From Algibacter marinivivus (GTDB lineage Bacteria > Bacteroidota > Bacteroidia > Flavobacteriales > Flavobacteriaceae): DNA of 64,000 nt. A program made the translations under genes and the position numbers. The DNA lies in NCBI RefSeq assembly GCF_003143755.1, contig NZ_QFRI01000001.1, positions 868,001 to 932,000 on the forward strand. The letters are read 5' to 3'. This document shows, in pieces, positions 1-64,000 of this stretch; position 1 is the first letter of the stretch; each line of letters starts with the position of its first letter. The notes under the pieces are model-generated. The model had not been told where the DNA came from, searched no databases, and was given only the letters and a program-made list of their open reading frames with translations.

Positions 1-2
1 TC

Positions 3-2141
3 CCAGTAACTCTTTTAATTGATGATATTAATATAAGTGGGTATTCTAGTCTAGAATTTAGAGTTCATTTGGCAGAAGACGATGATGGAGTTAATGAAGA
101 TTGGGACAATCTTGATTATATTCACTTTAATTATGATATTGATAATACTGGTGGTTTTACAAATTTATTATGGTTTGAAGGAACTGGAGGGCCAAATACA
201 GAACCTACAATTGATACAAATTTCGATGGAATCGGGGATGTAGCTGGAGCTGTAATAACCGATACCTTTAATCAATTTACCCAAAACATAGCTGGTACTG
301 GTAATTTAATAGATATCCAAATTGATTTTAGACTCAATGGAGGTCAAGAAGATATAGCAATCGATAATATTGAAATATGGGGTGTTGTTGCAGCTTGTGG
401 AGCACCTGTAACTTGGAACGGAACAACATGGACACCTTCTGTACCTGACATATCAACCCCAGCGATTATAGATGGAGCTTATACAACTAATGCTACTGAT
501 GGTAGTTTTTCAGCATGTAGTTTAATTATAAATGCAACTACTGGTTCATTAAATGTTACTGATGGTTATTATGTAGAAGTTGAAAATGATGTAACAAATA
601 ATGGAACACTTATCGTTGAAAATCATGGTGCATTTGTACAAAATGATGATTCTGCTTCTTTTGGAGGTACCGGTACATCCGTAGTGAGAAAAAGTACCAG
701 TGTTTTAAATAATTGGTATGATTATACTTATTGGAGCTCACCTGTTTCTGGCTTAACTATTGCTACAAGCCCGCTAGTTGATTCTGACAGGGTTTTTAGT
801 TTTGATGCTGGTAATTATTTAGATGTATTACAAGAAATAGCGAATACTAACACATATATTGCTGGAAGTGATGATATAGATGACAATGGTGATGATTGGC
901 AATACGTAAATGCTGCTACTCCCTTAACTCCTGGTGTTGGTTTTGCCGCTACACATGCTCAAGCTGGGTATATTGGAGCACTATCTTATGGTTATGATTT
1001 TACTGGTAATTTTAATAATGGTGTATATACAGCTCCTATTGTTTACAATGCTTTGAATACTGGAGGTCATTGGAATTTTATAGGAAATCCTTATCCTTGT
1101 GCTCTAGATTTTGATGCTTTTGTTGCAGCAAATTCAGGAATTGTAGATGGTGCAGCATATTTATGGTCGCATTCAACGCCTTTGTCTGGTACAACTAGTG
1201 GCGATCAAGCATTTAATTTTTCGCAAAATGATTATGTTATCATTACAGCTGGAAGTGGAAGCGTAAATAATAGTCCTGGCACAGTAGATGATTTCATACC
1301 TTCTGGACAAGGATTCTTCATAGCTAGTTTAGCTACTGGAAATGTAACGTTTAATAATTCAATGCGATTAGCTGACGGCACAAGTAACAGTCAGTTTTTT
1401 AGAAATTCTAACTCAAAAAGTAAATCTAAAGGAAGTTTAGAAGATAAATTGTGGATAAACTTAACTTCTGATAATGGTGTTTTTAATCAAATACTTGTGG
1501 CATATGTTAATGGAGCAACTGATGAATACGATGGTATGTCTTTCGATGCACCAAGAAATTTATCAAGTGGAGTAGCATCAATAATTTATACATTAATTGA
1601 AGGTCAAGTCGATAAAAAATATGCTATTCAGGGTAAACAAATAACTAGTCTAAATACTGAAGAGGTAATCCCTCTAGGGTTTTATTCTTCAATAACATCT
1701 CCAACTCTATATAAATTTTCAATAGACCGACTACAGGGTGACTTTTTATCAAGTAACACCGTTTATTTAAAAGATAATTTACTTAATAAGTTACATAATT
1801 TATCAGCTTCAAATTACACGTTTACTTCTGAAGTTGGTGAATTCAATGAACGCTTTGAAGTTGTATTTAATGCTAACGCTTTATCTACTGAAGATATTAG
1901 TAAAGAGCCTGTAACATTGAAAATTATTGAATTAGAAAATGACCATGTTCAGTTTACGACCTCTTCTAAGACAATAAAAACGATAACTATATTTGACTTA
2001 TTAGGAAGAGAACTTTATAATTTTAAAGGTCAAAGTAATACAGAAACATATAAATTATCTAACTTAAGTAGCACAATTTATATTGCTAAAGTTGAGCTTA
2101 CAGATGGAACAACTATCAGTAAAAAAGCAATAAAAAAATAA
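3..2141 (+). CDS. T9SS type A sorting domain protein, 5' truncated
   Basis: The reading frame is open to the left edge of the window, so the N-terminus and signal peptide lie outside it; the first in-frame start-like codon (TTG at 69) is internal. The visible part is a large, acidic, Gly/Asn/Thr-rich secreted protein. The last 80 or so residues have the layout of a T9SS type A sorting domain: a beta-rich segment with TIFDLLGREL, then LSSTIYIAKVEL and a Lys-rich end (SKKAIKK). By family knowledge this tail directs export through PorU/PorV to the cell surface. No catalytic domain is recognised. It converges on the TonB receptor gene across a shared terminator. Confidence 0.85.
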   Translation, partial: PVTLLIDDINISGYSSLEFRVHLAEDDDGVNEDWDNLDYIHFNYDIDNTGGFTNLLWFEGTGGPNTEPTIDTNFDGIGDVAGAVITDTFNQFTQNIAGTGNLIDIQIDFRLNGGQEDIAIDNIEIWGVVAACGAPVTWNGTTWTPSVPDISTPAIIDGAYTTNATDGSFSACSLIINATTGSLNVTDGYYVEVENDVTNNGTLIVENHGAFVQNDDSASFGGTGTSVVRKSTSVLNNWYDYTYWSSPVSGLTIATSPLVDSDRVFSFDAGNYLDVLQEIANTNTYIAGSDDIDDNGDDWQYVNAATPLTPGVGFAATHAQAGYIGALSYGYDFTGNFNNGVYTAPIVYNALNTGGHWNFIGNPYPCALDFDAFVAANSGIVDGAAYLWSHSTPLSGTTSGDQAFNFSQNDYVIITAGSGSVNNSPGTVDDFIPSGQGFFIASLATGNVTFNNSMRLADGTSNSQFFRNSNSKSKSKGSLEDKLWINLTSDNGVFNQILVAYVNGATDEYDGMSFDAPRNLSSGVASIIYTLIEGQVDKKYAIQGKQITSLNTEEVIPLGFYSSITSPTLYKFSIDRLQGDFLSSNTVYLKDNLLNKLHNLSASNYTFTSEVGEFNERFEVVFNANALSTEDISKEPVTLKIIELENDHVQFTTSSKTIKTITIFDLLGRELYNFKGQSNTETYKLSNLSSTIYIAKVELTDGTTISKKAIKK

Positions 2142-2163
2142 AATATATCAACTATTACAAATC

Positions 2164-2195
2164 AAAGCTCTAACTTGATAGTTAGAGCTTTTTTT
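2164..2195. terminator. bidirectional hairpin terminator
   Basis: An 11-bp perfect stem (AAAGCTCTAAC, 2164-2174, with GTTAGAGCTTT, 2181-2191) closes a 6-nt loop and runs into a T tract. It lies between two convergent genes and can stop transcription from both sides. Confidence 0.85.
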
Positions 2196-4605
2196 ATAAA
2201 CTATATTTTAAGGACAGAACAAGATTTCTACCTGCAGCAGCAATTCCCGAAGAATAGGTTTTGTAACGCTGATCTGTTATATTTTCTAAACTAGCATTTA
2301 AGGTAATAGAACTATTAACCTGATATTGGGCTCTGAAATTAATTGTATACCAAGATGGGCTATATGGGTTTCCGTTTTCATCTAATGCATAGATATAGTC
2401 TTTTTCAATTTCAGAAAGGGCTAATTGATTAAAAGATAAGTCCCCATTATAATTTGCGAAGAAATCTAATTTTAAATTATCAGAGTTCCAAACTAAGTGT
2501 GTATTTCCAAAATTTGGCGCTACATGTCTTATTGGTACTTCAATATCTCCTGCTTCTTCCGTTCCTCCAATTATTGAATATTGAGATGCTAAATTTAAAT
2601 TATTAGTAATAGCCATTTTTAAACCAACTTCAAAACCATAAATCCATGCTTTTGATGCATTTTGAATGGCTTGTACATTACTTAACTCTCCATCATAAAC
2701 TATTTCAGTTTCATCATTTAAACTATAATCTCTTCTAACTAAGGCATTATCTAAGTAGGTATAATATGTACTCATATCAATAACTAACTTGTCATCAAAA
2801 TTTAGTTTTAAGCCTACTTCTCCACCGTAAGCATATTCTGGTCTTAAATCTTCATTTGGCACCACTACAGACCCTGGTTCTGAATCAAACACCTTACCAA
2901 CATCATCAATATTTGGTGCTCTAAATGCTGATGATAAGTTAAATTTCCATTGCATTATTGGGTTTGGAGACCAACTAATTCCAGCTGTTCCTGTTAAAGC
3001 CTCAGATTCATTTTTTGCGTAATCAAAAGGTAAATTTAAATACTCATTATTTTCTGTGAAATCAGCCTCTGATACTACGTAATTAAATCTTAGTCCTGAT
3101 TGAAATACAAATTTAGGATTAGGCTTATATTTAATACTTGAATATGCAGCTAGCGATTGCCAACTTGAACCATCTGGATACCTAGAAACTGATGACACTT
3201 TTGAATTATTAGATATATTTTCCTCTATACCTGAAGAGTTGACTTTATTAAAAACGTATTCAGCGCCATAATAAAACTGTGTTTTTTGGGAAAATCTTTT
3301 TTCTAAATCTAAATTAAAAGAATAAGCCTTAACAGACTCTTCACGAATATTACGAATTGGAGATTGAAAATCTCTGTCTTTTCTACTTTCTTTAAAGTTT
3401 TGATATGCTAATGTTGCTTTAATTTTATCATATAAGTTTGATTTACTACTCAACTTTGTTATTTGCAAATTAGACATAAACCATTGTTGTGGTCCGTAAT
3501 TCCACTCCGTAGAACGCAACACATCATCTCTGTAACGAATTAGTCTATCATACCTAGGGATATCTGAAGTTGTAGTGTAATACAAACCTAAATCAAAACT
3601 TAAATCTTCATAGGGTTCATAATGTGCTTTTTGCATTATGTTTAGCTGATTATAGCCAGAGTACTTTTGAACTAAAGGGTTGTTATTTTGTATTATTACA
3701 TCGCCATTACTTGTGGCTAAAGCAAACTCAGGTCTTAAATAATCCTTAGGACCATGGCTTCCCATCCTTAAATCATCAAAATCTGTATAACTTGCACTCG
3801 TTATAAAAGCCCATTTTTTGTAACCTAAATTAAAATCAAAATGCCCAGTTCTTTCATTACTAGCTGTAGCGTATCTAACCAATGTGTTTCCGTTAAACAT
3901 TAAAGAATCAGTATAAGATAACTTGGGTTTTTGGGTATAAAAACTCATTACTCCTCCAATAGCATCACTTCCATATATTACAGATCCAGACCCTAAAGTA
4001 ACTTCTGTATTTTGAATTGAAAAAGGATCAATCGATATTACATTTTGAAGATTACCTCCTCTAAAAATGGCATTATTCATTCTAACCCCATCAACCGTTA
4101 TTAGCAATCTATTAGTTGAAAAACCCCTTATCATTGGACTCCCTCCTCCTAACTGGCTTTTTTGAACATATACCTTACCTGTATTCTCTAATAAATCTGC
4201 ACTTGTTTGAGGGTTTGAAAACTGAATATTTTCAGCATCGATACTCACAATCTTTTGTGGTATATCCTTTCTGTTTTGCTGAAATTTTGAAGCCGAAATA
4301 ACAATTTCTCCTAAACCTTGAGTATTAGAATCTAAATAAACTTTATTTGATTTTGTAATTTCTGACTTTTTTAAAGATTTTAAAACATGAGATAAATGCT
4401 TGAAATAAATAATTTCAGTATTAGAAAATTTACTTAAATCTGCTTCACCTCTAAAGTTAGTAAACACACTTGTTGATTTATCTACATTATAAATAGCAAC
4501 GCCAAAAATAGGTTCTTTGGTAATTTTATTGAGAACTTTTACATTTTGAGCATTAATAGTTATTGAAACAAGTATAAAGAAGAAAATGATGTGAAGCGTC
4601 TTCAT
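2194..4605 (-). CDS. TonB-dependent outer membrane receptor
   Basis: This is an 803-aa outer-membrane receptor. The start at 4605 gives a clean signal peptide (MKTLHIIFFFILVSITINAQ) and avoids overlap with recO; the in-frame ATG at 4677 would run 68 bp into it. A carboxypeptidase-regulatory-like domain (about 25-100) is followed by a plug (about 120-230, with GGGSPMIRGFSTNRLL and IYGSDAIGGV) and a C-terminal beta barrel ending in LVLSLKYSL. The plug wording resembles haem/haemoglobin receptors (HmuR type), so an iron or haem substrate is plausible but inferred. It follows recO and porZ in the same direction and may be cotranscribed. Confidence 0.88.
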   Translation of the reverse strand: MKTLHIIFFFILVSITINAQNVKVLNKITKEPIFGVAIYNVDKSTSVFTNFRGEADLSKFSNTEIIYFKHLSHVLKSLKKSEITKSNKVYLDSNTQGLGEIVISASKFQQNRKDIPQKIVSIDAENIQFSNPQTSADLLENTGKVYVQKSQLGGGSPMIRGFSTNRLLITVDGVRMNNAIFRGGNLQNVISIDPFSIQNTEVTLGSGSVIYGSDAIGGVMSFYTQKPKLSYTDSLMFNGNTLVRYATASNERTGHFDFNLGYKKWAFITSASYTDFDDLRMGSHGPKDYLRPEFALATSNGDVIIQNNNPLVQKYSGYNQLNIMQKAHYEPYEDLSFDLGLYYTTTSDIPRYDRLIRYRDDVLRSTEWNYGPQQWFMSNLQITKLSSKSNLYDKIKATLAYQNFKESRKDRDFQSPIRNIREESVKAYSFNLDLEKRFSQKTQFYYGAEYVFNKVNSSGIEENISNNSKVSSVSRYPDGSSWQSLAAYSSIKYKPNPKFVFQSGLRFNYVVSEADFTENNEYLNLPFDYAKNESEALTGTAGISWSPNPIMQWKFNLSSAFRAPNIDDVGKVFDSEPGSVVVPNEDLRPEYAYGGEVGLKLNFDDKLVIDMSTYYTYLDNALVRRDYSLNDETEIVYDGELSNVQAIQNASKAWIYGFEVGLKMAITNNLNLASQYSIIGGTEEAGDIEVPIRHVAPNFGNTHLVWNSDNLKLDFFANYNGDLSFNQLALSEIEKDYIYALDENGNPYSPSWYTINFRAQYQVNSSITLNASLENITDQRYKTYSSGIAAAGRNLVLSLKYSL

Positions 4606-4609
4606 AGTT

Positions 4610-5329
4610 TTAACTAAAAACTTGATTAAATACTTGTAAAGATTTTGGGGTTTTAAAACTCCCCAAATGTAGTTCAAAATAAAGCAAAATCATACTTAAA
4701 AAGGATTGCCTTTGCGTTGCATTAATTTTTATAGTAGGTAATGCATCAAATGTTGTGCCTAATAGGGTTTTTAAAAGTGTTAAATTTTCTCCAGAAATAG
4801 CGTACTTACTACTCGGTTTATTTTCAAACTTACCTTCGTATAAATTAAAAAAAGGCCATTCTATCTGATTTATATCTGGATAAAAACCTAAATATTTTGT
4901 GAATTTTAAAAGAAATAGTAAGTGAAAATTAGCATATTCAGATTGAGAATCTAACCATAAAAGTGTATTTTCTAAGTAACTGTATAGTATTTCATTTTTT
5001 TCTTCCTCTTGTAATGTATTTGACAAGACTTCAGATAAAAACATTACAATCGAGCTCTTTAAAACATGTGAATGCAAAGTTGTGTATATATGATTTAATT
5101 TGGCTTCTTTTATACTTTGAAGAGACCTACTGTTTTTAAAAGTAAATTCAAGTTGTAATTGAGATAACAACTGAAAATAAGCGGCTTTAGAGTTTCCTTT
5201 TTTACTTTTTAAAACACCTCTCAATAAAAAACTAACAATACCTTTTTCTTGTGTATAGCATTTAACAATTAAATCGTTGTCTTTATATTTTAATTTCGAG
5301 AGAACAATGGCGTTTGTAGTGATAAGCAT
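4610..5329 (-). CDS. recO: DNA repair protein RecO
   Basis: A 239-aa protein matching RecO, the RecFOR recombination mediator that loads RecA on SSB-coated DNA. The N-terminal OB-fold (about 1-80) begins MLITTNAIVLSKLKYKDNDLIVKCYTQ in outline, with the typical KGNSKAAYFQLLSQL stretch; the helical C-terminal domain contains FTKYLGFYPD. The zinc-finger cysteines of some RecO proteins are absent, as is common in Bacteroidota. The start overlaps the porZ stop in a TAATG junction, which implies translational coupling. The association with porZ is typical of this family of bacteria. Confidence 0.9.
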   Translation of the reverse strand: MLITTNAIVLSKLKYKDNDLIVKCYTQEKGIVSFLLRGVLKSKKGNSKAAYFQLLSQLQLEFTFKNSRSLQSIKEAKLNHIYTTLHSHVLKSSIVMFLSEVLSNTLQEEEKNEILYSYLENTLLWLDSQSEYANFHLLFLLKFTKYLGFYPDINQIEWPFFNLYEGKFENKPSSKYAISGENLTLLKTLLGTTFDALPTIKINATQRQSFLSMILLYFELHLGSFKTPKSLQVFNQVFS

Positions 5330-7677
5330 TATCTAACAACCATTAATTTTAAAACTTTAGTTTCAAAGGTATCTAAATCTGAAAGCATTATTAAATATAC
5401 ACCCGAAGCTACTATATTATTTGCAAGATTCTTACCATTCCAGTAAGCTGTACCACCATCAATTTCCAGATTATATCCTTGATATCTTTGATTTATTCTA
5501 GATTGCGCTTCTGCAACTAAATTACCTTCAATATCAGTAATTTTAATATTTACGTTCTCTGAAATATCTTTAATTTTAACTTTATCATCTACTAAATTAA
5601 ATCCAGGTCTTACTGGATTTGGATAAGCATAAGCACTAGACAAATCATCAAAAGTACTTGATCCTCCAGAATTAAAAGAAAGTAACCCTCTACTTGTTGC
5701 TATATAAACGATTCCGTTTGCCCCATCTAAGGAGACATCATTAATACTATTTGACGGTAAAGGTGAATTATCTTTTGTGAAATGGAAAATGGTGTTTTGT
5801 CCGTCTGAAGACAAGTAAAACAACCCAGAATCTGTTGTACCAATCCACTTGTTATTTGAACCATCAACCTCTATATCAGTTACATATTGTTCGAACAATA
5901 ACTCTTTAGCTATCCCATCTTCTTCGATAATTATTTCATCAACTGTTATATTTTCTTCTGTAAAAAAATTGGACGTATTAAATAATACTCTTAAGCCTCT
6001 AAAAGTACCAATCCATAATTGATTTCTATTATCTAAAGCTAAAGCAGTAGCCAATTCTGTTGGCATATTCTCTTCATCCTTACTTACACTTTTAATTAAT
6101 GGATTGTTTCCATTCTCATTGAATCCAATAAGACCGTATTTGTAAGAAGCAATCCACTTTGTGTTATCATTACCTATTACAATATCTGCATAACCTAAAT
6201 TTCCTCCCGTAAAACCATCAATAATAACATCAGTAAAATCAAAAGATCGCCATTGGTTAGTAGCTGGGTTAAAAGATTTTAATGCATCACTAACAAGTGT
6301 TGTTAAAGTCCATAATACCCCATTGCTATCAAATACAGGATCTACAACTCGAACGCTTATAGCATTAGGGTTTGAAGGAACTACTAAAGACTCTAATCCG
6401 CTATTATTTTGATCATATAGGATCGTAGGAACATTCTCGACAACCTCAATTAATCCATTATGAAATGAACTAATAAAAACCTGATTTGTATCAAAAGGGT
6501 TTATTGCAACACCATTAATATCTCTTGCTTCAAAAGCATCAACATATTTAACATTAATCCAACTTTCATTATTTAAATGACTGAAGCCTTTTCTATTATT
6601 ATCAGGGACATAAAAAATGTCATAACCTCCAAAAGTGACCCATACACCGTTTGGTTCAGCTTCAACAGAAAATGGTGTATTAAAAAGAGGGCCTTCTGGA
6701 TGAATTTCTTCAAAAACTAATGGATTATTTAAAGGTGTTTTTAGAATACCAAAATCTTTTGTACCAATATAAACATATTCCAGATCTACAGTAGCAGACG
6801 TGTATTGTGTTTCGAAATCTGAATTAACAGGTATTTGAGTAATCAGATTGAAACCTGAATCGTATATATAAATCTCATCTTGAGTTGTAACAATAAGATT
6901 AGAGTTAATGACTCTAAAATCAAGGGGTATAGATGAATATGCAAATAACTCTGTTATTGCATTCCCTATTACTTGATAAATTCTCCTATTTGTATTAATA
7001 GCATAAAGATTACCTTCATTTGCCTCAATAGAAACCCAATTACTAGAATTTACAAGCTGCCAATTTTGAAAATCGATTAAATTAGGACTAGAAACTGGAG
7101 CTTTCCGTATACCATTACCTGAAAGACATGAAGCATAAATATGATCTTCAAAAATTGTAGTTTGAGTTACTGGAATTTGACTACCTCCATTTCCAATAAA
7201 ATAAGTATCTCCAAACTCTAAGCGTTCTAAATCATAAACAGAAATACCATAATTTGTAGATATATAAACAAGGTTTTGATATGGATTTATATGATTTATT
7301 TTTTTGTCTGTTGGAGATATAGTAGGCTTATCAATAATATCTACTACTGTTAAAATGTCATCATCATTATCAAACACCACTTCAATAAGTCCGTTTTCGT
7401 ATCCAACAACTAACAACTGATACTCATCACTGTAATAAATAGTGGAAATGCTTTCTCCCGATAAGCCGTTTACAGTGTTTATTTCTTGTATCTCATTAGT
7501 TTGAGTGTCTAACCTGAAAATTGCATTATCTGCAGCTGCGAAAAAGATATTATTACCTTGAGATACATCTTTTATGTCATTGTATGAAAAATGGCCCTCC
7601 CAAAGCGCAGAAAAATCTTGAGAAAATTGAAATAAAGGAAATAAAAAAATTACTACTACAATTACTCTTCTAAACAT
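5329..7677 (-). CDS. porZ: PorZ-like beta-propeller protein of the type IX secretion system
   Basis: A 782-aa secreted protein built of repeated propeller blades (for example VYISTNYGISVYD, NKWIGTTDSGLFYL, IVYIATSRGLLSF) and a C-terminal T9SS-type beta-sandwich (about 690-782, with YPNPVRPGF and LKLMVVR). The N-terminal blade wording (WEGHFSYNDIKDVSQGNNIFFAAADN in outline) matches PorZ, which in Porphyromonas sits in the attachment complex that delivers anionic LPS to T9SS cargo. The start at 7677 gives a signal peptide MFRRVIVVVIFLFPLFQFSQ; an ATG seven codons upstream (7698) is also possible. It is followed directly by recO. Confidence 0.85.
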   Translation of the reverse strand: MFRRVIVVVIFLFPLFQFSQDFSALWEGHFSYNDIKDVSQGNNIFFAAADNAIFRLDTQTNEIQEINTVNGLSGESISTIYYSDEYQLLVVGYENGLIEVVFDNDDDILTVVDIIDKPTISPTDKKINHINPYQNLVYISTNYGISVYDLERLEFGDTYFIGNGGSQIPVTQTTIFEDHIYASCLSGNGIRKAPVSSPNLIDFQNWQLVNSSNWVSIEANEGNLYAINTNRRIYQVIGNAITELFAYSSIPLDFRVINSNLIVTTQDEIYIYDSGFNLITQIPVNSDFETQYTSATVDLEYVYIGTKDFGILKTPLNNPLVFEEIHPEGPLFNTPFSVEAEPNGVWVTFGGYDIFYVPDNNRKGFSHLNNESWINVKYVDAFEARDINGVAINPFDTNQVFISSFHNGLIEVVENVPTILYDQNNSGLESLVVPSNPNAISVRVVDPVFDSNGVLWTLTTLVSDALKSFNPATNQWRSFDFTDVIIDGFTGGNLGYADIVIGNDNTKWIASYKYGLIGFNENGNNPLIKSVSKDEENMPTELATALALDNRNQLWIGTFRGLRVLFNTSNFFTEENITVDEIIIEEDGIAKELLFEQYVTDIEVDGSNNKWIGTTDSGLFYLSSDGQNTIFHFTKDNSPLPSNSINDVSLDGANGIVYIATSRGLLSFNSGGSSTFDDLSSAYAYPNPVRPGFNLVDDKVKIKDISENVNIKITDIEGNLVAEAQSRINQRYQGYNLEIDGGTAYWNGKNLANNIVASGVYLIMLSDLDTFETKVLKLMVVR

Positions 7678-7742
7678 AGGTGTTTTTTGAATATTCAAAT
7701 ATATTTATAACTAACGAGTTTTACTTCAAAATAATATATTTA

Positions 7743-7780
7743 AAATAAAAAAAGCTTCCCAAATGCATTAGGAAGCTCTT
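7743..7780 (-). terminator. gdhA terminator
   Basis: On the minus strand, AGCTTCC (7759-7753) pairs with GGAAGCT (7777-7771) around an 11-nt loop, followed by an uninterrupted T run and then TTTATTTTA. It lies 22 bp after the gdhA stop. Confidence 0.8.
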
Positions 7781-7801
7781 ATATTATAAAGTCTATTTTA
7801 T

Positions 7802-9145
7802 TTATACAATTCCTTGTGCTAACATAGCATCAGCTACTTTAACAAAACCAGCAATATTTGCACCTTTCACATAATCAATATAACCATCTTCTTCAGTTCC
7901 ATATTCTATACAAGATTTATGGATGTCAGTCATTATATCCTTAAGTTTATTATCCACTTCTTCTCTTGTCCACTTATATCTAAGTGAGTTTTGAGTCATT
8001 TCTAAACCAGAAGTAGCAACACCACCAGCATTTGATGCTTTTCCTGGAGCAAATAATATTTTAGCTTTATGGAATGCAGCAATAGCCTCTTTAGTTGAAG
8101 GCATGTTAGCACCTTCACTAACACAAATACATCCATTATTTAGAAGTGTTTTAGCATCATCTTCATTAAGCTCATTTTGAGTGGCACAAGGTAAAGCAAT
8201 ATCACAAGCCTCACCCCAAGGTGTTTTTCCCTTTGTAAATTTAGCGTTTGGATATTCTTTAACATATTCACTTATTCTTCCTCTTTTTTCATTTTTAAGA
8301 GTCATTATAAACTTTAATTTACCATCATCAATTCCTTCATCATCATAGATATACCCTGAAGAATCAGAAAGCGTTACTACTTTTGCTCCTAATTGAAGAG
8401 ACTTTTCTGCGGCAAACTGAGCTACATTTCCAGATCCAGATATAACAATAGTTTTGCCTTTAAAACTATCATTTTTAGTTTTTAACATATTTTCTGCAAA
8501 ATAAACTGTTCCGTAACCTGTTGCTTCTGGTCTAATTAAAGACCCTCCCCATGTCATCCCTTTACCGGTTAAAACACCAGTAAATTCGTTTCTCATTTTT
8601 CTATACATACCAAATAGGAATCCTATTTCTCTTTGCCCAACACCTATATCACCAGCAGGTATATCTGTATTTGGTCCAATATGTCTAAATAATTCACTCA
8701 TAAAAGCATGACAAAAACGCATGATTTCATTATCAGATTTACCTTTTGGGTCAAAATCACTTCCTCCTTTTCCTCCACCCATTGGCAAAGTTGTTAAAGA
8801 GTTTTTAAATACTTGCTCAAAAGCTAAAAACTTTAAAATACTTGCATTAACAGTTGGATGAAAACGTAAACCTCCTTTGTATGGCCCAATTGCAGAGTTC
8901 ATTTGAATTCGGTAACCTCTGTTTACTTGAATTTCTCCACTATCATCAACCCAACAAACTCTAAACGATATCAATCGTTCCGGTTCAACCATTCTAAGTA
9001 AAATGTTTTTCCCATAATAAATATCATGTTTAACAATGTATGGAATTACAGTTTCTGCAACTTCCTCTACTGCTTGTAAAAACTCAGGTTCATGACCATT
9101 TCTTTCTTTTACAAGGTCTAAAAATCCTTCAATAGTGTCTTTCAT
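7802..9145 (-). CDS. gdhA: NADP-specific glutamate dehydrogenase
   Basis: A 447-aa, full-length hexameric-class glutamate dehydrogenase that aminates 2-oxoglutarate to glutamate in ammonium assimilation. Visible hallmarks are the substrate loop GPYKGGLRFH (88-97, with K90), the active-site segment PMGGGKGGSDFDPKG (121-135, catalytic K126) and the Rossmann motif SGSGNVAQFAAEK. Length and sequence fit the NADP form (E. coli GdhA type). The gene is monocistronic, with its own terminator and a -7 box 49 bp upstream of the start. Confidence 0.96.
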   Translation of the reverse strand: MKDTIEGFLDLVKERNGHEPEFLQAVEEVAETVIPYIVKHDIYYGKNILLRMVEPERLISFRVCWVDDSGEIQVNRGYRIQMNSAIGPYKGGLRFHPTVNASILKFLAFEQVFKNSLTTLPMGGGKGGSDFDPKGKSDNEIMRFCHAFMSELFRHIGPNTDIPAGDIGVGQREIGFLFGMYRKMRNEFTGVLTGKGMTWGGSLIRPEATGYGTVYFAENMLKTKNDSFKGKTIVISGSGNVAQFAAEKSLQLGAKVVTLSDSSGYIYDDEGIDDGKLKFIMTLKNEKRGRISEYVKEYPNAKFTKGKTPWGEACDIALPCATQNELNEDDAKTLLNNGCICVSEGANMPSTKEAIAAFHKAKILFAPGKASNAGGVATSGLEMTQNSLRYKWTREEVDNKLKDIMTDIHKSCIEYGTEEDGYIDYVKGANIAGFVKVADAMLAQGIV

Positions 9146-9193
9146 AAGTACAATTATTACATTATAATTTATTGAATATGTAATTTATGGGTA

Positions 9194-9201
9194 CAAATAT
9201 A
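9194..9201 (-). promoter_or_regulatory. -7 box upstream of gdhA
   Basis: TATATTTG on the minus strand matches the Bacteroidota TAnnTTTG element. There is no TTG at the usual 17-23 bp spacing upstream, so the promoter may be weak or activator-dependent. Confidence 0.5.
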
Positions 9202-9282
9202 CGTTATCTTCAAAAAAATATGTGTTTTTTTTTGAATTTCGCAATAAATATTTTTACATGGATTTCGAGCAACTTATTAATA

Positions 9283-9313
9283 TTTGTTTGTTTTCTTAGT
9301 TTTTATATATTTG
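9283..9313 (+). promoter_or_regulatory. Bacteroidota promoter TTTG-N19-TATATTTG
   Basis: TTTG (9283-9286), a 19-bp spacer and TATATTTG (9306-9313) match the flavobacterial consensus exactly. The predicted transcript starts near 9320. The TTG at 9284 therefore cannot be the start codon, which supports the ATG at 9347 for the downstream gene. Confidence 0.82.
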
Positions 9314-9346
9314 CTCATAATAACGCCCTCGAAAAATAAACCTTTT

Positions 9347-10150
9347 ATGCTTAACTTGAAACATTTAGCTTCTGCTTTTTGCTTGTTTCTTATAGTCCAA
9401 ACTTCAAGCGCTCAACTAGGCTTTTCTCATGAAGTTGGTGTTATTGCTGGTCCCCTTCAATTCAGATCAGATTTTGGAAGTCGTGATGATTCAAAAACTA
9501 ATTTTGGAAATTCTGGGTTTGGTATTGGAATTGTTCACTATTTAAACTTTTCATACAGAGCAGATTGTAATTGCTATACAACTGATACTTATTTCAACGA
9601 TCATTTTAAATTAAGAAATGAGATTTCCTATAACAGAACGAATTTAGAACACCTAGGACAATGGGTTGCGCCAGAGCGTACAACTATTGAAGCAAATCAA
9701 TTAAGAGGTCATAAAGGTGTTGCAAAAAACTTAGATATTGGTACGCAACTAGAATTTTTCCCATTAAGTATTAGAGATTTTCAAGGTTTTGCTTATAGTT
9801 TTGCGCCTTTTGTAAGTTTGGGTGTTCATTACACATCTTTTACACCTGAGGTAAGTACAACTTACGCTAATCCTGATCCAACAGCGGTTGGAGACGTATC
9901 AGATCCGAGTAACTTTTATTCTTTTTGGGATGCAGGTTCTGTTGATGCCTCACCAGGGAGCACATGGTCTGTGGTTTCTAGTGTTGGTGTAAGATATAAG
10001 CTAACAAAGATTTCTGACCTAATGTTAGATTTAAGATGGCAATACTTTTTTAATGACCGTGTTGATGGTCTAGACCACCAATTGGAATATAACAAGAATG
10101 ATGATTGGCTGGTTTGGTTAAACTTTGGGTACATCTATTACCTAGATTAA
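9347..10150 (+). CDS. outer membrane protein of unknown function beside gdhA
   Basis: A 267-aa protein with a signal peptide (MLNLKHLASAFCLFLIVQTSSAQ) and alternating hydrophobic/polar beta strands ending in WLVWLNFGYIYYLD, the pattern of a small outer-membrane barrel. A CNC motif and the HLGQWVAPERTTIEANQLRG-like loop look family-specific. I recall similar unnamed proteins beside gdhA in related flavobacteria, but no biochemical role. The start is chosen downstream of the promoter at 9283-9313. It converges on the trans-sulfuration gene, with only 3 bp between the stops. Confidence 0.75.
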   Translation: MLNLKHLASAFCLFLIVQTSSAQLGFSHEVGVIAGPLQFRSDFGSRDDSKTNFGNSGFGIGIVHYLNFSYRADCNCYTTDTYFNDHFKLRNEISYNRTNLEHLGQWVAPERTTIEANQLRGHKGVAKNLDIGTQLEFFPLSIRDFQGFAYSFAPFVSLGVHYTSFTPEVSTTYANPDPTAVGDVSDPSNFYSFWDAGSVDASPGSTWSVVSSVGVRYKLTKISDLMLDLRWQYFFNDRVDGLDHQLEYNKNDDWLVWLNFGYIYYLD

Positions 10151-10153
10151 CAA

Positions 10154-11293
10154 TTACCCTATAGCCTGCTTTAAATCAGCAATTAAATCATCAATATCCT
10201 CGATACCTACACTCAATCTAATTAACGAGTCTACAACACCTGTTTTTTCGCGCTCTTCTTTAGGTATACTAGCGTGAGTCATACTTGCAGGATGACCAGA
10301 AAGCGACTCCACCCCTCCCAAAGACTCTGCCAAAGTAAATACTTTCAGTTTTTCAACAATCTTTATTGCTTCTTCGTAATTATTCCCTTTTGATGTAAAA
10401 GATATCATGCCTCCAAAATCCTTCATTTGGCTTTTTGCTATACCATGATTAGGATGATCTTCAAACCCTGGCCAATATACTTTCTCAATTTTTGGATGAT
10501 TTGCCAAATATTCAGCAACTGCTTTACCATTTTCTGAATGACGTTGCATTCTAATATGAAGTGTTTTTATACCTCTTAAAACTAAAAAACTGTCTTGAGG
10601 ACCACAAATAGCTCCACTTGCATTTTGAATGAAGTATAATCTATCTGCTAAATCTTTATCCTTAACTATTAGTGCTCCCATTACAACATCACTATGTCCA
10701 CCCATGTATTTAGTTGCAGAATGCATAACAATATCAGCTCCTAAATCCAAAGGTAATTGTAAATAAGGTGTTGCAAATGTATTATCAACAGCCAATAGTA
10801 TATTATTATTTTTTGCAATTTTAGATACTGCCTCAATATCAATAATATTCATCATTGGGTTGGTTGGTGTTTCCACCCAAATAAGTTTAGTATTTTCATT
10901 TATAAAAGCCTCAATATTAGAAGCTTTATCCATGCCTATAAAATGAAATTTGATCCCAAAGTCTTGAAACACTTTTGTAAATAACCTGAAAGACCCACCA
11001 TACAAATCATTTGTAGAAACAACCTCATCACCAGGTTTTAATAATTTGATAATGGCATCAATAGCTGCTAATCCAGAGCCAAATGCAAGTCCGTATTTTC
11101 CATTTTCTATACTTGCAAAGGCATTTTCTAAAGCATTTCTTGTTGGGTTGTGAGTTCTTGAGTATTCATACCCTTTATGTCCTCCTGGAGTGGTTTGAGC
11201 GTAAGTAGATGTTTGATAGATTGGTGGCATAACTGCTCCATATGCTTTATCGTGTTCTTGACCTCCGTGTATAACTTTAGTATTGAATTTCAT
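10154..11293 (-). CDS. cystathionine gamma-synthase/lyase family PLP enzyme
   Basis: A 379-aa Cys/Met-metabolism PLP enzyme of normal length. The PLP Schiff-base lysine is K195 in HSATKYMGGHSD, D170 is the ring-nitrogen aspartate (AVDNTFATPYLQ), and SRTHNPTR (46-53) contributes the phosphate-binding loop. YGGSFRLF and the SLGGVESL loop fit the gamma-synthase/gamma-lyase branch (MetB or MccB). Which reaction dominates, gamma-replacement on O-acyl-homoserine or cystathionine cleavage, cannot be settled from sequence alone. It is a single gene with a strong promoter. Confidence 0.92.
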   Translation of the reverse strand: MKFNTKVIHGGQEHDKAYGAVMPPIYQTSTYAQTTPGGHKGYEYSRTHNPTRNALENAFASIENGKYGLAFGSGLAAIDAIIKLLKPGDEVVSTNDLYGGSFRLFTKVFQDFGIKFHFIGMDKASNIEAFINENTKLIWVETPTNPMMNIIDIEAVSKIAKNNNILLAVDNTFATPYLQLPLDLGADIVMHSATKYMGGHSDVVMGALIVKDKDLADRLYFIQNASGAICGPQDSFLVLRGIKTLHIRMQRHSENGKAVAEYLANHPKIEKVYWPGFEDHPNHGIAKSQMKDFGGMISFTSKGNNYEEAIKIVEKLKVFTLAESLGGVESLSGHPASMTHASIPKEEREKTGVVDSLIRLSVGIEDIDDLIADLKQAIG

Positions 11294-11311
11294 ATCTCAT
11301 TATCTTTTACA

Positions 11312-11342
11312 CAAATGTAAGTTTTAATTCGGGATACTCAAA
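11312..11342 (-). promoter_or_regulatory. Bacteroidota promoter TTTG-N19-TACATTTG
   Basis: On the minus strand, TTTG (11342-11339), a 19-bp spacer and TACATTTG (11319-11312) match the consensus perfectly. The predicted start of transcription lies a few bases before the ATG at 11293. Confidence 0.82.
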
Positions 11343-11379
11343 TACAATAATTATCTTTAAACTTGGTTAAACTAATTAT

Positions 11380-12099
11380 ATGCGTCAATACAAATACCTT
11401 TTAACAATTTGTTATTTCATAGCCTTTTTTAATTGTGAAGAAGAGAAAAAAACTGTTTTTTCTGAAATCAACATTACAACAGAAAACAACAGCTTAGTTG
11501 AAGTGAATATTCCTGAAGCAAACGGAAACAAAATAGTTTCAAATCAAATAAATAATAAAATACAAAATACAGTAATTTCTGCTTTGCATATTGGAAATCC
11601 AGATGAAATTACATCAGCATCAATAGAAGAAAGTATTACCGCTTTCAATAATGAATTCAAAGTATTTAAAACAGATTTCCCTGAATCCTCACAACTTTGG
11701 GAAGCTCAAATTGATGGTGAAATTATACATCAATCTTCAGAATTAATAAGTATTGCTTTAACTTCTTATACCAATACAGGAGGTGCTCATGGAATTTTAA
11801 ATATTTCTTTTTTGAATTTTGACTCTAAAACAGGACAATCATTAAAAAACAATCAATTGTTTAGTGATGTTGACGCTTTTAAAGAAGTAGCTAAACCCTA
11901 TTTTAACAAAGTTTTAACCGAAAAAAATATTATTCTGGATAATACATTATTCCAATTACCAGCAAATATTGGTTATACCGAAGATGGTATTGTATTACTT
12001 TATAATACTTATGAGGTAGCACCTTATTCTGATGGTATCATAGAATTTGCTATTCCTTATGATGAAGTAGAAGACTATTTAGTTTTTAATAGCCTTTAA
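11380..12099 (+). CDS. DUF4163/DUF3298 lipoprotein
   Basis: A 239-aa envelope protein. The N-terminus has a short hydrophobic stretch ending at Cys19 (IAFFNC), a plausible lipobox. The body (about 45-140) resembles DUF4163, with SLISIALTSYTNTGGAHG-like strands; the second half (about 150-235) resembles DUF3298 of the RsiV/PdaC group (YEVAPYSDGIIEFAIPYDEVEDYL in outline). Members bind lysozyme or deacetylate peptidoglycan in Bacillus; here no catalytic residues are evident, so the role is unknown. Its 3' end overlaps the convergent DinB gene by 21 bp. Confidence 0.78.
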   Translation: MRQYKYLLTICYFIAFFNCEEEKKTVFSEINITTENNSLVEVNIPEANGNKIVSNQINNKIQNTVISALHIGNPDEITSASIEESITAFNNEFKVFKTDFPESSQLWEAQIDGEIIHQSSELISIALTSYTNTGGAHGILNISFLNFDSKTGQSLKNNQLFSDVDAFKEVAKPYFNKVLTEKNIILDNTLFQLPANIGYTEDGIVLLYNTYEVAPYSDGIIEFAIPYDEVEDYLVFNSL

Positions 12100-12543
12100 A
12101 AGTGCTAACACATAACCATAATGTAATCCTTCGTGAATGGCTATAAATTGCAACGCTTCATCTATATTGGTTAATGTATTTCCCGTTGTAGAAACAGTAT
12201 ATGCATTGTAGTTTTTGAAGACACCAGCAGCATAATCAGATTGCGTCTTTTCAATAGTAGAAAACAACAACCCTTTTATTTCGTTAACATCGTCTTGAGT
12301 CAAATTGTTTTCAGGTTTTGAATCTTTCCTATATTTATTAATCATATCATCTGAAAGTGTCGATTCTAAACCAGACAATTTGTATGCTAATAATTGCTCT
12401 GAAACTATAATATGACCAATATTCCAAATGATGTTATTATTGAATCCTTTGGGAATTTTATTTAAATCTTCTAACGTATTGTTTTCAATAATTTTATCGA
12501 AAATGTTTCTAATATTTTTTAAAACCTGAAATGTAAAATCCAT
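12079..12543 (-). CDS. DinB family protein (putative metal-dependent enzyme)
   Basis: A 154-aa four-helix-bundle protein of the DinB_2 type. The three expected metal ligands are present: H44 in NIIWNIGHI, and H137 and H141 in AIHEGLHYGYV. DinB-fold proteins are often thiol-dependent transferases, but the substrate here is unknown. It overlaps the convergent lipoprotein gene by 21 bp and diverges from the ArsC-like gene. Confidence 0.85.
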   Translation of the reverse strand: MDFTFQVLKNIRNIFDKIIENNTLEDLNKIPKGFNNNIIWNIGHIIVSEQLLAYKLSGLESTLSDDMINKYRKDSKPENNLTQDDVNEIKGLLFSTIEKTQSDYAAGVFKNYNAYTVSTTGNTLTNIDEALQFIAIHEGLHYGYVLALLKAIKN

Positions 12544-12600
12544 TTTATTTAATTTTTCGATAAATATAGTTTTAATTTGTTTTTACAAACAATCAAATAC

Positions 12601-12954
12601 ATGAAAAAAGTATATTATTTAAAGACCTGTAATACCTGTACTAGAATTTTAAAAGAACTTAATTTATCTTCTAAATTTATTTTACAGGATATTAAATCAG
12701 AACCTATTACAGTTAAGCAAATTGAAGAGATGCAGGCTTTAGCAGGAAGTTTTGAAGCACTTTTTAGTAAACGTGCTAAACTTTACAAAGAAATGGATTT
12801 GAAAAACCAAGATTTAACCGAGCGCGATTTTAAACATTATATCTTAGAGCACTACACGTTTTTAAGCAGACCTGTTATTATTACTGATGATAAGATTTTT
12901 GTTGGAAACTCTAAGAAAACTATTGAAGCTGTTAGAAACTATCTAAAATTTTAA
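12601..12954 (+). CDS. ArsC/Spx-family thioredoxin-fold protein
   Basis: A 117-aa protein (start MKKVYYLKTCNTC at 12601; the upstream in-frame TTG adds eight unlikely residues). The N-terminal CNTC and the RPVIITDDKIFVG segment with its conserved Arg are typical of ArsC-family proteins. Classical arsenate reductases have one active Cys; the CxxC here resembles Spx or YffB-like members, so arsenate reduction should not be assumed. It is followed by a strong bidirectional terminator. Confidence 0.85.
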   Translation: MKKVYYLKTCNTCTRILKELNLSSKFILQDIKSEPITVKQIEEMQALAGSFEALFSKRAKLYKEMDLKNQDLTERDFKHYILEHYTFLSRPVIITDDKIFVGNSKKTIEAVRNYLKF

Positions 12955-12972
12955 ACTCTAAAACTAATATAG

Positions 12973-13033
12973 AAACAAAAAAGTCTAACATTTCTGTTAG
13001 ACTTTTTTTGCTCCTTCTCTAGGGCTCGAACCT
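12973..13033. repeat. 61-bp direct repeat, copy 1 (terminator plus tRNA-Asn 3' end)
   Basis: Identical base for base to 13367-13427, offset by 394 bp. It contains the hairpin terminator and the 3' acceptor strand and T-arm sequence of tRNA-Asn. Identity stops at the palindrome beginning at 13034. Confidence 0.93.
12977..13009. terminator. bidirectional terminator (repeat copy 1)
   Basis: AAAAAAGTCTAAC (12977-12989) pairs with GTTAGACTTTTTT around the loop ATTTCT. A runs on one side and T runs on the other allow termination in both directions; it ends the ArsC-like gene and the leftward GIY-YIG transcript. Confidence 0.82.
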
Positions 13034-13065
13034 GTCCCGAAAGCTTTCGGGACTCTGATTAACAG
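13011..13065 (-). pseudogene. displaced tRNA-Asn 3' half
   Basis: On the minus strand this reads the anticodon arm (CTGTTAATCAGAG), then a 20-bp palindrome in place of the variable loop and 5' T-stem, then the intact T-loop, 3' T-stem, acceptor strand and discriminator of tRNA-Asn. The 5' half of the tRNA is missing. It supplies the stop codon (TAA at 13061-13059) of the GIY-YIG gene. It is best explained as the original 3' half of the tRNA, displaced when the cassette inserted. Confidence 0.85.
13034..13053. repeat. 20-bp perfect palindrome inside the tRNA remnant
   Basis: GTCCCGAAAGCTTTCGGGAC is its own reverse complement. It replaces about 7 bp of the tRNA sequence. A related palindrome lies at 30384-30401. 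Confidence 0.9.
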
Positions 13066-13349
13066 CCCTTATATTTATCTAGTAGCTTTTTGGCTAACTC
13101 TGGATATTTTAAAAAGTTTTCTATATAAACCTTACTCTTCATGCGTTTTATATGAGACTCTATTGCCAAACCTTGCGATTTACTTTTGCAAGCTATTACA
13201 TAAAAAACTTCCCAATCTGTTGCTTTTCCTGTAAATTTATAACCCTCAGCTTTTTTATGAAATACTAACCTTTCCTCTAAATTAGTTGTAAAACCTACAT
13301 AATACTTATTTAGCTTATCGGAATAAAGAATATAAACACATGGTTTCAT
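13059..13349 (-). CDS. GIY-YIG nuclease family protein in a tRNA-Asn locus
   Basis: A 96-aa single-domain GIY-YIG protein (UPF0213/YhbQ type). VYILYS (5-10) and YYVG (16-19) form the GIY and YIG strands, R27 and H31 follow, and E64 in LAIESHIKRMKS is the expected metal-binding Glu. The last codons (KYKGC and stop) are read from a displaced fragment of tRNA-Asn. The gene lies on the same strand as the intact tRNA, 56 bp after its 3' end and behind a terminator, and is bracketed by 61-bp direct repeats. This suggests a homing-type cassette, although single-domain GIY-YIG proteins can also be ordinary repair factors. Confidence 0.88.
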   Translation of the reverse strand: MKPCVYILYSDKLNKYYVGFTTNLEERLVFHKKAEGYKFTGKATDWEVFYVIACKSKSQGLAIESHIKRMKSKVYIENFLKYPELAKKLLDKYKGC

Positions 13350-13366
13350 TTATAAAAACTGTTTTA

Positions 13367-13427
13367 AAACAAAAAAGTCTAACATTTCTGTTAGACTTTT
13401 TTTGCTCCTTCTCTAGGGCTCGAACCT
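13367..13427. repeat. 61-bp direct repeat, copy 2
   Basis: Identical to 12973-13033. This copy belongs to the functional tRNA-Asn and its terminator. Confidence 0.93.
13371..13403 (-). terminator. tRNA-Asn terminator (repeat copy 2)
   Basis: The same GTCTAAC/GTTAGAC hairpin with flanking A and T runs as at 12977-13009, immediately after the tRNA 3' end. Confidence 0.82.
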
Positions 13428-13478
13428 AGGACCCTCTGATTAACAGTCAGATGCTCTAACCAACTGAGCTAAGAAGGA
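13405..13478 (-). tRNA. tRNA-Asn(GUU)
   Basis: The minus strand folds into a complete cloverleaf: acceptor TCCTTCT/AGAAGGA, D-arm GCTC..GAGC, anticodon stem TCTGA/TCAGA with loop CTGTTAA (anticodon GTT), T-arm CTAGG-TTCGAGC-CCTAG, discriminator G. CCA is not encoded. A consensus promoter lies upstream and a terminator follows. The 3' half is duplicated 394 bp downstream as a remnant. Confidence 0.96.
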
Positions 13479-13502
13479 ATGTGCTTTTTAACTTAGCGAG
13501 TG

Positions 13503-13533
13503 CAAATATATATTGTTTTTTAATTTCTGCAAA
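13503..13533 (-). promoter_or_regulatory. tRNA-Asn promoter TTTG-N19-TATATTTG
   Basis: On the minus strand, TTTG (13533-13530), a 19-bp spacer and TATATTTG (13510-13503) match the consensus exactly. The predicted transcript starts about 18 bp before the mature tRNA. Confidence 0.85.
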
Positions 13534-13550
13534 CCTTTTTTTAATAAATT

Positions 13551-14897
13551 TTATCCAAATATAGCCTTATAAATATCATTCCCATTCGCGAATAAAACTA
13601 AAGCTATTAAAAGAAAGAAGCCAACCATTTGTGCATACTCCATAAATTTATCTCCTGGTTTTCTTCCAGATATCATTTCGTAGAGTAAAAACATCACGTG
13701 TCCACCATCTAATGCTGGTATTGGCAATAAATTTAGTACACCTAACATTATAGATAAAAAGGCTGTTATACTCCAAAATACTTGCCAGCTCCAAAAGCTA
13801 GGGAAAATATCATATATAGCTTTAAAACCACCTACCCCTTTGTATGCTCCTGTACTCGGTGTGAAAATAGCTCCTAACTGATCCCAATAGGAAACCAACT
13901 TATCTTTAGCTTTACCTAAACCAACAGGAAAGGATTCAAAAAAACCGTAATCCTTTACGTCAAAATTATAATAGCCTAATTTTTCTAAAGTATCGGGTGT
14001 TGAGGCTCCAGCAAATACAATTCCTAATTTGCCATCATCACTTACTTTAAGAGGTATTTCAATCTCTTTTTCATCGCGCATAACTGTAGCTATAACACTT
14101 TGTCCTTTAAGCTTTTCTAAAGCTATTTTAACTTCATCTACATATTTGGTCTTATAATCATTTAATCCTAAAATAATGTCTCCTTGTTTTAGAGTACTTA
14201 ACTTGTTATAAGAAGTATCTGGAACTTGAATAACAACAAAAGGCTGTCTTAAACTTATAAAACCTTTCTCTTTCGAATCTAATAATTGTGCTAGGAAATC
14301 TTCCGGCATTGTTACGGTTGATTGCACACCAGCTCTTTCGATAAGAATTTCATTTCCGAATAATACTTTCTCTGAAATCTCAGAAAATGTTTCTATTTCA
14401 TCACCATCAACAGCTAATATTTTATCCCCTGTTTGCAAACCTGCCTTATTTGCCACGGTACTTTCTATTTGTAATCCGTCTTTTATATTTTCATTTGGTA
14501 GAAATGTATCTCCGTAGAAATAACTCATCCCTATATAGATAAAAATAGCCAATAAAAAGTTAACCGTAACACCACCTAACATAATAATTAAACGTTGCCA
14601 TGCGGGTTTAGAGCGAAACTCCCAAGGCTGTGGCTCTTGTGCCATTTGCTCAGTATCCATACTTTCATCAATCATACCAGCAATTTTAACATACCCTCCA
14701 AGTGGTAACCAACCTATACCGTAAACGGTTTCGCCTATTTTCTTTTTAAATAGTGAAAACTTTACATCAAAAAACAAGTAAAATTTTTCTACTCTGGTTT
14801 TAAAAGCCTTAGCAGGGATAAAATGCCCTAATTCATGCAAAATAATAAGCAACGAAAGACTAAGTAAAAACTGAGATATCTTTATAACAAACTCCAT
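13551..14897 (-). CDS. rseP: RIP site-2 metalloprotease RseP
   Basis: A 448-aa inner-membrane zinc protease that cleaves anti-sigma factors and signal-peptide remnants within the membrane. HExxH is H21-E22-x-x-H25 in the first membrane segment (IILHELGHF), the third metal ligand motif LDGGH is at 396-400, and a PDZ region lies in between (about 150-310). Other membrane segments lie around 105-125, 370-395 and 425-440. The start at 14897 is preferred because the next upstream start (14930) falls inside the predicted -7 box. Confidence 0.93.
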   Translation of the reverse strand: MEFVIKISQFLLSLSLLIILHELGHFIPAKAFKTRVEKFYLFFDVKFSLFKKKIGETVYGIGWLPLGGYVKIAGMIDESMDTEQMAQEPQPWEFRSKPAWQRLIIMLGGVTVNFLLAIFIYIGMSYFYGDTFLPNENIKDGLQIESTVANKAGLQTGDKILAVDGDEIETFSEISEKVLFGNEILIERAGVQSTVTMPEDFLAQLLDSKEKGFISLRQPFVVIQVPDTSYNKLSTLKQGDIILGLNDYKTKYVDEVKIALEKLKGQSVIATVMRDEKEIEIPLKVSDDGKLGIVFAGASTPDTLEKLGYYNFDVKDYGFFESFPVGLGKAKDKLVSYWDQLGAIFTPSTGAYKGVGGFKAIYDIFPSFWSWQVFWSITAFLSIMLGVLNLLPIPALDGGHVMFLLYEMISGRKPGDKFMEYAQMVGFFLLIALVLFANGNDIYKAIFG

Positions 14898-14927
14898 ATA
14901 TAGGGTAACTATTTTTTTATAATCGCA

Positions 14928-14935
14928 CAAAAGTA
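14928..14935 (-). promoter_or_regulatory. -7 box for rseP
   Basis: TACTTTTG on the minus strand matches TAnnTTTG. No TTG lies at normal spacing. It sets the start of rseP at 14897 rather than 14930. Confidence 0.5.
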
Positions 14936-15032
14936 AGCTTTTAAACCAAGTTTAAAAAGCCATTCGTCTAATGGGTTATGATTTAACAATAATTTATGGT
15001 TGATATAGCTACTTTTAAGATGAAAATCGTTG

Positions 15033-15040
15033 TATTTTTG
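15033..15040 (+). promoter_or_regulatory. -7 box for the SCO gene
   Basis: TATTTTTG matches TAnnTTTG, 24 bp upstream of the ATG at 15065. No good -33 element is visible. Confidence 0.5.
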
Positions 15041-15064
15041 TGTAAATTTTAATCTTCAAAATTA

Positions 15065-15733
15065 ATGCTATCATTTTTTAAGGATTACAAGCTATTTGCT
15101 ATTGTTTTTGGTGGTATTTCTGTTATTATTACTGCTATTATATACAATACTTTAAACGTTTACCAACCACTACCCATTTACCAACCTACTATGGTAACTA
15201 GTGAATTGGTTGATAGTACGATTCAACATCAAAAGAAATATCATAAAATTGCTGATTTTAGTTTTACCAACCAGAATGGAAAAACCATTACTCAGAACGA
15301 TTATAAGGACAAAATTTATGTTGCTGATTTCTTTTTTACTACGTGTAGAACGATTTGCCCAATCATGACAGATCATATGGCTCAAATTCAAAAGGAAATT
15401 ATAAATGATAACGAAGTGATGTTATTATCTCATTCTGTTACCCCTGAAATTGATTCGGTGGCGCAATTAAAACGTTATGCTAAGAAAAAAGGTGTTAATG
15501 ATAAAAAATGGAACTTAGTTACGGGAGACAAAAAAGAAATTTACAAACTGGCGCGTAAAAGTTATTTAGCTGTTAAGGATAATGGTGATGGTGGTCCTTT
15601 TGATATGGTGCATACCGAAAACTTTATGCTTATTGATAAGAAACGACAAATTAGGGGATTTTATGATGGCACCAATACTGAAGATATTGATAGACTTTTG
15701 GCTGATATTGCCATTTTGAAGCAGGAGAAATAA
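15065..15733 (+). CDS. SCO1/SenC family copper chaperone
   Basis: A 222-aa membrane-anchored thioredoxin-fold protein. One membrane segment (about 9-30) precedes a periplasmic domain with the copper ligands C94 and C98 (CRTICP) and H183 (DMVHTENF). SCO proteins deliver copper to the CuA site of cytochrome oxidase or act as thiol reductants. No oxidase genes are nearby, so the partner is not given by context. Confidence 0.92.
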   Translation: MLSFFKDYKLFAIVFGGISVIITAIIYNTLNVYQPLPIYQPTMVTSELVDSTIQHQKKYHKIADFSFTNQNGKTITQNDYKDKIYVADFFFTTCRTICPIMTDHMAQIQKEIINDNEVMLLSHSVTPEIDSVAQLKRYAKKKGVNDKKWNLVTGDKKEIYKLARKSYLAVKDNGDGGPFDMVHTENFMLIDKKRQIRGFYDGTNTEDIDRLLADIAILKQEK

Positions 15734-15788
15734 CACCTTTTATAGATAGGTTTTTTTTAAATTTTAAAACTGACTTTTGCGGATGGGT

Positions 15789-15878
15789 GCGTTAGGGATT
15801 GAACGGTATGTTTGAAATCCCCGACGAAGGAGGGATTGAGTAGTGAAAGCCCGACCCCTTGTGGTAACGCCCAAAAAA
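15789..15878. repeat. structured intergenic repeat, copy A
   Basis: It begins GCGTTAGGGATTG and ends AGCCCGACCCCTTGTGGTAA, then CGCCCAAAAAAT. The same two ends flank a different middle at 30349-30457. CGTTA at the left end pairs with TAACG at the right end, and an inner hairpin AATCCC/GGGATT is visible at 15816-15837. It fills most of the gap between the SCO gene and feoA. No coding potential is seen. Confidence 0.75.
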
Positions 15879-15926
15879 TCTTTTTAATTAAAAACTTTTT
15901 AACTTTTTCGTTTTAATCTTTTACAC

Positions 15927-15934
15927 TACTTTTG
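15927..15934 (+). promoter_or_regulatory. -7 box for the feo operon
   Basis: TACTTTTG matches TAnnTTTG, 27 bp before the feoA start. A recognisable -33 TTG is lacking. No Fur-type operator is claimed. Confidence 0.5.
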
Positions 15935-15960
15935 CTTCTTTAAAATCAATCTAAATAAGC

Positions 15961-16197
15961 TTGCAGGATACTTTAGCACATTTAAAACGCGGGGAACGAG
16001 GTATTATTACTGATGTTTCGTCGCCTAATATTCCTTTAAAATTACTTGAAATGGGTTGTTTACCGGGTAATTTGGTAGAGCTTTTGCAAGTGGCTCCGTT
16101 TCAAGACCCTATGTATTTAAATATAAACGGCTCGCATTTGGCGATTAGAAAAGAGACAGCTTCGTTAATTTTAATTGAAAAAGTAGCGCATGAGTAA
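15961..16197 (+). CDS. feoA: FeoA ferrous iron transport protein A
   Basis: A 78-aa SH3-like cytosolic protein of the Feo iron uptake system. The core LKRGERGIITDV, LKLLEMGCLPGN and LAIRKETASLILIE is typical. A stop codon lies three codons upstream and no ATG is available, so the start must be the TTG at 15961. The stop overlaps the feoB start by 8 bp, which indicates translational coupling. Confidence 0.9.
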   Translation: MQDTLAHLKRGERGIITDVSSPNIPLKLLEMGCLPGNLVELLQVAPFQDPMYLNINGSHLAIRKETASLILIEKVAHE

Positions 16198-18289
16198 GCA
16201 GATTAATGTGGCGCTGATTGGGAATCCTAACACAGGAAAAACCTCTGTTTTTAATGCTTTAACGGGGTTGAACCAAAAAGTGGGGAACTACCCCGGGATT
16301 ACGGTTGAGAAAAAAGAGGGGATTTGCAAATTAGCACGTGGTGTGAAGGCACATATTATTGATTTGCCTGGGACGTATAGTTTGAATGCATCATCTCTTG
16401 ATGAAAATGTAGTTATTGAGCTTTTGCTAAATAAAAATGATAAAGATTTCCCTGATATTGCGGTGGTGGTTACCGATGTTGAAAACCTAAAACGTAATCT
16501 GCTACTTTTTACCCAAATTAAAGATTTAGAAATCCCAACGGTGTTAGTTATTAATATGGCCGACCGTATGAGTTACAAGGGTATATCTCTAGATATTGAT
16601 TACTTAGAAAAGAAACTAAATACTAAAATTGCACTTATTAGTACCAGAAAAAATGAGGGTATTGATACGTTGAAACAACTTATTTCCAACTACAAAGAAG
16701 TGTCTGTTACACCTTGTATTGATACGACTCAAATTGATACTGAGTATTTTGGGAATTTAAAAAAAGCATTTCCTAACCAATTACTTTATAAACTTTGGTT
16801 AGTAATTACTCAAGATGTAAATTTTGGTAAAACCGACAGAAATGAAATTGATGCAGTTGCCAATTTTAAAACCAAAAGTAAAGGCGATTTAAAACGTTTG
16901 CAGCAAAAAGAAACCATAAAACGCTATCAGTTTATTAATAATGCGCTTGATAAAGGGCAAACTGTAGATTTAAGTCAGGCGAAAGATTTACGTATAAAAT
17001 TAGATAGAATTTTAACCCATAAAGTTTGGGGCTATGCTATTTTTGGAATTATTCTCCTAACTATTTTTCAAGCGATTTACGACTGGTCTAGTATACCAAT
17101 GGATTTTATTGACAGTGCTTTTGCTAGCTTTAGTGAATGGACAAAAAACATGTTACCGCAAGGTGCTTTTACTAATCTTTTAGCAGAAGGTATTATTCCA
17201 GGGCTTGGTGGTATCGTCATTTTTATACCTCAAATTGCTTTTCTGTTTTTATTTATTGCGGTGCTTGAAGAGAGCGGTTACATGAGTCGCGTGGTGTTTT
17301 TAATGGATCGTATTATGCGACGCTTTGGTTTGAGCGGAAAAAGTGTTGTACCCCTAATTTCTGGTACTGCATGTGCTATTCCTGCTATTATGGCTACCCG
17401 AAATATTGAAAGTTGGAAAGAACGACTAATCACCATTTTAGTAACACCTTTTACAACTTGTTCTGCACGATTGCCTGTTTACCTTATCATTATTGCTTTG
17501 GTTATTCCTGAAGGCAGAATTTTAGGTTTAAGTTATCAGGCTTTAACTCTAATGCTACTTTATTTAATTGGGTTTGGAACTGCAATTCTTTCGGCATATA
17601 TTCTAAATAAAATTTTAAAAATTAAGAGTAAAACCTTTTTTGTAATTGAAATGCCTAATTACAAATTGCCCTTATTTAAAAATGTGGCTTTAACGGTTAT
17701 TGAAAAAACAAAGTCTTTTATTTTTGGTGCTGGTAAAATTATTTTGGCTATTTCAATTATTCTTTGGTTTTTGGCGTCTTACGGCCCTGGAGAACAATTT
17801 AATAATGCTGAAGATATCGTAAAAACTGAATATGCCTCAGAGAATTTATCTTTTGAAGCGTTACAGCAAAAAATAGCCTCGCATAAATTAGAACATTCTT
17901 TTATTGGTATTGCGGGTCATGCTATTGAACCGACCATTAGACCACTTGGTTACGATTGGAAAATAGGCATAGCCATAGTGAGTTCTTTTGCTGCTCGAGA
18001 GGTTTTTGTTGGAACTTTGGCAACCATTTATAGTGTGGGTAGTGACGAAGAAGAAACCATTAAAAACAGAATGGCAGGAGAGGTAAATCCAATTTTAGGA
18101 GGTCCGCTATTTACATTTGCTTCTGGAATTTCCTTATTACTGTTTTATGCCTTTGCTATGCAATGCATGAGTACTTTGGCTATTGTTAAAAAAGAAACCA
18201 ACTCTTGGAAGTGGCCTATTTTACAACTAGTTATAATGACCGCTTTTGCGTATATTGTAGCTTTAATTGCTTTTCAGTTTTTGAAATGA
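16190..18289 (+). CDS. feoB: FeoB ferrous iron transporter
   Basis: A 699-aa inner-membrane Fe(II) transporter. The N-terminal G domain has G1 GNPNTGKT (11-18), G3 DLPG (58-61) and G4 NMAD (122-125). Two gate-type membrane halves follow from about 275, with GLGGIVIFIPQIAFLF, ISGTACAIPAIMATR and SSFAAREVFVGTLA as conserved gate motifs. Length is normal for the Bacteroidota form; there is no fused C-terminal FeoC-like domain. A Cys-rich small protein gene follows, as is usual. Confidence 0.96.
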   Translation: MSKQINVALIGNPNTGKTSVFNALTGLNQKVGNYPGITVEKKEGICKLARGVKAHIIDLPGTYSLNASSLDENVVIELLLNKNDKDFPDIAVVVTDVENLKRNLLLFTQIKDLEIPTVLVINMADRMSYKGISLDIDYLEKKLNTKIALISTRKNEGIDTLKQLISNYKEVSVTPCIDTTQIDTEYFGNLKKAFPNQLLYKLWLVITQDVNFGKTDRNEIDAVANFKTKSKGDLKRLQQKETIKRYQFINNALDKGQTVDLSQAKDLRIKLDRILTHKVWGYAIFGIILLTIFQAIYDWSSIPMDFIDSAFASFSEWTKNMLPQGAFTNLLAEGIIPGLGGIVIFIPQIAFLFLFIAVLEESGYMSRVVFLMDRIMRRFGLSGKSVVPLISGTACAIPAIMATRNIESWKERLITILVTPFTTCSARLPVYLIIIALVIPEGRILGLSYQALTLMLLYLIGFGTAILSAYILNKILKIKSKTFFVIEMPNYKLPLFKNVALTVIEKTKSFIFGAGKIILAISIILWFLASYGPGEQFNNAEDIVKTEYASENLSFEALQQKIASHKLEHSFIGIAGHAIEPTIRPLGYDWKIGIAIVSSFAAREVFVGTLATIYSVGSDEEETIKNRMAGEVNPILGGPLFTFASGISLLLFYAFAMQCMSTLAIVKKETNSWKWPILQLVIMTAFAYIVALIAFQFLK

Positions 18290-18316
18290 TACTAGTTTAG
18301 TTTCGACTTAAAAATT

Positions 18317-18454
18317 ATGAACGACATCATCCAAAATATTTTAGTATTTACAGCAATAGCATTATCTATTGCTTTTCTGATTAAAAAATACTTCTGGAAA
18401 AAACCAAAAGCTAAAAAGGCTTGTGGGAGTGATGATGGGTGTGGATGCCATTAA
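18317..18454 (+). CDS. FeoB-associated Cys-rich membrane protein
   Basis: A 45-aa protein: start MNDIIQNILVF, one membrane helix (about 7-23), a Lys-rich stretch and a C-terminal CGSDDGCGCH motif with three Cys and one His. Its placement 27 bp after feoB and its architecture match the FeoB-associated Cys-rich family, thought to take the place of FeoC. Iron or iron-sulfur binding by the tail is an inference from the residues. Confidence 0.85.
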   Translation: MNDIIQNILVFTAIALSIAFLIKKYFWKKPKAKKACGSDDGCGCH

Positions 18455-18501
18455 AAAAAATACATTTATAAATCATCATTTTTAAATTTATCAAACACAA
18501 C

Positions 18502-19386
18502 ATGAAACTTACTTTTGTTACTTTTTTATACACCCTTTTATTTGTTTGCAGTACTTTTTCGCAGGAAAACAATACCATAAAACTGTTAGATGCCAACTTG
18601 ACAAACTTCGAAACACATATTGGTGTACCACATAGCACTGTAGTTGGTTTACCTGAAGGTACGTTTCAATCTGACAATGTTAGAAGCGGAACTCCTATTG
18701 GTTTAAACAACGATTTAAAACATGTTTTTACTACCACTAATATAAATGGTGAAACCATATTAAATATAAGTGGTGAAATTTATGGATGTATTACCACAAA
18801 AAAGAATTATAGTAATTACCATTTTAGTACAATGTTTAGATGGGGAAACAAAAAATGGGAACCTAGACTAGATAGACGAAAGGATTCTGGTATTTTATAT
18901 CACAGTTATGGTGATCATGGAAGGTTTTGGAATACCTGGAAAACATGCTTAGAATTTCAAGTACAAGAAACAGATTTGGGAGATTTTATTTCATTACCAG
19001 CTAATGCTTCAACCCCGAAAGCAGGCGGTCCATTAGTACAAATTAGAGGTAATGCAAAAAGTGATATTAAGCAATACAACCCAAGTTTCGATTCATATTT
19101 TGAAGGCAAAGGTTACATCCATGCTTATTTAGAGCCTCAAGAGCCACACGGAAGTTGGAACCATTTAGAACTTTATATTATTGGTAATGATGCAGTACAT
19201 GTTGTAAACGGTAAAATTGTTATGGTTGTAGAAAACGCCATTAATCCTGAAACTAATAAACCTTTAACCGAAGGACAAATACAAATTCAATCTGAAGCTG
19301 CAGAATGTTACTACAAAGACATGACAATTACACCAATTACTGAGTTTCCAGAATTTATTCGAGATCAAGTTAAATTTAAATCATAA
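18502..19386 (+). CDS. secreted DUF1080 (3-keto-disaccharide hydrolase-like) protein
   Basis: A 294-aa secreted protein with a signal peptide MKLTFVTFLYTLLFVCSTFSQ. The jelly-roll body with GCITTKKNYSNYHFSTMFRWG, DSGILYHSYGDHG and SWNHLELYIIGNDAVHVVNG (in outline) is the DUF1080 family (PF06439), a laminin-G/GH16-like fold that includes 3-keto-glycoside hydrolases. It probably acts on a sugar in the periplasm, but the substrate is unknown. It does not obviously belong with its metal-transport neighbours. A hairpin terminator follows. Confidence 0.85.
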   Translation: MKLTFVTFLYTLLFVCSTFSQENNTIKLLDANLTNFETHIGVPHSTVVGLPEGTFQSDNVRSGTPIGLNNDLKHVFTTTNINGETILNISGEIYGCITTKKNYSNYHFSTMFRWGNKKWEPRLDRRKDSGILYHSYGDHGRFWNTWKTCLEFQVQETDLGDFISLPANASTPKAGGPLVQIRGNAKSDIKQYNPSFDSYFEGKGYIHAYLEPQEPHGSWNHLELYIIGNDAVHVVNGKIVMVVENAINPETNKPLTEGQIQIQSEAAECYYKDMTITPITEFPEFIRDQVKFKS

Positions 19387-19428
19387 TGTGAATACGACTT
19401 AATCACTCCATACATAAAATATTATAAT

Positions 19429-19475
19429 AAAGTTCTTTTTTTCTATTTGAAAAGGAGAACTTTTTATTTTTTTTA
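19429..19475 (+). terminator. terminator after the DUF1080 gene
   Basis: AAAGTTCTTTTTTT (19429-19442) pairs with AAAAGGAGAACTTT (19450-19463), using two G-U pairs, around a 7-nt loop. A T-rich tail follows. Confidence 0.75.
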
Positions 19476-19477
19476 GC

Positions 19478-19485
19478 TACATTTG
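19478..19485 (+). promoter_or_regulatory. -7 box for the mntR operon
   Basis: TACATTTG matches TAnnTTTG, 43 bp before mntR. The nearest upstream TTTG is 28 bp away, beyond the usual spacing. Confidence 0.5.
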
Positions 19486-19528
19486 AAAAATATTTAAGCT
19501 TACTTAAAAATATTTTAAAGCACAACAA

Positions 19529-20188
19529 ATGTCAGTAGCTATTGAAAATTTTGTAAAAGCCATTTACAAAAACGGAAAACGAGATAATAACGATACCAAA
19601 CCTGGTAACATCGCTAAGGAATTAGGTATTTCTAATGCTGCTGCCACCGATATGGCTAAAAAGTTAGCCACTAAAGATTTATTGAACTACAAAAAATACC
19701 AAGAGTTAAAACTTACTGATAAAGGCACAAAAATGGCGCTTAATGTAGTTCGTAAACATCGCCTTTGGGAGGCGCTTTTATTCAAACTTTTTGATATGTC
19801 TTTACATGACATCCATCGTGAAGCTGAATTATTAGAACATCAAACCTCTGATTTGTTAGCCAATAAAATAAGTGAGTATTTAGGAAACCCTAAATTCGAC
19901 CCTCACGGAGACCCTATTCCGAATGAAGATGGAGAAATCACAACAACGGATACTTCTATACCCCTCTCAAATACTGAAGAAGGTAAAACTTATACCATAT
20001 CAAGATTAATGAGCGACGATAAAGAGTTTTTCGATTTTTGTGCACAAAACGGACTAAAATATGGCAACTCTATTTTAATATCGAAACAATTCAGTAAAAA
20101 TAAAATGACTCAAATTTTAATAAACAATAATACTATTCTTTTAAACCAAGATTTCACCTCAATTATTTACGTAAATGAACAAGATTAA
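19529..20188 (+). CDS. mntR: MntR/DtxR-family metal-dependent repressor
   Basis: A 219-aa regulator with an N-terminal winged helix (about 1-65, NIAKELGISNAAATDMAKKL), a dimerisation and metal-binding domain (about 66-140) and a C-terminal SH3-like domain (about 150-219). Candidate metal ligands are H77, E81, H96, E100, E103 and H104. The position equivalent to DtxR Cys102 is Glu (E100), as in Mn-selective MntR, which argues for Mn(II) rather than Fe(II). It heads an operon with an outer-membrane barrel and an ABC metal importer, which it most likely represses. Confidence 0.88.
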   Translation: MSVAIENFVKAIYKNGKRDNNDTKPGNIAKELGISNAAATDMAKKLATKDLLNYKKYQELKLTDKGTKMALNVVRKHRLWEALLFKLFDMSLHDIHREAELLEHQTSDLLANKISEYLGNPKFDPHGDPIPNEDGEITTTDTSIPLSNTEEGKTYTISRLMSDDKEFFDFCAQNGLKYGNSILISKQFSKNKMTQILINNNTILLNQDFTSIIYVNEQD

Positions 20189-21062
20189 ACATATAACTAA
20201 ATGCCACCTTGAGCATTACAGAAATGAAAATATATTTTCATTGAATGTACTTTGCAAAGCAAAACGAAAGGTCTCAAAAAGTAAATTTATTTTATTATTA
20301 GCACTTCTATTATCATTAAATTTTTCTTTTTCACAAGAAGAAAATTTAGGTGCTTTAGTAACCGATAGACCAGATGCTACCGAAGCATCATCAACAGTTG
20401 GAAAAGGCATTCTTCAATTTGAAACAGGAGGATTATACGAATCTTTTGAAGCAAATAACACTAAATCTGAAAACTACACTTTTAATACCATGTTAATTCG
20501 TTATGGAATTCTCGATAATTTAGAATTACGATTAGGTTGGGATTTTGTAGAAGGTGTTACCACGGTAAATGGTAATAAGCTCGACAATGTTATGAGCGGA
20601 TTATCGCCATTGTTACTTGGTATGAAAATAGATATTGCCGAAGAAAACGGTTGTATGCCAGAAATTGCCCTTATTGGGCATGTATTTCCTGTTTTTAGCG
20701 CATCGGCAGATTACCGACCAGAATACACAGGTATAGATTTCAGATTATCCTTATCGCATACCTTAAGCGAAAAATCTAGCATAGGCTATAATATTGGCGC
20801 GCAATGGGGAGATGACTCTCCAGAAGCTGCTGCAATTTATACCGTAGCTTACGGTTACAGTTTTACTGAAAAATTTGGCATGTATGCAGAGTTATATGGC
20901 GATTTACCTGAAGATAGTTCTGCCAACCATTACTGGGATGCTGGCTTCACATATTTAGTAAATAACGATTTACAGTTAGACGCCTATTTCGGGACGAGTA
21001 TTACCGAAGGACAAGACTTATTAATAGGATTAGGATTAAGCTACAGAGTAAGAAAAAAATAA
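20175..21062 (+). CDS. outer membrane barrel protein in the metal-ABC operon
   Basis: A protein of up to 295 aa. The export signal is KFILLLALLLSLNFSFSQ at about residues 37-54, then a mature part starting EENLGALVTDRPDATEASSTVG, typical of the Phenol_MetA_deg-like outer-membrane barrels (PF13557). The start is uncertain: the ATG at 20175 overlaps mntR by 14 bp but gives a 36-residue charged extension before the signal; the TTG at 20241 is the only other ordinary start. The extension is encoded by palindrome-rich DNA, so the original start may have been lost to an insertion. The operon position suggests passage of metal across the outer membrane. Confidence 0.78.
   Translation: MNKIKHITKCHLEHYRNENIFSLNVLCKAKRKVSKSKFILLLALLLSLNFSFSQEENLGALVTDRPDATEASSTVGKGILQFETGGLYESFEANNTKSENYTFNTMLIRYGILDNLELRLGWDFVEGVTTVNGNKLDNVMSGLSPLLLGMKIDIAEENGCMPEIALIGHVFPVFSASADYRPEYTGIDFRLSLSHTLSEKSSIGYNIGAQWGDDSPEAAAIYTVAYGYSFTEKFGMYAELYGDLPEDSSANHYWDAGFTYLVNNDLQLDAYFGTSITEGQDLLIGLGLSYRVRKK
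20223..20242. repeat. 20-bp perfect palindrome at the mntR/barrel junction
   Basis: AATGAAAATATATTTTCATT is self-complementary. It lies between CACCTTGAGC (20210-20219) and CGAAAGGTCTC, which can themselves pair (ACCTT/AAGGT), and is followed by a second palindrome, CTTTGCAAAG (20250-20259). The nested layout suggests a repeat inserted within another repeat. Confidence 0.7.
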
Positions 21063-21071
21063 TTATAGAAA

Positions 21072-21977
21072 ATGAAAAAACAACTTATATCACTTTTAAT
21101 CATTACCCTGTTTTTCAGTTGCAAGAACGAAAAGCAAACTAACGGGAAACTAAATGTAGTCACCACCACCACCATGATAACCGATTTGGTTAAAAACATT
21201 GGTGGCGAGCATATCAACCTACAAGGATTAATGGGTAGCGGTGTAGATCCGCATTTATACAAAGCCAGCGAGGGCGATGTTACCAAACTATCTAGTGCAG
21301 ATATTATTTTCTATAACGGGTTGCATTTAGAAGGCAAATTAGTAGAAGTTTTCGAGAAAATGAAAACCAAAAAAACCATAGCTATTTCAGATGCTATTGA
21401 TAAAAAAACACTCATCGGTTCAGAATATTTCGCATCCAATTACGACCCACATATTTGGTTTGATATAACGTATTGGAAACAAGCCACTCAGTTTATAGTC
21501 GAAGTGCTTTCAGAAGAAATTCCGGATCAAAAAGCTAATTTCGAAGCAAATGGCGCGAAATATATCGAAAAACTTAACACATTAAAAACAAAATTAGAAA
21601 CTACCATTTCTGAGCTTCCTGAAGAGCAACGCATTTTAGTTACTGCTCATGATGCTTTTAATTATTTCGGTAAAGCTTTCAGTTTTCAAGTAGTTGGCTT
21701 ACAAGGACTTTCAACTGCTACCGAAGCAGGTGTTCAAGATGTTCAAAAACTATCTGCTTTCATAATAGAAAACAAAGTGAAAGCTATTTTTGTGGAGAGT
21801 TCAGTTCCTAAACGTACGATTGAAGCCCTACAAGCGGCTGTAAAATCTAAAGGTCATGAAGTCACTATTGGCGGTACTTTATATTCTGATGCACTAGGAA
21901 ATGCAGGAACTATTGAAGGCACGTATATTGGTATGTTTGAGTATAATGTAAATACAATTGTGAATGCATTAAAGTAA
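21072..21977 (+). CDS. metal ABC transporter substrate-binding lipoprotein
   Basis: A 301-aa cluster A-I (ZnuA/MntC type, PF01297) binding protein. The lipobox LFFSC gives a lipidated Cys17. Metal ligands are H61 (DPHLY), H127 (YDPHIWFD), a Glu in FVESSVPKR and an Asp in TLYSDALG. The His-rich loop typical of zinc-specific ZnuA is missing, which fits manganese. It sits 9 bp after the barrel gene and 6 bp before the ATPase gene. Confidence 0.93.
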   Translation: MKKQLISLLIITLFFSCKNEKQTNGKLNVVTTTTMITDLVKNIGGEHINLQGLMGSGVDPHLYKASEGDVTKLSSADIIFYNGLHLEGKLVEVFEKMKTKKTIAISDAIDKKTLIGSEYFASNYDPHIWFDITYWKQATQFIVEVLSEEIPDQKANFEANGAKYIEKLNTLKTKLETTISELPEEQRILVTAHDAFNYFGKAFSFQVVGLQGLSTATEAGVQDVQKLSAFIIENKVKAIFVESSVPKRTIEALQAAVKSKGHEVTIGGTLYSDALGNAGTIEGTYIGMFEYNVNTIVNALK

Positions 21978-21983
21978 AAGATT

Positions 21984-22721
21984 ATGAGTAAACAAATAGC
22001 CGTAAAAGTAGATGATTTAACCGTAGCCTACAACTACAAACCCGTACTATGGGATATCGATTTAGAAATCCCAGAAGGTGTACTTATGGCTATTGTAGGA
22101 CCAAATGGCGCAGGAAAATCAACGCTCATTAAATCCATTTTAGGCATTTTAAAACCCATTGCAGGAAGCGTTAGTATTTATGACAAACCCTATGAAAAAC
22201 AACGTCAACTCGTAGCATACGTACCACAAAAAGGAAGTGTAGATTGGGATTTCCCAACCACAGCCTTAGATGTTGTGATGATGGGGACATACGGAAGTCT
22301 AGGCTGGATAAAACGTCCAGGACAAAAACAAAAAAAGGCAGCCTTAGAAGCGCTCGAAAAAGTTGGCATGCTTCCCTTTAAAGGCAGACAAATAAGTCAG
22401 CTTTCTGGCGGGCAGCAACAACGTATATTTCTAGCCAGAGCTTTGGTACAAAACGCTTCTATCTATTTTATGGATGAACCATTCCAAGGTGTAGATGCCA
22501 CAACAGAAATTGCGATAATAAATATTTTAAAAGAATTACGAAAAGCAGGAAAAACAGTCATTGTAGTCCATCACGATTTACAAACTGTGCCTGAGTATTT
22601 TGATTGGGTAACTTTTTTAAATGTAAAAAAGATTGCTACAGGACCTGTTAAAGACATCTTTAATGATGATAATTTAACAAAAACCTACGGTATTAATTAT
22701 AAAGTAAGTATACAAGAGTAA
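21984..22721 (+). CDS. metal ABC transporter ATP-binding protein
   Basis: A 245-aa ABC ATPase. Walker A GPNGAGKS is at 39-46, signature LSGGQ at 140-144, Walker B YFMDEP at 161-166, and an H-loop His in VVHHDL. It is the MntB/ZnuC-type energy subunit for the two permeases that follow. Confidence 0.94.
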
Positions 22722-22724
22722 AAA

Positions 22725-22820
22725 AGTAAGCAGTCGCAGTTTACAGTACTTACTCGACTGGTAAAAAATAGAATAAGAAATAAAGCGAAAAAAGGAAGAG
22801 ATTCCTGCTTTCGCAGGAAT
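22725..22820. other. structured spacer with palindromic repeat inside the ABC operon
   Basis: This 100-bp gap breaks an otherwise tightly packed operon. AGTAAG-CAGTCG (22725-22736) is followed by CTTACT-CGACTG (22749-22760), so two 6-bp hairpins are possible but exclude each other. A perfect hairpin, ATTCCTGC-TTTC-GCAGGAAT (22801-22820), ends one base before the ATG of the next gene. Confidence 0.7.
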
Positions 22821-22821
22821 T

Positions 22822-23949
22822 ATGGACATAACAGAATACATAAAACTAGTTTTCACAGACTATACACTAAGAACCATAACCTTAGGAACTGCCATATTAG
22901 GTGCAGTTACAGGTATGTTAGGTAGTTTTGCAGTATTACGAAAACAAAGTTTATTAGGCGATGCAATATCTCACGCAGCATTACCAGGAATAGCCATTGC
23001 ATTCTTAATCACAGGAGCAAAAGACAGTAATGTTTTACTATTAGGAGCTTTAATTAGCGGACTGATAGGAACCTTTTGGATTCGAGGTATCATTAGTAAA
23101 ACACACTTAAAATCAGATACCGCTTTAGGTTTGATCTTATCTCTATTTTTTGGTTTTGGGATGTTATTGCTCACATTTATTCAAAAACAACCCAACGCTA
23201 ATCAAGCAGGATTAGACAAGTATTTATTTGGGCAAGCAGCCACTTTGGTTGAAAGTGATGTTTGGATGATGGCAATTGTTACAGGCATTTGCTTATTTGT
23301 ATTACTTCTTTTTTGGAAAGAATTTAAAATCCTTTTGTTTGATGCCGATTATACCAAAACATTAGGTTTTAACACAAAGCTTATAGACATTCTAATTACT
23401 TCATTTATCGTTTTAGCTATTGTTTTAGGTTTACAAACAGTTGGTGTTGTATTAATGAGTGCTATGTTATTAGCACCTGCTGCAGCTGCAAGACAATGGA
23501 CAAACAGCTTAAGTGTTATGGTATTCTTGTCTGCCATTTTTGGCGCATTTTCTGGGGTTTTCGGAACTGCGGTAAGTGCTAGTCAAAACAATCTTTCAAC
23601 AGGCCCTGTTATCGTTATTGTTGCTGGCGTATTTGTATTGGTGTCTTTTATCTTTTCTCCCAGTCGAGGATTGTTATTCAAACAAATCAGATTCATAAAA
23701 AATCGTCGCGATTTAAAGTTGCATAAAACATTGGCTTTTATGTATAACATTGCAGAAACACATGAAAATATTTCGCATCCACATGCCATTAAAATCTTAA
23801 ATAATTTCCAAGGTTATACTAAAGCTACACTTCAAAAACTAGTTCAAAAAAACTATGTGAAGTTGGATGGCACTATGTGGAGCTTAACCGAAGAAGGTTT
23901 TAAAATAGCATCTAATTTATATAACCAACAAAACGACAATAATGAGTAG
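22822..23949 (+). CDS. metal ABC transporter permease with C-terminal winged-helix domain
   Basis: A 375-aa permease of the ABC-3 family (PF00950), with about eight membrane helices over residues 10-285 and the GDAISHAALPGIA loop near 45. A cytoplasmic tail (about 295-375) follows, with HKTLAFMYNIAETHE and SLTEEGFKIASNL resembling a DtxR-type winged helix. Such tails occur in other Bacteroidota metal permeases; their role is not established. The start codon directly follows a REP-like hairpin, and the 3' end overlaps the next gene by 8 bp. Confidence 0.92.
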   Translation: MDITEYIKLVFTDYTLRTITLGTAILGAVTGMLGSFAVLRKQSLLGDAISHAALPGIAIAFLITGAKDSNVLLLGALISGLIGTFWIRGIISKTHLKSDTALGLILSLFFGFGMLLLTFIQKQPNANQAGLDKYLFGQAATLVESDVWMMAIVTGICLFVLLLFWKEFKILLFDADYTKTLGFNTKLIDILITSFIVLAIVLGLQTVGVVLMSAMLLAPAAAARQWTNSLSVMVFLSAIFGAFSGVFGTAVSASQNNLSTGPVIVIVAGVFVLVSFIFSPSRGLLFKQIRFIKNRRDLKLHKTLAFMYNIAETHENISHPHAIKILNNFQGYTKATLQKLVQKNYVKLDGTMWSLTEEGFKIASNLYNQQNDNNE

Positions 23950-25102
23950 CGCTCAAATTGAAATACAATTAATTGCGAGTTTGGTAGCTATTGCCTGTGC
24001 TATTCCTGGGACATTTTTAGTTCTCAGAAAAATGGCTATGATTAGTGATGCCATAAGTCATTCTATTTTACCAGGTATTGTGGTTGGATTTTTTATTACT
24101 CAAGATTTAAACTCGCCTTTATTAATTCTACTTGCGGCACTTACGGGTATAATCACCGTTGTTTTGGTAGAGTATATTCAAAAAACGGGCTTAGTAAAAG
24201 AAGATACTGCTATTGGCTTAGTATTTCCCATTCTCTTTAGTATTGGAGTTATCATGATTGCCAAAAACGCCAATGATGTACACTTAGATGTAGACGCAGT
24301 TTTGTTAGGCGAATTGGCTTTTGCGCCTTTTGATAGATTAATTGTTTCTGGAATTGATGTCGGTCCAAAATCACTATGGATTATTGGGAGTATTTTAATC
24401 ATAACTATCGGACTCTTATTCGCCTTCTTTAAAGAATTAAAAATAAGCACCTTTGATGCTGGATTAGCAGCTTCACTAGGGTTTTCTCCTGCCGTTATTC
24501 ATTACGGATTAATGAGTGTATCCTCCATAACAACCGTTGGTGCTTTTGATGCTGTAGGAGCCATTTTAGTAGTAGCGCTAATGATATCCCCTGCTGCAAC
24601 TGCTTATTTACTTACCAACAATTTAAAACGAATGCTTATTTATGCCATTTGCTTTGGTGTTTTTAGCGCTATTTCTGGTTATTGGTTAGCCCATTGGTTA
24701 GATGCCTCTATTTCTGGTTCTATAACAACCATGTTAGGACTATTGTTTTTAGCCGTTTATTTATTCGCTCCAAACAAAGGGGTTATAGCTGTAATGTATC
24801 GAGAAAAACAACAACGCACAGAAGTATCATTATTAACCTTCTTATTGCATTTAAAAAACCATACCGAAGAACGTGAACGCCATGTGAACCATCTCAACGA
24901 ACATATTAATTGGCAAAAAGTACGCTCTAAAACAGTATTAGATTTAGCCTTGAAAAATAATATGATTAAGTTTGATAAAAATATTGTGTCTTTAACTGAA
25001 AAAGGAGAAGATTTTACATCTCAAGCTATTGATTATATTATCACAAATGAAGATGCTCAAATTGAAGACATGAAAGATGATTTCTTTTTGTTTAGGGGGT
25101 AA
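23942..25102 (+). CDS. second metal ABC transporter permease with winged-helix-like tail
   Basis: A 386-aa ABC-3 permease paralogous to the preceding gene (ISDAISHSILPGIVVGF, MISPAATAYLLTNNL). About eight membrane helices end near residue 285. The tail (about 290-386) again reads like a winged helix (SKTVLDLALKNNMIKF, VSLTEKGEDFTSQA). Two different permeases suggest a heterodimeric channel with the shared ATPase. It overlaps the upstream gene by 8 bp. Confidence 0.92.
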   Translation: MSSAQIEIQLIASLVAIACAIPGTFLVLRKMAMISDAISHSILPGIVVGFFITQDLNSPLLILLAALTGIITVVLVEYIQKTGLVKEDTAIGLVFPILFSIGVIMIAKNANDVHLDVDAVLLGELAFAPFDRLIVSGIDVGPKSLWIIGSILIITIGLLFAFFKELKISTFDAGLAASLGFSPAVIHYGLMSVSSITTVGAFDAVGAILVVALMISPAATAYLLTNNLKRMLIYAICFGVFSAISGYWLAHWLDASISGSITTMLGLLFLAVYLFAPNKGVIAVMYREKQQRTEVSLLTFLLHLKNHTEERERHVNHLNEHINWQKVRSKTVLDLALKNNMIKFDKNIVSLTEKGEDFTSQAIDYIITNEDAQIEDMKDDFFLFRG

Positions 25103-25105
25103 ATA

Positions 25106-25465
25106 ATGGCACAACACAACGAACTCGGTAAAAAAGGTGAACAACTTGCAGTAGATTTTCTTCTGAAAGATAACTATGAAGTTATTGAACGCAACTACCG
25201 ATTTGATAAAGCCGAAGTTGATATCATTGCTCGGAAAAAAGATATTCTAGCCATCATTGAAGTTAAAACACGATCTACAGCTGATTTTGGAGATCCTCAA
25301 GATTTTGTGAAACCTAAACAGATTCAACGTTTGGTAAAAGCGGTTGATGAATATGTAACTGTAAACGATTTAGATGTTGAAGTTCGTTTTGATATTATCG
25401 CTATTGTAAAAGAAGGTAAAGGTTTTAATATCGAGCATTTAGAAAATGCCTTTTATCATTTTTGA
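25106..25465 (+). CDS. YraN family (UPF0102) protein
   Basis: A 119-aa protein with the restriction-endonuclease-like fold of UPF0102. LGKKGEQLAVDFL, the EVDIIARKKD core and IIEVKTRS carry the expected E, D and E-x-K residues of a PD-(D/E)XK site. The cellular role of YraN is unknown. It starts 3 bp after the second permease, so it is probably cotranscribed by proximity only. Confidence 0.9.
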   Translation: MAQHNELGKKGEQLAVDFLLKDNYEVIERNYRFDKAEVDIIARKKDILAIIEVKTRSTADFGDPQDFVKPKQIQRLVKAVDEYVTVNDLDVEVRFDIIAIVKEGKGFNIEHLENAFYHF

Positions 25466-25477
25466 AACTCCTGTTTC

Positions 25478-25498
25478 ATCCTGAACTTGTTTCAAGAT
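25478..25498. repeat. short palindromic repeat (REP-like)
   Basis: ATCCTGAA-CTTGT-TTCAAGAT forms an 8-bp hairpin with one mismatch. It lies in the 60-bp gap between two convergent genes. The wording resembles repeats common in flavobacterial intergenic regions (from memory, not checked). Confidence 0.6.
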
Positions 25499-25525
25499 CT
25501 CATCAATTAAAACTAAAAATACTAT

Positions 25526-26866
25526 TTAATCTTCAGTTTCCTCTACTTCAAAAAATTTCATTAGGGTTTCAAAATCTACTGGTTTTGATTCGATTTTTTT
25601 ATCGGTATCCAAAATAAAATATGTTGGTGTAGATGTAACGCCATAAGCATCTCCAATTTCGTTATCCCATTTTCCTTCGCCATAAACATGAATAAATTCA
25701 GGATAATCATAGGTTAAATTTTTCCAACCATATGGTTCATCTTCCAAACCAATAGCGACTACTTTAACTTTATCTTTTTCAAGTGATTTTATAAACGTTT
25801 GAAGTTGAGGAACCTCATCTAAACAATGTGAGCAAGTGCTACTCCAAAATACTATGATGTAATTTTCGGCACCTTTTAAATCGGTTAACTTTTTGGTAAC
25901 AAGTTTGTCTTTTTCCTTTATTTCGATATCAAAATTTGGTGCAACTGCGCCTTTTGAAAGGTTTTGATATAATATTAATGCTTGTAAAAGTTCTTGATCA
26001 TTCAATGATACAGCAACGTCCATGAGATAATTTTCAGCAATATAATTTGATACAGATTCATGACCTAAATCAGACATTTGTTGCCATAAATCGAACAATA
26101 AAATACGTTGCACTTCTTTAGGTGCTGTTTTCATGTGACTAAAAACCACATCAATATTTTTCTTATAATTATCAAATTCATCTTCAGAATTAGCAGACAT
26201 CCCAAACACATAATTAAGCATTTTTTCTTCTAAAAGATTGGAACTTTGCAATACAGGGTTATTAAAATCTACAAAATCAAAATAATGCTTTTCTAAGTTT
26301 TTAATATATGTTTTTACGTCTTCAATATGTTCAGGAATGTATGGCTTATTGGCTTTGATGAAATCAAGAGCCATAGTGCCTTCTGCTGCTTTCTCAAAAC
26401 TAGACTGGGTTTCTCTTTGGGTTTTAAAAATGGCTTTTAAAGCGATTGTATCTTTACTTTCTTGACTAAAATAATTACCAATACTTTGGGTAACCATAGA
26501 CATGCTATTGGTGTAAGATGTCAGTAATTTATTAGGATTAGATTTTTTGAAATCAACACCAGTTTCAGACATGAATGTCAATTCTATATCTTCTTTTCCA
26601 TTATATATGACATCAAAATTATAATCTTCTTGAGGTACTGCATAAACAATACGATACATCCCTTTTGTAGCTGTAGAATCTAACTTGAATTCAAAAGCCC
26701 CATCTTCAGCTATTTCTGCATTAGTAACATAGTCTGATATGGTTGGACCCACCTTATAAAGTAATGCAAAATTGTAATCTTTTGCTGGATAGAAGACACC
26801 TTTAATTTTATGTTGTCCAAGCAGTAAACTAGGAACTAAAAGTGTTAAAAAAAGTAATCGTTTCAT
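25526..26866 (-). CDS. TlpA-family thiol-disulfide oxidoreductase, secreted
   Basis: A 446-aa secreted protein. After the signal peptide MKRLLFLTLLVPSLLLGQ comes a DUF4369-like beta domain (about 20-115), a helical middle, and a C-terminal thioredoxin domain with CSHC at 345-348 (FWSSTCSHCLDE) and the cis-Pro loop STPTYFI. Such proteins handle periplasmic disulfides, for example in cytochrome c maturation. It is adjacent to mfd in the same direction, with a 34-bp gap. Confidence 0.88.
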   Translation of the reverse strand: MKRLLFLTLLVPSLLLGQHKIKGVFYPAKDYNFALLYKVGPTISDYVTNAEIAEDGAFEFKLDSTATKGMYRIVYAVPQEDYNFDVIYNGKEDIELTFMSETGVDFKKSNPNKLLTSYTNSMSMVTQSIGNYFSQESKDTIALKAIFKTQRETQSSFEKAAEGTMALDFIKANKPYIPEHIEDVKTYIKNLEKHYFDFVDFNNPVLQSSNLLEEKMLNYVFGMSANSEDEFDNYKKNIDVVFSHMKTAPKEVQRILLFDLWQQMSDLGHESVSNYIAENYLMDVAVSLNDQELLQALILYQNLSKGAVAPNFDIEIKEKDKLVTKKLTDLKGAENYIIVFWSSTCSHCLDEVPQLQTFIKSLEKDKVKVVAIGLEDEPYGWKNLTYDYPEFIHVYGEGKWDNEIGDAYGVTSTPTYFILDTDKKIESKPVDFETLMKFFEVEETED

Positions 26867-26900
26867 GTGTGTTATGTATTCTTCATTTAAAAATCAATAA

Positions 26901-29900
26901 TCAAGCCACAATAGGTTTTAAAGCCTCCAAAGCTTGTTTTACTGTTTTTATATTTTCAAAAGTTAGCATTAAACGCAAACCTGTTCGGGTTTGTTTTTCT
27001 TTCATCTTACAAGCCTTTGGATGTGTTTGCACAAATTGCAAGACTTTAGTGAAATTAGGGCTTTGATAAAAACGACTTTGTTGATCGTTTATAAAATAAC
27101 CAATCAGCTTACCTTGCTTCATGATGATTTTTTCAAATCCAATTTTAGTTGCTAACCACTTTATTTGGACACTATTTAATAAATCGGTCACTTGTTTTGG
27201 GATTTCTCCAAAACGGTCGATTAATTCTGACTCAAAGGTAGTTAATTCTTCTTCTGTTTTTATGTTATTAAGTTGCGTATAAAGACTTAATCGTTCAGCA
27301 ATATTATTTACGTAATTATCTGGAAATAAAAGCTCAAAATCAGAATCAATCGTCACGTCTTTTACATAAACTTTATCTGCTTCATCTTCATTATACAAGT
27401 CCTTAAATTCATTTTCTTTAAGTTCTTCTATAGCTTCATTTAGAATTTTCTGGTAGGTATCAAAACCTATTTCGTTAATAAATCCACTTTGTTCGCCTCC
27501 CAACAAATCCCCTGCTCCACGGATTTCTAAGTCTTTCATGGCGATGTTAAAACCACTTCCAAGTTCGGTAAATTGCTCTAAAGCTGTGATACGTTTTCTG
27601 GCATCATCTGTCATTGCTGAATACTCAGGTGTTATAAAATAACAAAATGCTTTTTTATTGCTTCGTCCTACCCTACCACGCATTTGGTGTAAATCGCTCA
27701 AGCCAAAATTATTGGCATTATTGATAAAAATGGTGTTGGCGTTAGGTACATCCAATCCGCTTTCTACAATGGTTGTACTTACTAAAACATCAAATGCACC
27801 ATCCATAAATTGAAGCATGAGTTGCTCTAATTTTTTACCATCCATTTGCCCATGCCCAATGCCTATTTTTGCATCAGGTACTAAACGTTGAAGCATGCCT
27901 GCTACCTCCTTAATATTTTCAATTCGGTTATGAATGAAGAAAATTTGTCCGCCACGTTGAATCTCGTAACTTACTGCATCGCGAATGGTTTCTTCATTAA
28001 AACGAATAACATGGCTTTCGATTGGATAGCGGTTTGGTGGTGGTGTTGTAATGACTGATAAATCTCTCGCCGCCATTAAACTAAACTGAAGTGTTCTTGG
28101 AATTGGAGTAGCCGTTAAAGTCAATACATCTACATTATCCTTCAACGTTTTTAACTTTTCTTTTACTGCTACGCCAAATTTTTGCTCTTCATCAACAATA
28201 AGTAGCCCTAAATCTTTGAATTTTACATTTTTGTTTACGAGTTGATGTGTCCCTATGATGATATCTACTTTTCCTGCTTCTAAACCTTCTAAAGTTTCGC
28301 GCTTTTCTTTCGCGGTTCTAAATCGATTAACATAATCTACAGTGACAGGAAAATCTTTTAAACGCGCTTTAAATGTTCTGGAATGTTGATATGCTAAAAT
28401 GGTAGTTGGTACCAAAACTGCCACTTGTTTGCCATTATCAACAGCTTTAAAAGCAGCACGAATAGCTACTTCGGTTTTACCAAAACCAACATCGCCACAA
28501 ACAAGTCTGTCCATTGGTCGCTCGCTTTCCATATCGGCTTTAATATCGGCGGTTGCTGTACTTTGGTCAGGAGTGTCTTCGTAGATAAAAGAAGCTTCCA
28601 ACTCGTGTTGCATATAACTATCAGGGTTGTACTGATAGCCTTTTTCGGTTTTACGTTTTGCGTAGAGTTTTATGAGGTTGAATGCCACATGTTTTACACG
28701 TGCTTTTGTTTTTTGTTTTAGAGTTTTCCAAGCGTTACTACCCAATTTGTAAATCTTGGGAGGTTTGCCATCTTTACCATTAAACTTGGTGATTTTATGA
28801 AGCGAATGAATACTTAAATACAAGACATCACGCTCGCCATAAATCAGTTTTATTGCTTCTTGCTTTTTGCCTTCTACATCTATTTTTTGAAGTCCGCCGA
28901 AACGACCAATTCCATGATCGATATGGGTTACATAATCGCCAATGTCAAGATTTGTAAGTTCTTTTAATGTGATGGCTTGCTTTTTAGCGTAACCATTTTT
29001 AAGGTGAAATTTATGATAACGTTCAAAAATTTGATGATCGGTGTAGCACACTATTTTATTATCATGGTCTACAAACCCTTGATGAAGCGAAAGCATTACG
29101 GTTTGATAGTCTTTAACATCCAATTTGGCATCATCAAAAATATCATGAAAACGTTTGGCTTGTTGCTCGCTTACACAGGCGATGTAATTGGTGTATCCGT
29201 TTTCTTGATTGGTGTTTAAATCTTCAATTAATAAATTGAATTGTTTATTGAATGCGGGTTGTGGTGTGGTGTTAAATTCAATATTTTGGGATGTCTCGAC
29301 TGCACTCGACATGACAGTTGAACTCCCAAACTCAATAATAGAAAAATCTAGTAATTGCTTTTTTAATAATGCTGAATTGCAAAATAATTCGTGTGGTTCG
29401 GTATGTTTAATGTCTTCTGAAAGTGCTTTAAAAGCGTCTTCAGCTTTAGAGTAAAAATCGTCTATTCTTGAAAAGAGTAAATCGGCATTTTTTAAACCAA
29501 CTACTGTTTTTTGAGCAATATATTTTAGAAAACTTTGTCGTTTTTCTTCAACTAATTTATTGGCAACATTAGGGATGATGTTGATTTTTTTAATCTGTTC
29601 TATAGATAGCTGCGTTTCTACATCAAAGGTTCTGATGCTGTCTACCTCATCTCCAAAAAACTCAATTCTATAGGGTTCATCATGCGAAAATGAAAATACA
29701 TCTACAATACCACCTCGCACTGAAAACTCTCCTGGTTCGGTTACAAAATCGACACGTTTGAATTTGTATTCGAATAGCATTTCGTTTACAAAATCAATAG
29801 ACAAGCTATCATTGACTCCAACTTTAAGCGTATGGCGTTCCAACTCTTTTCTAGTGACTACTTGCTCAAAAAGCGCATCTGGGTAGGTAACAATTATAGC

Positions 29901-30254
29901 TGGTTTTTTTTGTGAGTTTATACGGTTTAATACCTCGGCACGCAATAGCACATTGGCGTTATCGGTTTCTTCAATATCATAAGGTCTGCGGTAGCTTCCT
30001 GGGTAGAACAACACATCTTTTTCGCTGAGTAATTGTTCTAAATCGTTAAGGTAATGTGCAGCTTCTTCTTTATCGTTAAACACTAATAAAAACGGCTTTT
30101 CGGCTGTTTTAAAGAGACTTGATATTACAAAAGAAAATGCGGACCCTACAAGGCCTTTTACATGTGTTTTTGTTCCGGTTTGGGCAATAGTGTTTTGCAG
30201 ATTTTGCGTTTGCAAAGCCTGTAAATAGGTTTGAGAGATTGCAGATTTACTCAC
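26901..30254 (-). CDS. mfd: transcription-repair coupling factor Mfd
   Basis: A 1117-aa SF2 translocase that removes stalled RNA polymerase and recruits UvrA. The UvrB-like N-terminus, the RNAP-interacting domain (DIGDYVTHIDHGIGRFGG, near 480), Walker A in CGDVGFGKTEVA (about 590), DEEQ in LLIVDEEQKFG and the C-terminal TRCF domain are all present. At about residues 313-323 the sequence STVMSSAVETSQ is encoded by a palindromic repeat inserted in frame in a variable region of the N-terminal part. Otherwise the gene is intact. Confidence 0.96.
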   Translation of the reverse strand: MSKSAISQTYLQALQTQNLQNTIAQTGTKTHVKGLVGSAFSFVISSLFKTAEKPFLLVFNDKEEAAHYLNDLEQLLSEKDVLFYPGSYRRPYDIEETDNANVLLRAEVLNRINSQKKPAIIVTYPDALFEQVVTRKELERHTLKVGVNDSLSIDFVNEMLFEYKFKRVDFVTEPGEFSVRGGIVDVFSFSHDEPYRIEFFGDEVDSIRTFDVETQLSIEQIKKINIIPNVANKLVEEKRQSFLKYIAQKTVVGLKNADLLFSRIDDFYSKAEDAFKALSEDIKHTEPHELFCNSALLKKQLLDFSIIEFGSSTVMSSAVETSQNIEFNTTPQPAFNKQFNLLIEDLNTNQENGYTNYIACVSEQQAKRFHDIFDDAKLDVKDYQTVMLSLHQGFVDHDNKIVCYTDHQIFERYHKFHLKNGYAKKQAITLKELTNLDIGDYVTHIDHGIGRFGGLQKIDVEGKKQEAIKLIYGERDVLYLSIHSLHKITKFNGKDGKPPKIYKLGSNAWKTLKQKTKARVKHVAFNLIKLYAKRKTEKGYQYNPDSYMQHELEASFIYEDTPDQSTATADIKADMESERPMDRLVCGDVGFGKTEVAIRAAFKAVDNGKQVAVLVPTTILAYQHSRTFKARLKDFPVTVDYVNRFRTAKEKRETLEGLEAGKVDIIIGTHQLVNKNVKFKDLGLLIVDEEQKFGVAVKEKLKTLKDNVDVLTLTATPIPRTLQFSLMAARDLSVITTPPPNRYPIESHVIRFNEETIRDAVSYEIQRGGQIFFIHNRIENIKEVAGMLQRLVPDAKIGIGHGQMDGKKLEQLMLQFMDGAFDVLVSTTIVESGLDVPNANTIFINNANNFGLSDLHQMRGRVGRSNKKAFCYFITPEYSAMTDDARKRITALEQFTELGSGFNIAMKDLEIRGAGDLLGGEQSGFINEIGFDTYQKILNEAIEELKENEFKDLYNEDEADKVYVKDVTIDSDFELLFPDNYVNNIAERLSLYTQLNNIKTEEELTTFESELIDRFGEIPKQVTDLLNSVQIKWLATKIGFEKIIMKQGKLIGYFINDQQSRFYQSPNFTKVLQFVQTHPKACKMKEKQTRTGLRLMLTFENIKTVKQALEALKPIVA
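29288..29316. repeat. REP-like repeat inside mfd
   Basis: GGGATGTCTCGACTGCACTC followed by GACATGACA has the form of an interspersed flavobacterial repeat (ATGTC...GACAT ends, TCGA-N6-TCGA core). It is read through in frame as part of Mfd. Confidence 0.65.
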
Positions 30255-30348
30255 CTAATTTTGTTTTGAGGTGCAAATATACGGTTTCGGATTATTTTTG
30301 ATAATGTTTTGATTCGAATTCGTAATTATTAATTGAAGTACTGCATAC

Positions 30349-30457
30349 GCGTTAGGGATTGTAGTGGATAGCCCACAGCCCGATCCCGATAGCTATCGGG
30401 AGAGGTGCGAGGACTTGGAACGAAAAGCCCGACCCTTGTGGTAACGCCCAAAAAATT
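30349..30457. repeat. structured intergenic repeat, copy B
   Basis: It shares GCGTTAGGGATTG at the left and AAAGCCCGACCC-TTGTGG plus TAACGCCCAAAAAAT at the right with copy A (15789-15878); the terminal GCGTTA/TAACGC pair again. The middle differs and holds an 18-bp palindrome. It lies between the divergent mfd and TerB genes. Confidence 0.75.
30384..30401. repeat. 18-bp palindrome nested in repeat B
   Basis: TCCCGATAGCTATCGGGA is self-complementary. It differs from the core of the palindrome at 13034-13053 at two positions that change together, so symmetry is kept. Confidence 0.85.
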
Positions 30458-30490
30458 AAATTTTCGGATAAAAATATTAAAAAAAATATG

Positions 30491-30498
30491 TAGGTTTG
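30491..30498 (+). promoter_or_regulatory. -7 box for the TerB gene
   Basis: TAGGTTTG matches TAnnTTTG, 22 bp before the ATG at 30521. The -33 element is degenerate. Confidence 0.5.
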
Positions 30499-30520
30499 CA
30501 GCACTAAAAAAGAAGTATAT

Positions 30521-30952
30521 ATGTCGTTTTCAGATTTATTTGATAGTGGTTTTAAAAAGCGTAATGAGAGTCATTTTGCATCGATTGTTCGTGTAGCTAT
30601 GGCTGATGGTGTTATTACCGATGATGAAAAACAATTTTTGGATCGTTTAGCACAAAGATTAGATATAAATGAGGAAGATTATAAATCTATTTTGAAAGAT
30701 TATAATTCGCACCCAATAAATCCACCAGTATCTTATGATATTCGATTGGAGCGTTTATACGATTTAGTGCGTATGATTCATGTGGATACCATTACTGGAG
30801 ATGCTGAAATGTCGCTTTTGAAAAAGATTGCTGTAGGACTTGGGTTTCATGCAGAAAACGTAAAATACATTATTGATAAAGCATTAACTCTGGTTGGTAA
30901 TGGTGCTGATTTAGATGATTTTGTGGACCAAATAAAGAATATGAATAGATAA
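30521..30952 (+). CDS. TerB family protein
   Basis: A 143-aa cytosolic helical protein with the TerB/DjlA-N signature (VRVAMADGVITDDEKQFLDRLAQRL), acidic metal-binding turns (DGVITDDE) and a second half-repeat. TerB-type domains are linked to envelope or metal stress sensing; no function is known for stand-alone copies in this group. A second TerB domain, fused to DnaJ, occurs at 54434-55216. A strong palindromic terminator follows. Confidence 0.85.
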   Translation: MSFSDLFDSGFKKRNESHFASIVRVAMADGVITDDEKQFLDRLAQRLDINEEDYKSILKDYNSHPINPPVSYDIRLERLYDLVRMIHVDTITGDAEMSLLKKIAVGLGFHAENVKYIIDKALTLVGNGADLDDFVDQIKNMNR

Positions 30953-30977
30953 ACATTCAAAAAAATCTATACTATTT

Positions 30978-31009
30978 AAAAACGTCCAACATGTTGGACG
31001 TTTTTTTTA
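30978..31009. terminator. terminator after the TerB gene
   Basis: AAAAACGTCCAAC and GTTGGACGTTTTT form a perfect inverted repeat around the centre AT, followed by more T residues. Confidence 0.85.
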
Positions 31010-31194
31010 TGAAAAAAATTAAAATAATTTGAATATAAATTTTAAAAACTAAAATATTAGGTATTGAAGAGTAAGCAATTGGTAGACAGACTTTTGCCAT
31101 TAATCTTGATAATCTGCAAAAATGCGGACAGGAATTACTTTGCTTAAATTTTAATATAACTAATTGATTTTAAGTAAATTAAATTAATATTTTA

Positions 31195-31225
31195 TTTGTT
31201 TATTAAAAAAATGTTTTCATCTTTG
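31195..31225 (+). promoter_or_regulatory. promoter TTTG-N19-CATCTTTG of a leader transcript
   Basis: TTTG (31195-31198), 19 bp, then CATCTTTG (31218-31225), which is 7 of 8 against TAnnTTTG. The predicted transcript starts near 31232, over 300 bp before the next full-length gene, so it has a long structured leader. Confidence 0.7.
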
Positions 31226-31282
31226 CACCGCAGTTTTAAATAACTACTGCACAAAAAATTTAATAATTAAAAACAAGAAGCC

Positions 31283-31360
31283 ATGTTAAAACATAGTATA
31301 CCCTTTCAGAGTGTATATAGTGATCTTGAATCACTCATGAGGCTTCGGTGTTTTCTGTAG
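31283..31360 (+). CDS. possible leader peptide (25 codons)
   Basis: An ATG directly after pairing segment 1 opens a 25-codon frame that begins MLKHSIPFQSVY and ends SLMRLRCFL. It has five Leu and no run of one amino acid, so it is not a classical biosynthetic leader. The internal RLR resembles the Arg-x-Arg arrest pattern described for macrolide-sensing leaders such as ErmDL; that link is speculative. The ORF could also be a by-product of an untranslated RNA. Confidence 0.35.
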   Translation: MLKHSIPFQSVYSDLESLMRLRCFL

Positions 31361-31375
31361 ATTAACTTTCCTCAG

Positions 31376-31416
31376 AAAAAAATCCGAAGCAAATAAACTG
31401 TTTCGGATTTTTTTAT
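31376..31416 (+). terminator. intrinsic terminator of the leader
   Basis: AAAAAAATCCGAA (31376-31388) pairs with TTCGGATTTTTTT (31402-31414) around a 13-nt loop, ending in a T run. A second hairpin, TTATTCCG/CGGAATAA (31413-31441), starts in the same T tract. Confidence 0.82.
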
Positions 31417-31561
31417 TCCGTATCTCTTGTTCTCGGAATAATAAATTCAAACAAAACCTTTAATAAGGGATTTTTTAGAATTTAAGAATACATCAAATCT
31501 AAATGGTTTAATGGCAACGGCCTTTCTGTGTCTTAAATCCAATAATTACTAATTTAAAAAA

Positions 31562-32134
31562 ATGGAAACTAATTTATACTTATGTAGAGCTATAGAAGCC
31601 TACCCTTACGAATTAGCCAAAGCTGTTGAAGCATTAAATTTTGCTTTGTCTTACGAGCCTAATAATGTAAAAGCATTACACTTAATTGCAAAAGTACAAA
31701 GTGAACAATTTGGAGATTATAAAGCTGCTAAAGGGTATTATGAAAATGTTTTAGCAGTAAACATAGATTATCCTGATGTGTATCCAGACTTTATTAGGTT
31801 TTTGATTAACAATGATGATTTTAGCGAAGCACAAAAGTTAATTGACTTTGCCTTGACCATTAAAGGTATAGATAAAGCTGGTGTTAAACTAGCGCAAGGT
31901 TATTTATATGAAGCCTTATCCGAATTTGAAAAAGCGGAAGGCGCTTTAAAAGAAACTAAAATGTTTGGACTAAATAGCGAGTTTGATTATTTCGTGGATG
32001 AAGTTATTACACGTGTAAGCAAAAAGCGAAAAGTTCAGAATAACAAAAATCGATTAAAAGAGCCTGCTGAAAAAAAGGAGGTTGAAAAGGCAAATAATAA
32101 CTGGCTTAAAAATCGATTGAATAATTTATTGTAG
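31562..32134 (+). CDS. tetratricopeptide-repeat protein
   Basis: A 190-aa cytosolic protein of helical TPR-like repeats (about 5-150: AVEALNFALSYEPNNVKALHL, AAKGYYENVLAVNIDYPDVYP in outline) with a Lys/Asn-rich C-terminal tail. It is probably a scaffold; no partner is indicated. It lies downstream of the attenuator-like leader, and no separate promoter is clear in the 145 bp before it. A hairpin terminator follows. Confidence 0.75.
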   Translation: METNLYLCRAIEAYPYELAKAVEALNFALSYEPNNVKALHLIAKVQSEQFGDYKAAKGYYENVLAVNIDYPDVYPDFIRFLINNDDFSEAQKLIDFALTIKGIDKAGVKLAQGYLYEALSEFEKAEGALKETKMFGLNSEFDYFVDEVITRVSKKRKVQNNKNRLKEPAEKKEVEKANNNWLKNRLNNLL

Positions 32135-32139
32135 AAAAG

Positions 32140-32172
32140 AATCGGCAAACCATGTTTGCCGATTTTATTTTA
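32140..32172 (+). terminator. terminator after the TPR gene
   Basis: AATCGGCAAAC (32140-32150) and GTTTGCCGATT (32154-32164) form an 11-bp stem with loop CAT and a T-rich tail. Confidence 0.82.
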
Positions 32173-32202
32173 ATTCTATACATACAAAAACCCACATTTC
32201 CC

Positions 32203-32210
32203 TACCTTTG
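32203..32210 (+). promoter_or_regulatory. -7 box 7 bp before an ATG (leaderless candidate)
   Basis: TACCTTTG ends 7 bp upstream of the ATG at 32218, so transcription would begin at or next to the start codon. No -33 TTG is seen. Confidence 0.5.
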
Positions 32211-32217
32211 ACACCCT

Positions 32218-33168
32218 ATGAACAACCATTTTAAAACCATTATTTTACAAAAAACAGGAGCATCTTCTTTAATTGAAAAAGAAGTCATTCAAGAATTATG
32301 GAGTGGCTATGGTAAAATTATTCGTGTTGGATTAGAAAACGCCTCTTTAGAAAGTGTTGTGGTAAAACACGTGCAGTTGCCCAAAAGCCAAAATCACCCA
32401 AGAGGTTGGCATACAGATATTGGTCATCAAAGAAAATTGAAATCTTATGAGGTAGAAACTAAGTGGTATCAAACCTATAGTAAACATAGTAAGGCGCGTT
32501 TGCCAAAGTGTTTTGGTATTGAAAACTACCAAGACGAGACCCTTATCATTCTCGAAGATTTAGATGCGGCAGGTTTTCCATTACGAAAACAAAACGTGGA
32601 ATGGGAAGATATCGACAGGTGTTTAGAATGGTTGGCTCAATTTCATGCGAATTATTTGGGAAAAACACCTAACGGACTTTGGGACGTTGGCACCTATTGG
32701 CATTTAGAAACCAGACCTCAAGAACTAGAAGTTCTAGACGATATAGCACTAAAAAACGCCGCTACAGCAATTGACAAAAAATTGAACAACTGTAACTTTA
32801 AAACCTTTGTGCATGGCGATGCTAAATTGGCCAACTTTTGTTTTTCTAAAAACGGTGAGGTTGCAGGCGTAGATTTTCAATATGTTGGTGGCGGTTGCGG
32901 CATGAAAGATGTTGCCTATTTTATAGGCAGTTGCCTTAATGAAAGTGATTGCGAACGTTTAGAATCTAAAATACTAAATACTTACTTTATGCATTTAGAT
33001 AATGTACTTGGTAAAAAAAATGAAGCCTTAGAAAACGAATGGCGATCATTATACCGTGTGGCTTGGGCAGATTTTCATCGGTTTTTAAAAGGTTGGAGCC
33101 CTAGCCATTGGAAAATTAATAGTTATAGTGAACGCATCACTTCTGAAGTTATCAAAAACCTATACTAA
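32218..33168 (+). CDS. ecdysteroid-kinase-like phosphotransferase
   Basis: A 316-aa kinase of the choline/aminoglycoside phosphotransferase fold. The catalytic loop is [11 protein letters not shown] and the metal-binding segment is [21 protein letters not shown]; both fit the EcKL/DUF1679 group. VVVKHVQLP supplies the ATP-lysine and LIILEDLD the hinge. The small-molecule substrate is unknown. It overlaps cysQ by one base (TAATG), so the two are likely a functional pair. Confidence 0.8.
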
Positions 33169-33998
33169 TGGACTTACAACATTTAGCAAATATAGCCATT
33201 GAATCTGCACTTTCTGCTGGAAAAATCATCAAGAAATATATAAATGATGATATTGTTGTGGAGCAAAAAGAAGGCGGTTCTACCTACGCCTCTCAAGTCG
33301 TCACAAAAGTAGACCGTGAATGTGAACATATTATTTTGTCGTATTTGCAACCCACTTGTGAAGCGTTTGATATTGGTTTACTATCTGAAGAAACCAAAGA
33401 TGATGGTAGTAGATTTGAAAAAGATTTCTTTTGGTGTATAGACCCTTTAGATGGAACACTAGCATTTATTAATAAACAACCTGGGTTTTCGGTTTCTATT
33501 GCTTTAATTAGAAAAGATGGCATACCTGTAATAGGCGTTGTTTTTAATCCTAGTACCGAAACGTTATACCACGCCATAAAAGGAAGCAGAGTATATAAAA
33601 ACAGAACACTTTGGACAATTAAAAATACTAATAACTATCTCACTTATATGACCGATAAAACATTAAAAGATACGCCTAAGTTTAGCAAAATACAAGACAT
33701 ACTTAACACGCATAAAACTAATTTAAGATTAAAGGACATTAAAGAAATATCGGGATCAGGTGCAGTAATGTGTGCTATTTTAGCTTTAGAAAATAGACCC
33801 GCATGTTTTTTGAAACTTCCTAAAAAAGAAAAAGGAGGCGGTAGTATTTGGGATTATGCTGCCACTGCTTGTATCTATAATGAACTTGGGTTACCTGCAA
33901 CAGATTTTAATGGTTCACCATTGAATTTGAATAAAAAGGGGGATGCATTTATGAATGAAACAGGCGTTTATTATTCCAATTTTAAAAATTGCAGTTGA
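33168..33998 (+). CDS. CysQ-like 3'(2'),5'-bisphosphate nucleotidase / inositol-phosphatase family
   Basis: A 276-aa Mg-dependent, Li-sensitive-type phosphatase. Metal ligands are E74-E75 in LLSEETKD and D92/D95 in IDPLDGT (91-97), with the C-terminal WDYAATACI. Similarity is closest to CysQ, which hydrolyses PAP from sulfate assimilation, but coupling to an EcKL-type kinase leaves other sugar- or inositol-phosphate substrates open. The 3' end overlaps the convergent VCBS gene by 28 bp. Confidence 0.85.
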   Translation: MDLQHLANIAIESALSAGKIIKKYINDDIVVEQKEGGSTYASQVVTKVDRECEHIILSYLQPTCEAFDIGLLSEETKDDGSRFEKDFFWCIDPLDGTLAFINKQPGFSVSIALIRKDGIPVIGVVFNPSTETLYHAIKGSRVYKNRTLWTIKNTNNYLTYMTDKTLKDTPKFSKIQDILNTHKTNLRLKDIKEISGSGAVMCAILALENRPACFLKLPKKEKGGGSIWDYAATACIYNELGLPATDFNGSPLNLNKKGDAFMNETGVYYSNFKNCS

Positions 33999-36900
33999 CT
34001 ATCGGCATTGAACAACACTAAATGTAATTTATCATTTATCCGAATCTGTTCTATAGCCTTAGTTTCATTATTAGAAATTGTCTGTTCTAAACTTTTGAAT
34101 TCAGAATTACTACCTGACTTAAGAATATAACCTTGAGAAGCATCATAACGGATAGTTTCCACCTCAGCATCATAAATAACTCCTACGCCAATAACTTCTG
34201 GCTTTTCATCTTTATTTACATCTAAAAATTCAAAATCTAAGGTTGGTCCAAATTGTGCTCTATGGGGTAAGCGGTGGAATTGAAAGTTACCGTCACCTTC
34301 ATTTTCAATATAAAAAGAACTAAACGTTGTAGCTTTTAAGTGTAATGCAGTATCAATATTTTTCTTTCCGTAAACATCAATAATTGTAGCGTTAGCAAAA
34401 TCTTTATAAGTCCCGATTTTATCCTTTAAAAATGGGGTTTGTTGGGTGGAACATTCTTTCCCTCGAAGCGGAAATAAATCACCATCATAAGATTTACTCA
34501 ACGCTATATCATAACTATCATTATCATCAAAATAATTAGCATAAACATGTAATGGTTTTGACTCCGTAGGATGAAATTTATTGTTTTCGCCCATGTTGCC
34601 AACAAAGTAGTCTTCGTCACCATCGTTATCAAAGTCAATCGCTTTAATCGTTTGAAACCAGCCAGTTTTAGAATCGCTGGGTAATTCTACTTTTTTAAAA
34701 ATACCGTTATGGTTATTGAAAAACGTTACTGGCATCCATTCGCCCACCACAATTAAATCAGAATCGCCATCACCATCATAATCTGAAAACACCGCGTCAT
34801 TTACCAAGCCCAAATTATTTAATGCTTTTGCTCGCTTAGTTGTTGCGCTTGTAAACGTGCCATTTCTATTTTCAAGCAAATATGATTCTGTTGCTTTAGG
34901 GTATTTTCCAGGAACCACACGTCCGCCAACAAACAAATCTATATCGCCATCACCATCAAAATCATCTGCGGTAATCGCTTTAGTCACGTTTAACATGTTT
35001 GGCAATCTTCCTTTAGAAAATTCACCCTTTCCATTATTGATATATAAGCGGTCTTGTAGCAGCTTGTCCTTTTCGGGCAAACTATAATTTCCAGAGGCTA
35101 CATAGACGTCTACATCACCATCATTATCCGCATCAAAAAACAAAGCATTATTATCGTTGTAAGCTTTATCTTTTTCGAAAATTGGTTGATTAGATAATGT
35201 AAATTCTCCTTTGGTATTTTGAAAATATACTTCAGAAGAAAAACCTGCTGTATTGCCTAGAAACAAATCCTCTAAACCATCATTATTTACATCAGCAACT
35301 GTTAAAGCTGCATCAATGGTAGATTGTTTTTGTGGTAATAAGACTTGAAGATTGTAGTCATTAAAATTAACTGACTTATGCTTATAGTCTATACCTAAGT
35401 TTGAAGCTAAAACAGTTTCAAAAATTGATTCATTTTCTTTCTCAATCTTATGAATGTTTTTAGCATCATTATATGAGATCTTTATATTTTGATTCGCCTT
35501 AATATTGGTCAACGTTTTTTCTTTGCCATCATTCCAAATCACTTTTAAACTATCTACAGTCTTTAGCTCACCCAAACCAAAAATCAAATTATTAGTAACC
35601 GAAGATTGATAGCCTCTAGTTACATACATGCCTTTTACCTGCTGCATACTATTGGCAAATACTAATACTTTTGCTCCTATTGCATTTCTGTTAGTTTTAG
35701 AGCCTTCTATACTTACCTTCAAATAGTTTGATGTACTGTTATTTCGGTATATCGAAGCTTCATCAGATTGATTATTCAATACCAAATCTAAATCGCCATC
35801 ATTATCAAAATCTGCATAAGCAGCACCGTTGGAGTTCACTTTAGCATCAAATCCAAAGGCTAAAGACATGTCTTTAAAAGTAGCATCTTTGTTATTTAGA
35901 AACATGTAATTTTCTAGTTTTGCCGAAGGAATCAGTTGTAATGCGGTTTCTAAATTTTTCTCTTTGTCATAAGTAGATAATTTTTGTTGCATTTGCTGCC
36001 TAAAATCCTGATTAGCAATATCTCTTTCAATACCATTGGTTACAAACACATCGTTATAGCCATCATTATTAAAATCGGCCACCAAAGGTGCCCAACTCCA
36101 GTCGGTTTTAGCAATGCCCGAAAACTGCCCAATTTCACTATACGTGCCATTGCCCATATTTAACTGTAACATGTTGGACATGTATTGATGATGCCACCCT
36201 CTATTGACCATGCGGTTAAATTTGGCAATATCCATAGAGGCCATGTTTTCTTTTCCGCGTTTTCTATCGGCTGCAGACATATCTAAAACCACCAAATCGG
36301 GTTTTAAATCATTGTTAATATCAGCAAAATCAGAACCCATACTGTTGTTTGAAATGTGTTTAAATCTAGTTAACACCTCATCTTTAAATGTGCCATCTTT
36401 ATTGTTTATCCATAGAAAATCAGGTTCTAAAAAATCGTTGGCTATGTAAATATCTGGCCAATTATCATTATTAAAATCACCAATAGATGCACTTAAGCCC
36501 CAAGCTTTCTTTTGTATGCCAGCTTCTTTAGATACATCAACGAATTTTCCATTATCATTTCTAAATAATTTATCTAAATCATCTTTAGTAATTCGGGTTT
36601 GTAAACTAGGGTTTAGTAATGTTTGCAATTTGGTTTCTAAACTATGATTTACCAAATACATATCTAAATCGCCATCTTTATCGTAGTCAAAAAAATAGGC
36701 TTGCGTAGAAAACCCATATTCTTTTAAACCATACTCTAGAGCTTGCTCTTTAAATTTATTGTTTTTTTGATTGATATAAAGCTTGTTTTGCCTTAACCTT
36801 CTATCTTTTATGGAAGCTGATTTGCAAACGTAAATATCTAACCAACCATCATTATTAATATCTACCATAGTGACTCCTGTAGACCAACCATTATCGTCTT

Positions 36901-37240
36901 TTACTCCAGCAGATTCCGTAATATCTTCAAACACAAAATTGCCTTTATTCAGATATAATTTATTCGAATTTTGATTGGACGTGAAGTAAATATCCTCTAA
37001 TCCATCATTATTGATATCTCCAACAGCAACACCACCACCGTTATAAATATAAGAGTAGTTTAAAAAGTTAAAATCTGGCGTTTCTTTAATCTTATTTTGA
37101 AAATTGATATTAGAATGACTCGAAGGAATATTGGTAAACATGACATCCTTACCATCATCAAAAGGTAATGGCAAATTGTCCTTACAGGATAAGCATGCAA
37201 TAGCAATTATAAGATATAAATATTTTTTCAAAATCATCAA
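33971..37240 (-). CDS. VCBS/FG-GAP repeat lipoprotein with ASPIC/UnbV domain
   Basis: A 1089-aa surface or periplasmic lipoprotein (lipobox ACLSC, Cys20). It has many FG-GAP/VCBS calcium-binding turns of the form DxNxDGxxD (GDINNDGLEDIYF, VDINNDGWLDIYV, DFDGDGDIDLFVGG) and, near 505-595, an ASPIC/UnbV segment (SIEGSKTNRNAIGAKVLVF). Such CRTAC1-like proteins form beta-propellers and are common in Bacteroidota; the function is unknown. ATG at 37240 and at 37237 are both possible starts. Confidence 0.87.
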   Translation of the reverse strand: MMILKKYLYLIIAIACLSCKDNLPLPFDDGKDVMFTNIPSSHSNINFQNKIKETPDFNFLNYSYIYNGGGVAVGDINNDGLEDIYFTSNQNSNKLYLNKGNFVFEDITESAGVKDDNGWSTGVTMVDINNDGWLDIYVCKSASIKDRRLRQNKLYINQKNNKFKEQALEYGLKEYGFSTQAYFFDYDKDGDLDMYLVNHSLETKLQTLLNPSLQTRITKDDLDKLFRNDNGKFVDVSKEAGIQKKAWGLSASIGDFNNDNWPDIYIANDFLEPDFLWINNKDGTFKDEVLTRFKHISNNSMGSDFADINNDLKPDLVVLDMSAADRKRGKENMASMDIAKFNRMVNRGWHHQYMSNMLQLNMGNGTYSEIGQFSGIAKTDWSWAPLVADFNNDGYNDVFVTNGIERDIANQDFRQQMQQKLSTYDKEKNLETALQLIPSAKLENYMFLNNKDATFKDMSLAFGFDAKVNSNGAAYADFDNDGDLDLVLNNQSDEASIYRNNSTSNYLKVSIEGSKTNRNAIGAKVLVFANSMQQVKGMYVTRGYQSSVTNNLIFGLGELKTVDSLKVIWNDGKEKTLTNIKANQNIKISYNDAKNIHKIEKENESIFETVLASNLGIDYKHKSVNFNDYNLQVLLPQKQSTIDAALTVADVNNDGLEDLFLGNTAGFSSEVYFQNTKGEFTLSNQPIFEKDKAYNDNNALFFDADNDGDVDVYVASGNYSLPEKDKLLQDRLYINNGKGEFSKGRLPNMLNVTKAITADDFDGDGDIDLFVGGRVVPGKYPKATESYLLENRNGTFTSATTKRAKALNNLGLVNDAVFSDYDGDGDSDLIVVGEWMPVTFFNNHNGIFKKVELPSDSKTGWFQTIKAIDFDNDGDEDYFVGNMGENNKFHPTESKPLHVYANYFDDNDSYDIALSKSYDGDLFPLRGKECSTQQTPFLKDKIGTYKDFANATIIDVYGKKNIDTALHLKATTFSSFYIENEGDGNFQFHRLPHRAQFGPTLDFEFLDVNKDEKPEVIGVGVIYDAEVETIRYDASQGYILKSGSNSEFKSLEQTISNNETKAIEQIRINDKLHLVLFNADSQLQFLKLE

Positions 37241-37273
37241 TTCTCTACTTTTAACCCAAGATAATAAATTATG

Positions 37274-39526
37274 TTACCTGTCAAAAGTTTTTAATAACGC
37301 TGGCAAATAAAAAATATCGGTAATCAAAGCTATAGATACCGTTACTGCACAAAGTAACCCAAAATGACTCACTGAAGGCACCGCACTAGAACTGATAATT
37401 AAAAATCCGCCAACTAATGCAATTGTAGTTGAAAATAGGGCTGTGCCAGTGTACATCATAGCACTATTCATTCGTGCTTCTGGAGAGCCTTTTACTTGTT
37501 TGGTTCTCTTGTATTTATAAACCAAATGAATAGTGTCGTCCATGGCTATACCCAGCATTATTGGTGTAATCATAGCAGTTGTAACATCCAAAGTGATATC
37601 TAACCAACTCATTATAATAGCGAGTACTACAAGTGGCAAAACATTTGGAATTAGTACTAAGAGGGTCGTTCTTATGTTTCGAATAAATACCCATAAACAT
37701 AAAAATCCAACGATAAATGCCACAAAAAATGATTTGAATTGCGTTTCCAATATAAAATTATTTAACTGCGCAAAAACTACTGCAAAACCATTAATTTTTA
37801 GTTTGTATTTTTCTGTAGGAAAGGTGTTTTTAAAATCATGTTCTATTTCAAACAACAGCTGCTCTAGTTGAGACGTATTCATTTCCTTAAAGCTAATAGT
37901 AATACCTGCTGAAGTAAAATCATTTGAAAATAATTTAAAAAAACTGTTTTCTTTAGCATCTATGGGAGCTAACGTATTTTCAATTTTTTCTTTTGAAATA
38001 TTTGTTTGAAACAACACGGGTGTACGACTCTCCAAAAAAGACTTAACATCTACTACAGATACAGGAGCTGCAATTAGTGAGTTTTGTTCTAATTTAACTT
38101 GAAATTCTTCCAAATAACCTATCGCTTCTTTGTGTAATATCTTATCGCCATTTAACATTGAAATATCTAGTTGGATTCTAGAGCTTCCATTTAACTTACT
38201 TTCTACCATTCTTAAATCTTGTTTTGCTTGCCCTTCTGCTAAAAGATCCAAAGAATTGGTGTCAATCTTCACTTGAAAAATAGAGTAAATACCATATATC
38301 AAAATAATAGAGAACCCTAGTATAATTCTAGTTTTATATTGTGTTGTAAATCTGTTTAACCAATGGATTACTTTGGTTTGACTTATAAAGCTTAGTCTTA
38401 AAACAGGTTTTGTTTCTTTAAAATTAAGCGTCATAAAACTAAACCCAATAATGGTAATTATATATACCAGTAAAAAAGTTAAAACAAGACCAATACACGT
38501 AAATACTCCCATGTTTTTAAATGCTGGTAATGGTGATAAGTATAATGCAAAATACCCAACAAAGGTTGTAAGGGTGGTATAAAAACAAGGTGTAAAGCTT
38601 TTTCTAATCGCTAGTGTAATTAGCTCAATTTTATCAAAATTTTTGTTTTTAAGTCCTTCTTTGTGATAAATATTAATAATATGAACTGCATCACTTACAC
38701 TGTAAACCATTAGAATGGTTGGAATAAGCATTGATATCATATTTAAAGCAAAACCAAATGATGTGATGATCCCAAACAAGAGTGTTAATGGTATAGCAAC
38801 AGATAGTAACGAGACTAATAAATACCTTTTACTTGGTAATAAAAACATTAATAAAAGTGTAATTACCAAAACGGTTAAAACCCCAAATAACATGCTCTCT
38901 TTATAGATACCTAAGCTATATGCTTCATTTAATACTGGCGGCCCCGTTAGGTAGTAGTTAGGGTATTTTTCGGTTATAATTTGCCTGATTTCTCCAGCTA
39001 TAATTTTACGTTGGGCTTCAATGGTTGGCGTTGGGTTTAGTTGAATGTAAAAAAATTGATTTTTAAAATCTTTAGTAACTAATTGCGATGCTATATTAGG
39101 TAGTTTAGATAATACATTTTTTAAGCCTTTTTCACTTCGTTTTGTATTATATAAATCGTCAAAATTTATTTTGTTATTGGCATAAATAGGATATTGTGCT
39201 TTTGCTAAACTAAATGTAGTTTTTACAAAGGGAAGTGCCTCAATAGATTGATGCAATTCTAGTAAATGCTCCTTTTCTTTTAAGCCAATAGCGTTTTCAA
39301 CAGGAAACATGGCAACAAAGATTTCATCAGAACCTATTTCTTCTTGAAAATCTATATATGCTTTGTAACTGGGGTCATCTTCTAAAAACCAAATAGATAA
39401 AGAGTTGTCAACTGTTAAGTTTTTAATCGTTTGTTGTGCAGAAAAACACATAAAAACAAAAAGTAAGATAATAATTGGTAAACGATATACTATGATACCG
39501 TTTATAAGTTGCTTTAGCTTTTTCAT
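37274..39526 (-). CDS. MMPL/RND-superfamily transporter
   Basis: A 750-aa membrane protein of two homologous halves, each with one helix, a large periplasmic loop (about 35-210 and 430-590) and a five-helix bundle (about 215-390 and 595-745). Sterol-sensing-like motifs SDAVHIINIYH and MDDTIHLVYKYKR carry the proton-relay acidic residues. It probably exports a lipid or hydrophobic compound, or moves one between the membranes. There is no periplasmic adaptor or outer-membrane partner nearby. Confidence 0.87.
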   Translation of the reverse strand: MKKLKQLINGIIVYRLPIIILLFVFMCFSAQQTIKNLTVDNSLSIWFLEDDPSYKAYIDFQEEIGSDEIFVAMFPVENAIGLKEKEHLLELHQSIEALPFVKTTFSLAKAQYPIYANNKINFDDLYNTKRSEKGLKNVLSKLPNIASQLVTKDFKNQFFYIQLNPTPTIEAQRKIIAGEIRQIITEKYPNYYLTGPPVLNEAYSLGIYKESMLFGVLTVLVITLLLMFLLPSKRYLLVSLLSVAIPLTLLFGIITSFGFALNMISMLIPTILMVYSVSDAVHIINIYHKEGLKNKNFDKIELITLAIRKSFTPCFYTTLTTFVGYFALYLSPLPAFKNMGVFTCIGLVLTFLLVYIITIIGFSFMTLNFKETKPVLRLSFISQTKVIHWLNRFTTQYKTRIILGFSIILIYGIYSIFQVKIDTNSLDLLAEGQAKQDLRMVESKLNGSSRIQLDISMLNGDKILHKEAIGYLEEFQVKLEQNSLIAAPVSVVDVKSFLESRTPVLFQTNISKEKIENTLAPIDAKENSFFKLFSNDFTSAGITISFKEMNTSQLEQLLFEIEHDFKNTFPTEKYKLKINGFAVVFAQLNNFILETQFKSFFVAFIVGFLCLWVFIRNIRTTLLVLIPNVLPLVVLAIIMSWLDITLDVTTAMITPIMLGIAMDDTIHLVYKYKRTKQVKGSPEARMNSAMMYTGTALFSTTIALVGGFLIISSSAVPSVSHFGLLCAVTVSIALITDIFYLPALLKTFDR

Positions 39527-39554
39527 TTAGGGAATGTGCAAACTATATTTTCTG

Positions 39555-39562
39555 CAAAGATA
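39555..39562 (-). promoter_or_regulatory. -7 box for the MMPL gene
   Basis: TATCTTTG on the minus strand matches TAnnTTTG, 28 bp upstream of the start at 39526. No -33 TTG is found at normal spacing. Confidence 0.5.
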
Positions 39563-39586
39563 CTTCTTAGTTAATTAATAGATATG

Positions 39587-40489
39587 CTAAAAGAAAATCT
39601 CCTGTGCCAGCCTAAACGTATTGGCATGCGCTTCAATAATAATTTTAATATCTGGAGAATAACCGCCACCCATGGAGCACATTACTGGTGTTTTATTGTT
39701 TTTACAAGTTTGTAAAACAAATCGATCACGCTCCTTGCACCCCTCCAAAGTCAACCCTAATTTCCCTAATTTATCTGAAGCCACAACATCTACACCAGAT
39801 AAATAATAGATGAAATCTGGTTTTTCATCATTTATTAATTTTGGTAAAATGTCCTTTAAAATAGATAAATAGGTTTCATCATCTGTGTCATTTTCTAAAG
39901 CAATATCTAAATCACTTTGCTCCTTTTTAAAAGGGTAGTTCCCTTTTCCATGCATCGAAAAAGTAAATACCGATGTATCATTTTGAAATATTTCGGCAGT
40001 TCCGTTACCTTGATGGACATCTAAATCTACAATTAATACTTTTTTTACTAAACCCTTGTCTAGTAAATAACGTGCGCCAATGGCTTGGTCGTTAAGTAAA
40101 CAAAAAGCTTCTCCTCTATTAGAATATGCATGGTGTGTGCCTCCAGCAATATTCATTGCAATACCATATTTCAAAGCAAATTCTGTTGCTTTAATTGTAC
40201 CATCTGCGATTATTACTTCGCGCTTTACTAATACTTCACTTAATGGAAAACCTATTTTTCTAGCTGCCCTTGCATTTAAAGTTAAATGTTGCAAATCTTG
40301 ATAATACCCTTCTGTATGCACTCTTAAAATATGAGCATCCTCAGGAATATGAGGTTCAAAAAAATTATTTGAAGTACATGTCCCCTCATAAATCAATTGC
40401 TCTGGTAACAATTCATATTTAATCATTGGAAACCGATGACCTTCAGGAAGTGGATGTTTGTAAATATTGTGATAAGCTATTTTTAGCAT
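39587..40489 (-). CDS. histone deacetylase family (HDAC-like) amidohydrolase
   Basis: A 300-aa zinc-dependent deacylase. The active-site His pair is H119-H120 in AGGTHHAYSNRGEAFCLLND, the zinc ligands are D157 and H159 in IVDLDVHQGNGTA, and a third Asp lies in YLSGVDVVASDKLG. Bacterial members act on acetylpolyamines or acetylated proteins; the substrate here is unknown. It starts 2 bp after the tex stop and is read in the same direction, so it is probably cotranscribed. Confidence 0.9.
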   Translation of the reverse strand: MLKIAYHNIYKHPLPEGHRFPMIKYELLPEQLIYEGTCTSNNFFEPHIPEDAHILRVHTEGYYQDLQHLTLNARAARKIGFPLSEVLVKREVIIADGTIKATEFALKYGIAMNIAGGTHHAYSNRGEAFCLLNDQAIGARYLLDKGLVKKVLIVDLDVHQGNGTAEIFQNDTSVFTFSMHGKGNYPFKKEQSDLDIALENDTDDETYLSILKDILPKLINDEKPDFIYYLSGVDVVASDKLGKLGLTLEGCKERDRFVLQTCKNNKTPVMCSMGGGYSPDIKIIIEAHANTFRLAQEIFF

Positions 40490-40491
40490 TT

Positions 40492-42609
40492 TTATTTATG
40501 CAATTTTAACTGAATACGCTTTCGCGGAACATCAACCTCCAACACTTTTACTATAATTTGCTGATGTAAATGCACATGTTCATTAACATCTTTCACAAAA
40601 CTATCAGACAGGTTTGAAACATGAATTAATCCGCTTTCTTTAATCCCAACATCTACAAAACAACCAAAATTGGTAATGTTATTTACTATACCCGGAAGTA
40701 ATTGACCTTCGCGTAAATCATTAATCGTTTTTATGTTTTGATTGAATGTAAATACTTTGGCTTGCTCACGAATATCTAAACCCGGTTTTTCTAATTCTTT
40801 AATAATGTCTTCTAGGGTTAATAAACCAACTGCATCTGTACAATACGTTTTCAAGTTTAATTTTTGAATTAGGCCTTTATTTCCAATTAGATCTTCAACC
40901 GATTTCCCTAAGTCTTTTGCCATTTTAGTAACAATCGAGTAACTTTCTGGGTGAACCGCAGAATCATCTAGTGGATTTTTAGCGTCTTTAATCCTTAAAA
41001 AAGCAGCACCTTGTTCAAAAGCCTTTCCACCTAAACGCGGTACGTTTTTAATATCGTTTCTAGATTTAAAAACACCATTTTCGTTTCTATAATTTAAAAT
41101 ATTCTCAGCTAGTTTTGGTCCAATTCCAGAAACTGAACTTAACAACGGTTTACTTGCGGTGTTAATATTTACACCAACGGCATTTACGCAATTTTCAACC
41201 ACAATATCCAATTGTTTTTGAAGTTTAATTTGGTCTACATCATGCTGATATTGTCCAACGCCTATAGACTTAGCATCAATTTTTACGAGTTCAGCCAGCG
41301 GATCTTGTAATCGGCGACCAATAGATACCGAGCCACGAACTGTAACATCATAATCTGGAAATTCTTCTCTAGCTATTTTTGACGCTGAATAGATACTAGC
41401 GCCAGCCTCACTTACTACAAAAACCTGCACATCATTTTTAAAATGTACTTTTCTAATTAAAGCTTCGGTTTCTCTGGATGCTGTACCGTTTCCAATAGCG
41501 ATAGCTTCAATTTTATGCGCCTCACAAAGCGCACTTATCTTTTTCATTGCACCAACAGCATCGCTTTTTGGTGGATGCGGATAAATGGTTTCGTTATATT
41601 TTAATTGCCCTTGTGCATCTAAACACACTACTTTACAACCTGTTCTAAATCCGGGGTCGATAGCTAAAACGCGTTTTTCACCCAAAGGCGAACCTAATAA
41701 TAATTGCTTTAAGTTTTTAGCGAATACACTTATGGCAGATTCATCAGCTTTATCTTTTGCTAGTTGCAATGCTTCATTGCTTAATGATGGCAGTAATAAG
41801 CGTTTGTAAGCATCTTTAGTAGCAATTTCAATTTGTTCCGCGCAAGCGTTATTACTTTTTATGATGCGTCTTTCAATATTATCTAGCGCTCTATCGTTAT
41901 CAATTTCAATTTTTACACGAATAAACCCTTCTTTTTCAGCTCTTAAAATAGCTAACAAACGGTGTGATGGTATTCTGCTTAGGTTTTCTTCCCAATCAAA
42001 ATAATCTCTAAATTTTTGTGCGTTCTCCTCTTCAGCTTTTGTTTTTATCACTTTTGTAGAAATCATTGCAAAACGTTCCAACTGCCTTCGGATATTATTT
42101 CGAATATCGGTACGTTCGTTTATCCATTCTGCAATAATATGTCTTCCGCCTTCTAAAGCATCTTCAACAGAAAGCACGTCTCCTTTTACATATTTAAACG
42201 CAATAGATTCTAAATCGTTTGTATTTTGAGACATGATGATTTTAGCCAAAGACTCCAATCCGTTTTGTCTTGCTTTTTCAGCTTTTGTTTTTCGACTCTT
42301 TTTAAATGGTAAGTAAACATCTTCGAGCGTTACTAAATCTTGAGTTGCTTCAATTTTTTGCTTTAATTCTGAGGTTAAAACATCCTGTTCTTCTAAAGCT
42401 TTTAAAATAGCTTTTTTACGTTTTTCTAAAGCTTCAAACTGTTCTTTAAACTTTACAATGTCACCTATTTGCACCTCGTCTAAATTCCCTGTACGCTCTT
42501 TTCTATACCGCGAAATAAAAGGAATGGTACAATCTTCATTAAGTAATGCTATGGTGTTTTTTACAGATTGCTCTGGAAGTTGCGTTTGGGAGGTAATAAA
42601 TTTTATCAT
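40492..42609 (-). CDS. Tex family RNA-binding transcription accessory protein
   Basis: A 705-aa protein with the full Tex layout: helical N-terminal domain (about 1-310, with PFISRYRKERTGNLDE), YqgF/RNase H-like domain (about 318-445, VLAIDPGFRTGCKVV), helix-hairpin-helix region (about 490-560, VSGIGPKLAENILNYR) and S1 domain (about 637-703, PGIVNNITNFGCFVDVG). Tex binds nucleic acid and influences transcript and toxin levels in other bacteria. Confidence 0.95.
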   Translation of the reverse strand: MIKFITSQTQLPEQSVKNTIALLNEDCTIPFISRYRKERTGNLDEVQIGDIVKFKEQFEALEKRKKAILKALEEQDVLTSELKQKIEATQDLVTLEDVYLPFKKSRKTKAEKARQNGLESLAKIIMSQNTNDLESIAFKYVKGDVLSVEDALEGGRHIIAEWINERTDIRNNIRRQLERFAMISTKVIKTKAEEENAQKFRDYFDWEENLSRIPSHRLLAILRAEKEGFIRVKIEIDNDRALDNIERRIIKSNNACAEQIEIATKDAYKRLLLPSLSNEALQLAKDKADESAISVFAKNLKQLLLGSPLGEKRVLAIDPGFRTGCKVVCLDAQGQLKYNETIYPHPPKSDAVGAMKKISALCEAHKIEAIAIGNGTASRETEALIRKVHFKNDVQVFVVSEAGASIYSASKIAREEFPDYDVTVRGSVSIGRRLQDPLAELVKIDAKSIGVGQYQHDVDQIKLQKQLDIVVENCVNAVGVNINTASKPLLSSVSGIGPKLAENILNYRNENGVFKSRNDIKNVPRLGGKAFEQGAAFLRIKDAKNPLDDSAVHPESYSIVTKMAKDLGKSVEDLIGNKGLIQKLNLKTYCTDAVGLLTLEDIIKELEKPGLDIREQAKVFTFNQNIKTINDLREGQLLPGIVNNITNFGCFVDVGIKESGLIHVSNLSDSFVKDVNEHVHLHQQIIVKVLEVDVPRKRIQLKLHK

Positions 42610-42632
42610 CTAATTTAAAAAACCTTGTTTTA

Positions 42633-43643
42633 TTAATCTTCTAAAATTTCAATTTGTTTAACAACCTGTGCTTCAGTTACAGGATAAGGCACATTATTCC
42701 GAATGGTTTGATAAACGGCTTCAAAAACATTTAAATATGATGCTTTAATAAGTCCTATTTTCTCCTGAGTTTTAACACCATCTTTAATAATAGTTAAAAC
42801 CCCTTCTTTACCAGGCGGTTCAATACCAAATAATGGATTATTAGGTTTTATCCCTGCATTTAATTGCGTTTCCTGAACATCGGTGCGTTCCTTCATGTAC
42901 GACCCTTTTGCACCATGCAAAACAAAGGCAGGAAGTGCATCGGCAACTAAAAGATTTGCCGTAAGAAACACTTGCAAACCGTTTGAATATTTTAAATGTA
43001 TATGTGCATAATCATCAATTTGTGTTTCGGCACGATTTCCATGAAGTGTCTTGTTCCACGATTCTGGAATTCCAAATAATTCTATCGCAGCATCTAAGGT
43101 ATGTGGTATTAAATTATATAAAACGCCATTGCCAGGAATAGGCAATTCTTTACTTGGGGTTTGATTCATATCAGGCTTATATCTGTCGTAGCGAAAATGA
43201 ACTTCTACTAAATCGCCTAACTTACCAGATTCTACAACACTTTTAACGGATAGAAAATCACTATCATAACGTCTATTTTGAAAAGGCATTATGAAACAAT
43301 TGTTTTTTTTAGCTTCTTGGTAAAGTATTTTGGCTTCTGCTGATGTAACAGTAAATGGCTTTTCTACGAGGATGTGTTTATTTAATTGGATTGCTTTTAA
43401 AGCAAAATCGAAATGTGTTGCACTTGGCGTATTTATAATCACTAATTCAATAATCGCATCGTTAAGTAATTCATCAACGCTATCATAACTCTTAATGTTT
43501 GCATATTCCTGCTGCGCTTTCTTTTTACTCCTTTCAACAATAGCGGTTAATTCAAAACCGTTATGTAATTCTAAAAAAGGACAGTGAAACAAACTTCCAG
43601 ACATTCCAAAAGATAAAACTCCTGTTTTTATTTTATTATTCAT
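42633..43643 (-). CDS. Gfo/Idh/MocA family oxidoreductase
   Basis: A 336-aa NAD(P)-dependent oxidoreductase. The N-terminal Rossmann domain (about 1-120) shows VLSFGMSGSLFHCPFLE and the family motif EKPFTVTSAEAK; the C-terminal alpha/beta domain has YNLIPHTLDAAIELFG. The ATG at 43643 is preferred over the TTG at 43655. The substrate is probably a sugar or inositol derivative, not identifiable here. Confidence 0.9.
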   Translation of the reverse strand: MNNKIKTGVLSFGMSGSLFHCPFLELHNGFELTAIVERSKKKAQQEYANIKSYDSVDELLNDAIIELVIINTPSATHFDFALKAIQLNKHILVEKPFTVTSAEAKILYQEAKKNNCFIMPFQNRRYDSDFLSVKSVVESGKLGDLVEVHFRYDRYKPDMNQTPSKELPIPGNGVLYNLIPHTLDAAIELFGIPESWNKTLHGNRAETQIDDYAHIHLKYSNGLQVFLTANLLVADALPAFVLHGAKGSYMKERTDVQETQLNAGIKPNNPLFGIEPPGKEGVLTIIKDGVKTQEKIGLIKASYLNVFEAVYQTIRNNVPYPVTEAQVVKQIEILED

Positions 43644-43680
43644 TTTAAAAGTCAATTAAGTAAAATAATCTGTAGTTGTA

Positions 43681-43713
43681 CAAATTTAAAGTTATTTACC
43701 AAAAAACGCGCAA
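43681..43713 (-). promoter_or_regulatory. promoter TTG-N22-TAAATTTG
   Basis: On the minus strand, TTG (43713-43711), a 22-bp spacer and TAAATTTG (43688-43681) fit the consensus at the long end of allowed spacing. It would serve the oxidoreductase gene. Confidence 0.6.
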
Positions 43714-43764
43714 TACTAGAATGGTATTACGCGTTATATATAAACACTCTTTTAAATATTGTTT

Positions 43765-43947
43765 TTAGGCCACCTTCTTAATCAAATCGAAGCAAGGGCA
43801 TTTTTTACAGCGTTTATTTTCGCCTTTTTTAAACTTTTTACAGCAACTACTTTTTACTTTTTCAGGAAAGTCTAGACCCAACTTTCGTAATTTCTTAATT
43901 GCCTTTTTTTGTTTCTTTTTTTTGCCCACAGAAAATGAGAATTTCAA
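43765..43947 (-). CDS. small basic Cys-rich protein
   Basis: A 60-aa protein, strongly basic (GKKKKQKKAIKKLRKLG), with SCCKKF and, 12 residues later, RCKKCPCF. Five cysteines in two clusters suggest a zinc or iron-sulfur knuckle. The lysine runs suggest contact with nucleic acid or the ribosome. It lies alone between the oxidoreductase and ferritin genes. The family is not known to me. Confidence 0.65.
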   Translation of the reverse strand: MKFSFSVGKKKKQKKAIKKLRKLGLDFPEKVKSSCCKKFKKGENKRCKKCPCFDLIKKVA

Positions 43948-44003
43948 TCTTCAGGCAAAAATAAGTTATTTTTATTAAATCTAAATAAGCTTAATTGTTA
44001 AAA

Positions 44004-44522
44004 TTATTCTGGAGTATTAATTGCTGCTGTAGTTACTGTTAAATTTTCAATATCTCTGTCGAATAAGTATAAGCCACCTTTATCGTCTCCAATCATATTT
44101 ATTTTATCTAAAATGGTACGTGCTACAGCCTCTTCTTCTATTTGTTCAGCAACATACCATTGTAAAAAATTGTGTGTTGCATAATCTTTTTCCTGAAGAG
44201 ATATATGTACCAACTCATTAATACTCTGAGATACAAATACCTCATGATCAAAAAGCTTTTCAAACATTTCTTTAAATGATTTGAAAGTTACATTTGGTGC
44301 TTTTAATTCTGAAATTTTTGCATGTCCTCCTCTCTCGTTTACAAACTTAACAAGCTTCAACATATGCTCACGTTCTTCATCGCTTTGCGCGTACATAAAG
44401 TTTGAAACCCCTTCTAAACCTTTAACCTCTGCCCAACATGCCATGGCTAAATATATTTGAGAAGATTCTGCCTCTACTCGTATTTGATTATTTAATGCGT
44501 CTTCTATAGATTTTGATAACAT
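44004..44522 (-). CDS. ftnA: non-haem ferritin
   Basis: A 172-aa ferritin storing iron in a 24-mer shell. The ferroxidase residues of E. coli FtnA are all present at the same numbers: E17, E50, H53, E94, Q127 and E130 (QSDEEREH, FDHEVF, VAEQIEEE). The start at 44522 (MLSKSIEDAL) is fixed by homology; a longer in-frame reading to 44627 would pass through a terminator hairpin. Confidence 0.95.
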   Translation of the reverse strand: MLSKSIEDALNNQIRVEAESSQIYLAMACWAEVKGLEGVSNFMYAQSDEEREHMLKLVKFVNERGGHAKISELKAPNVTFKSFKEMFEKLFDHEVFVSQSINELVHISLQEKDYATHNFLQWYVAEQIEEEAVARTILDKINMIGDDKGGLYLFDRDIENLTVTTAAINTPE

Positions 44523-44574
44523 AATATTGGTTTTTTGTAAAGTTAAAGATTTAGTTGATTCTTTTAAATTCAAA

Positions 44575-44614
44575 CCATAAAAAAAGGTTATTCGTTTATA
44601 GAATAACCTTTTTC
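44575..44614 (-). terminator. terminator between cupredoxin-like gene and ferritin
   Basis: AAAAAGGTTATTC (44581-44593) pairs with GAATAACCTTTTT (44601-44613), loop GTTTATA, with a T run on the minus strand. Confidence 0.85.
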
Positions 44615-44635
44615 TACTATTAATCAATTTTGAAA

Positions 44636-45016
44636 CTACTGAACTGTCAACGTATATTGTGGTGTTGGGTTCAATGGGCAGAAATACACATATTCTCCTT
44701 TTGCTAAAGTTGTTGCATTTGTTTTTTGTGTTTCTCCATCTTTAACAACTTGCGTTACGTAAGCTGTTTTAATATGGTTTTCTGGATTGCTAGCATCAGC
44801 TCCTTTTTTTACTAAAACTAAACCAACTTTTTCTGCTGCATGGTTATTTGCTACTTCAAATACATAAGTACCTTCACTAACAGTTAATGCTTTTTGAACA
44901 AATTCTCCTTTAGTTTGCTCTAAGGAAATTGTTTTTACTGATGCCATGGCATCTTGTGCATTTGAGTTGAATGTAAATGCTAATACGATTACTAAAATTG
45001 ATACTACTTTTTTCAT
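44636..45016 (-). CDS. secreted cupredoxin-like protein
   Basis: A 126-aa exported protein. The signal peptide MKKVVSILVIVLAFTFNSNAQ sets the start at 45016; the ATG at 45040 adds eight residues. The body (about 30-126) looks like a small Greek-key cupredoxin with GTYVFEVANNHAAEKVG and GEYVYFCPLNPTPQYTLTV. The Cys is in the usual place, but the His expected a few residues after it is Gln, so a type 1 copper site is incomplete. A structural or other role is possible. Confidence 0.75.
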   Translation of the reverse strand: MKKVVSILVIVLAFTFNSNAQDAMASVKTISLEQTKGEFVQKALTVSEGTYVFEVANNHAAEKVGLVLVKKGADASNPENHIKTAYVTQVVKDGETQKTNATTLAKGEYVYFCPLNPTPQYTLTVQ

Positions 45017-45084
45017 TTTGAATTTGATTTTTACTTCCATTTATATGGAAATTTGTTAATTAATTATTGAATTTATTTATAATT

Positions 45085-45117
45085 AGACCAACAAGGTTTT
45101 TGAAACCTCGTAGGTCT
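45085..45117. repeat. palindromic repeat after the AhpD-like gene
   Basis: AGACC...GGTCT and AGGTTT...AAACCT form a two-part hairpin with a small internal loop. No T tract follows on the minus strand, so it is more like an interspersed repeat than a terminator. Confidence 0.6.
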
Positions 45118-45124
45118 GGAAATA

Positions 45125-45673
45125 TTAAATAGTTGCTGCTTCCAAAGGTTGCGCTATTGGAAAATCTACTGGTACTTGTGTTGTACTATGTATATAATTT
45201 GAAATGGTTTTATCGCCTACTAACGAAATGGTATCGATTAAGTTTCCTTTTGAATATCCGGCATTAAAGAAGTTTTCTAATACATCTGCATCAGTTCTTC
45301 CTCTGTTTTCTGTAATGTTTTTAGCTAATCTTGCTAAAGCGTCTAGTTTGCTATCAAAAGATGCATGTCCAGCTCTTAATTCTAAAATTTGGTCTTCAGA
45401 AAAACCATTCATTTTTCCTATTGCGGTGTGCGCAGATAAACAATAAATACAATTATTTACTTGACTTACTGCTAAGTTTACTACCTCTTTTTCTTTTGCA
45501 GATAATGATGTTTTCGCATTAGCAAAATTTAAATAGTTTTCTAAAGCAGTATCACTATTGGCATAGGTTGCATATAAGTTTGGTACAAAACCTAAAGCTT
45601 TATTTAAATTATCGAAAATAGCTTGATTGTTTTCGCTTACTTCGTCTCTTGTTGGTACATTAAATGTGCTCAT
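45125..45673 (-). CDS. AhpD-like carboxymuconolactone decarboxylase family protein
   Basis: A 182-aa all-helical protein with the peroxidase-related motif NNCIYCLSAHTAIGK: CxxC plus His, the redox centre of AhpD-type proteins. It probably reduces peroxides or other oxidants with a thiol partner. It lies downstream of an AraC regulator and has an upstream motif shared, at the same spacing, with the small gene in between. Confidence 0.88.
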   Translation of the reverse strand: MSTFNVPTRDEVSENNQAIFDNLNKALGFVPNLYATYANSDTALENYLNFANAKTSLSAKEKEVVNLAVSQVNNCIYCLSAHTAIGKMNGFSEDQILELRAGHASFDSKLDALARLAKNITENRGRTDADVLENFFNAGYSKGNLIDTISLVGDKTISNYIHSTTQVPVDFPIAQPLEAATI

Positions 45674-45720
45674 AATTTTAATTTTTTTATTTTGATTTTT
45701 CTTGTTTGTAATTCTTGGTA

Positions 45721-45785
45721 CAAAGGTGCAAATGTCCTAAAGTTTACACCATGTAGTTAATTCCTTTTGGCTTGTCAATTTTTCC
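45721..45785 (-). promoter_or_regulatory. operator-promoter P1 (AhpD-like gene)
   Basis: On the minus strand, GGAAAAATTGACAA (45785-45772) lies 43 bp before CACCTTTG (45728-45721), which is followed by TACCAA. No -33 TTG is present, as expected for an activator-dependent promoter. The motif begins one base after the stop codon of the upstream small ORF. P2 has the same motif and spacing. Confidence 0.65.
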
Positions 45786-45786
45786 T

Positions 45787-45963
45787 TTATTGATTTAAAC
45801 CGAATGTATTAGAAGTGATATGTGGTCTTTCAGCATCACAATAGAAATCTGAAATATGATTTTGCTCACAATGTGTTTTTGGAGAAATTGTATTAACCCC
45901 TTCTTTTCTTTTCCCTTTGAATATTTCAATTAGATTGAATATTGATATGTGTTTTAAATTCAT
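45787..45963 (-). CDS. small unknown protein in the AraC-linked cluster
   Basis: A 58-aa ORF from ATG 45963 (MNLKHISIFNLIEIFKGKRK) to TAA. It has His and Cys residues in HCEQNH and DFYCDAERPH. It is preceded by its own promoter-like sequence P2, which matches that of the next gene, and this raises the likelihood that it is expressed. No family is recognised. Confidence 0.5.
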   Translation of the reverse strand: MNLKHISIFNLIEIFKGKRKEGVNTISPKTHCEQNHISDFYCDAERPHITSNTFGLNQ

Positions 45964-45989
45964 GACTTTGTTGTTTTAATTGTTCGGTA

Positions 45990-46054
45990 CAAAGATGAAT
46001 CAAAAGTAGAAGTGATAAAATGGTAAGATTGCCCTGTGGGTTGTCAATTTTTCC
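45990..46054 (-). promoter_or_regulatory. operator-promoter P2 (small ORF)
   Basis: On the minus strand, GGAAAAATTGACAA (46054-46041) lies 43 bp before CATCTTTG (45997-45990), followed by TACCGA. Identical motif and identical spacing to P1. It begins directly after the araC-type stop codon. No -33 TTG is seen. Confidence 0.65.
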
Positions 46055-46897
46055 CTAAGATGCCTTTTTAAGCTGTTTTTTGAAATCTGAAGGAGATAAT
46101 GTAGTGTGTTTTTTAAATAATCGACTTAAGTGCGACGCATCTTCAAAGCCAACTTCGTATGCAATTTCTTTAGCTGTTTTATCGGTATAGATTAATAAGC
46201 GTTTAGCTTCAAGGATAATGCGCTCATGAATAATTTGAAGCGGACTTGTATTTAATTTTGCAAATGTATTTGATAAGGTTTTAGGAGATTTGAATAATTT
46301 ATCTGCATAAAACGATACACTATGCTCGGTTTTAAAATGAGACTCCACCAACATATTATACTCACGTAACAAATCTATTTTTTTGTTTTTGGTAGTTTCA
46401 ACATAGCCTTCTTTTGATTTTAATAATCGTGTACTTATAATAATGAAACGTGCCATTAGCATACGTAGCATTTCGGCTTGAATAGTGTCTTCTGTTTGCA
46501 ATTCGTCCAAAAACACTTCATGAAGAATATTTAGCTTTCTATTTTCTTTTGATTCTAATTCAATTATTGGGATATGCACATTCCCAAAGAATAATAAACC
46601 TGCGCAACTTACTTCTTGATCGTGATCTTTAATGCAATAAAACTCTCTATTAAATTGATATACCACCAAATCTTTACCTTCTATAAATTGAAAATATTGC
46701 ACCGTGGTTAATGCTAAAATACTATTTGGTTCGATGGTATAAGGAATACTATCTACTATAATTTCTGCCTTAGAATCAGACGTTCTAATAAAGGTATATA
46801 AATCGGGTTGCTTTGATATTTTGTAAGGTTCTAGAAGTTCTTCATCTCCTATTTTAAGGGTAGCGTTGGTTGAGAACTCTTTAAATGTTTTTTGCAT
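46055..46897 (-). CDS. AraC family transcriptional regulator
   Basis: A 280-aa regulator with an N-terminal sensing domain (about 1-165) and a C-terminal double helix-turn-helix (about 180-278: SVSFYADKLFKSPKTLSNTF and KEIAYEVGFEDASHLSRLFKKH in outline). The effector is unknown. It is followed by two genes whose promoters share a motif at fixed distance, so it is the obvious candidate activator. Confidence 0.9.
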   Translation of the reverse strand: MQKTFKEFSTNATLKIGDEELLEPYKISKQPDLYTFIRTSDSKAEIIVDSIPYTIEPNSILALTTVQYFQFIEGKDLVVYQFNREFYCIKDHDQEVSCAGLLFFGNVHIPIIELESKENRKLNILHEVFLDELQTEDTIQAEMLRMLMARFIIISTRLLKSKEGYVETTKNKKIDLLREYNMLVESHFKTEHSVSFYADKLFKSPKTLSNTFAKLNTSPLQIIHERIILEAKRLLIYTDKTAKEIAYEVGFEDASHLSRLFKKHTTLSPSDFKKQLKKAS

Positions 46898-46917
46898 TTG
46901 AGATTAGTCTACTTTTT

Positions 46918-46932
46918 TATCTAAAAATTACG
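46918..46932. repeat. direct repeat TTATCTAAAAATNAC, copy 1
   Basis: TTATCTAAAAATTAC recurs as TTATCTAAAAATCAC at 46988-47002. The copies bracket the 109-bp divergent region between the AraC gene and the small T9SS gene and might be regulator sites. Confidence 0.5.
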
Positions 46933-46987
46933 AATTGGAACTTAAAATATAATTAATTGGCTGCTATTTCGTTAATAACAAACCCGT

Positions 46988-47002
46988 TATCTAAAAATCA
47001 CT
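46988..47002. repeat. direct repeat TTATCTAAAAATNAC, copy 2
   Basis: See copy 1 at 46918-46932. This copy ends 4 bp before the ATG at 47007. Confidence 0.5.
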
Positions 47003-47006
47003 TCCT

Positions 47007-47330
47007 ATGAAAAGCATATTCTTTTACTTGTTCTTGTTTATTATTAGTCATATGTCTTTTTCACAAGAACGAATAAGGGAAACTAACCTTCAAAAAGATA
47101 CAGTATTTAAATTTCACCCAAATCCAGCTCAAGATGATCTATATATTTTAGGTGAAAATAAAATTAAAAGCATTGAGCTCATTAACGTTTTAGGTAAACG
47201 TGTTGCCTTTTATCATTTTAATAAAAGTATTATACAAATAGATGTTTCAGAATTAAAAAGTGGTTTGTATCTGATTCAAGTAATAGATGAAAATAATATG
47301 GCTGAGACTAAAAAGTTGGTTATTAAATGA
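47007..47330 (+). CDS. minimal T9SS type A sorting-domain protein
   Basis: A 107-aa protein made of a signal peptide (MKSIFFYLFLFIISHMSFSQ), a linker of about 15 residues and a T9SS type A sorting domain (FHPNPAQDDLYI, SIELINVLGKRVAFYHF, ELKSGLYLIQVIDE, KKLVIK). There is no room for a cargo domain. It could be a surface peptide or a decayed remnant of a longer cargo gene. It diverges from the AraC gene and ends 2 bp before the convergent metG stop. Confidence 0.8.
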   Translation: MKSIFFYLFLFIISHMSFSQERIRETNLQKDTVFKFHPNPAQDDLYILGENKIKSIELINVLGKRVAFYHFNKSIIQIDVSELKSGLYLIQVIDENNMAETKKLVIK

Positions 47331-47332
47331 GC

Positions 47333-49393
47333 TTAACTTACCTGTAACCCATTCCCAACCTCAGCATCATCCGGATTAACAAACACCAATTTGCCATCTG
47401 GAGTTTCAGTCATTAAAATCATGCCTTGGCTTTCAACACCTCTTAATGCTCTTGGAGCTAGGTTTACTAAAACGGTTACACGTTTCCCAATAACCTCTTC
47501 AGCTGCAAAACTTTCAGCAATACCAGAAACAATAGTTCTGGTGTCTATACCTGTATCTACTTTTAGTTTCAACAACTTTTTAGTTTTTGGCATTTTTTCA
47601 GCTTCTAAAATAGTTCCCACTCGAATGTCTAATTTTGTAAAATCTTCAAAAGTAATCGTGTCTTTTTGAGGCTCTACAGTTGCATTGGCTATTTCGTTAG
47701 CTTTTTTACTAGCTTCTAATTTATCCAATTGTTTTTGAATAGTTTCATCTTCTATTTTAGAGAATAGCAACTCTGCTTTTCCGATTTGATGTCCTGCTGG
47801 TAATAAGGTTTTTTTAGTTTTCACTTCATTCCAAGTGGATTCCGCATCAAGTGCGGAATGACAAAGGATTCCTTTTAATTTAGTTGATGTAAACGGTAAA
47901 AACGGCTCACTTAATGTTGCTAAAGCAGATGCTATTTGGAGCGCTACATACATGATCGTTTTTGTTCGTGCTTCATCAATTTTTATGACTTTCCAAGGCT
48001 CTTCATCAGCTAAATATTTATTTCCAAGTCGCGCTAAGTTCATGAGTTCTTGACCAGCTTCTCTAAAACGGTAACGCTCAATAGAGCTTGCAATAACATC
48101 TGGATATGCTTTAATTGCCGCTAAAGTTTCTTCATCTACTTTAGAAAACTCAGAAGGTTCTGGAACAATACCTTCGTAATATTTATTGGTTAAAACAACA
48201 ACACGGTTTATAAAATTTCCAAAAATGGCTACCAGCTCATTATTATTTCTAGCTTGAAAATCTTTCCAAGTAAAATCTGTATCCTTTGTTTCAGGTGCAT
48301 TTGCATTTAATGCATAACGTAACACATCTTGCTGCCCTGGAAAATCTTCCAAGTATTCTGGCAACCAAACGGCCCAATTTTTAGAAGTTGATAACTTATT
48401 CCCTTCTAAATTTAAAAACTCGTTAGCTGGAACATTTTCAGGCAAAATATAACTGCCTTCAGCTTTTAACATCGCTGGAAAAATAATACAGTGAAATACA
48501 ATATTATCTTTTCCTATAAAGTGTACAAGCTTGGTATCCTTATCTTTCCAATATGGCTCCCAATCTTTTCCTTCTCTTGCAGCCCATTCTTTGGTAGATG
48601 AAATATAACCAATGGGTGCATCAAACCATACATACAATACTTTGCCTTCTCCACCTTCTGCTGGTACTGGGATTCCCCAATCTAAATCTCTGGTCACTGC
48701 TCTTGGACGTAATCCATCATCAATCCAAGATTTTACTTGCCCGTAAACATTAGGTTTCCAATCTTTTTTATGACCTTCTAAAATCCATTCTTTTAAAAAA
48801 GCTTCATGTTTATCTAAGGGCAAAAACCAATGTTTAGTTTCTTTTAAAGTAGGTACATTTCCTGTAATTGCCGATTTAGGGTTAATTAAATCAGTCGCAT
48901 TATGGCTTGTTCCGCAGTTTTCACATTGGTCGCCATAACTTTCTTCATTTCCACATTTTGGGCAAGTTCCTATTACAAAACGATCTGCTAAAAACTGATT
49001 AGCTTCAGCATCGTATAATTGCTCTGAAGTTTCTTCAATAAATTCCCCTTTATTATTTAAAGTCTTAAAAAACTCTGATGCTGTTTTATGATGAATTGGT
49101 GCTGATGTACGCGAATAATTATCATAGGTAATTCCAAAATCTTCAAACGATTTTTTAATAATCGCATGATATTTATCTACAATATCTTGTGGAGATACAC
49201 CTTCGTTTTTTGCTTTAATGGTAATAGGCACACCATGTTCATCACTACCACCAATAAACGCTACATCATTTCCTGTTAAGCGCAAATAACGCGCATAAAT
49301 ATCTGCTGGTACGTAAACTCCTGCTAAATGTCCAATATGAATGGGTCCGTTAGTATAAGGAAGTGCAGTAGTAATGGTATATCTTTTCGGCAT
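47333..49393 (-). CDS. metG: methionyl-tRNA synthetase
   Basis: A 686-aa class I synthetase charging tRNA-Met. It shows the HIGH-type motif PIHIGHLAG, the zinc knuckle ([18 protein letters not shown]), the KMSKS-type loop NKLSTSKNW, and a C-terminal EMAP/tRNA-binding domain (about 580-686, [11 protein letters not shown]). The start is MPKRYT at 49393; the ATG at 49426 adds 11 residues. Residues about 510-520 (CHSALDAES) are encoded by a palindromic repeat inserted in frame between catalytic core and C-terminal domain. Confidence 0.96.
47839..47859. repeat. REP-like palindrome inside metG
   Basis: ATTCCGCA-TCAAG-TGCGGAAT is a perfect 8-bp hairpin, with flanks GG and GAC that look like the usual ends of flavobacterial interspersed repeats. 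It is translated in frame within MetG. Confidence 0.75.
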
Positions 49394-49464
49394 TGTAATA
49401 TCTTTTGAAGCCGTAAAAGTACACATTTAAAGCCCTTTTTGAAAAAAAAATGTACATTTACATT

Positions 49465-50484
49465 ATGCAGAAAAACCTACTCATTTTAAGCCTGTTTTGT
49501 ATTGCTTTTTTCTTTGGAATAAAAAGTACGTCTGCACAAAACACAGCTATTGAGAAACAACATAAAACTTTGAAAAAACCACCATACTTAAAAGTAGGCG
49601 ACACAGTTGCAATTGTTGCGCCATCAGGAATTTTAAAAAACAGAAACGATGAAGTACAACAAGCTCAAGCGCTTTTAAAACGCTGGGGATTACATTCGGT
49701 TGTTGGTAAACATGTTTTTAATAAAGCTGACCATTTTGCTGGAACGGACGATGAGCGTTGTGAAGATTTCCAAAATGCTTTAGACGATTCAAAAATTAGT
49801 GCCATTTGGTGTGCCCGTGGTGGTTATGGTACAGTTAGAATTTTAGATAAACTTGATTTTTCAACATTTAAAAAACAGCCTAAATGGGTTATTGGGTATT
49901 CGGATATTACGGCACTTCATAACGCCATTCATAATGAGGGTGTAGAAAGTTTGCATGCCATCATGTGTGTTAGTTTACCAGATAATGAATCTGAAATTGA
50001 GGCTAGCATTTCTACCTTTAAAAACACCTTATTTGGCAAACCGCTAAGTTATATTTTGGATGGATCTACATTTAACAGGACAGGAACTACTTCTGGACAA
50101 TTGGTTGGTGGTAACTTAACCATGATTCATACCATGTTAGGTTCTAAAACTAGCATAGACACTTCCGGAAAAATATTATTTATTGAAGAAATAGGTGAAT
50201 ACAAGTACCATATTGATCGTATGCTACAAAGTTTAAAACGAGCTGGATATTTTGATAATTGTAAAGGTGTTATTGTTGGCGATATGACAAAACTTAGAAA
50301 AAACACAACGCTTTGGGGCACTTCAATACAACAATTAATTTTAGATGCTTTAGCTGATTATGATTTCCCTATTGCTTTTAACATGCCTGCCGGCCATGAA
50401 AAGGATAATCGTGCTTTAATTTTAGGAAGAACTATCTCTTTAGATGTAAATAAAAACCAGTCAACAATTAATTTTGAAGAGTAA
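49465..50484 (+). CDS. LD-carboxypeptidase (peptidase S66), exported
   Basis: A 339-aa serine peptidase acting on the L,D bond of peptidoglycan tetrapeptides during recycling. The nucleophile is S146 in VIGYSDITALHN; Glu and His follow in FIEEIGEYKYHIDR and PAGHEKDN. ARGGYGTVRIL is also typical. The signal peptide MQKNLLILSLFCIAFFFG favours the start at 49465 over the ATG at 49450. Confidence 0.9.
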   Translation: MQKNLLILSLFCIAFFFGIKSTSAQNTAIEKQHKTLKKPPYLKVGDTVAIVAPSGILKNRNDEVQQAQALLKRWGLHSVVGKHVFNKADHFAGTDDERCEDFQNALDDSKISAIWCARGGYGTVRILDKLDFSTFKKQPKWVIGYSDITALHNAIHNEGVESLHAIMCVSLPDNESEIEASISTFKNTLFGKPLSYILDGSTFNRTGTTSGQLVGGNLTMIHTMLGSKTSIDTSGKILFIEEIGEYKYHIDRMLQSLKRAGYFDNCKGVIVGDMTKLRKNTTLWGTSIQQLILDALADYDFPIAFNMPAGHEKDNRALILGRTISLDVNKNQSTINFEE

Positions 50485-50539
50485 TTAAAAAAATAAGATT
50501 TTAACGCCCTAAAAACCCAAGTAAATACTTTCTATCCCT

Positions 50540-50571
50540 TTATTTATAGGTGTTCTTCACCGATTAAATAA
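50540..50571. other. hairpin in the peptidase downstream gap
   Basis: TTATTTA (50540-50546) and TAAATAA (50565-50571), with an inner GGTG/CACC stem, form an interrupted hairpin. There is no T tract, so its role is unclear. The rest of the gap 50485-50697 holds only a weak -7-like TAATCTTG at 50654-50661. Confidence 0.4.
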
Positions 50572-50697
50572 GCCACTTGTAGACACATCTGTTTATTGAA
50601 CAGGCATAAAGGAACAATCAACTATTATTTTAAAGATTTATTGAAATATGCCATAATCTTGTACGGAAATATTAAAAATCATAAAAACCCCAACAAG

Positions 50698-50934
50698 ATG
50701 AAAAAATTACAATTACTATTCGTAGCAATGATGCTATTACTTTCAGTTGACGTTAAAGCTGATGATACTATTAACTCAAGTTTAAATTTAAGTAATCCTG
50801 ATGTTCGTAAATGTTTAGTTGAAGCAACAAAGAGTGAAGGCTGGAAATTAGCTGCGTTTTATTACAACGCTGATGAAAAATTAGTTATGATCTTTGAAAA
50901 AGGAAACAATACCAAAACTTATATGAGTAAATAA
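50698..50934 (+). CDS. small secreted protein
   Basis: A 78-aa protein with a signal peptide (MKKLQLLFVAMMLLLSVDVKA) and a mature part of about 57 residues (SNPDVRKCLVEATKSEGWKL, ending YMSK). It holds one Cys. The start at 50698 is set by the signal peptide; the in-frame TTG 34 codons upstream is unlikely. No family is recognised. A bidirectional terminator follows. Confidence 0.65.
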   Translation: MKKLQLLFVAMMLLLSVDVKADDTINSSLNLSNPDVRKCLVEATKSEGWKLAAFYYNADEKLVMIFEKGNNTKTYMSK

Positions 50935-50957
50935 TTATTATTTAATTAATACATTTT

Positions 50958-50995
50958 AAACCAGCTATTCATAATAAATAGCTGGTTTTTTTATT
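50958..50995. terminator. bidirectional terminator
   Basis: AAACCAGCTATT (50958-50969) and AATAGCTGGTTT (50977-50988) form a 12-bp stem with a 7-nt loop and a T run, between convergent genes. Confidence 0.87.
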
Positions 50996-50997
50996 TC

Positions 50998-51450
50998 CTA
51001 AACACCAAACTGATTTAAATGATGATCTAAGTGTTTATAAAACATGGTATTCCATTCTTTTTTAGTCAATTTACCAAAAGAGTGCGATTCCATGCCATCA
51101 AAATAATCTTCACCTAAATTTTGTGCCTTTTTTAAATAATCCGTTAATCTTGCTTTTTCTTCAACAAAATTTCTAGCATTGGTAATTAAAAATTGTGGTG
51201 CTGTTCTACTGTTTCTTTTATAAGGTTTATCACCTACAACCGTGTTTTTTACAAATAACTTCAACATAAATTTTGTAAACCCATTTGGTTTTTTGTGCTT
51301 ATCCTCAAAAGCCATTTCATAAGTAACATTACAATGGGCTAACATTTGATCTGAGCTCATTTTGCCCCATATTGGTCTGGTAGTAGGTGAGAGTTTATTT
51401 ATTCTGTCTATAACTAGTTCTGTTTCTTTGGGGTCGAAAATGTTTTTCAT
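50998..51450 (-). CDS. DUF1569 (DinB-superfamily) protein
   Basis: A 150-aa helical protein. MSSDQMLAHCNVTYEMAFED and the C-terminal YKHLDHHLNQFG supply the His residues expected of the DUF1569/DinB fold. The function is unknown. It is monocistronic and ends at a shared terminator. Confidence 0.82.
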   Translation of the reverse strand: MKNIFDPKETELVIDRINKLSPTTRPIWGKMSSDQMLAHCNVTYEMAFEDKHKKPNGFTKFMLKLFVKNTVVGDKPYKRNSRTAPQFLITNARNFVEEKARLTDYLKKAQNLGEDYFDGMESHSFGKLTKKEWNTMFYKHLDHHLNQFGV

Positions 51451-51523
51451 AATTCTAAAATTGGCGTGTTAAAAAAGTAGACTGCAATTTATTTATTTTA
51501 TTTTTACTTTGAAAGTTATCAAA

Positions 51524-51595
51524 ATGGGATTTTACGATTTATCTCAAGAAGAAGCTATTGCCTTTATAGATACAAATTATAAACCCTCTAATTAA
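51524..51595 (+). pseudogene. possible 5' remnant of a truncated gene
   Basis: A 23-codon frame starting MGFYDLSQEEAIAFID, with sensible codon use but ending abruptly within the 3' end of the convergent CPBP gene. It could be the surviving start of a lost gene, or chance. Confidence 0.25.
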
Positions 51596-52415
51596 TTACC
51601 TTCTTATTTGTAAATAAATTATACCTATCCCATTTCCAAATGAATAAAACAACAACTAGAAAAAAAGCATTCCAAAGCACTATAAACCCAATATAAAACC
51701 ACCAAGTATCAAAAGTTACATTGTTTAAAATATATAGAAAACTTTCGCCACTATCACTATTAGTTATTAAATGCCTTGTTGCCCAATTATTACCTAAATG
51801 AATTCCAATAGGAAAAAATAAGGTTTTTGACTTTAATAAGGCTATTGCAAATAATAAATGCCCAATAGGAATGGTTATTACAAAGAAAATAACCATTGCT
51901 CTATTCTGAAGGATATTGGCATCTAATACATGAACGAGCATAAATACTATTGAAAATATAATATTAGCTACAATAACATTAGAGACACTAATTGTTTTTT
52001 TAAACAAATAACCTCTAAACAAAAACTCTTCAACAGCCACAGTTGGCAGTATAGTATACAATCCGTACAAAATAGTTGAATAACTTATTGATGTGCTTAT
52101 TGCAAATATCTCGCCTGTATAAAGTGCTCTTAAATATTTAGCTATCAAAAATACAGTGGCACCTATAAAAACACCCAAAGGCAAGAATCTAATGTTCTTC
52201 CATTTTAAATTAAGACCTATAGTACTAAGTGTTTTACCATCTGTTTTATATAAAAACCAAGTTGCTATTAACAAAAAAAGACTTGACGCAAATGGGAAAT
52301 ACTTTTTTAAAAAAGGATTGTCAATTATACCACTTAAAACAAGGGCTAGTCCTAAAAGTAGAATTGCTAGTATATATCTAGATATAACTGGGTATTTTCT
52401 TAATAGAGATTTCAT
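51588..52415 (-). CDS. CPBP family intramembrane glutamic endopeptidase
   Basis: A 275-aa membrane protein with about seven to eight helices. The CPBP/Abi motif EEFLFRGYLF (EExxxR) is followed by FMLVHVLD and a third motif with GIHLGNNW. The family includes Rce1-like proteases and bacteriocin-immunity proteins. The start at 52415 (MKSLLRKYP) avoids a 14-residue polar extension. It follows the XRE-DUF4870 gene by 71 bp in the same direction. Confidence 0.85.
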   Translation of the reverse strand: MKSLLRKYPVISRYILAILLLGLALVLSGIIDNPFLKKYFPFASSLFLLIATWFLYKTDGKTLSTIGLNLKWKNIRFLPLGVFIGATVFLIAKYLRALYTGEIFAISTSISYSTILYGLYTILPTVAVEEFLFRGYLFKKTISVSNVIVANIIFSIVFMLVHVLDANILQNRAMVIFFVITIPIGHLLFAIALLKSKTLFFPIGIHLGNNWATRHLITNSDSGESFLYILNNVTFDTWWFYIGFIVLWNAFFLVVVLFIWKWDRYNLFTNKKVIN

Positions 52416-52486
52416 ATTACGGTGTATAAGATTAGTTTGAGTTTGTTGTAAACTCAAATTGAATTAAAAAAATTAAGCTGAAAATT

Positions 52487-53056
52487 TTAGATGTTTTTCT
52501 GCTTTAAAAAAGGAATGGACAGTGGGTATTTATAATTGCCCAAACTTAATGCAGACATAATATTGATTATACTAACTACAATTCCGTATAAGAAGACAGC
52601 TCCTGTAGCAAAAAAATTATATCCTGGAAATAGAAAAAAGGCTAATAGTGAGATTAAAAATAAAAGAGTTATTGTACAATGAAAATTAATAACGGCTCTT
52701 CCATGTGAATCATAAATCTTATTGTCTTCTGCCTTGTGAATCCAGAGGAATAATGGAAATAATATATTTGCGAATGGAATAATTAAACCTAAAAATGGTA
52801 AACCATGAATTAAAAGCATCCATTTACGTTTTACAACTTCTTCGTTAGGATTTTCTACAACAATGAGTTCTTCTAGATTTACATCAAGCCCAACAGCTAA
52901 TAATTTAACAGTTTGTAAATGAGGTTGTACTTCTCCTTTTTCTATACGCTGAATTGTACGAACACCAACTGAAGTTTTCTCAGATAAGTCTTCTTGAGTA
53001 TACCCTTTTAACTTTCTTTGATAAAGTAAGTTTTCGCTTATTGATTGCTTTTTCAT
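52487..53056 (-). CDS. membrane-bound XRE regulator (HTH-DUF4870), copy 1
   Basis: A 189-aa fusion: an N-terminal XRE helix-turn-helix (about 8-65, YTQEDLSEKTSVGVRTIQRIEKG) and a DUF4870-like region with three to four membrane helices (about 78-180). It probably binds DNA from the membrane. It is paralogous to 62938-63498. It may control the CPBP gene downstream. Confidence 0.82.
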   Translation of the reverse strand: MKKQSISENLLYQRKLKGYTQEDLSEKTSVGVRTIQRIEKGEVQPHLQTVKLLAVGLDVNLEELIVVENPNEEVVKRKWMLLIHGLPFLGLIIPFANILFPLFLWIHKAEDNKIYDSHGRAVINFHCTITLLFLISLLAFFLFPGYNFFATGAVFLYGIVVSIINIMSALSLGNYKYPLSIPFLKQKNI

Positions 53057-53075
53057 TTCTAATGTTTTGATGCTA

Positions 53076-53083
53076 CAAAGCTA
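53076..53083 (-). promoter_or_regulatory. -7 box for the XRE-DUF4870 gene
   Basis: TAGCTTTG on the minus strand matches TAnnTTTG, 19 bp upstream of the start at 53056. A -33 TTG is not evident. Confidence 0.5.
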
Positions 53084-53192
53084 AATCAATGTTCTGGTTT
53101 TTAGCACGTCATTTAAATGTCACCTATGTGTCATTCATTGGTTTTAAAGGGGTAGAAAGCGAAATATGTCAAAATTTAGGGAAATATTTAAC

Positions 53193-54434
53193 TTAAGACA
53201 AGAACTCTTCTACTTCTTTGGTTAGGTATATTCTATCATCTTTTTTGTACACTAAATATAGAAAATAAGCCAGAACCCCTAGTACTAAAAGAATTATAAT
53301 ACTACTTATAAGAATAACACTACTACCAATTTCTACATAATGTTCTCCTATTATTCCTGAAATTTTATAAAATAACATAGAAGGAATTGTTACTGAAGCC
53401 AAAACAATTGCTAAATATTTAGGGTTACTAAATCTAGTTGCAATTGAATACAAAATTGGTGAAATAAGCATTTCTCCAAATGAAAGAAGGAAGGCTGAAA
53501 ATATAAATAAGCTTAAAGCATTCGAGGTTTCTGGAATAAATAATAAAATCATGAAAGATAAAGCTGAAACTATTAACCCTAAAAAAATCTTAAAAAATGA
53601 ATTTGTATAGACATAAGACCAAATTAAAACCAGAATGGTTATAATAATTATTCCAAAATAAGAATTCAGTCCAGCGCTTAAATAAGCTTTTGGAATAATA
53701 TTGATTCCATCAAAAACTTTTTCTTGAATGGTGTAAACACTAAAGTATGTACTTTCATAAATCGACCAAAAAATAGCAGATAAGATTATAACCGAAATAA
53801 TATATAATAGTTTTTTATTTAAAATTATACTTTTATGATTAAACAACATAACTTCTTTATTTTCACTAGTGAAAAACACAAAAACTGTAGCTAACGTTAT
53901 TAATATTCCAGCAGCTACAAATCCATAATTAAAACCCAAATCAGTGAAATAACCTATGGCTAAGACACCCAATAATGAGCCAAGATTAATAGCCACAAAT
54001 AATAATGAAAATCCTGCATCTAATAATTTTGGTTTATTCAAATACTTCTTTCCAAATTGTGCAATGGTATTAGAAGTAAATAAACCAGACCCTAAAACTA
54101 TTAATACAAAACCTATATATAAAGATATAAGAGATTTGTAACATAATATAAAACAGCCTAAAGCTTGTAAAGCACCACCAACTAAAATAGTCGTTTTATT
54201 CCCAATTAATAAATCTCCTAAAAAAGCTCCTAAAACTTTGGATAAACCAACAAATACTGAAAACCATCCATAAATAACTAACGCTTCTTGATTAGACATC
54301 TGCAATGTCTCACTAACCATATAAAGCACAATAATAGATCTTACCCCATAATAAGAAGCTCTTTCAAAAAAATATGCTAAAGCATAAATTAATGAAGATT
54401 TGGAATGTGCTATATTATTAGGAATTTTAATCAT
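53193..54434 (-). CDS. POT/PTR-like major facilitator transporter
   Basis: A 413-aa protein with twelve predicted membrane helices. The N-terminal AYFFERASYYGVRSI resembles the ExxERFxYYG signature of proton-coupled oligopeptide transporters but lacks the first Glu, so proton coupling may differ. FGKKYLNKPKLLDAGFSLLF is also POT-like. It probably imports di- or tripeptides. The start overlaps the stop of the DnaJ/TerB gene by one base, which implies coupling. Confidence 0.8.
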   Translation of the reverse strand: MIKIPNNIAHSKSSLIYALAYFFERASYYGVRSIIVLYMVSETLQMSNQEALVIYGWFSVFVGLSKVLGAFLGDLLIGNKTTILVGGALQALGCFILCYKSLISLYIGFVLIVLGSGLFTSNTIAQFGKKYLNKPKLLDAGFSLLFVAINLGSLLGVLAIGYFTDLGFNYGFVAAGILITLATVFVFFTSENKEVMLFNHKSIILNKKLLYIISVIILSAIFWSIYESTYFSVYTIQEKVFDGINIIPKAYLSAGLNSYFGIIIITILVLIWSYVYTNSFFKIFLGLIVSALSFMILLFIPETSNALSLFIFSAFLLSFGEMLISPILYSIATRFSNPKYLAIVLASVTIPSMLFYKISGIIGEHYVEIGSSVILISSIIILLVLGVLAYFLYLVYKKDDRIYLTKEVEEFLS

Positions 54435-55216
54435 TAAAACCCACGCTCTTTCTGCAACTGCTCATAAGCCGCTTGCACTTGCCTAAACTTTTCTTCGGCA
54501 CCTTTTTGATGTTCTTTACCTAAATGAATCACTTTATCAGGATGGTATTTTTTTGCCATTTTTCGATAAGCTTTTTTTACCTCATCGTCAGTAGCACTTT
54601 TTATAATCTCTAATACTTTATAAGCATTATCGCTGCTATTGTAAAACATGGCTTTTATACTCTCATAATCTCTAGAGCTAATACCTAAATAACCCGCAAT
54701 GGTATAGATTTGTTTTTCTTCATCGTCTGTTACGGTACCATCTGCTTTTGCAATTCCAAATAGAAAGTGCATGAGTTGTAAGCGCGATGGGTGATCCATC
54801 ATCTGCCGTATTTGCAAACACACTGGACGTACCGATACATTTTGTTTACTTATATTTTTAAATAATTTAAAAGCATGATTTGCACGCTCTTTACCATACA
54901 TATTTAAAAACTGCTGACGCACAAAGTCTAACTCGCGCTGATCTTGCACACCATCGGCTTTTATAACTACTGAGGCTAGTATGAGTAAACTAACTTCAAA
55001 ATCGCCAGATTGGGTTTGTGGACGTTGTCTGGGTTGTGTTCTATAAGTAGGTCTTCTTCCTCTAGTAGATTGTCCTTGCCCTTGCCCTAAAAACGGACTC
55101 CCTTTTCCATCTGCCATAGCATCTATTACGCTTCCTAATGCTAATCCTATTATGGCGCCTATAGGGCCTCCAAACGACCAACCTATTGAGGCGCCTATCC
55201 ATTTTGAAAAACTCAT
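54434..55216 (-). CDS. DjlA-like TerB-DnaJ co-chaperone
   Basis: A 260-aa protein. A glycine-rich, weakly hydrophobic N-terminus ([25 protein letters not shown] in outline), a Gln/Arg-rich linker, a TerB domain (about 70-180, [16 protein letters not shown] and [15 protein letters not shown]) and a C-terminal J domain with HPD in [10 protein letters not shown]. It should stimulate DnaK ATPase. The start at 55216 (MSFSKWIG) is preferred over ATG 55315. It is translationally coupled to the POT transporter. Confidence 0.9.
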
Positions 55217-55345
55217 GTAATTTTTTTGTTTTTTATACGTCCTAAATATAACATTGTTAGTTGAATTTTTAGCTGTTTTGTTACAATTGTACTGTGTTAA
55301 GGATAGAAACGGCATCCTTTCTTGCCATTAAAAGCAAAAAAGATA

Positions 55346-55396
55346 TAGTGGATAGCCTGACCTTATAACGCCATAAGCGTTTTAAGGGAACACCCA
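55346..55396. repeat. structured intergenic repeat, degenerate copy C
   Basis: TAGTGGATAGCC is shared with copy B (30362-30373), and the right end GGGAACACCC resembles the TAACGCCC end of copies A and B. AACGCC-ATAA-GCGTT forms a small hairpin in the middle. It lies between divergent genes. Confidence 0.5.
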
Positions 55397-55420
55397 AATA
55401 ATTATTGCACGATTTTTGAT

Positions 55421-55428
55421 TAACTTTG
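55421..55428 (+). promoter_or_regulatory. -7 box for the bacilliredoxin gene
   Basis: TAACTTTG matches TAnnTTTG, 36 bp before the ATG at 55465. The upstream TTG is too close (13 bp). Confidence 0.5.
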
Positions 55429-55464
55429 CACAAATATTAATTTTAAAATAAAAAAGAAAAAGAT

Positions 55465-55875
55465 ATGTATCCAGCAGAATTAGTAAAACCAATGCGTGAG
55501 GATTTAACCAAAGTTGGTTTTGAAGAATTGCATACTGCCGAAGCTGTAGACGCTGCTTTAGCCAAAGAAGGAACAACATTAGTAGTTGTAAACTCGGTTT
55601 GTGGTTGTGCAGCAGCTAATGCAAGACCAGGTGCTAGAATGAGTTTACAGAATGCAAAAAAACCAGACCATATTGTAACGGTTTTTGCAGGTGTTGATAG
55701 AGAAGCTGTTGATGCTGCTCGTGGTTATATGATCCCGTTTCCTCCTAGTTCGCCAAGTATGGCTTTATTTAAAGATGGAGAATTGGTGCACATGCTAGAG
55801 CGTCATCACATAGAAGGTAGACCTGCTGAATTAATTGCAGAAAACCTTGTTGATGCTTACAACGACCATTGTTAA
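55465..55875 (+). CDS. BrxA/BrxB family bacilliredoxin
   Basis: A 136-aa thioredoxin-fold protein with the characteristic CGC motif (C46, C48 in NSVCGCAAANARPG) and the YxIPFPPSSPSMALFKDGE core. In Firmicutes these remove bacillithiol from proteins. Bacillithiol or a related thiol in this organism is inferred, not shown. It is monocistronic, with its own terminator. Confidence 0.93.
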   Translation: MYPAELVKPMREDLTKVGFEELHTAEAVDAALAKEGTTLVVVNSVCGCAAANARPGARMSLQNAKKPDHIVTVFAGVDREAVDAARGYMIPFPPSSPSMALFKDGELVHMLERHHIEGRPAELIAENLVDAYNDHC

Positions 55876-55895
55876 AAATTCAAAAAAAAGTATAC

Positions 55896-55927
55896 AAAAA
55901 CCACGGCTAAGTCGTGGTTTTTTAGTT
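55896..55927 (+). terminator. terminator after the bacilliredoxin gene
   Basis: AAAAACCACG pairs with CGTGGTTTTT around a 7-nt loop, then a T run. Confidence 0.85.
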
Positions 55928-55981
55928 TTATACGCAACCTTTCCAATATCATAACATCTAATAAATAAACAGCCCAAAAAG

Positions 55982-56380
55982 ATGAAGAAATTATTGCCAA
56001 AATTTATTTTAGTTCCACTATGTTTATTTTTATTTTCTACCCAATGTGATGATGATGTTGCACCTCTTACCCAAGAAGATGAAGAACAGGAATTGACTAT
56101 TTTAAAAGCTGAAATTGAAAGTTTAGCAGACGCTTCTGTTTGTGGTGATACTTTTGAATGTAAATTTATTGCCTTTGGAAGTAAACCTTGTGGTGGACCT
56201 TGGAGTTATCTGGTATATTCCACGTCAATTGATACTGAAGAACTTGAAAATATGGTTGAAGATTACAATAGAAATGAAGCTATTTATAATACCCAATGGG
56301 GTATTGTCTCTGATTGTGCTTTTGTAAATCCACCAATTGGTGTAACATGTGAAAATAATACCTGTGTTGCTACATTCTAA
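55982..56380 (+). CDS. Cys-rich lipoprotein of unknown function
   Basis: A 132-aa protein with a lipoprotein-type signal (PLCLFLFSTQC, lipidated Cys22), an acidic helical stretch and a compact C-terminal domain with six Cys (SVCGDTFECKF, KPCGGPWSYLVYS, DCAF, VTCENNTCVA), likely disulfide-linked. I recall similar unnamed flavobacterial lipoproteins with CGGPW. It lies directly upstream of plsC but has no evident link to lipids. Confidence 0.72.
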   Translation: MKKLLPKFILVPLCLFLFSTQCDDDVAPLTQEDEEQELTILKAEIESLADASVCGDTFECKFIAFGSKPCGGPWSYLVYSTSIDTEELENMVEDYNRNEAIYNTQWGIVSDCAFVNPPIGVTCENNTCVATF

Positions 56381-56404
56381 CACTTAGTTTATTATTTTTG
56401 GGGC

Positions 56405-57142
56405 ATGGTTAAACTACTGTCCTATCCAATATCAGTTATTTACTTTATATTTTTTGGATTAACACTCCTTGTGTTTCATCCAATACAATGGTTTTGCTTT
56501 AATGTTTTTGGACCTAAAGCACATGAAAAAAGCGTTTATGCTTTACAATTTTGTTTGATGCGATGCGCTAATATTTTAGGTTCACGTTTTTCTTGTAATA
56601 ATCCACATACCATAGAATCAGACCGACCTCTTATAGTCGTTACTAACCACCAAAGTTTGCATGATATATATCCGCTTACTTGGTATATGCGCAAGCATCA
56701 CCCAAAGTTTATTAGCAAAATAGAATTAGGAAAAGGCATACCTAGTGTATCTTACAATTTACGCCATGGAGGTGCTGCTTTAATTGACAGAAAGAATCCG
56801 AGACAATCCCTCCCAGCTCTAATGAAATTTGGAGAGTATATTGAAAAAAACAACTATGCTGCTGTTATTTTCCCAGAAGGAACGCGTAGTAAAGATGGTA
56901 ACCCAAAACCATTTCAAACTAAAGGTTTAGAGATTTTGTTTAAAAAAATCCCATCTGCATTGGTTGTACCTGTAACTATAAACAATTCTTGGAAAATGTT
57001 GCGTTACGGAAAATTTCCTGCTGGTTTGGGGAATCATATTAAATTTACAGTACATAAACCCATTGATTTGGCTACCTTTGCTGATAAGAAAGAACTTATT
57101 GAAACGGTAGAAACAACTATCAAAAATCATATAGAACATTAA
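56405..57142 (+). CDS. 1-acyl-sn-glycerol-3-phosphate acyltransferase family (PlsC-like)
   Basis: A 245-aa membrane acyltransferase. Hydrophobic N-terminal segments (about 8-30) precede the catalytic HX4D at H82-D87 (NHQSLHDIYP) and the substrate motif FPEGTRSKDG (156-165). It probably makes phosphatidic acid. The gene for an acyl-ACP desaturase begins 12 bp after, which suggests that fatty-acid composition and lipid assembly are coupled. Confidence 0.9.
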   Translation: MVKLLSYPISVIYFIFFGLTLLVFHPIQWFCFNVFGPKAHEKSVYALQFCLMRCANILGSRFSCNNPHTIESDRPLIVVTNHQSLHDIYPLTWYMRKHHPKFISKIELGKGIPSVSYNLRHGGAALIDRKNPRQSLPALMKFGEYIEKNNYAAVIFPEGTRSKDGNPKPFQTKGLEILFKKIPSALVVPVTINNSWKMLRYGKFPAGLGNHIKFTVHKPIDLATFADKKELIETVETTIKNHIEH

Positions 57143-57154
57143 AAAAAAGAATAG

Positions 57155-58156
57155 ATGTCTTTAAAGAACAAGAGATTAGAGGTGATGCAGTTTTTAGAAA
57201 AAGACGTTGATGCATTAATGGAAAAATATTTGATTCCTATCGATAGTATTTGGCAACCTTCAGACTTTTTACCAAATTCTGAAACTACTGATGATGCTTT
57301 TTTTGAAGAGGTTAGAGAAATACGAGAGTTAGCTAAAGATTTACCATATGATTTCTGGGTAGTTTTAGTTGGAGACATGATTACTGAAGAGGCTTTACCA
57401 ACTTACGAATCGTGGTTAATGGATGTTGAAGGTATAGACCAGGTTGAAAATGGAGGAAATGGCTGGGGAAAATGGGTACGCCAATGGACTTCTGAGGAAA
57501 ATAGACATGGGGATGTGCTTAACAAATACCTTTACCTTTCAGGAAGGGTTAATATGAAAGAAATTGAAAGAACAACACAGCATCTTATTGCTGATGGTTT
57601 TGATATTGGAACAGATAGAGATCCTTATAAAAACTTTGTGTATACTAGTTTTCAAGAATTAGCTACTTATGTTTCTCACAATAGAGTTGCAAAAATTGCA
57701 AAAGATAAAGGCAACAAGCGTTTATCAAAAATGTGTAAAATTATTTCTGGTGATGAAATGCGTCACCACCATGCGTATTCTGAGTTTGTTGAGCGCATTT
57801 TTACTGTAGACCCAAGCCAAATGATGATGGCGTTCCATTATATGATGAAGCAAAAAATTACAATGCCAGCTCATTTTTTAAGAGAGACAGGTGGTAAAAT
57901 AGGTAGCGCTTTTGAAGAGTTTTCTAATACTGCGCAACGTATTGGGGTTTACACTTCAACTGATTATGTTGATATTTTACAAAAATTAATTGAGCGTTGG
58001 GATATTGGCAACATTACTGGATTAAATGATGAAGCTGAGAAAGCAAGAGATTATCTAATGAAACTCCCTTCCAGAATGTACCGCTTATCTGAACGCATGA
58101 AAATTCCTGAAAACTCTTTTCAGTTTAAATGGGTTGAACCTGCAATTATCAAGTAA
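57155..58156 (+). CDS. acyl-ACP desaturase (ferritin-like di-iron)
   Basis: A 333-aa soluble di-iron desaturase of the stearoyl-ACP type (FA_desaturase_2). The iron ligands lie in ITEEALPTYE (77-86), SEENRHGD (113-120) and DEMRHHHAYSEF near residue 200. It would insert a cis double bond into acyl-ACP, an aerobic route to unsaturated fatty acids. It follows the plsC-like gene closely. Confidence 0.9.
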   Translation: MSLKNKRLEVMQFLEKDVDALMEKYLIPIDSIWQPSDFLPNSETTDDAFFEEVREIRELAKDLPYDFWVVLVGDMITEEALPTYESWLMDVEGIDQVENGGNGWGKWVRQWTSEENRHGDVLNKYLYLSGRVNMKEIERTTQHLIADGFDIGTDRDPYKNFVYTSFQELATYVSHNRVAKIAKDKGNKRLSKMCKIISGDEMRHHHAYSEFVERIFTVDPSQMMMAFHYMMKQKITMPAHFLRETGGKIGSAFEEFSNTAQRIGVYTSTDYVDILQKLIERWDIGNITGLNDEAEKARDYLMKLPSRMYRLSERMKIPENSFQFKWVEPAIIK

Positions 58157-58173
58157 ACAACTATCTTTTGTAA

Positions 58174-58512
58174 TTGATAAATTATAATAACAAAAAATTT
58201 AAACCGGTTTCAAGTTCAGAAAATAGCGAAACTACTTCTGATACTATTTTTCTGTACAAACAAAACGGAAATATTTTAACTTCAACTTATAAAGGTGGAA
58301 CAATTATAGAAGGTCATTTAATTGGTTTAGTTAATAATGATGGTACTATTAATATGAGATACCATCAAATTAACTCTAAAGGTGAATTAATGACCGGTAT
58401 TTGTAGCTCAAAACCTGAAATTAATGATGATGGTAAAATAACACTTCATGAAGACTGGCAATGGACATCTGGTGATAAATCTAAAGGCACTTCAGTTTTA
58501 AAAGAAATTTAA
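58174..58512 (+). CDS. small beta-rich protein, annotated in relatives as N-acetylglutamate synthase-like
   Basis: A 112-aa cytosolic protein starting at TTG 58174 (INYNNKKFKPVSSSENSE follows). Repeating beta strands (NILTSTYKGGTIIEGHLIGL, NMRYHQINSKGELMTGIC, LHEDWQWTSGDKSKG) suggest a small barrel. I recall relatives labelled N-acetylglutamate synthase, but no GNAT acetyltransferase motif is visible, so I do not support that function. It is followed 6 bp later by the HD hydrolase gene. Confidence 0.72.
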   Translation: MINYNNKKFKPVSSSENSETTSDTIFLYKQNGNILTSTYKGGTIIEGHLIGLVNNDGTINMRYHQINSKGELMTGICSSKPEINDDGKITLHEDWQWTSGDKSKGTSVLKEI

Positions 58513-58518
58513 TTTTTT

Positions 58519-59175
58519 ATGAACCACGAAGACATTATTGATAAAACTATTGCTTTTGTAAAAAACACTTTAGCCGATGCTGAAGGTGGTCATGATTGGT
58601 TTCATATTGAGCGTGTTTACAAAAACAGTCTTTTAATTGCAAAACATGAAGTTGTAGATGGATTTGTAGTGTCTTTAGGTGCTTTACTTCATGATATTGC
58701 TGATAGTAAATTCCATAACGGTGATGAAACTATTGGGCCTAAAATAGCCAGAGAATTTCTTTTTAAATTAAATGTAGATTCAACTGTCATAGAACATGTT
58801 GTAAAAATTATAGAAAACATCTCTTTTAATAAATCTTTAGAAGGTAATTTATCTTTCACTTCTAAAGCATTAGAAGTGGTTCAGGATGCAGATAGACTTG
58901 ATGCTATTGGAGCTATTGGTATAGCTAGGTGTTTTAATTATGGTGGATTTAAAAATAGAACTCTTTACAATCCAGCGATTAAGCCTGATTTAAACATGAC
59001 TAAAGAAGAATATAAAGCCTCAACTGCTCCAACAATAAATCATTTTTACGAAAAGCTCCTGCTTCTAAAAGATAAAATGAATACTAAAACTGGTAAAGAA
59101 ATTGCAAATGAAAGGCACAATTATATGCTGCGTTTCTTAGATCAGTTTTATAGTGAATGGAAAGGAGAAAAATAA
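58519..59175 (+). CDS. HD-domain phosphohydrolase
   Basis: A 218-aa protein of the YedJ-like HD group. Metal ligands are H29 (HDWFHIERV), H58-D59 (ALLHDIADSKF) and an Asp in VVQDADRLDAIGAIG. The likely substrate is a nucleotide or phosphate ester; specificity is unknown. It is probably cotranscribed with the upstream small gene. Confidence 0.9.
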   Translation: MNHEDIIDKTIAFVKNTLADAEGGHDWFHIERVYKNSLLIAKHEVVDGFVVSLGALLHDIADSKFHNGDETIGPKIAREFLFKLNVDSTVIEHVVKIIENISFNKSLEGNLSFTSKALEVVQDADRLDAIGAIGIARCFNYGGFKNRTLYNPAIKPDLNMTKEEYKASTAPTINHFYEKLLLLKDKMNTKTGKEIANERHNYMLRFLDQFYSEWKGEK

Positions 59176-59177
59176 GT

Positions 59178-59351
59178 TTAATTCTCTAAAGCTACTTCTA
59201 AAGCTGTTATTTTATACTCCAAAATTGAGAGCTCTTCTGCATTATCAATAATATCCTCAACAGTTAAATCGCTTTTACTGTTTATATATTTTAAAAGACC
59301 TTCTCGCTTATATGAATAATATTTTAAAGCTTCATGTATTTTATTTTCCAT
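59178..59351 (-). CDS. small conserved-looking helical protein
   Basis: A 57-aa ORF from ATG 59351 (MENKIHEALKYYSYKREG) to TAA. It is charged and helical, with heptad-like Leu/Ile (DIIDNAEELSILEYKITALE in outline). It fits neatly between the HD gene (convergent) and the AraC gene (11 bp upstream, same strand). I recall similar flavobacterial small proteins; function unknown. Confidence 0.6.
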   Translation of the reverse strand: MENKIHEALKYYSYKREGLLKYINSKSDLTVEDIIDNAEELSILEYKITALEVALEN

Positions 59352-59362
59352 AACAAAAAAAT

Positions 59363-60238
59363 TTACTGAATTATTAATTTTATTTCTTTCCTGTAGTTTG
59401 AAGCACTTTTACCTGTAATATCATTGAATACCTTATTAAAGTGAGAAAAGTTGTTAAATCCACATTCATAACAAACATCAGCAATACTCATTTTACTTTC
59501 TTCTGAGAGTAATTTAGTGGCATGTACAACTCTATATTCATTTACAAGTTGAGTAAATGTTTTTCCTGTTGTTTTCTTAAAATAGCGGCAAAACGAAGGA
59601 ACAGTCATACTTACTTCATTAGCAATAGCATCCAACGGAATATGATCTTGAAAATTAGTATTTACATATTTGTATATAATATTAATTTTATTGCTGTCTT
59701 GAGGATTCGTTTCTAAAGCAATACCATCAGCATTTAACAAAGTATAATCGTCAGTTGTAGCTAAATGATTTAATATTTCTAGAAATTTCAATACACGCTT
59801 TAATCCATCATATTCTAATAGTTTTTCAATTTTTATTCCTATCTTTTTTTTAGTATCAACCTTAAAACGTATCCCTTTTTTTGCTCTATCAAATAATGAT
59901 ACGATATTGGACATTTCTGGAACATCAAGAAAATCAACTCCTAAAAAATTAGATTTAAATTGTACTATAGTCTCTTTACCACTTGCCGTTAATCTGTCTG
60001 AAAAACCATTGTGGGGTAAATTAGCACCTATTAATATGAGTTGGCTATTATTAAAATATGAAAGATGGTTGCCTATATGTGTTTTACCTTGGCCTTTATT
60101 AACATAAACAAGTTCTAGTTCTGGATGAAAATGCCAAAAAGCATTATTCTTATCTGCATCCTTTCCATGTTGTTTGACAAGTATTGAACTACCAAAACTT
60201 GGGGAAAGCTTTTCTAAAGTAGGTTTTTTTTTAATCAC
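59363..60238 (-). CDS. AraC family transcriptional regulator (cupin-HTH)
   Basis: A 291-aa regulator with an N-terminal cupin (about 20-110, HFHPELELVYVNKGQGKTHIG) and a C-terminal AraC HTH pair (about 190-288, IPLDAIANEVSMTVPSFCRYF and SIADVCYECGFNNFSHFNKVF). The His-rich cupin pattern suggests sugar or small-ligand sensing. No catabolic genes are adjacent; the divergent neighbour is a small unknown gene. Confidence 0.9.
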   Translation of the reverse strand: MIKKKPTLEKLSPSFGSSILVKQHGKDADKNNAFWHFHPELELVYVNKGQGKTHIGNHLSYFNNSQLILIGANLPHNGFSDRLTASGKETIVQFKSNFLGVDFLDVPEMSNIVSLFDRAKKGIRFKVDTKKKIGIKIEKLLEYDGLKRVLKFLEILNHLATTDDYTLLNADGIALETNPQDSNKINIIYKYVNTNFQDHIPLDAIANEVSMTVPSFCRYFKKTTGKTFTQLVNEYRVVHATKLLSEESKMSIADVCYECGFNNFSHFNKVFNDITGKSASNYRKEIKLIIQ

Positions 60239-60405
60239 GAAAGAATTGATTTACAACAAATTTACTATTTATTATGCATACATTATATATTTAATTATCA
60301 CATTTATATGTAAAATTAACTTAACACAAAGTTAACATAGAATTAATAGGTAATATAGAATACAAATATGCCAAAATTGATGTTTTAACAACTTGTCTTT
60401 GGCTT

Positions 60406-60413
60406 TATTTTTG
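60406..60413 (+). promoter_or_regulatory. -7 box for the 79-aa gene
   Basis: TATTTTTG matches TAnnTTTG, 30 bp before ATG 60444. It rules out the in-frame TTG at 60393 as a start. Confidence 0.55.
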
Positions 60414-60443
60414 CACTTAAATAATTTTAAAATTTATTTTATA

Positions 60444-60683
60444 ATGTATTTAACTAGTAGGAGTAACAAATACTTAACTCACTTTAAGAGTCTAGTACTT
60501 GTTGTCGTTAACGCTTCTAATAAAGTAAACACTAAAACGGCAAAATTTAAATTATCAAGATTAATTAACGCATATTGGAAATATTATACTTTATATGATG
60601 TTTACCATGTTAATCCTAATCAGATAGTTTATACCAACTCCGATTGGTCTAAAAAAAAGTATAACAATTCTTTAAAAAAATAA
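60444..60683 (+). CDS. small basic protein of unknown function
   Basis: A 79-aa basic protein from ATG 60444 (MYLTSRSNKYLTHFKSLVLV) with many Lys and Tyr (NAYWKYYTLYDVYHVNPNQ). There is no signal peptide or clear membrane segment. Its terminator is almost identical to that of the next gene, so the two may be related in regulation or origin. Confidence 0.6.
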   Translation: MYLTSRSNKYLTHFKSLVLVVVNASNKVNTKTAKFKLSRLINAYWKYYTLYDVYHVNPNQIVYTNSDWSKKKYNNSLKK

Positions 60684-60754
60684 TTATTACTCTTTAACAA
60701 AAGAGATACAATATTCATTAGTAATAATGTCTTATTTAGTTTAGTTTAGTTGAT

Positions 60755-60786
60755 AAAGTGGGCTGTGGTGGCCCACTTTCTTTTTT
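60755..60786 (+). terminator. terminator, twin 1
   Basis: AAAGTGGGC-TGTGGTG-GCCCACTTT followed by CTTTTTT. The 25-bp hairpin recurs at 61666-61690 with one change. The 341-bp gap 60684-61024 holds this hairpin, a -7 box and otherwise AT-rich DNA. Confidence 0.87.
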
Positions 60787-60988
60787 ATAAATATTCACTT
60801 CCCTAATTATAACTTCAAATGCTTTTACTTAAAGTATTTATGTTTTCTAATATTGTTGTTTTTGATTAATAACTATTATTTACCCATACAGCAACACAAT
60901 AATTTTACCCAAATATGATGCAAAATTAACAGATAATTAAGCATATAAACATGTCAATATCAGTGTTTTATGAAAAAATATTATAATA

Positions 60989-60996
60989 TAAATTTG
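60989..60996 (+). promoter_or_regulatory. -7 box for the 202-aa secreted protein gene
   Basis: TAAATTTG matches TAnnTTTG, 28 bp before ATG 61025. No TTG at -33. Confidence 0.5.
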
Positions 60997-61024
60997 TAGT
61001 GTTGAACGTTATAAAACCCAAATT

Positions 61025-61633
61025 ATGAAAAATGTAATTAAACACTCAAAAAAAGGAATCTTAATGGTAACTATGCTTGCTACCTTGTTAAGTTTCGCAA
61101 ATGAAACGGCTTTATTTAATATTAAAAATGATGCTAAAAAAACCATTCTTACTTTATATAATGTAAAGCAAGGGAACCTATTATCAGTTAAAGATATTAA
61201 TGGTGTGATTTTGTTTAAAGAATATATAGAAAAATCAGGAACTTATAATAAAGGTTTTGATTTAACTACGCTACCTGATGGCAATTATATTTTTGAACTT
61301 GATAAAGATATGGAGATAAATTCTATACCTTTTACTGTATCGTCAAATATTGTTGATTTTGATAAAGAAAACGAAAAAACAATATTTAAACCTTTCACTA
61401 GGGTTAAAGGTGATTTTGTTTACATCTCAAAACTTGCCCTAAACAAAGAACCTTTAAAAATAGAAGTGTACTTTACAAGCTTTGATTCTAATGATTCAGA
61501 ACTTGTTTTATCTGAAAATATTGGAAACACTAAAACTATTAAAAGGATTTACAAGTTAGATGGCTTGAAGTTTGGAACTTATAAGATTGTATTTTTTACT
61601 GAAGGTAAACAATTTACTAAAATTATTAATTAA
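61025..61633 (+). CDS. secreted beta-rich protein of unknown function
   Basis: A 202-aa exported protein (signal about 1-26, GILMVTMLATLLSFA). The mature part has two beta domains: TILTLYNVKQGNLLSVKDINGVILF with DLTTLPDGNYIFELDKD, similar in style to T9SS sorting or FN3-like modules, and KPFTRVKGDFVYISKLALNKE. Similar proteins are common in flavobacteria (from memory), with no known role. It has its own promoter and terminator. Confidence 0.72.
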   Translation: MKNVIKHSKKGILMVTMLATLLSFANETALFNIKNDAKKTILTLYNVKQGNLLSVKDINGVILFKEYIEKSGTYNKGFDLTTLPDGNYIFELDKDMEINSIPFTVSSNIVDFDKENEKTIFKPFTRVKGDFVYISKLALNKEPLKIEVYFTSFDSNDSELVLSENIGNTKTIKRIYKLDGLKFGTYKIVFFTEGKQFTKIIN

Positions 61634-61665
61634 ATTCTAAATACCTTATTTAGATCATGTTTTTA

Positions 61666-61694
61666 AAAGTGGGCTGTGGTGGTCCACTTTTTTA
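61666..61694. terminator. terminator, twin 2
   Basis: AAAGTGGGC-TGTGGTG-GTCCACTTT then TTT. It differs from the 60755 hairpin at one base, which makes a wobble pair. It serves two convergent genes. Confidence 0.85.
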
Positions 61695-62768
61695 TTAAAA
61701 TAATTTTAGCTGACCATTTTTAAAAGACTCGTGCAAATTACAGTTTAGCCTAGGCATACTTTTACCTTTAAAATATTTTTGTCTAGACAATCTTACCAAA
61801 TTATTAATTTGTTCTGCTATTTTGCCTTCGCCTCGCATTCTTGCTCCATACCTAGAATCATTTAAAGTTCCGCCATGGCAACTCTCAATTTGATGTAAAA
61901 CTTTTTCAGCTCTATCTGGCATAGTTTTTTTAATCCAATCTGTGAAAATTTCACCAATAGCACCGTTTAACCTTACAATAGTGTGTCCTATGGATGATGC
62001 TCCATAATCTGAAGCTGCCTTAGCCAACGGTAATATTTCATGACTATTTATTGATGGAATTATTGGAGCTATCATCACATTTACTGGGATTCCATGTTCG
62101 CTTAATATTCTAACAGTTTCTAGACGTTTTTTTATGGTTGCTGTTCTGGGTTCTAAAATCCGCCTTGTATCTTCTGAAAGCGAGGTTATAGATATATTAA
62201 CACCAATTAAATTATCTTTTGCCAAAGCCTTCAATACATCTAAATCTTCTAAAATTCTAGAATTTTTGGTGATAATCCCAATAGGATGTTTGTATTTCAA
62301 AAAAACTTCTAAACATTGTCTTGTAATTCTATATTTTTTTTCGGCAGGTTGGTAACAATCTGTGTTTCCAGACATAACAATAGGATACGCTTTCCAACTT
62401 TTCTTTTTTAAATAAGCCTCCAGTAATTTTGGAGCATCTTTTTTTATCAAAATCCGTCTTTCAAAATCTAAACCAGCACTATAACCCCAAAACTCGTGTG
62501 AGTTTCTAGCATAACAGTAAATACAACCATGTTCACAACCTTGGTACGCATTCATAGAATATGCCATACCAACATCTGGACTTTTTACTTTATTTACAAT
62601 GGTTTTAGGAAATACTTCTAAATACTGTGTCTTGTTTTTATCAGCTATTTCGCCTTCTTTTTGGCAAAATTCGAGGAAATCGTCACGCATTTCATGACTT
62701 AATTCAAAGAAACGATTAGGGACGTTTAGCTGAGCGCCACGTCCTTTTATGGCAGATTTTGAGGGCAT
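61695..62768 (-). CDS. PA0069 family radical SAM protein
   Basis: A 357-aa radical SAM enzyme related to spore-photoproduct-lyase-like proteins. The cluster motif is CEHGCIYC (Cys-x3-Cys-x2-Cys), in YSMNAYQGCEHGCIYCYARN in outline. MSGNTDCYQPAEKKYRITR and SITSLSEDTRRILEPRTAT are family hallmarks. The reaction is unknown. Confidence 0.93.
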   Translation of the reverse strand: MPSKSAIKGRGAQLNVPNRFFELSHEMRDDFLEFCQKEGEIADKNKTQYLEVFPKTIVNKVKSPDVGMAYSMNAYQGCEHGCIYCYARNSHEFWGYSAGLDFERRILIKKDAPKLLEAYLKKKSWKAYPIVMSGNTDCYQPAEKKYRITRQCLEVFLKYKHPIGIITKNSRILEDLDVLKALAKDNLIGVNISITSLSEDTRRILEPRTATIKKRLETVRILSEHGIPVNVMIAPIIPSINSHEILPLAKAASDYGASSIGHTIVRLNGAIGEIFTDWIKKTMPDRAEKVLHQIESCHGGTLNDSRYGARMRGEGKIAEQINNLVRLSRQKYFKGKSMPRLNCNLHESFKNGQLKLF

Positions 62769-62937
62769 ACTAGTAAAATTAAGGGTTGAATGCTTTTGTT
62801 GAAGCTCTTTAAAATTACTTATAATTTTTATTGAAAAGTGTTAAAGAAAAAATGGGTTATTAACAACTTCCACAAATCACACCACTTAAATTTAATTACT
62901 TAACTTTATCTTTTACTAGTAAGTCCTATCTCAAAAG

Positions 62938-63498
62938 ATGAATATCATAAAAAAAATAAGAGAAAAACATAATTATACTCAACTAGAGTTAGCAAAAAAA
63001 ACAGGATTATCTTTAAGGACTATACAGCGCTTAGAATCTAAAAATAAAGAACCTAGAGGGCATACCTTAAATGCACTTTCTGAAGCTTTTGAGTTAGAGC
63101 CTTCTGTTTTTCAAGAACAATTTAGAAATATTGAACAAACCAAAGCTTCTGAAACCACTTCTATTCGACTCATAAATTTATCTGTTTTATCTTTTTTAGG
63201 AATCCCTTTTGGTAATATCATTTTACCATTCATTTTATGGCAAAGAAATCGTAAATCTAAGTTTGTTGATGAACTAGGAAGACGCATTATTAACTTCCAG
63301 ATTATATTTTCAGTAATACTTTCTGCGCTTTTGTGTGTGTCTCCTTTTATAAGTCGAACATTATTTTCAAATACATCTATAATCCTAATTGTTTTGTTTT
63401 TTTCTTATGCTGTTAATGTTGTTATTGTTTGCCGTATAGCTATAAAATTACAACATAATAATTTCGACTTCCTAAACAGTCCAATTCGCTTCATATAA
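62938..63498 (+). CDS. membrane-bound XRE regulator (HTH-DUF4870), copy 2
   Basis: A 186-aa protein with an XRE helix-turn-helix (about 1-60, YTQLELAKKTGLSLRTIQRLE) and three to four membrane helices (about 80-165; FLGIPFGNIILPFILWQRNR), paralogous to 52487-53056. The conserved block GxxNIILPFxLW is shared by both. It is divergent from the radical SAM gene. Confidence 0.82.
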   Translation: MNIIKKIREKHNYTQLELAKKTGLSLRTIQRLESKNKEPRGHTLNALSEAFELEPSVFQEQFRNIEQTKASETTSIRLINLSVLSFLGIPFGNIILPFILWQRNRKSKFVDELGRRIINFQIIFSVILSALLCVSPFISRTLFSNTSIILIVLFFSYAVNVVIVCRIAIKLQHNNFDFLNSPIRFI

Positions 63499-63627
63499 GT
63501 AAATACTATAGAATTGGCGTTAAATTGGCGACCTAAAAAGTCATATAATCTCGCTTATTTATATTTATTTCGTAATATCCAATTAGGATAGATTGCATTA
63601 CTAAATAAACTATAAAAACAGTATTAT

Positions 63628-64000
63628 ATGAAAACTAAACACATTATTTATATCTTTTTATTTACAGGCCTAATATTTAGCTGTAAAACTGGTAAAACAG
63701 TAATAAATCCTGATGATAAACTTGTGGGTAATTGGAGCCTTTTAGCTGAGTCTACACCTCAAGGAGACGTGCCTATAACGATGAATATAACTAAAAATGA
63801 ATCTGGAATATTTACGGGTTCATTTAAGTCAATGATGGGTGAATTTGCCATGTCAAATCTCGTTTTAAAAAATGGTGTAATGTCTTGTGATTTCAGTGTT
63901 CAGGGTATGGTTTTTCAATTTAAAGGAGTATTTACAAATGACGAATTTAAAGGTAACACATTAGGACCAGGACAAAGCTATGTTACCAATGGCAAAAGAA
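63628..64000 (+). CDS. lipoprotein of unknown function, 3' truncated
   Basis: ATG 63628 opens a frame that runs off the right edge after 124 codons. The lipobox LIFSC (lipidated Cys19) follows MKTKHIIYIFLFTG. The mature part starts KTGKTVINPDDKLVGNWSLL, a lipocalin/calycin-like opening (GNWSLL), with beta strands GIFTGSFKSMMGEF and MVFQFKGVFTNDEFKG. Family unknown. Confidence 0.72.
   Translation, partial: MKTKHIIYIFLFTGLIFSCKTGKTVINPDDKLVGNWSLLAESTPQGDVPITMNITKNESGIFTGSFKSMMGEFAMSNLVLKNGVMSCDFSVQGMVFQFKGVFTNDEFKGNTLGPGQSYVTNGKR

What the first reader, a model, noticed from the sequence alone, without database searches (positions are those of the whole stretch)
12973..13533. tRNA-Asn split and regenerated by a GIY-YIG nuclease cassette
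Seen: read on the minus strand, an intact tRNA-Asn and its terminator are followed by a GIY-YIG gene, whose stop codon lies in a second, incomplete tRNA-Asn (anticodon arm, T-loop, acceptor, terminator). A 61-bp segment (tRNA 3' end plus terminator) is repeated exactly, offset 394 bp. Inference: a cassette carrying its own tRNA 3' half inserted in the anticodon arm of tRNA-Asn, restoring a working tRNA and displacing the old 3' half. That is how integrases use tRNA genes, but here the only protein is a 96-aa GIY-YIG nuclease, which would make it a very small homing-type element. Single-domain GIY-YIG genes beside tRNAs seem frequent in Bacteroidota (recollection, not checked).
Basis: partly seen in the sequence, partly recalled or inferred. 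Interest (0 to 1): 0.78.

Follow-up and report, generated by a model that had tools for sequence, protein, structure and literature searches.

The report
tRNA-gene-invading GIY-YIG nuclease element
A tiny DNA-cutting-enzyme gene sits beside an essential tRNA gene together with a broken, hairpin-bearing copy of that tRNA, and the same arrangement recurs at many different tRNA genes across the Bacteroidota, which points to an apparently undescribed family of very small selfish elements.

Summary
In the window, an intact tRNA-Asn and terminator are followed by a 96-aa GIY-YIG gene whose stop codon lies in a second, 5'-truncated tRNA-Asn; 61 bp repeat exactly, 394 bp apart. A same-genus genome has the empty site: one tRNA, one terminator, net 392 bp less. 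Of 112 related GIY-YIG clusters in 299 genomes of the family (top 150 hits), 96 have a same-strand tRNA within 250 nt and none an opposite-strand one; 0 of 30 loci of a generic GIY-YIG clade do. Two mirror layouts exist: tRNA-GIY-broken tRNA, and broken tRNA-GIY-tRNA. The broken copy usually carries an added hairpin, with a TCCCGA/TCGGGA stem recurring across three orders. Nuclease clades are isotype-specific; tandem arrays are common. Best reading: a homing-type selfish element that inserts into tRNA genes and keeps one tRNA whole, working like fungal mitochondrial mORFs and phage SegB but a member of neither. Cleavage, mobility and the hairpin's role are inferred, not shown. Ten paper searches found no description.

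The parts
13404..13478 (-). intact tRNA-Asn (anticodon GTT), downstream of rseP
   Evidence: ARAGORN; Rfam RF00005 69.9 bits; only Asn tRNA among the 30 of 36 tRNA matches of the genome that I examined
13371..13402 (-). terminator of the intact tRNA (inverted repeat plus T run), just before the GIY-YIG gene
   Evidence: the repeat finder; sequence; terminator function inferred
13059..13349 (-). GIY-YIG nuclease gene, 96 aa; stop codon inside the tRNA fragment
   Evidence: ORF; Pfam PF01541 E 3.1e-13; dN 0.049, dS 0.403 against the orthologue in G004
13053..13065 (-). displaced tRNA-Asn fragment, first part (tRNA positions 33-45)
   Evidence: 13-nt exact match to the intact tRNA
13035..13052 (.). 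18-bp perfect palindrome TCCCGAAAGCTTTCGGGA in place of most of the variable loop of the fragment
   Evidence: same hairpin at the same place in G004
13010..13033 (-). displaced tRNA-Asn fragment, second part (T arm and acceptor 3' strand)
   Evidence: part of the 61-bp exact repeat
12977..13008 (-). second copy of the terminator
12973..13033 (-). 61-bp direct repeat, downstream copy
13367..13427 (-). 61-bp direct repeat, upstream copy (intact tRNA 3' end plus terminator)

Best explanation
It is a minimal homing-type selfish element. The GIY-YIG nuclease recognises the gene of one tRNA isotype and cuts it. Repair copies in a unit of about 300-400 bp made of the nuclease gene plus one part of the same tRNA. 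After insertion one complete tRNA remains; the displaced part stays on the far side of the nuclease gene, carrying an added hairpin that is conserved with the element. The nuclease gene has little room for its own promoter in the window (about 20 nt between terminator and ATG) and is probably expressed by read-through of the tRNA terminator. Tandem arrays arise when the locus is cut and repaired again or recombines unequally. Because the host tRNA is essential, imprecise loss of the element should be costly. Shown: anatomy, empty sites, isotype-specific clades, arrays, purifying selection on one nuclease pair. Inferred: DNA cleavage, homing, read-through, and the role of the hairpin (end or recognition structure, block to re-cutting, or inactivator of the displaced tRNA part).
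For: Anatomy. Empty site in G008, net 392 bp shorter, 607 aligned columns 89% identical. At the rseP-tRNA-Asn locus 65 of 69 loci examined are empty and 4 occupied. 96 of 112 GIY clusters have a same-strand tRNA within 250 nt (one of them, L096, only a doubtful ARAGORN call), none on the opposite strand; generic-clade control 0 of 30. Named set: 61 of 80 (four only with doubtful calls), none opposite. A broken tRNA on the far side of GIY: 83 of 90 against 1 of 86 in regions 600-820 nt away; 40 of 45 against 0 of 40 in named genomes. In the own genome the tRNA fragments close to tRNAs, apart from one 12-mer hit, are at the two GIY-bearing tRNAs (30 of 36 tRNA matches examined). Isotype changes on the nuclease tree 31 against a shuffled minimum of 83; layout changes 8 against 31. 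26 of 112 clusters are tandem; 38 adjacent copy pairs, median identity 97.8%, 9 identical. Window nuclease dN/dS about 0.12. SegB, a phage GIY-YIG, cuts in tRNA genes and drives tandem amplification of a tRNA gene (PMC13096335, passages read).
Against: No cleavage or transfer was observed. The protein is a bare GIY-YIG domain without a recognisable DNA-recognition domain; its closest solved relatives are UPF0213 and SLX1 proteins, the latter structure-specific. The intact tRNA re-forms the whole uncut target, so self-immunity is unexplained. No relative was found in the phage and plasmid collections with the window protein at E 0.01 nor in IMG/VR with the Val-type profile, so no vehicle is known. 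The named nuclease tree is partly vertical (order changes 15, minimum 7, shuffled mean 19.6; few columns). One locus has broken hairpin tRNAs without GIY (L311). 16 of 112 clusters have no intact tRNA within 250 nt, 7 of them cut by contig ends; 19 of 80 named loci likewise, 5 of them cut. 7 of 90 and 5 of 45 loci gave no broken copy by my threshold.
Confidence: 0.72

Rival explanations
1. The tRNA gene was tandemly duplicated first; a GIY-YIG gene later landed between or inside the redundant copy, which then decayed. No homing is involved.
For: Tandem tRNA-Asn copies without GIY occur (L337, L339). In Pro-tgg loci the broken copy is nearly full length. L311 has hairpin-bearing broken copies without GIY.
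Against: A simple insertion into a spare copy would leave both halves of it, one on each side of GIY; in most A loci only some 30-70 nt lie between tRNA and GIY, and those I read show no 5' half there. Broken copies close to a tRNA in the own genome are found only with GIY, apart from one 12-mer hit. Association with a nuclease clade, many isotypes and both sides is not explained.
Confidence: 0.1
2. The nuclease acts on the cognate tRNA (RNA), as a toxin or defence effector, and the neighbouring tRNA or broken tRNA is its antidote or decoy.
For: Isotype-specific clades; tRNA-nuclease linkage; weak hits to PADLOC candidate system PDC-S14 for the window protein (E 0.0023) and, for the tRNA-Val copy, to PDC-S14 and a homing endonuclease model.
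Against: Related GIY-YIG proteins act on DNA (SLX1, I-TevI: recalled; SegB). Decayed copies with stops, sporadic presence at one conserved locus (65 of 69 empty) and arrays look selfish. Hits are marginal.
Confidence: 0.08
3. Remnant of a tyrosine-integrase island that used the tRNA as attachment site.
For: Integrases duplicate tRNA 3' ends (recalled); some GIY loci lacking the intact tRNA look like far ends of such islands (L109, L124, L154; by eye).
Against: No second ORF of 60 aa or more lies in the 333 bp between the repeats in the window. Mirror form B displaces the 5' part. Nuclease and broken tRNA are regular partners.
Confidence: 0.03
4. A group I intron or other self-splicing RNA in the tRNA anticodon loop.
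For: GIY-YIG genes often ride in such introns (recalled); weak NCBIfam hit grpIintron_endo, 20.5 bits, below the cut-off of 56.05.
Against: An intact tRNA precedes the insert; cmscan finds only tRNA and Flavo-1 in the window, and tRNAs plus one SAM riboswitch in 60 related loci.
Confidence: 0.01

Closest known systems
Fungal mitochondrial mobile ORFs (mORFs) that replace gene 3' ends (Allomyces atp6; Glomus atp6, atp9, cox2, nad3; PMC3630166, passages read)
   Same: A homing endonuclease gene (GIY-YIG in Glomus atp9) arrives with a copy of the host gene's 3' end, the gene stays usable, and the native end is displaced beyond the nuclease gene.
   Different: There protein genes of mitochondria and a foreign, divergent inserted end; here bacterial tRNA genes, an extra part that mostly matches the local tRNA, a mirror form with a displaced 5' part, and an added hairpin.
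Phage T4/T6 SegB, free-standing GIY-YIG homing endonuclease of the tRNA region (PMC13096335, passages read; PMC2988022, passages read)
   Same: GIY-YIG nuclease beside tRNA genes; cuts within tRNA genes (reported motif RAWTSGAAC, which I read as the T-loop consensus); causes tandem amplification of the tRNA and nuclease segment.
   Different: In a phage tRNA cluster, not in a bacterial chromosomal tRNA gene. In the passages read I saw no displaced tRNA part with hairpin. No PHROG hit for the window protein at E 0.01; the tRNA-Val copy has two weak ones, one of them a homing endonuclease family (E 0.0036).
UPF0213/URI-type single-domain GIY-YIG proteins and SLX1
   Same: Closest solved structures by profile: 1zg2 E 2e-12, 1ywl 2.9e-10, SLX1 7cq2 7.8e-5.
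   Different: No tRNA linkage known to me for those; a generic GIY-YIG clade in the same family of bacteria has none (0 of 30).
REP/RAYT palindrome systems (recalled; PMC3733652 and PMC6006769 seen only in a search listing)
   Same: A nuclease gene with a recurring hairpin close to it, and dispersed palindromes of related sequence in the genome.
   Different: RAYTs are HUH tyrosine transposases (recalled); here a GIY-YIG nuclease. Whether the dispersed palindromes are moved by it is unknown.

Membership tests
GIY-YIG nuclease superfamily | GIY-YIG catalytic domain with conserved Tyr, Arg, Glu | tested here: met
   PF01541 E 3.1e-13; in a 12-sequence alignment Y6, Y17, G19, R27, H31 and E64 are among the invariant columns; their catalytic assignment is recalled
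GIY-YIG homing endonuclease | gene absent from an otherwise intact cognate site in relatives | tested here: met
   empty site in G008; 65 empty against 4 occupied of 69 at rseP-tRNA-Asn
GIY-YIG homing endonuclease | cleaves the empty allele and converts it | not testable with these tools
   needs protein and genetics
GIY-YIG homing endonuclease | separate DNA-recognition domain, as in I-TevI (recalled) | tested here: not met
   96 aa; Pfam finds only the GIY-YIG domain and a sub-threshold T5orf172 overlap on the same residues
mORF-type gene-end-replacing element | nuclease gene flanked by a whole gene and a displaced part of it | tested here: met
   83 of 90 and 40 of 45 loci have a broken tRNA copy on the far side
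mORF-type gene-end-replacing element | inserted part foreign to the host lineage | tested here: inconclusive
   in most loci read by eye the extra tRNA part and terminator match the local ones; tRNAs are too conserved to decide
Group I intron with GIY-YIG ORF | intron RNA interrupting the gene | tested here: not met
   intact tRNA present; no intron family in cmscan
Integrase-type tRNA-targeting island | tyrosine recombinase gene in the insert | tested here: not met
   only the GIY-YIG ORF (of ORFs of 60 aa or more) lies between the repeats
REP/RAYT | HUH Y1 transposase (recalled) | tested here: not met
   the only protein found is GIY-YIG
REP/RAYT | recurring hairpin next to the nuclease gene | tested here: met
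   new hairpin with stem of at least 6 bp in 66 of 90 and 35 of 45 loci; hairpin begins 3-36 nt after the stop in 26 of 30 A loci and ends 14-46 nt before the gene in 30 of 36 B loci for which it was measured

The most novel reading that the evidence does not exclude
The GIY-YIG nuclease and the hairpin form a two-component mobile system of the Bacteroidota. The single-domain, SLX1-like nuclease recognises the hairpin as a structured element end as well as the tRNA gene, and similar hairpins, spread alone (46 copies within three mismatches in this genome), are its non-autonomous derivatives: a GIY-YIG counterpart of RAYT/REP, with essential tRNA genes as safe harbours.
Probability: 0.25. Interest if true: 0.9.

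Novelty: new variant of a known kind. Interest (0 to 1): 0.8.

Why it matters
A phylum-wide family of about 300-400 bp selfish elements with one 80-100-aa protein would be among the smallest autonomous mobile elements. It lives in essential tRNA genes, so it makes a clean test of how homing nucleases parasitise genes that cannot be lost, how a bare GIY-YIG domain finds one tRNA isotype, and what the recurring hairpin does. It also offers a source for many anonymous GIY-YIG genes and tRNA pseudogenes in Bacteroidota genomes, and perhaps for some of their dispersed palindromes.

Tried and rejected
Whole-transcript folding to see whether the hairpin protects tRNA folding (14 A and 28 B loci): the acceptor stem mostly had near-zero probability with and without the hairpin, although the tRNA alone folds (0.73-0.99 in six tRNAs). 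Uninformative; dropped.

Link between dispersed TCCCGATAGCTATCGGGA copies and GIY genes: 79 of 299 genomes have the palindrome. By my reading, 5 of these 79 and 84 of the other 220 lack a GIY hit at E 1e-8. Those hits probably include generic-clade proteins, and genome size and descent confound it; not used as evidence. In B-type tRNA-Asn loci the hairpin is this very palindrome (5 of 5), even in G149, whose genome holds a single copy, so it seems to travel with the element there. In the window's genome, by contrast, the two broken tRNAs carry other hairpins than the common dispersed one.

A boxA-like motif before the gene in type B: 6 of 51 against a shuffled mean of 0.18 and maximum of 2; in type A 0 of 39. 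Suggestive only; the motif was recalled and chosen after seeing the loci.

Perfect-stem counting missed long imperfect hairpins (for example CCCGCCTGAACGAATTCATTCGGGCAGG), and 27 of 46 B-type intact tRNAs also have a stem of 6 or more (2 of 35 in A), so I counted only hairpins absent from the intact tRNA. The pair table is conditioned on pairing and says nothing about covariation.

The junction statistics leave out 13 of 90 aligned loci that scored below 33 (listed there); one search makes its own selection of 90 loci from the 112. Script labels 'B' for L294 and L324 come from open frames that start inside the tRNA. I read both as type A: L294 agrees for the same locus (L088); L324 was not checked further.

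Integrase, intron and toxin readings: see rivals.

Full report
WHAT IS IN THE WINDOW. On the minus strand, downstream of rseP, lie an intact tRNA-Asn (13404-13478), its terminator, a 96-aa GIY-YIG ORF (13059-13349) and a second, truncated tRNA-Asn with its own copy of the terminator. The ORF's last codon and stop lie in the fragment. The fragment starts at tRNA position 33, in the anticodon loop, and most of its variable loop is replaced by the perfect palindrome TCCCGAAAGCTTTCGGGA (13035-13052). The 61-bp exact repeat and 394-bp offset are as reported. Between the first terminator and the ATG there are about 20 nt, so the gene probably depends on read-through from the tRNA promoter (inference). 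The protein is a single GIY-YIG domain (PF01541). Its closest solved relatives by profile are UPF0213 proteins and then SLX1. Against the 89%-identical protein of G004, dN is 0.049 and dS 0.403, which indicates purifying selection.

EMPTY SITES. In the same genus G004 has the same insert with the same hairpin, whereas G001, G002, G003, G005, G007, G008 and G009 have rseP-tRNA-Asn without it; G006 is cut by a contig end. G008 keeps the same downstream gene (by eye). Aligned to it, the window is longer by a net 392 bp (the aligner split the insert into four pieces of 37, 148, 163 and 44), with 607 aligned columns 89% identical. Taking 79 rseP loci (10 of the genus, 29 further ones returned and 40 that I chose from its unfetched list), 69 have tRNA-Asn after rseP, of which 65 are empty and 4 occupied. 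By their coordinates G042 and G100 also have a GIY gene next to rseP; they were not among the loci examined. One of the 65 empty loci, L311, holds two broken hairpin-bearing tRNA-Asn copies but no GIY gene.

THE PATTERN IS GENERAL. A profile of 12 relatives hit 210 of 299 genomes of the family at E 1e-8; the weaker hits probably include GIY-YIG proteins of other clades. The 150 best-scoring hits, which are those listed, form 112 clusters, all fetched. Of these, 96 have a same-strand tRNA within 250 nt: 42 upstream (A), 48 downstream (B), 6 both; one of the B cases, L096, rests on a doubtful ARAGORN call. None has one on the opposite strand. Of the 16 others, 7 are cut by contig ends, and the seven that I printed carry tRNA fragments as far as I can read them by eye. 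As control, 30 loci of a generic GIY-YIG clade of similar size in the same family (30 fetched of 41 listed matches; three of the 30 cut by contig ends) have no tRNA within 250 nt and one within 1.5 kb. In a second set of 80 named loci, the best 80 of 138 confirmed relatives of a Val-type profile, 61 have a same-strand tRNA call within 250 nt (four of them, L224, L256, L276 and L282, only doubtful calls) and none an opposite one. This set overlaps the first in part, since some contigs are the same. Where the title names an order they come from Flavobacteriales, Bacteroidales, Chitinophagales, Cytophagales, Saprospirales and Sphingobacteriales, with two loci labelled Actinomycetales and Brocadiales that I take for misbinned MAG contigs.

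TWO MIRROR LAYOUTS. A: promoter - intact tRNA - terminator - GIY - broken tRNA 3' part - terminator. B: promoter - broken tRNA 5' part - GIY - intact tRNA, the ORF's 3' end often overlapping the tRNA. Promoters are inferred. Among loci with a clear alignment, the broken part runs to the tRNA 3' end in 34 of 34 A loci and starts at tRNA position 1 or 2 in 41 of 43 B loci; 13 weaker alignments are left out of these counts. Both layouts occur at tRNA-Asn (8 A, 5 B in the tree set). Aligning each intact tRNA to the far side of GIY finds a broken copy in 83 of 90 family loci against 1 of 86 in stretches 600-820 nt away, and in 40 of 45 named loci against 0 of 40 (5 more skipped at contig ends, the other named loci having no clear single tRNA). 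In the window's own genome, of 36 tRNA matches I examined 30; tRNA fragments near a tRNA were found at the two GIY-bearing genes, Asn and Val, with one further 12-mer by a tRNA-Pro and one hit about 1.5 kb from a tRNA.

THE HAIRPIN. The broken copy holds a hairpin that the intact tRNA lacks (perfect stem of at least 6 bp) in 66 of 90 and 35 of 45 loci. The stem TCCCGA/TCGGGA recurs at Val, Arg, Asn, Met, Ala, Phe and Asp tRNAs, and in named Flavobacteriales, Bacteroidales and Sphingobacteriales, while the loops vary. B-type Ala, Arg and Met loci carry longer CCCGCC.../CCTGCC... hairpins, and most Pro-tgg loci CACGC stems. Where measured, the hairpin begins 3-36 nt after the GIY stop in 26 of 30 A loci (in the other 4 the frame runs past it) and ends 14-46 nt before the gene in 30 of 36 B loci. 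In G000 related palindromes occur 46 times within three mismatches. Of the 15 loci with exact matches that I read, one is the window's own fragment, 13 are the centre of an approximately 100-bp dispersed repeat that does not look like tRNA, and one stands alone. Whether those belong to the element is open.

TARGET CHOICE AND ARRAYS. On a tree of 141 nucleases, tRNA isotype changes 31 times against a shuffled mean of 88.5 (minimum 83 in 200 shuffles), and layout 8 times against 43.0 (minimum 31): nuclease clades are largely faithful to an isotype and a layout. Part of this may be vertical descent. 26 of the 112 clusters are tandem arrays of 2-5 copies, mostly 304-406 bp apart; 38 adjacent pairs have a median identity of 97.8%, 9 are identical. 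Some arrays lie on single-contig genomes, such as G146 with five copies, so they are not all assembly artefacts. On the named tree taxonomic order changes 15 times (minimum 7, shuffled mean 19.6), poorly resolved: partly vertical, with transfer between orders possible.

MECHANISM. The most economical reading is a homing-type element: the nuclease cuts its cognate tRNA gene, and repair from an occupied allele installs the nuclease gene plus a tRNA part that leaves one tRNA whole. The fungal mitochondrial mORFs do this to protein genes (PMC3630166, passages). Phage SegB cuts in tRNA genes and drives tandem tRNA amplification (PMC13096335, passages). The T4 review describes RNA hairpins that regulate homing nuclease genes and notes that embedded essential promoters favour retention of the nuclease (PMC2988022, passages). 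In most loci read by eye the extra tRNA part and terminator match the local ones; either the element homes between near-identical alleles, or the repeat is made or homogenised on site. What protects the re-formed tRNA from cutting, and what the hairpin does, are open. I rank: end or recognition structure; block to cutting or recombination at the displaced part; silencing of the displaced tRNA part; control of nuclease expression.

KNOWN OR NEW. I found no description of this arrangement in ten paper searches (an eleventh was rejected for a bad term and did not run). I saw their listings, and passages of three papers. The library lacks most subscription journals and all bioRxiv preprints, so absence there is weak evidence. 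No relatives were found in 50,697 phage and 72,556 plasmid records with the window protein at E 0.01, nor in IMG/VR with the Val-type profile.

Noticed in passing
L311 (G117), about 140-560 nt after rseP: Two tandem units of nearly full-length, hairpin-bearing broken tRNA-Asn plus intact tRNA-Asn with no GIY gene: a possible non-autonomous or remnant form.
   Followed up: partly
window 30384-30401 and 13 of the 15 read loci of L001-L015: Dispersed repeat of about 100 bp (GCGTTAGGGATTG...TCCCGATAGCTATCGGGA...GGTAACGCCC) centred on the palindrome; no Rfam match over the gathering score at the window copy.
   Followed up: partly
L081, L109, L124, L154: GIY units preceded by only the 3' part of a tRNA, which look like far ends of integrated islands that split the tRNA from its GIY neighbour.
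   Followed up: no
G000:C1:548882-549316 (L038, L046, L358): A second element of the same kind in the window's own genome at tRNA-Val, with a further hairpin-bearing fragment upstream of the tRNA.
   Followed up: partly
L083, L140, L070, L163, L167, L129, just before the GIY ATG: boxA-like motif (GTTCTTT or CTTTGACA) in six type-B leaders, perhaps antitermination so that the downstream tRNA is transcribed.
   Followed up: partly
window 55292-55366 (+): Flavo-1 RNA (RF01705, 50 bits).
   Followed up: no
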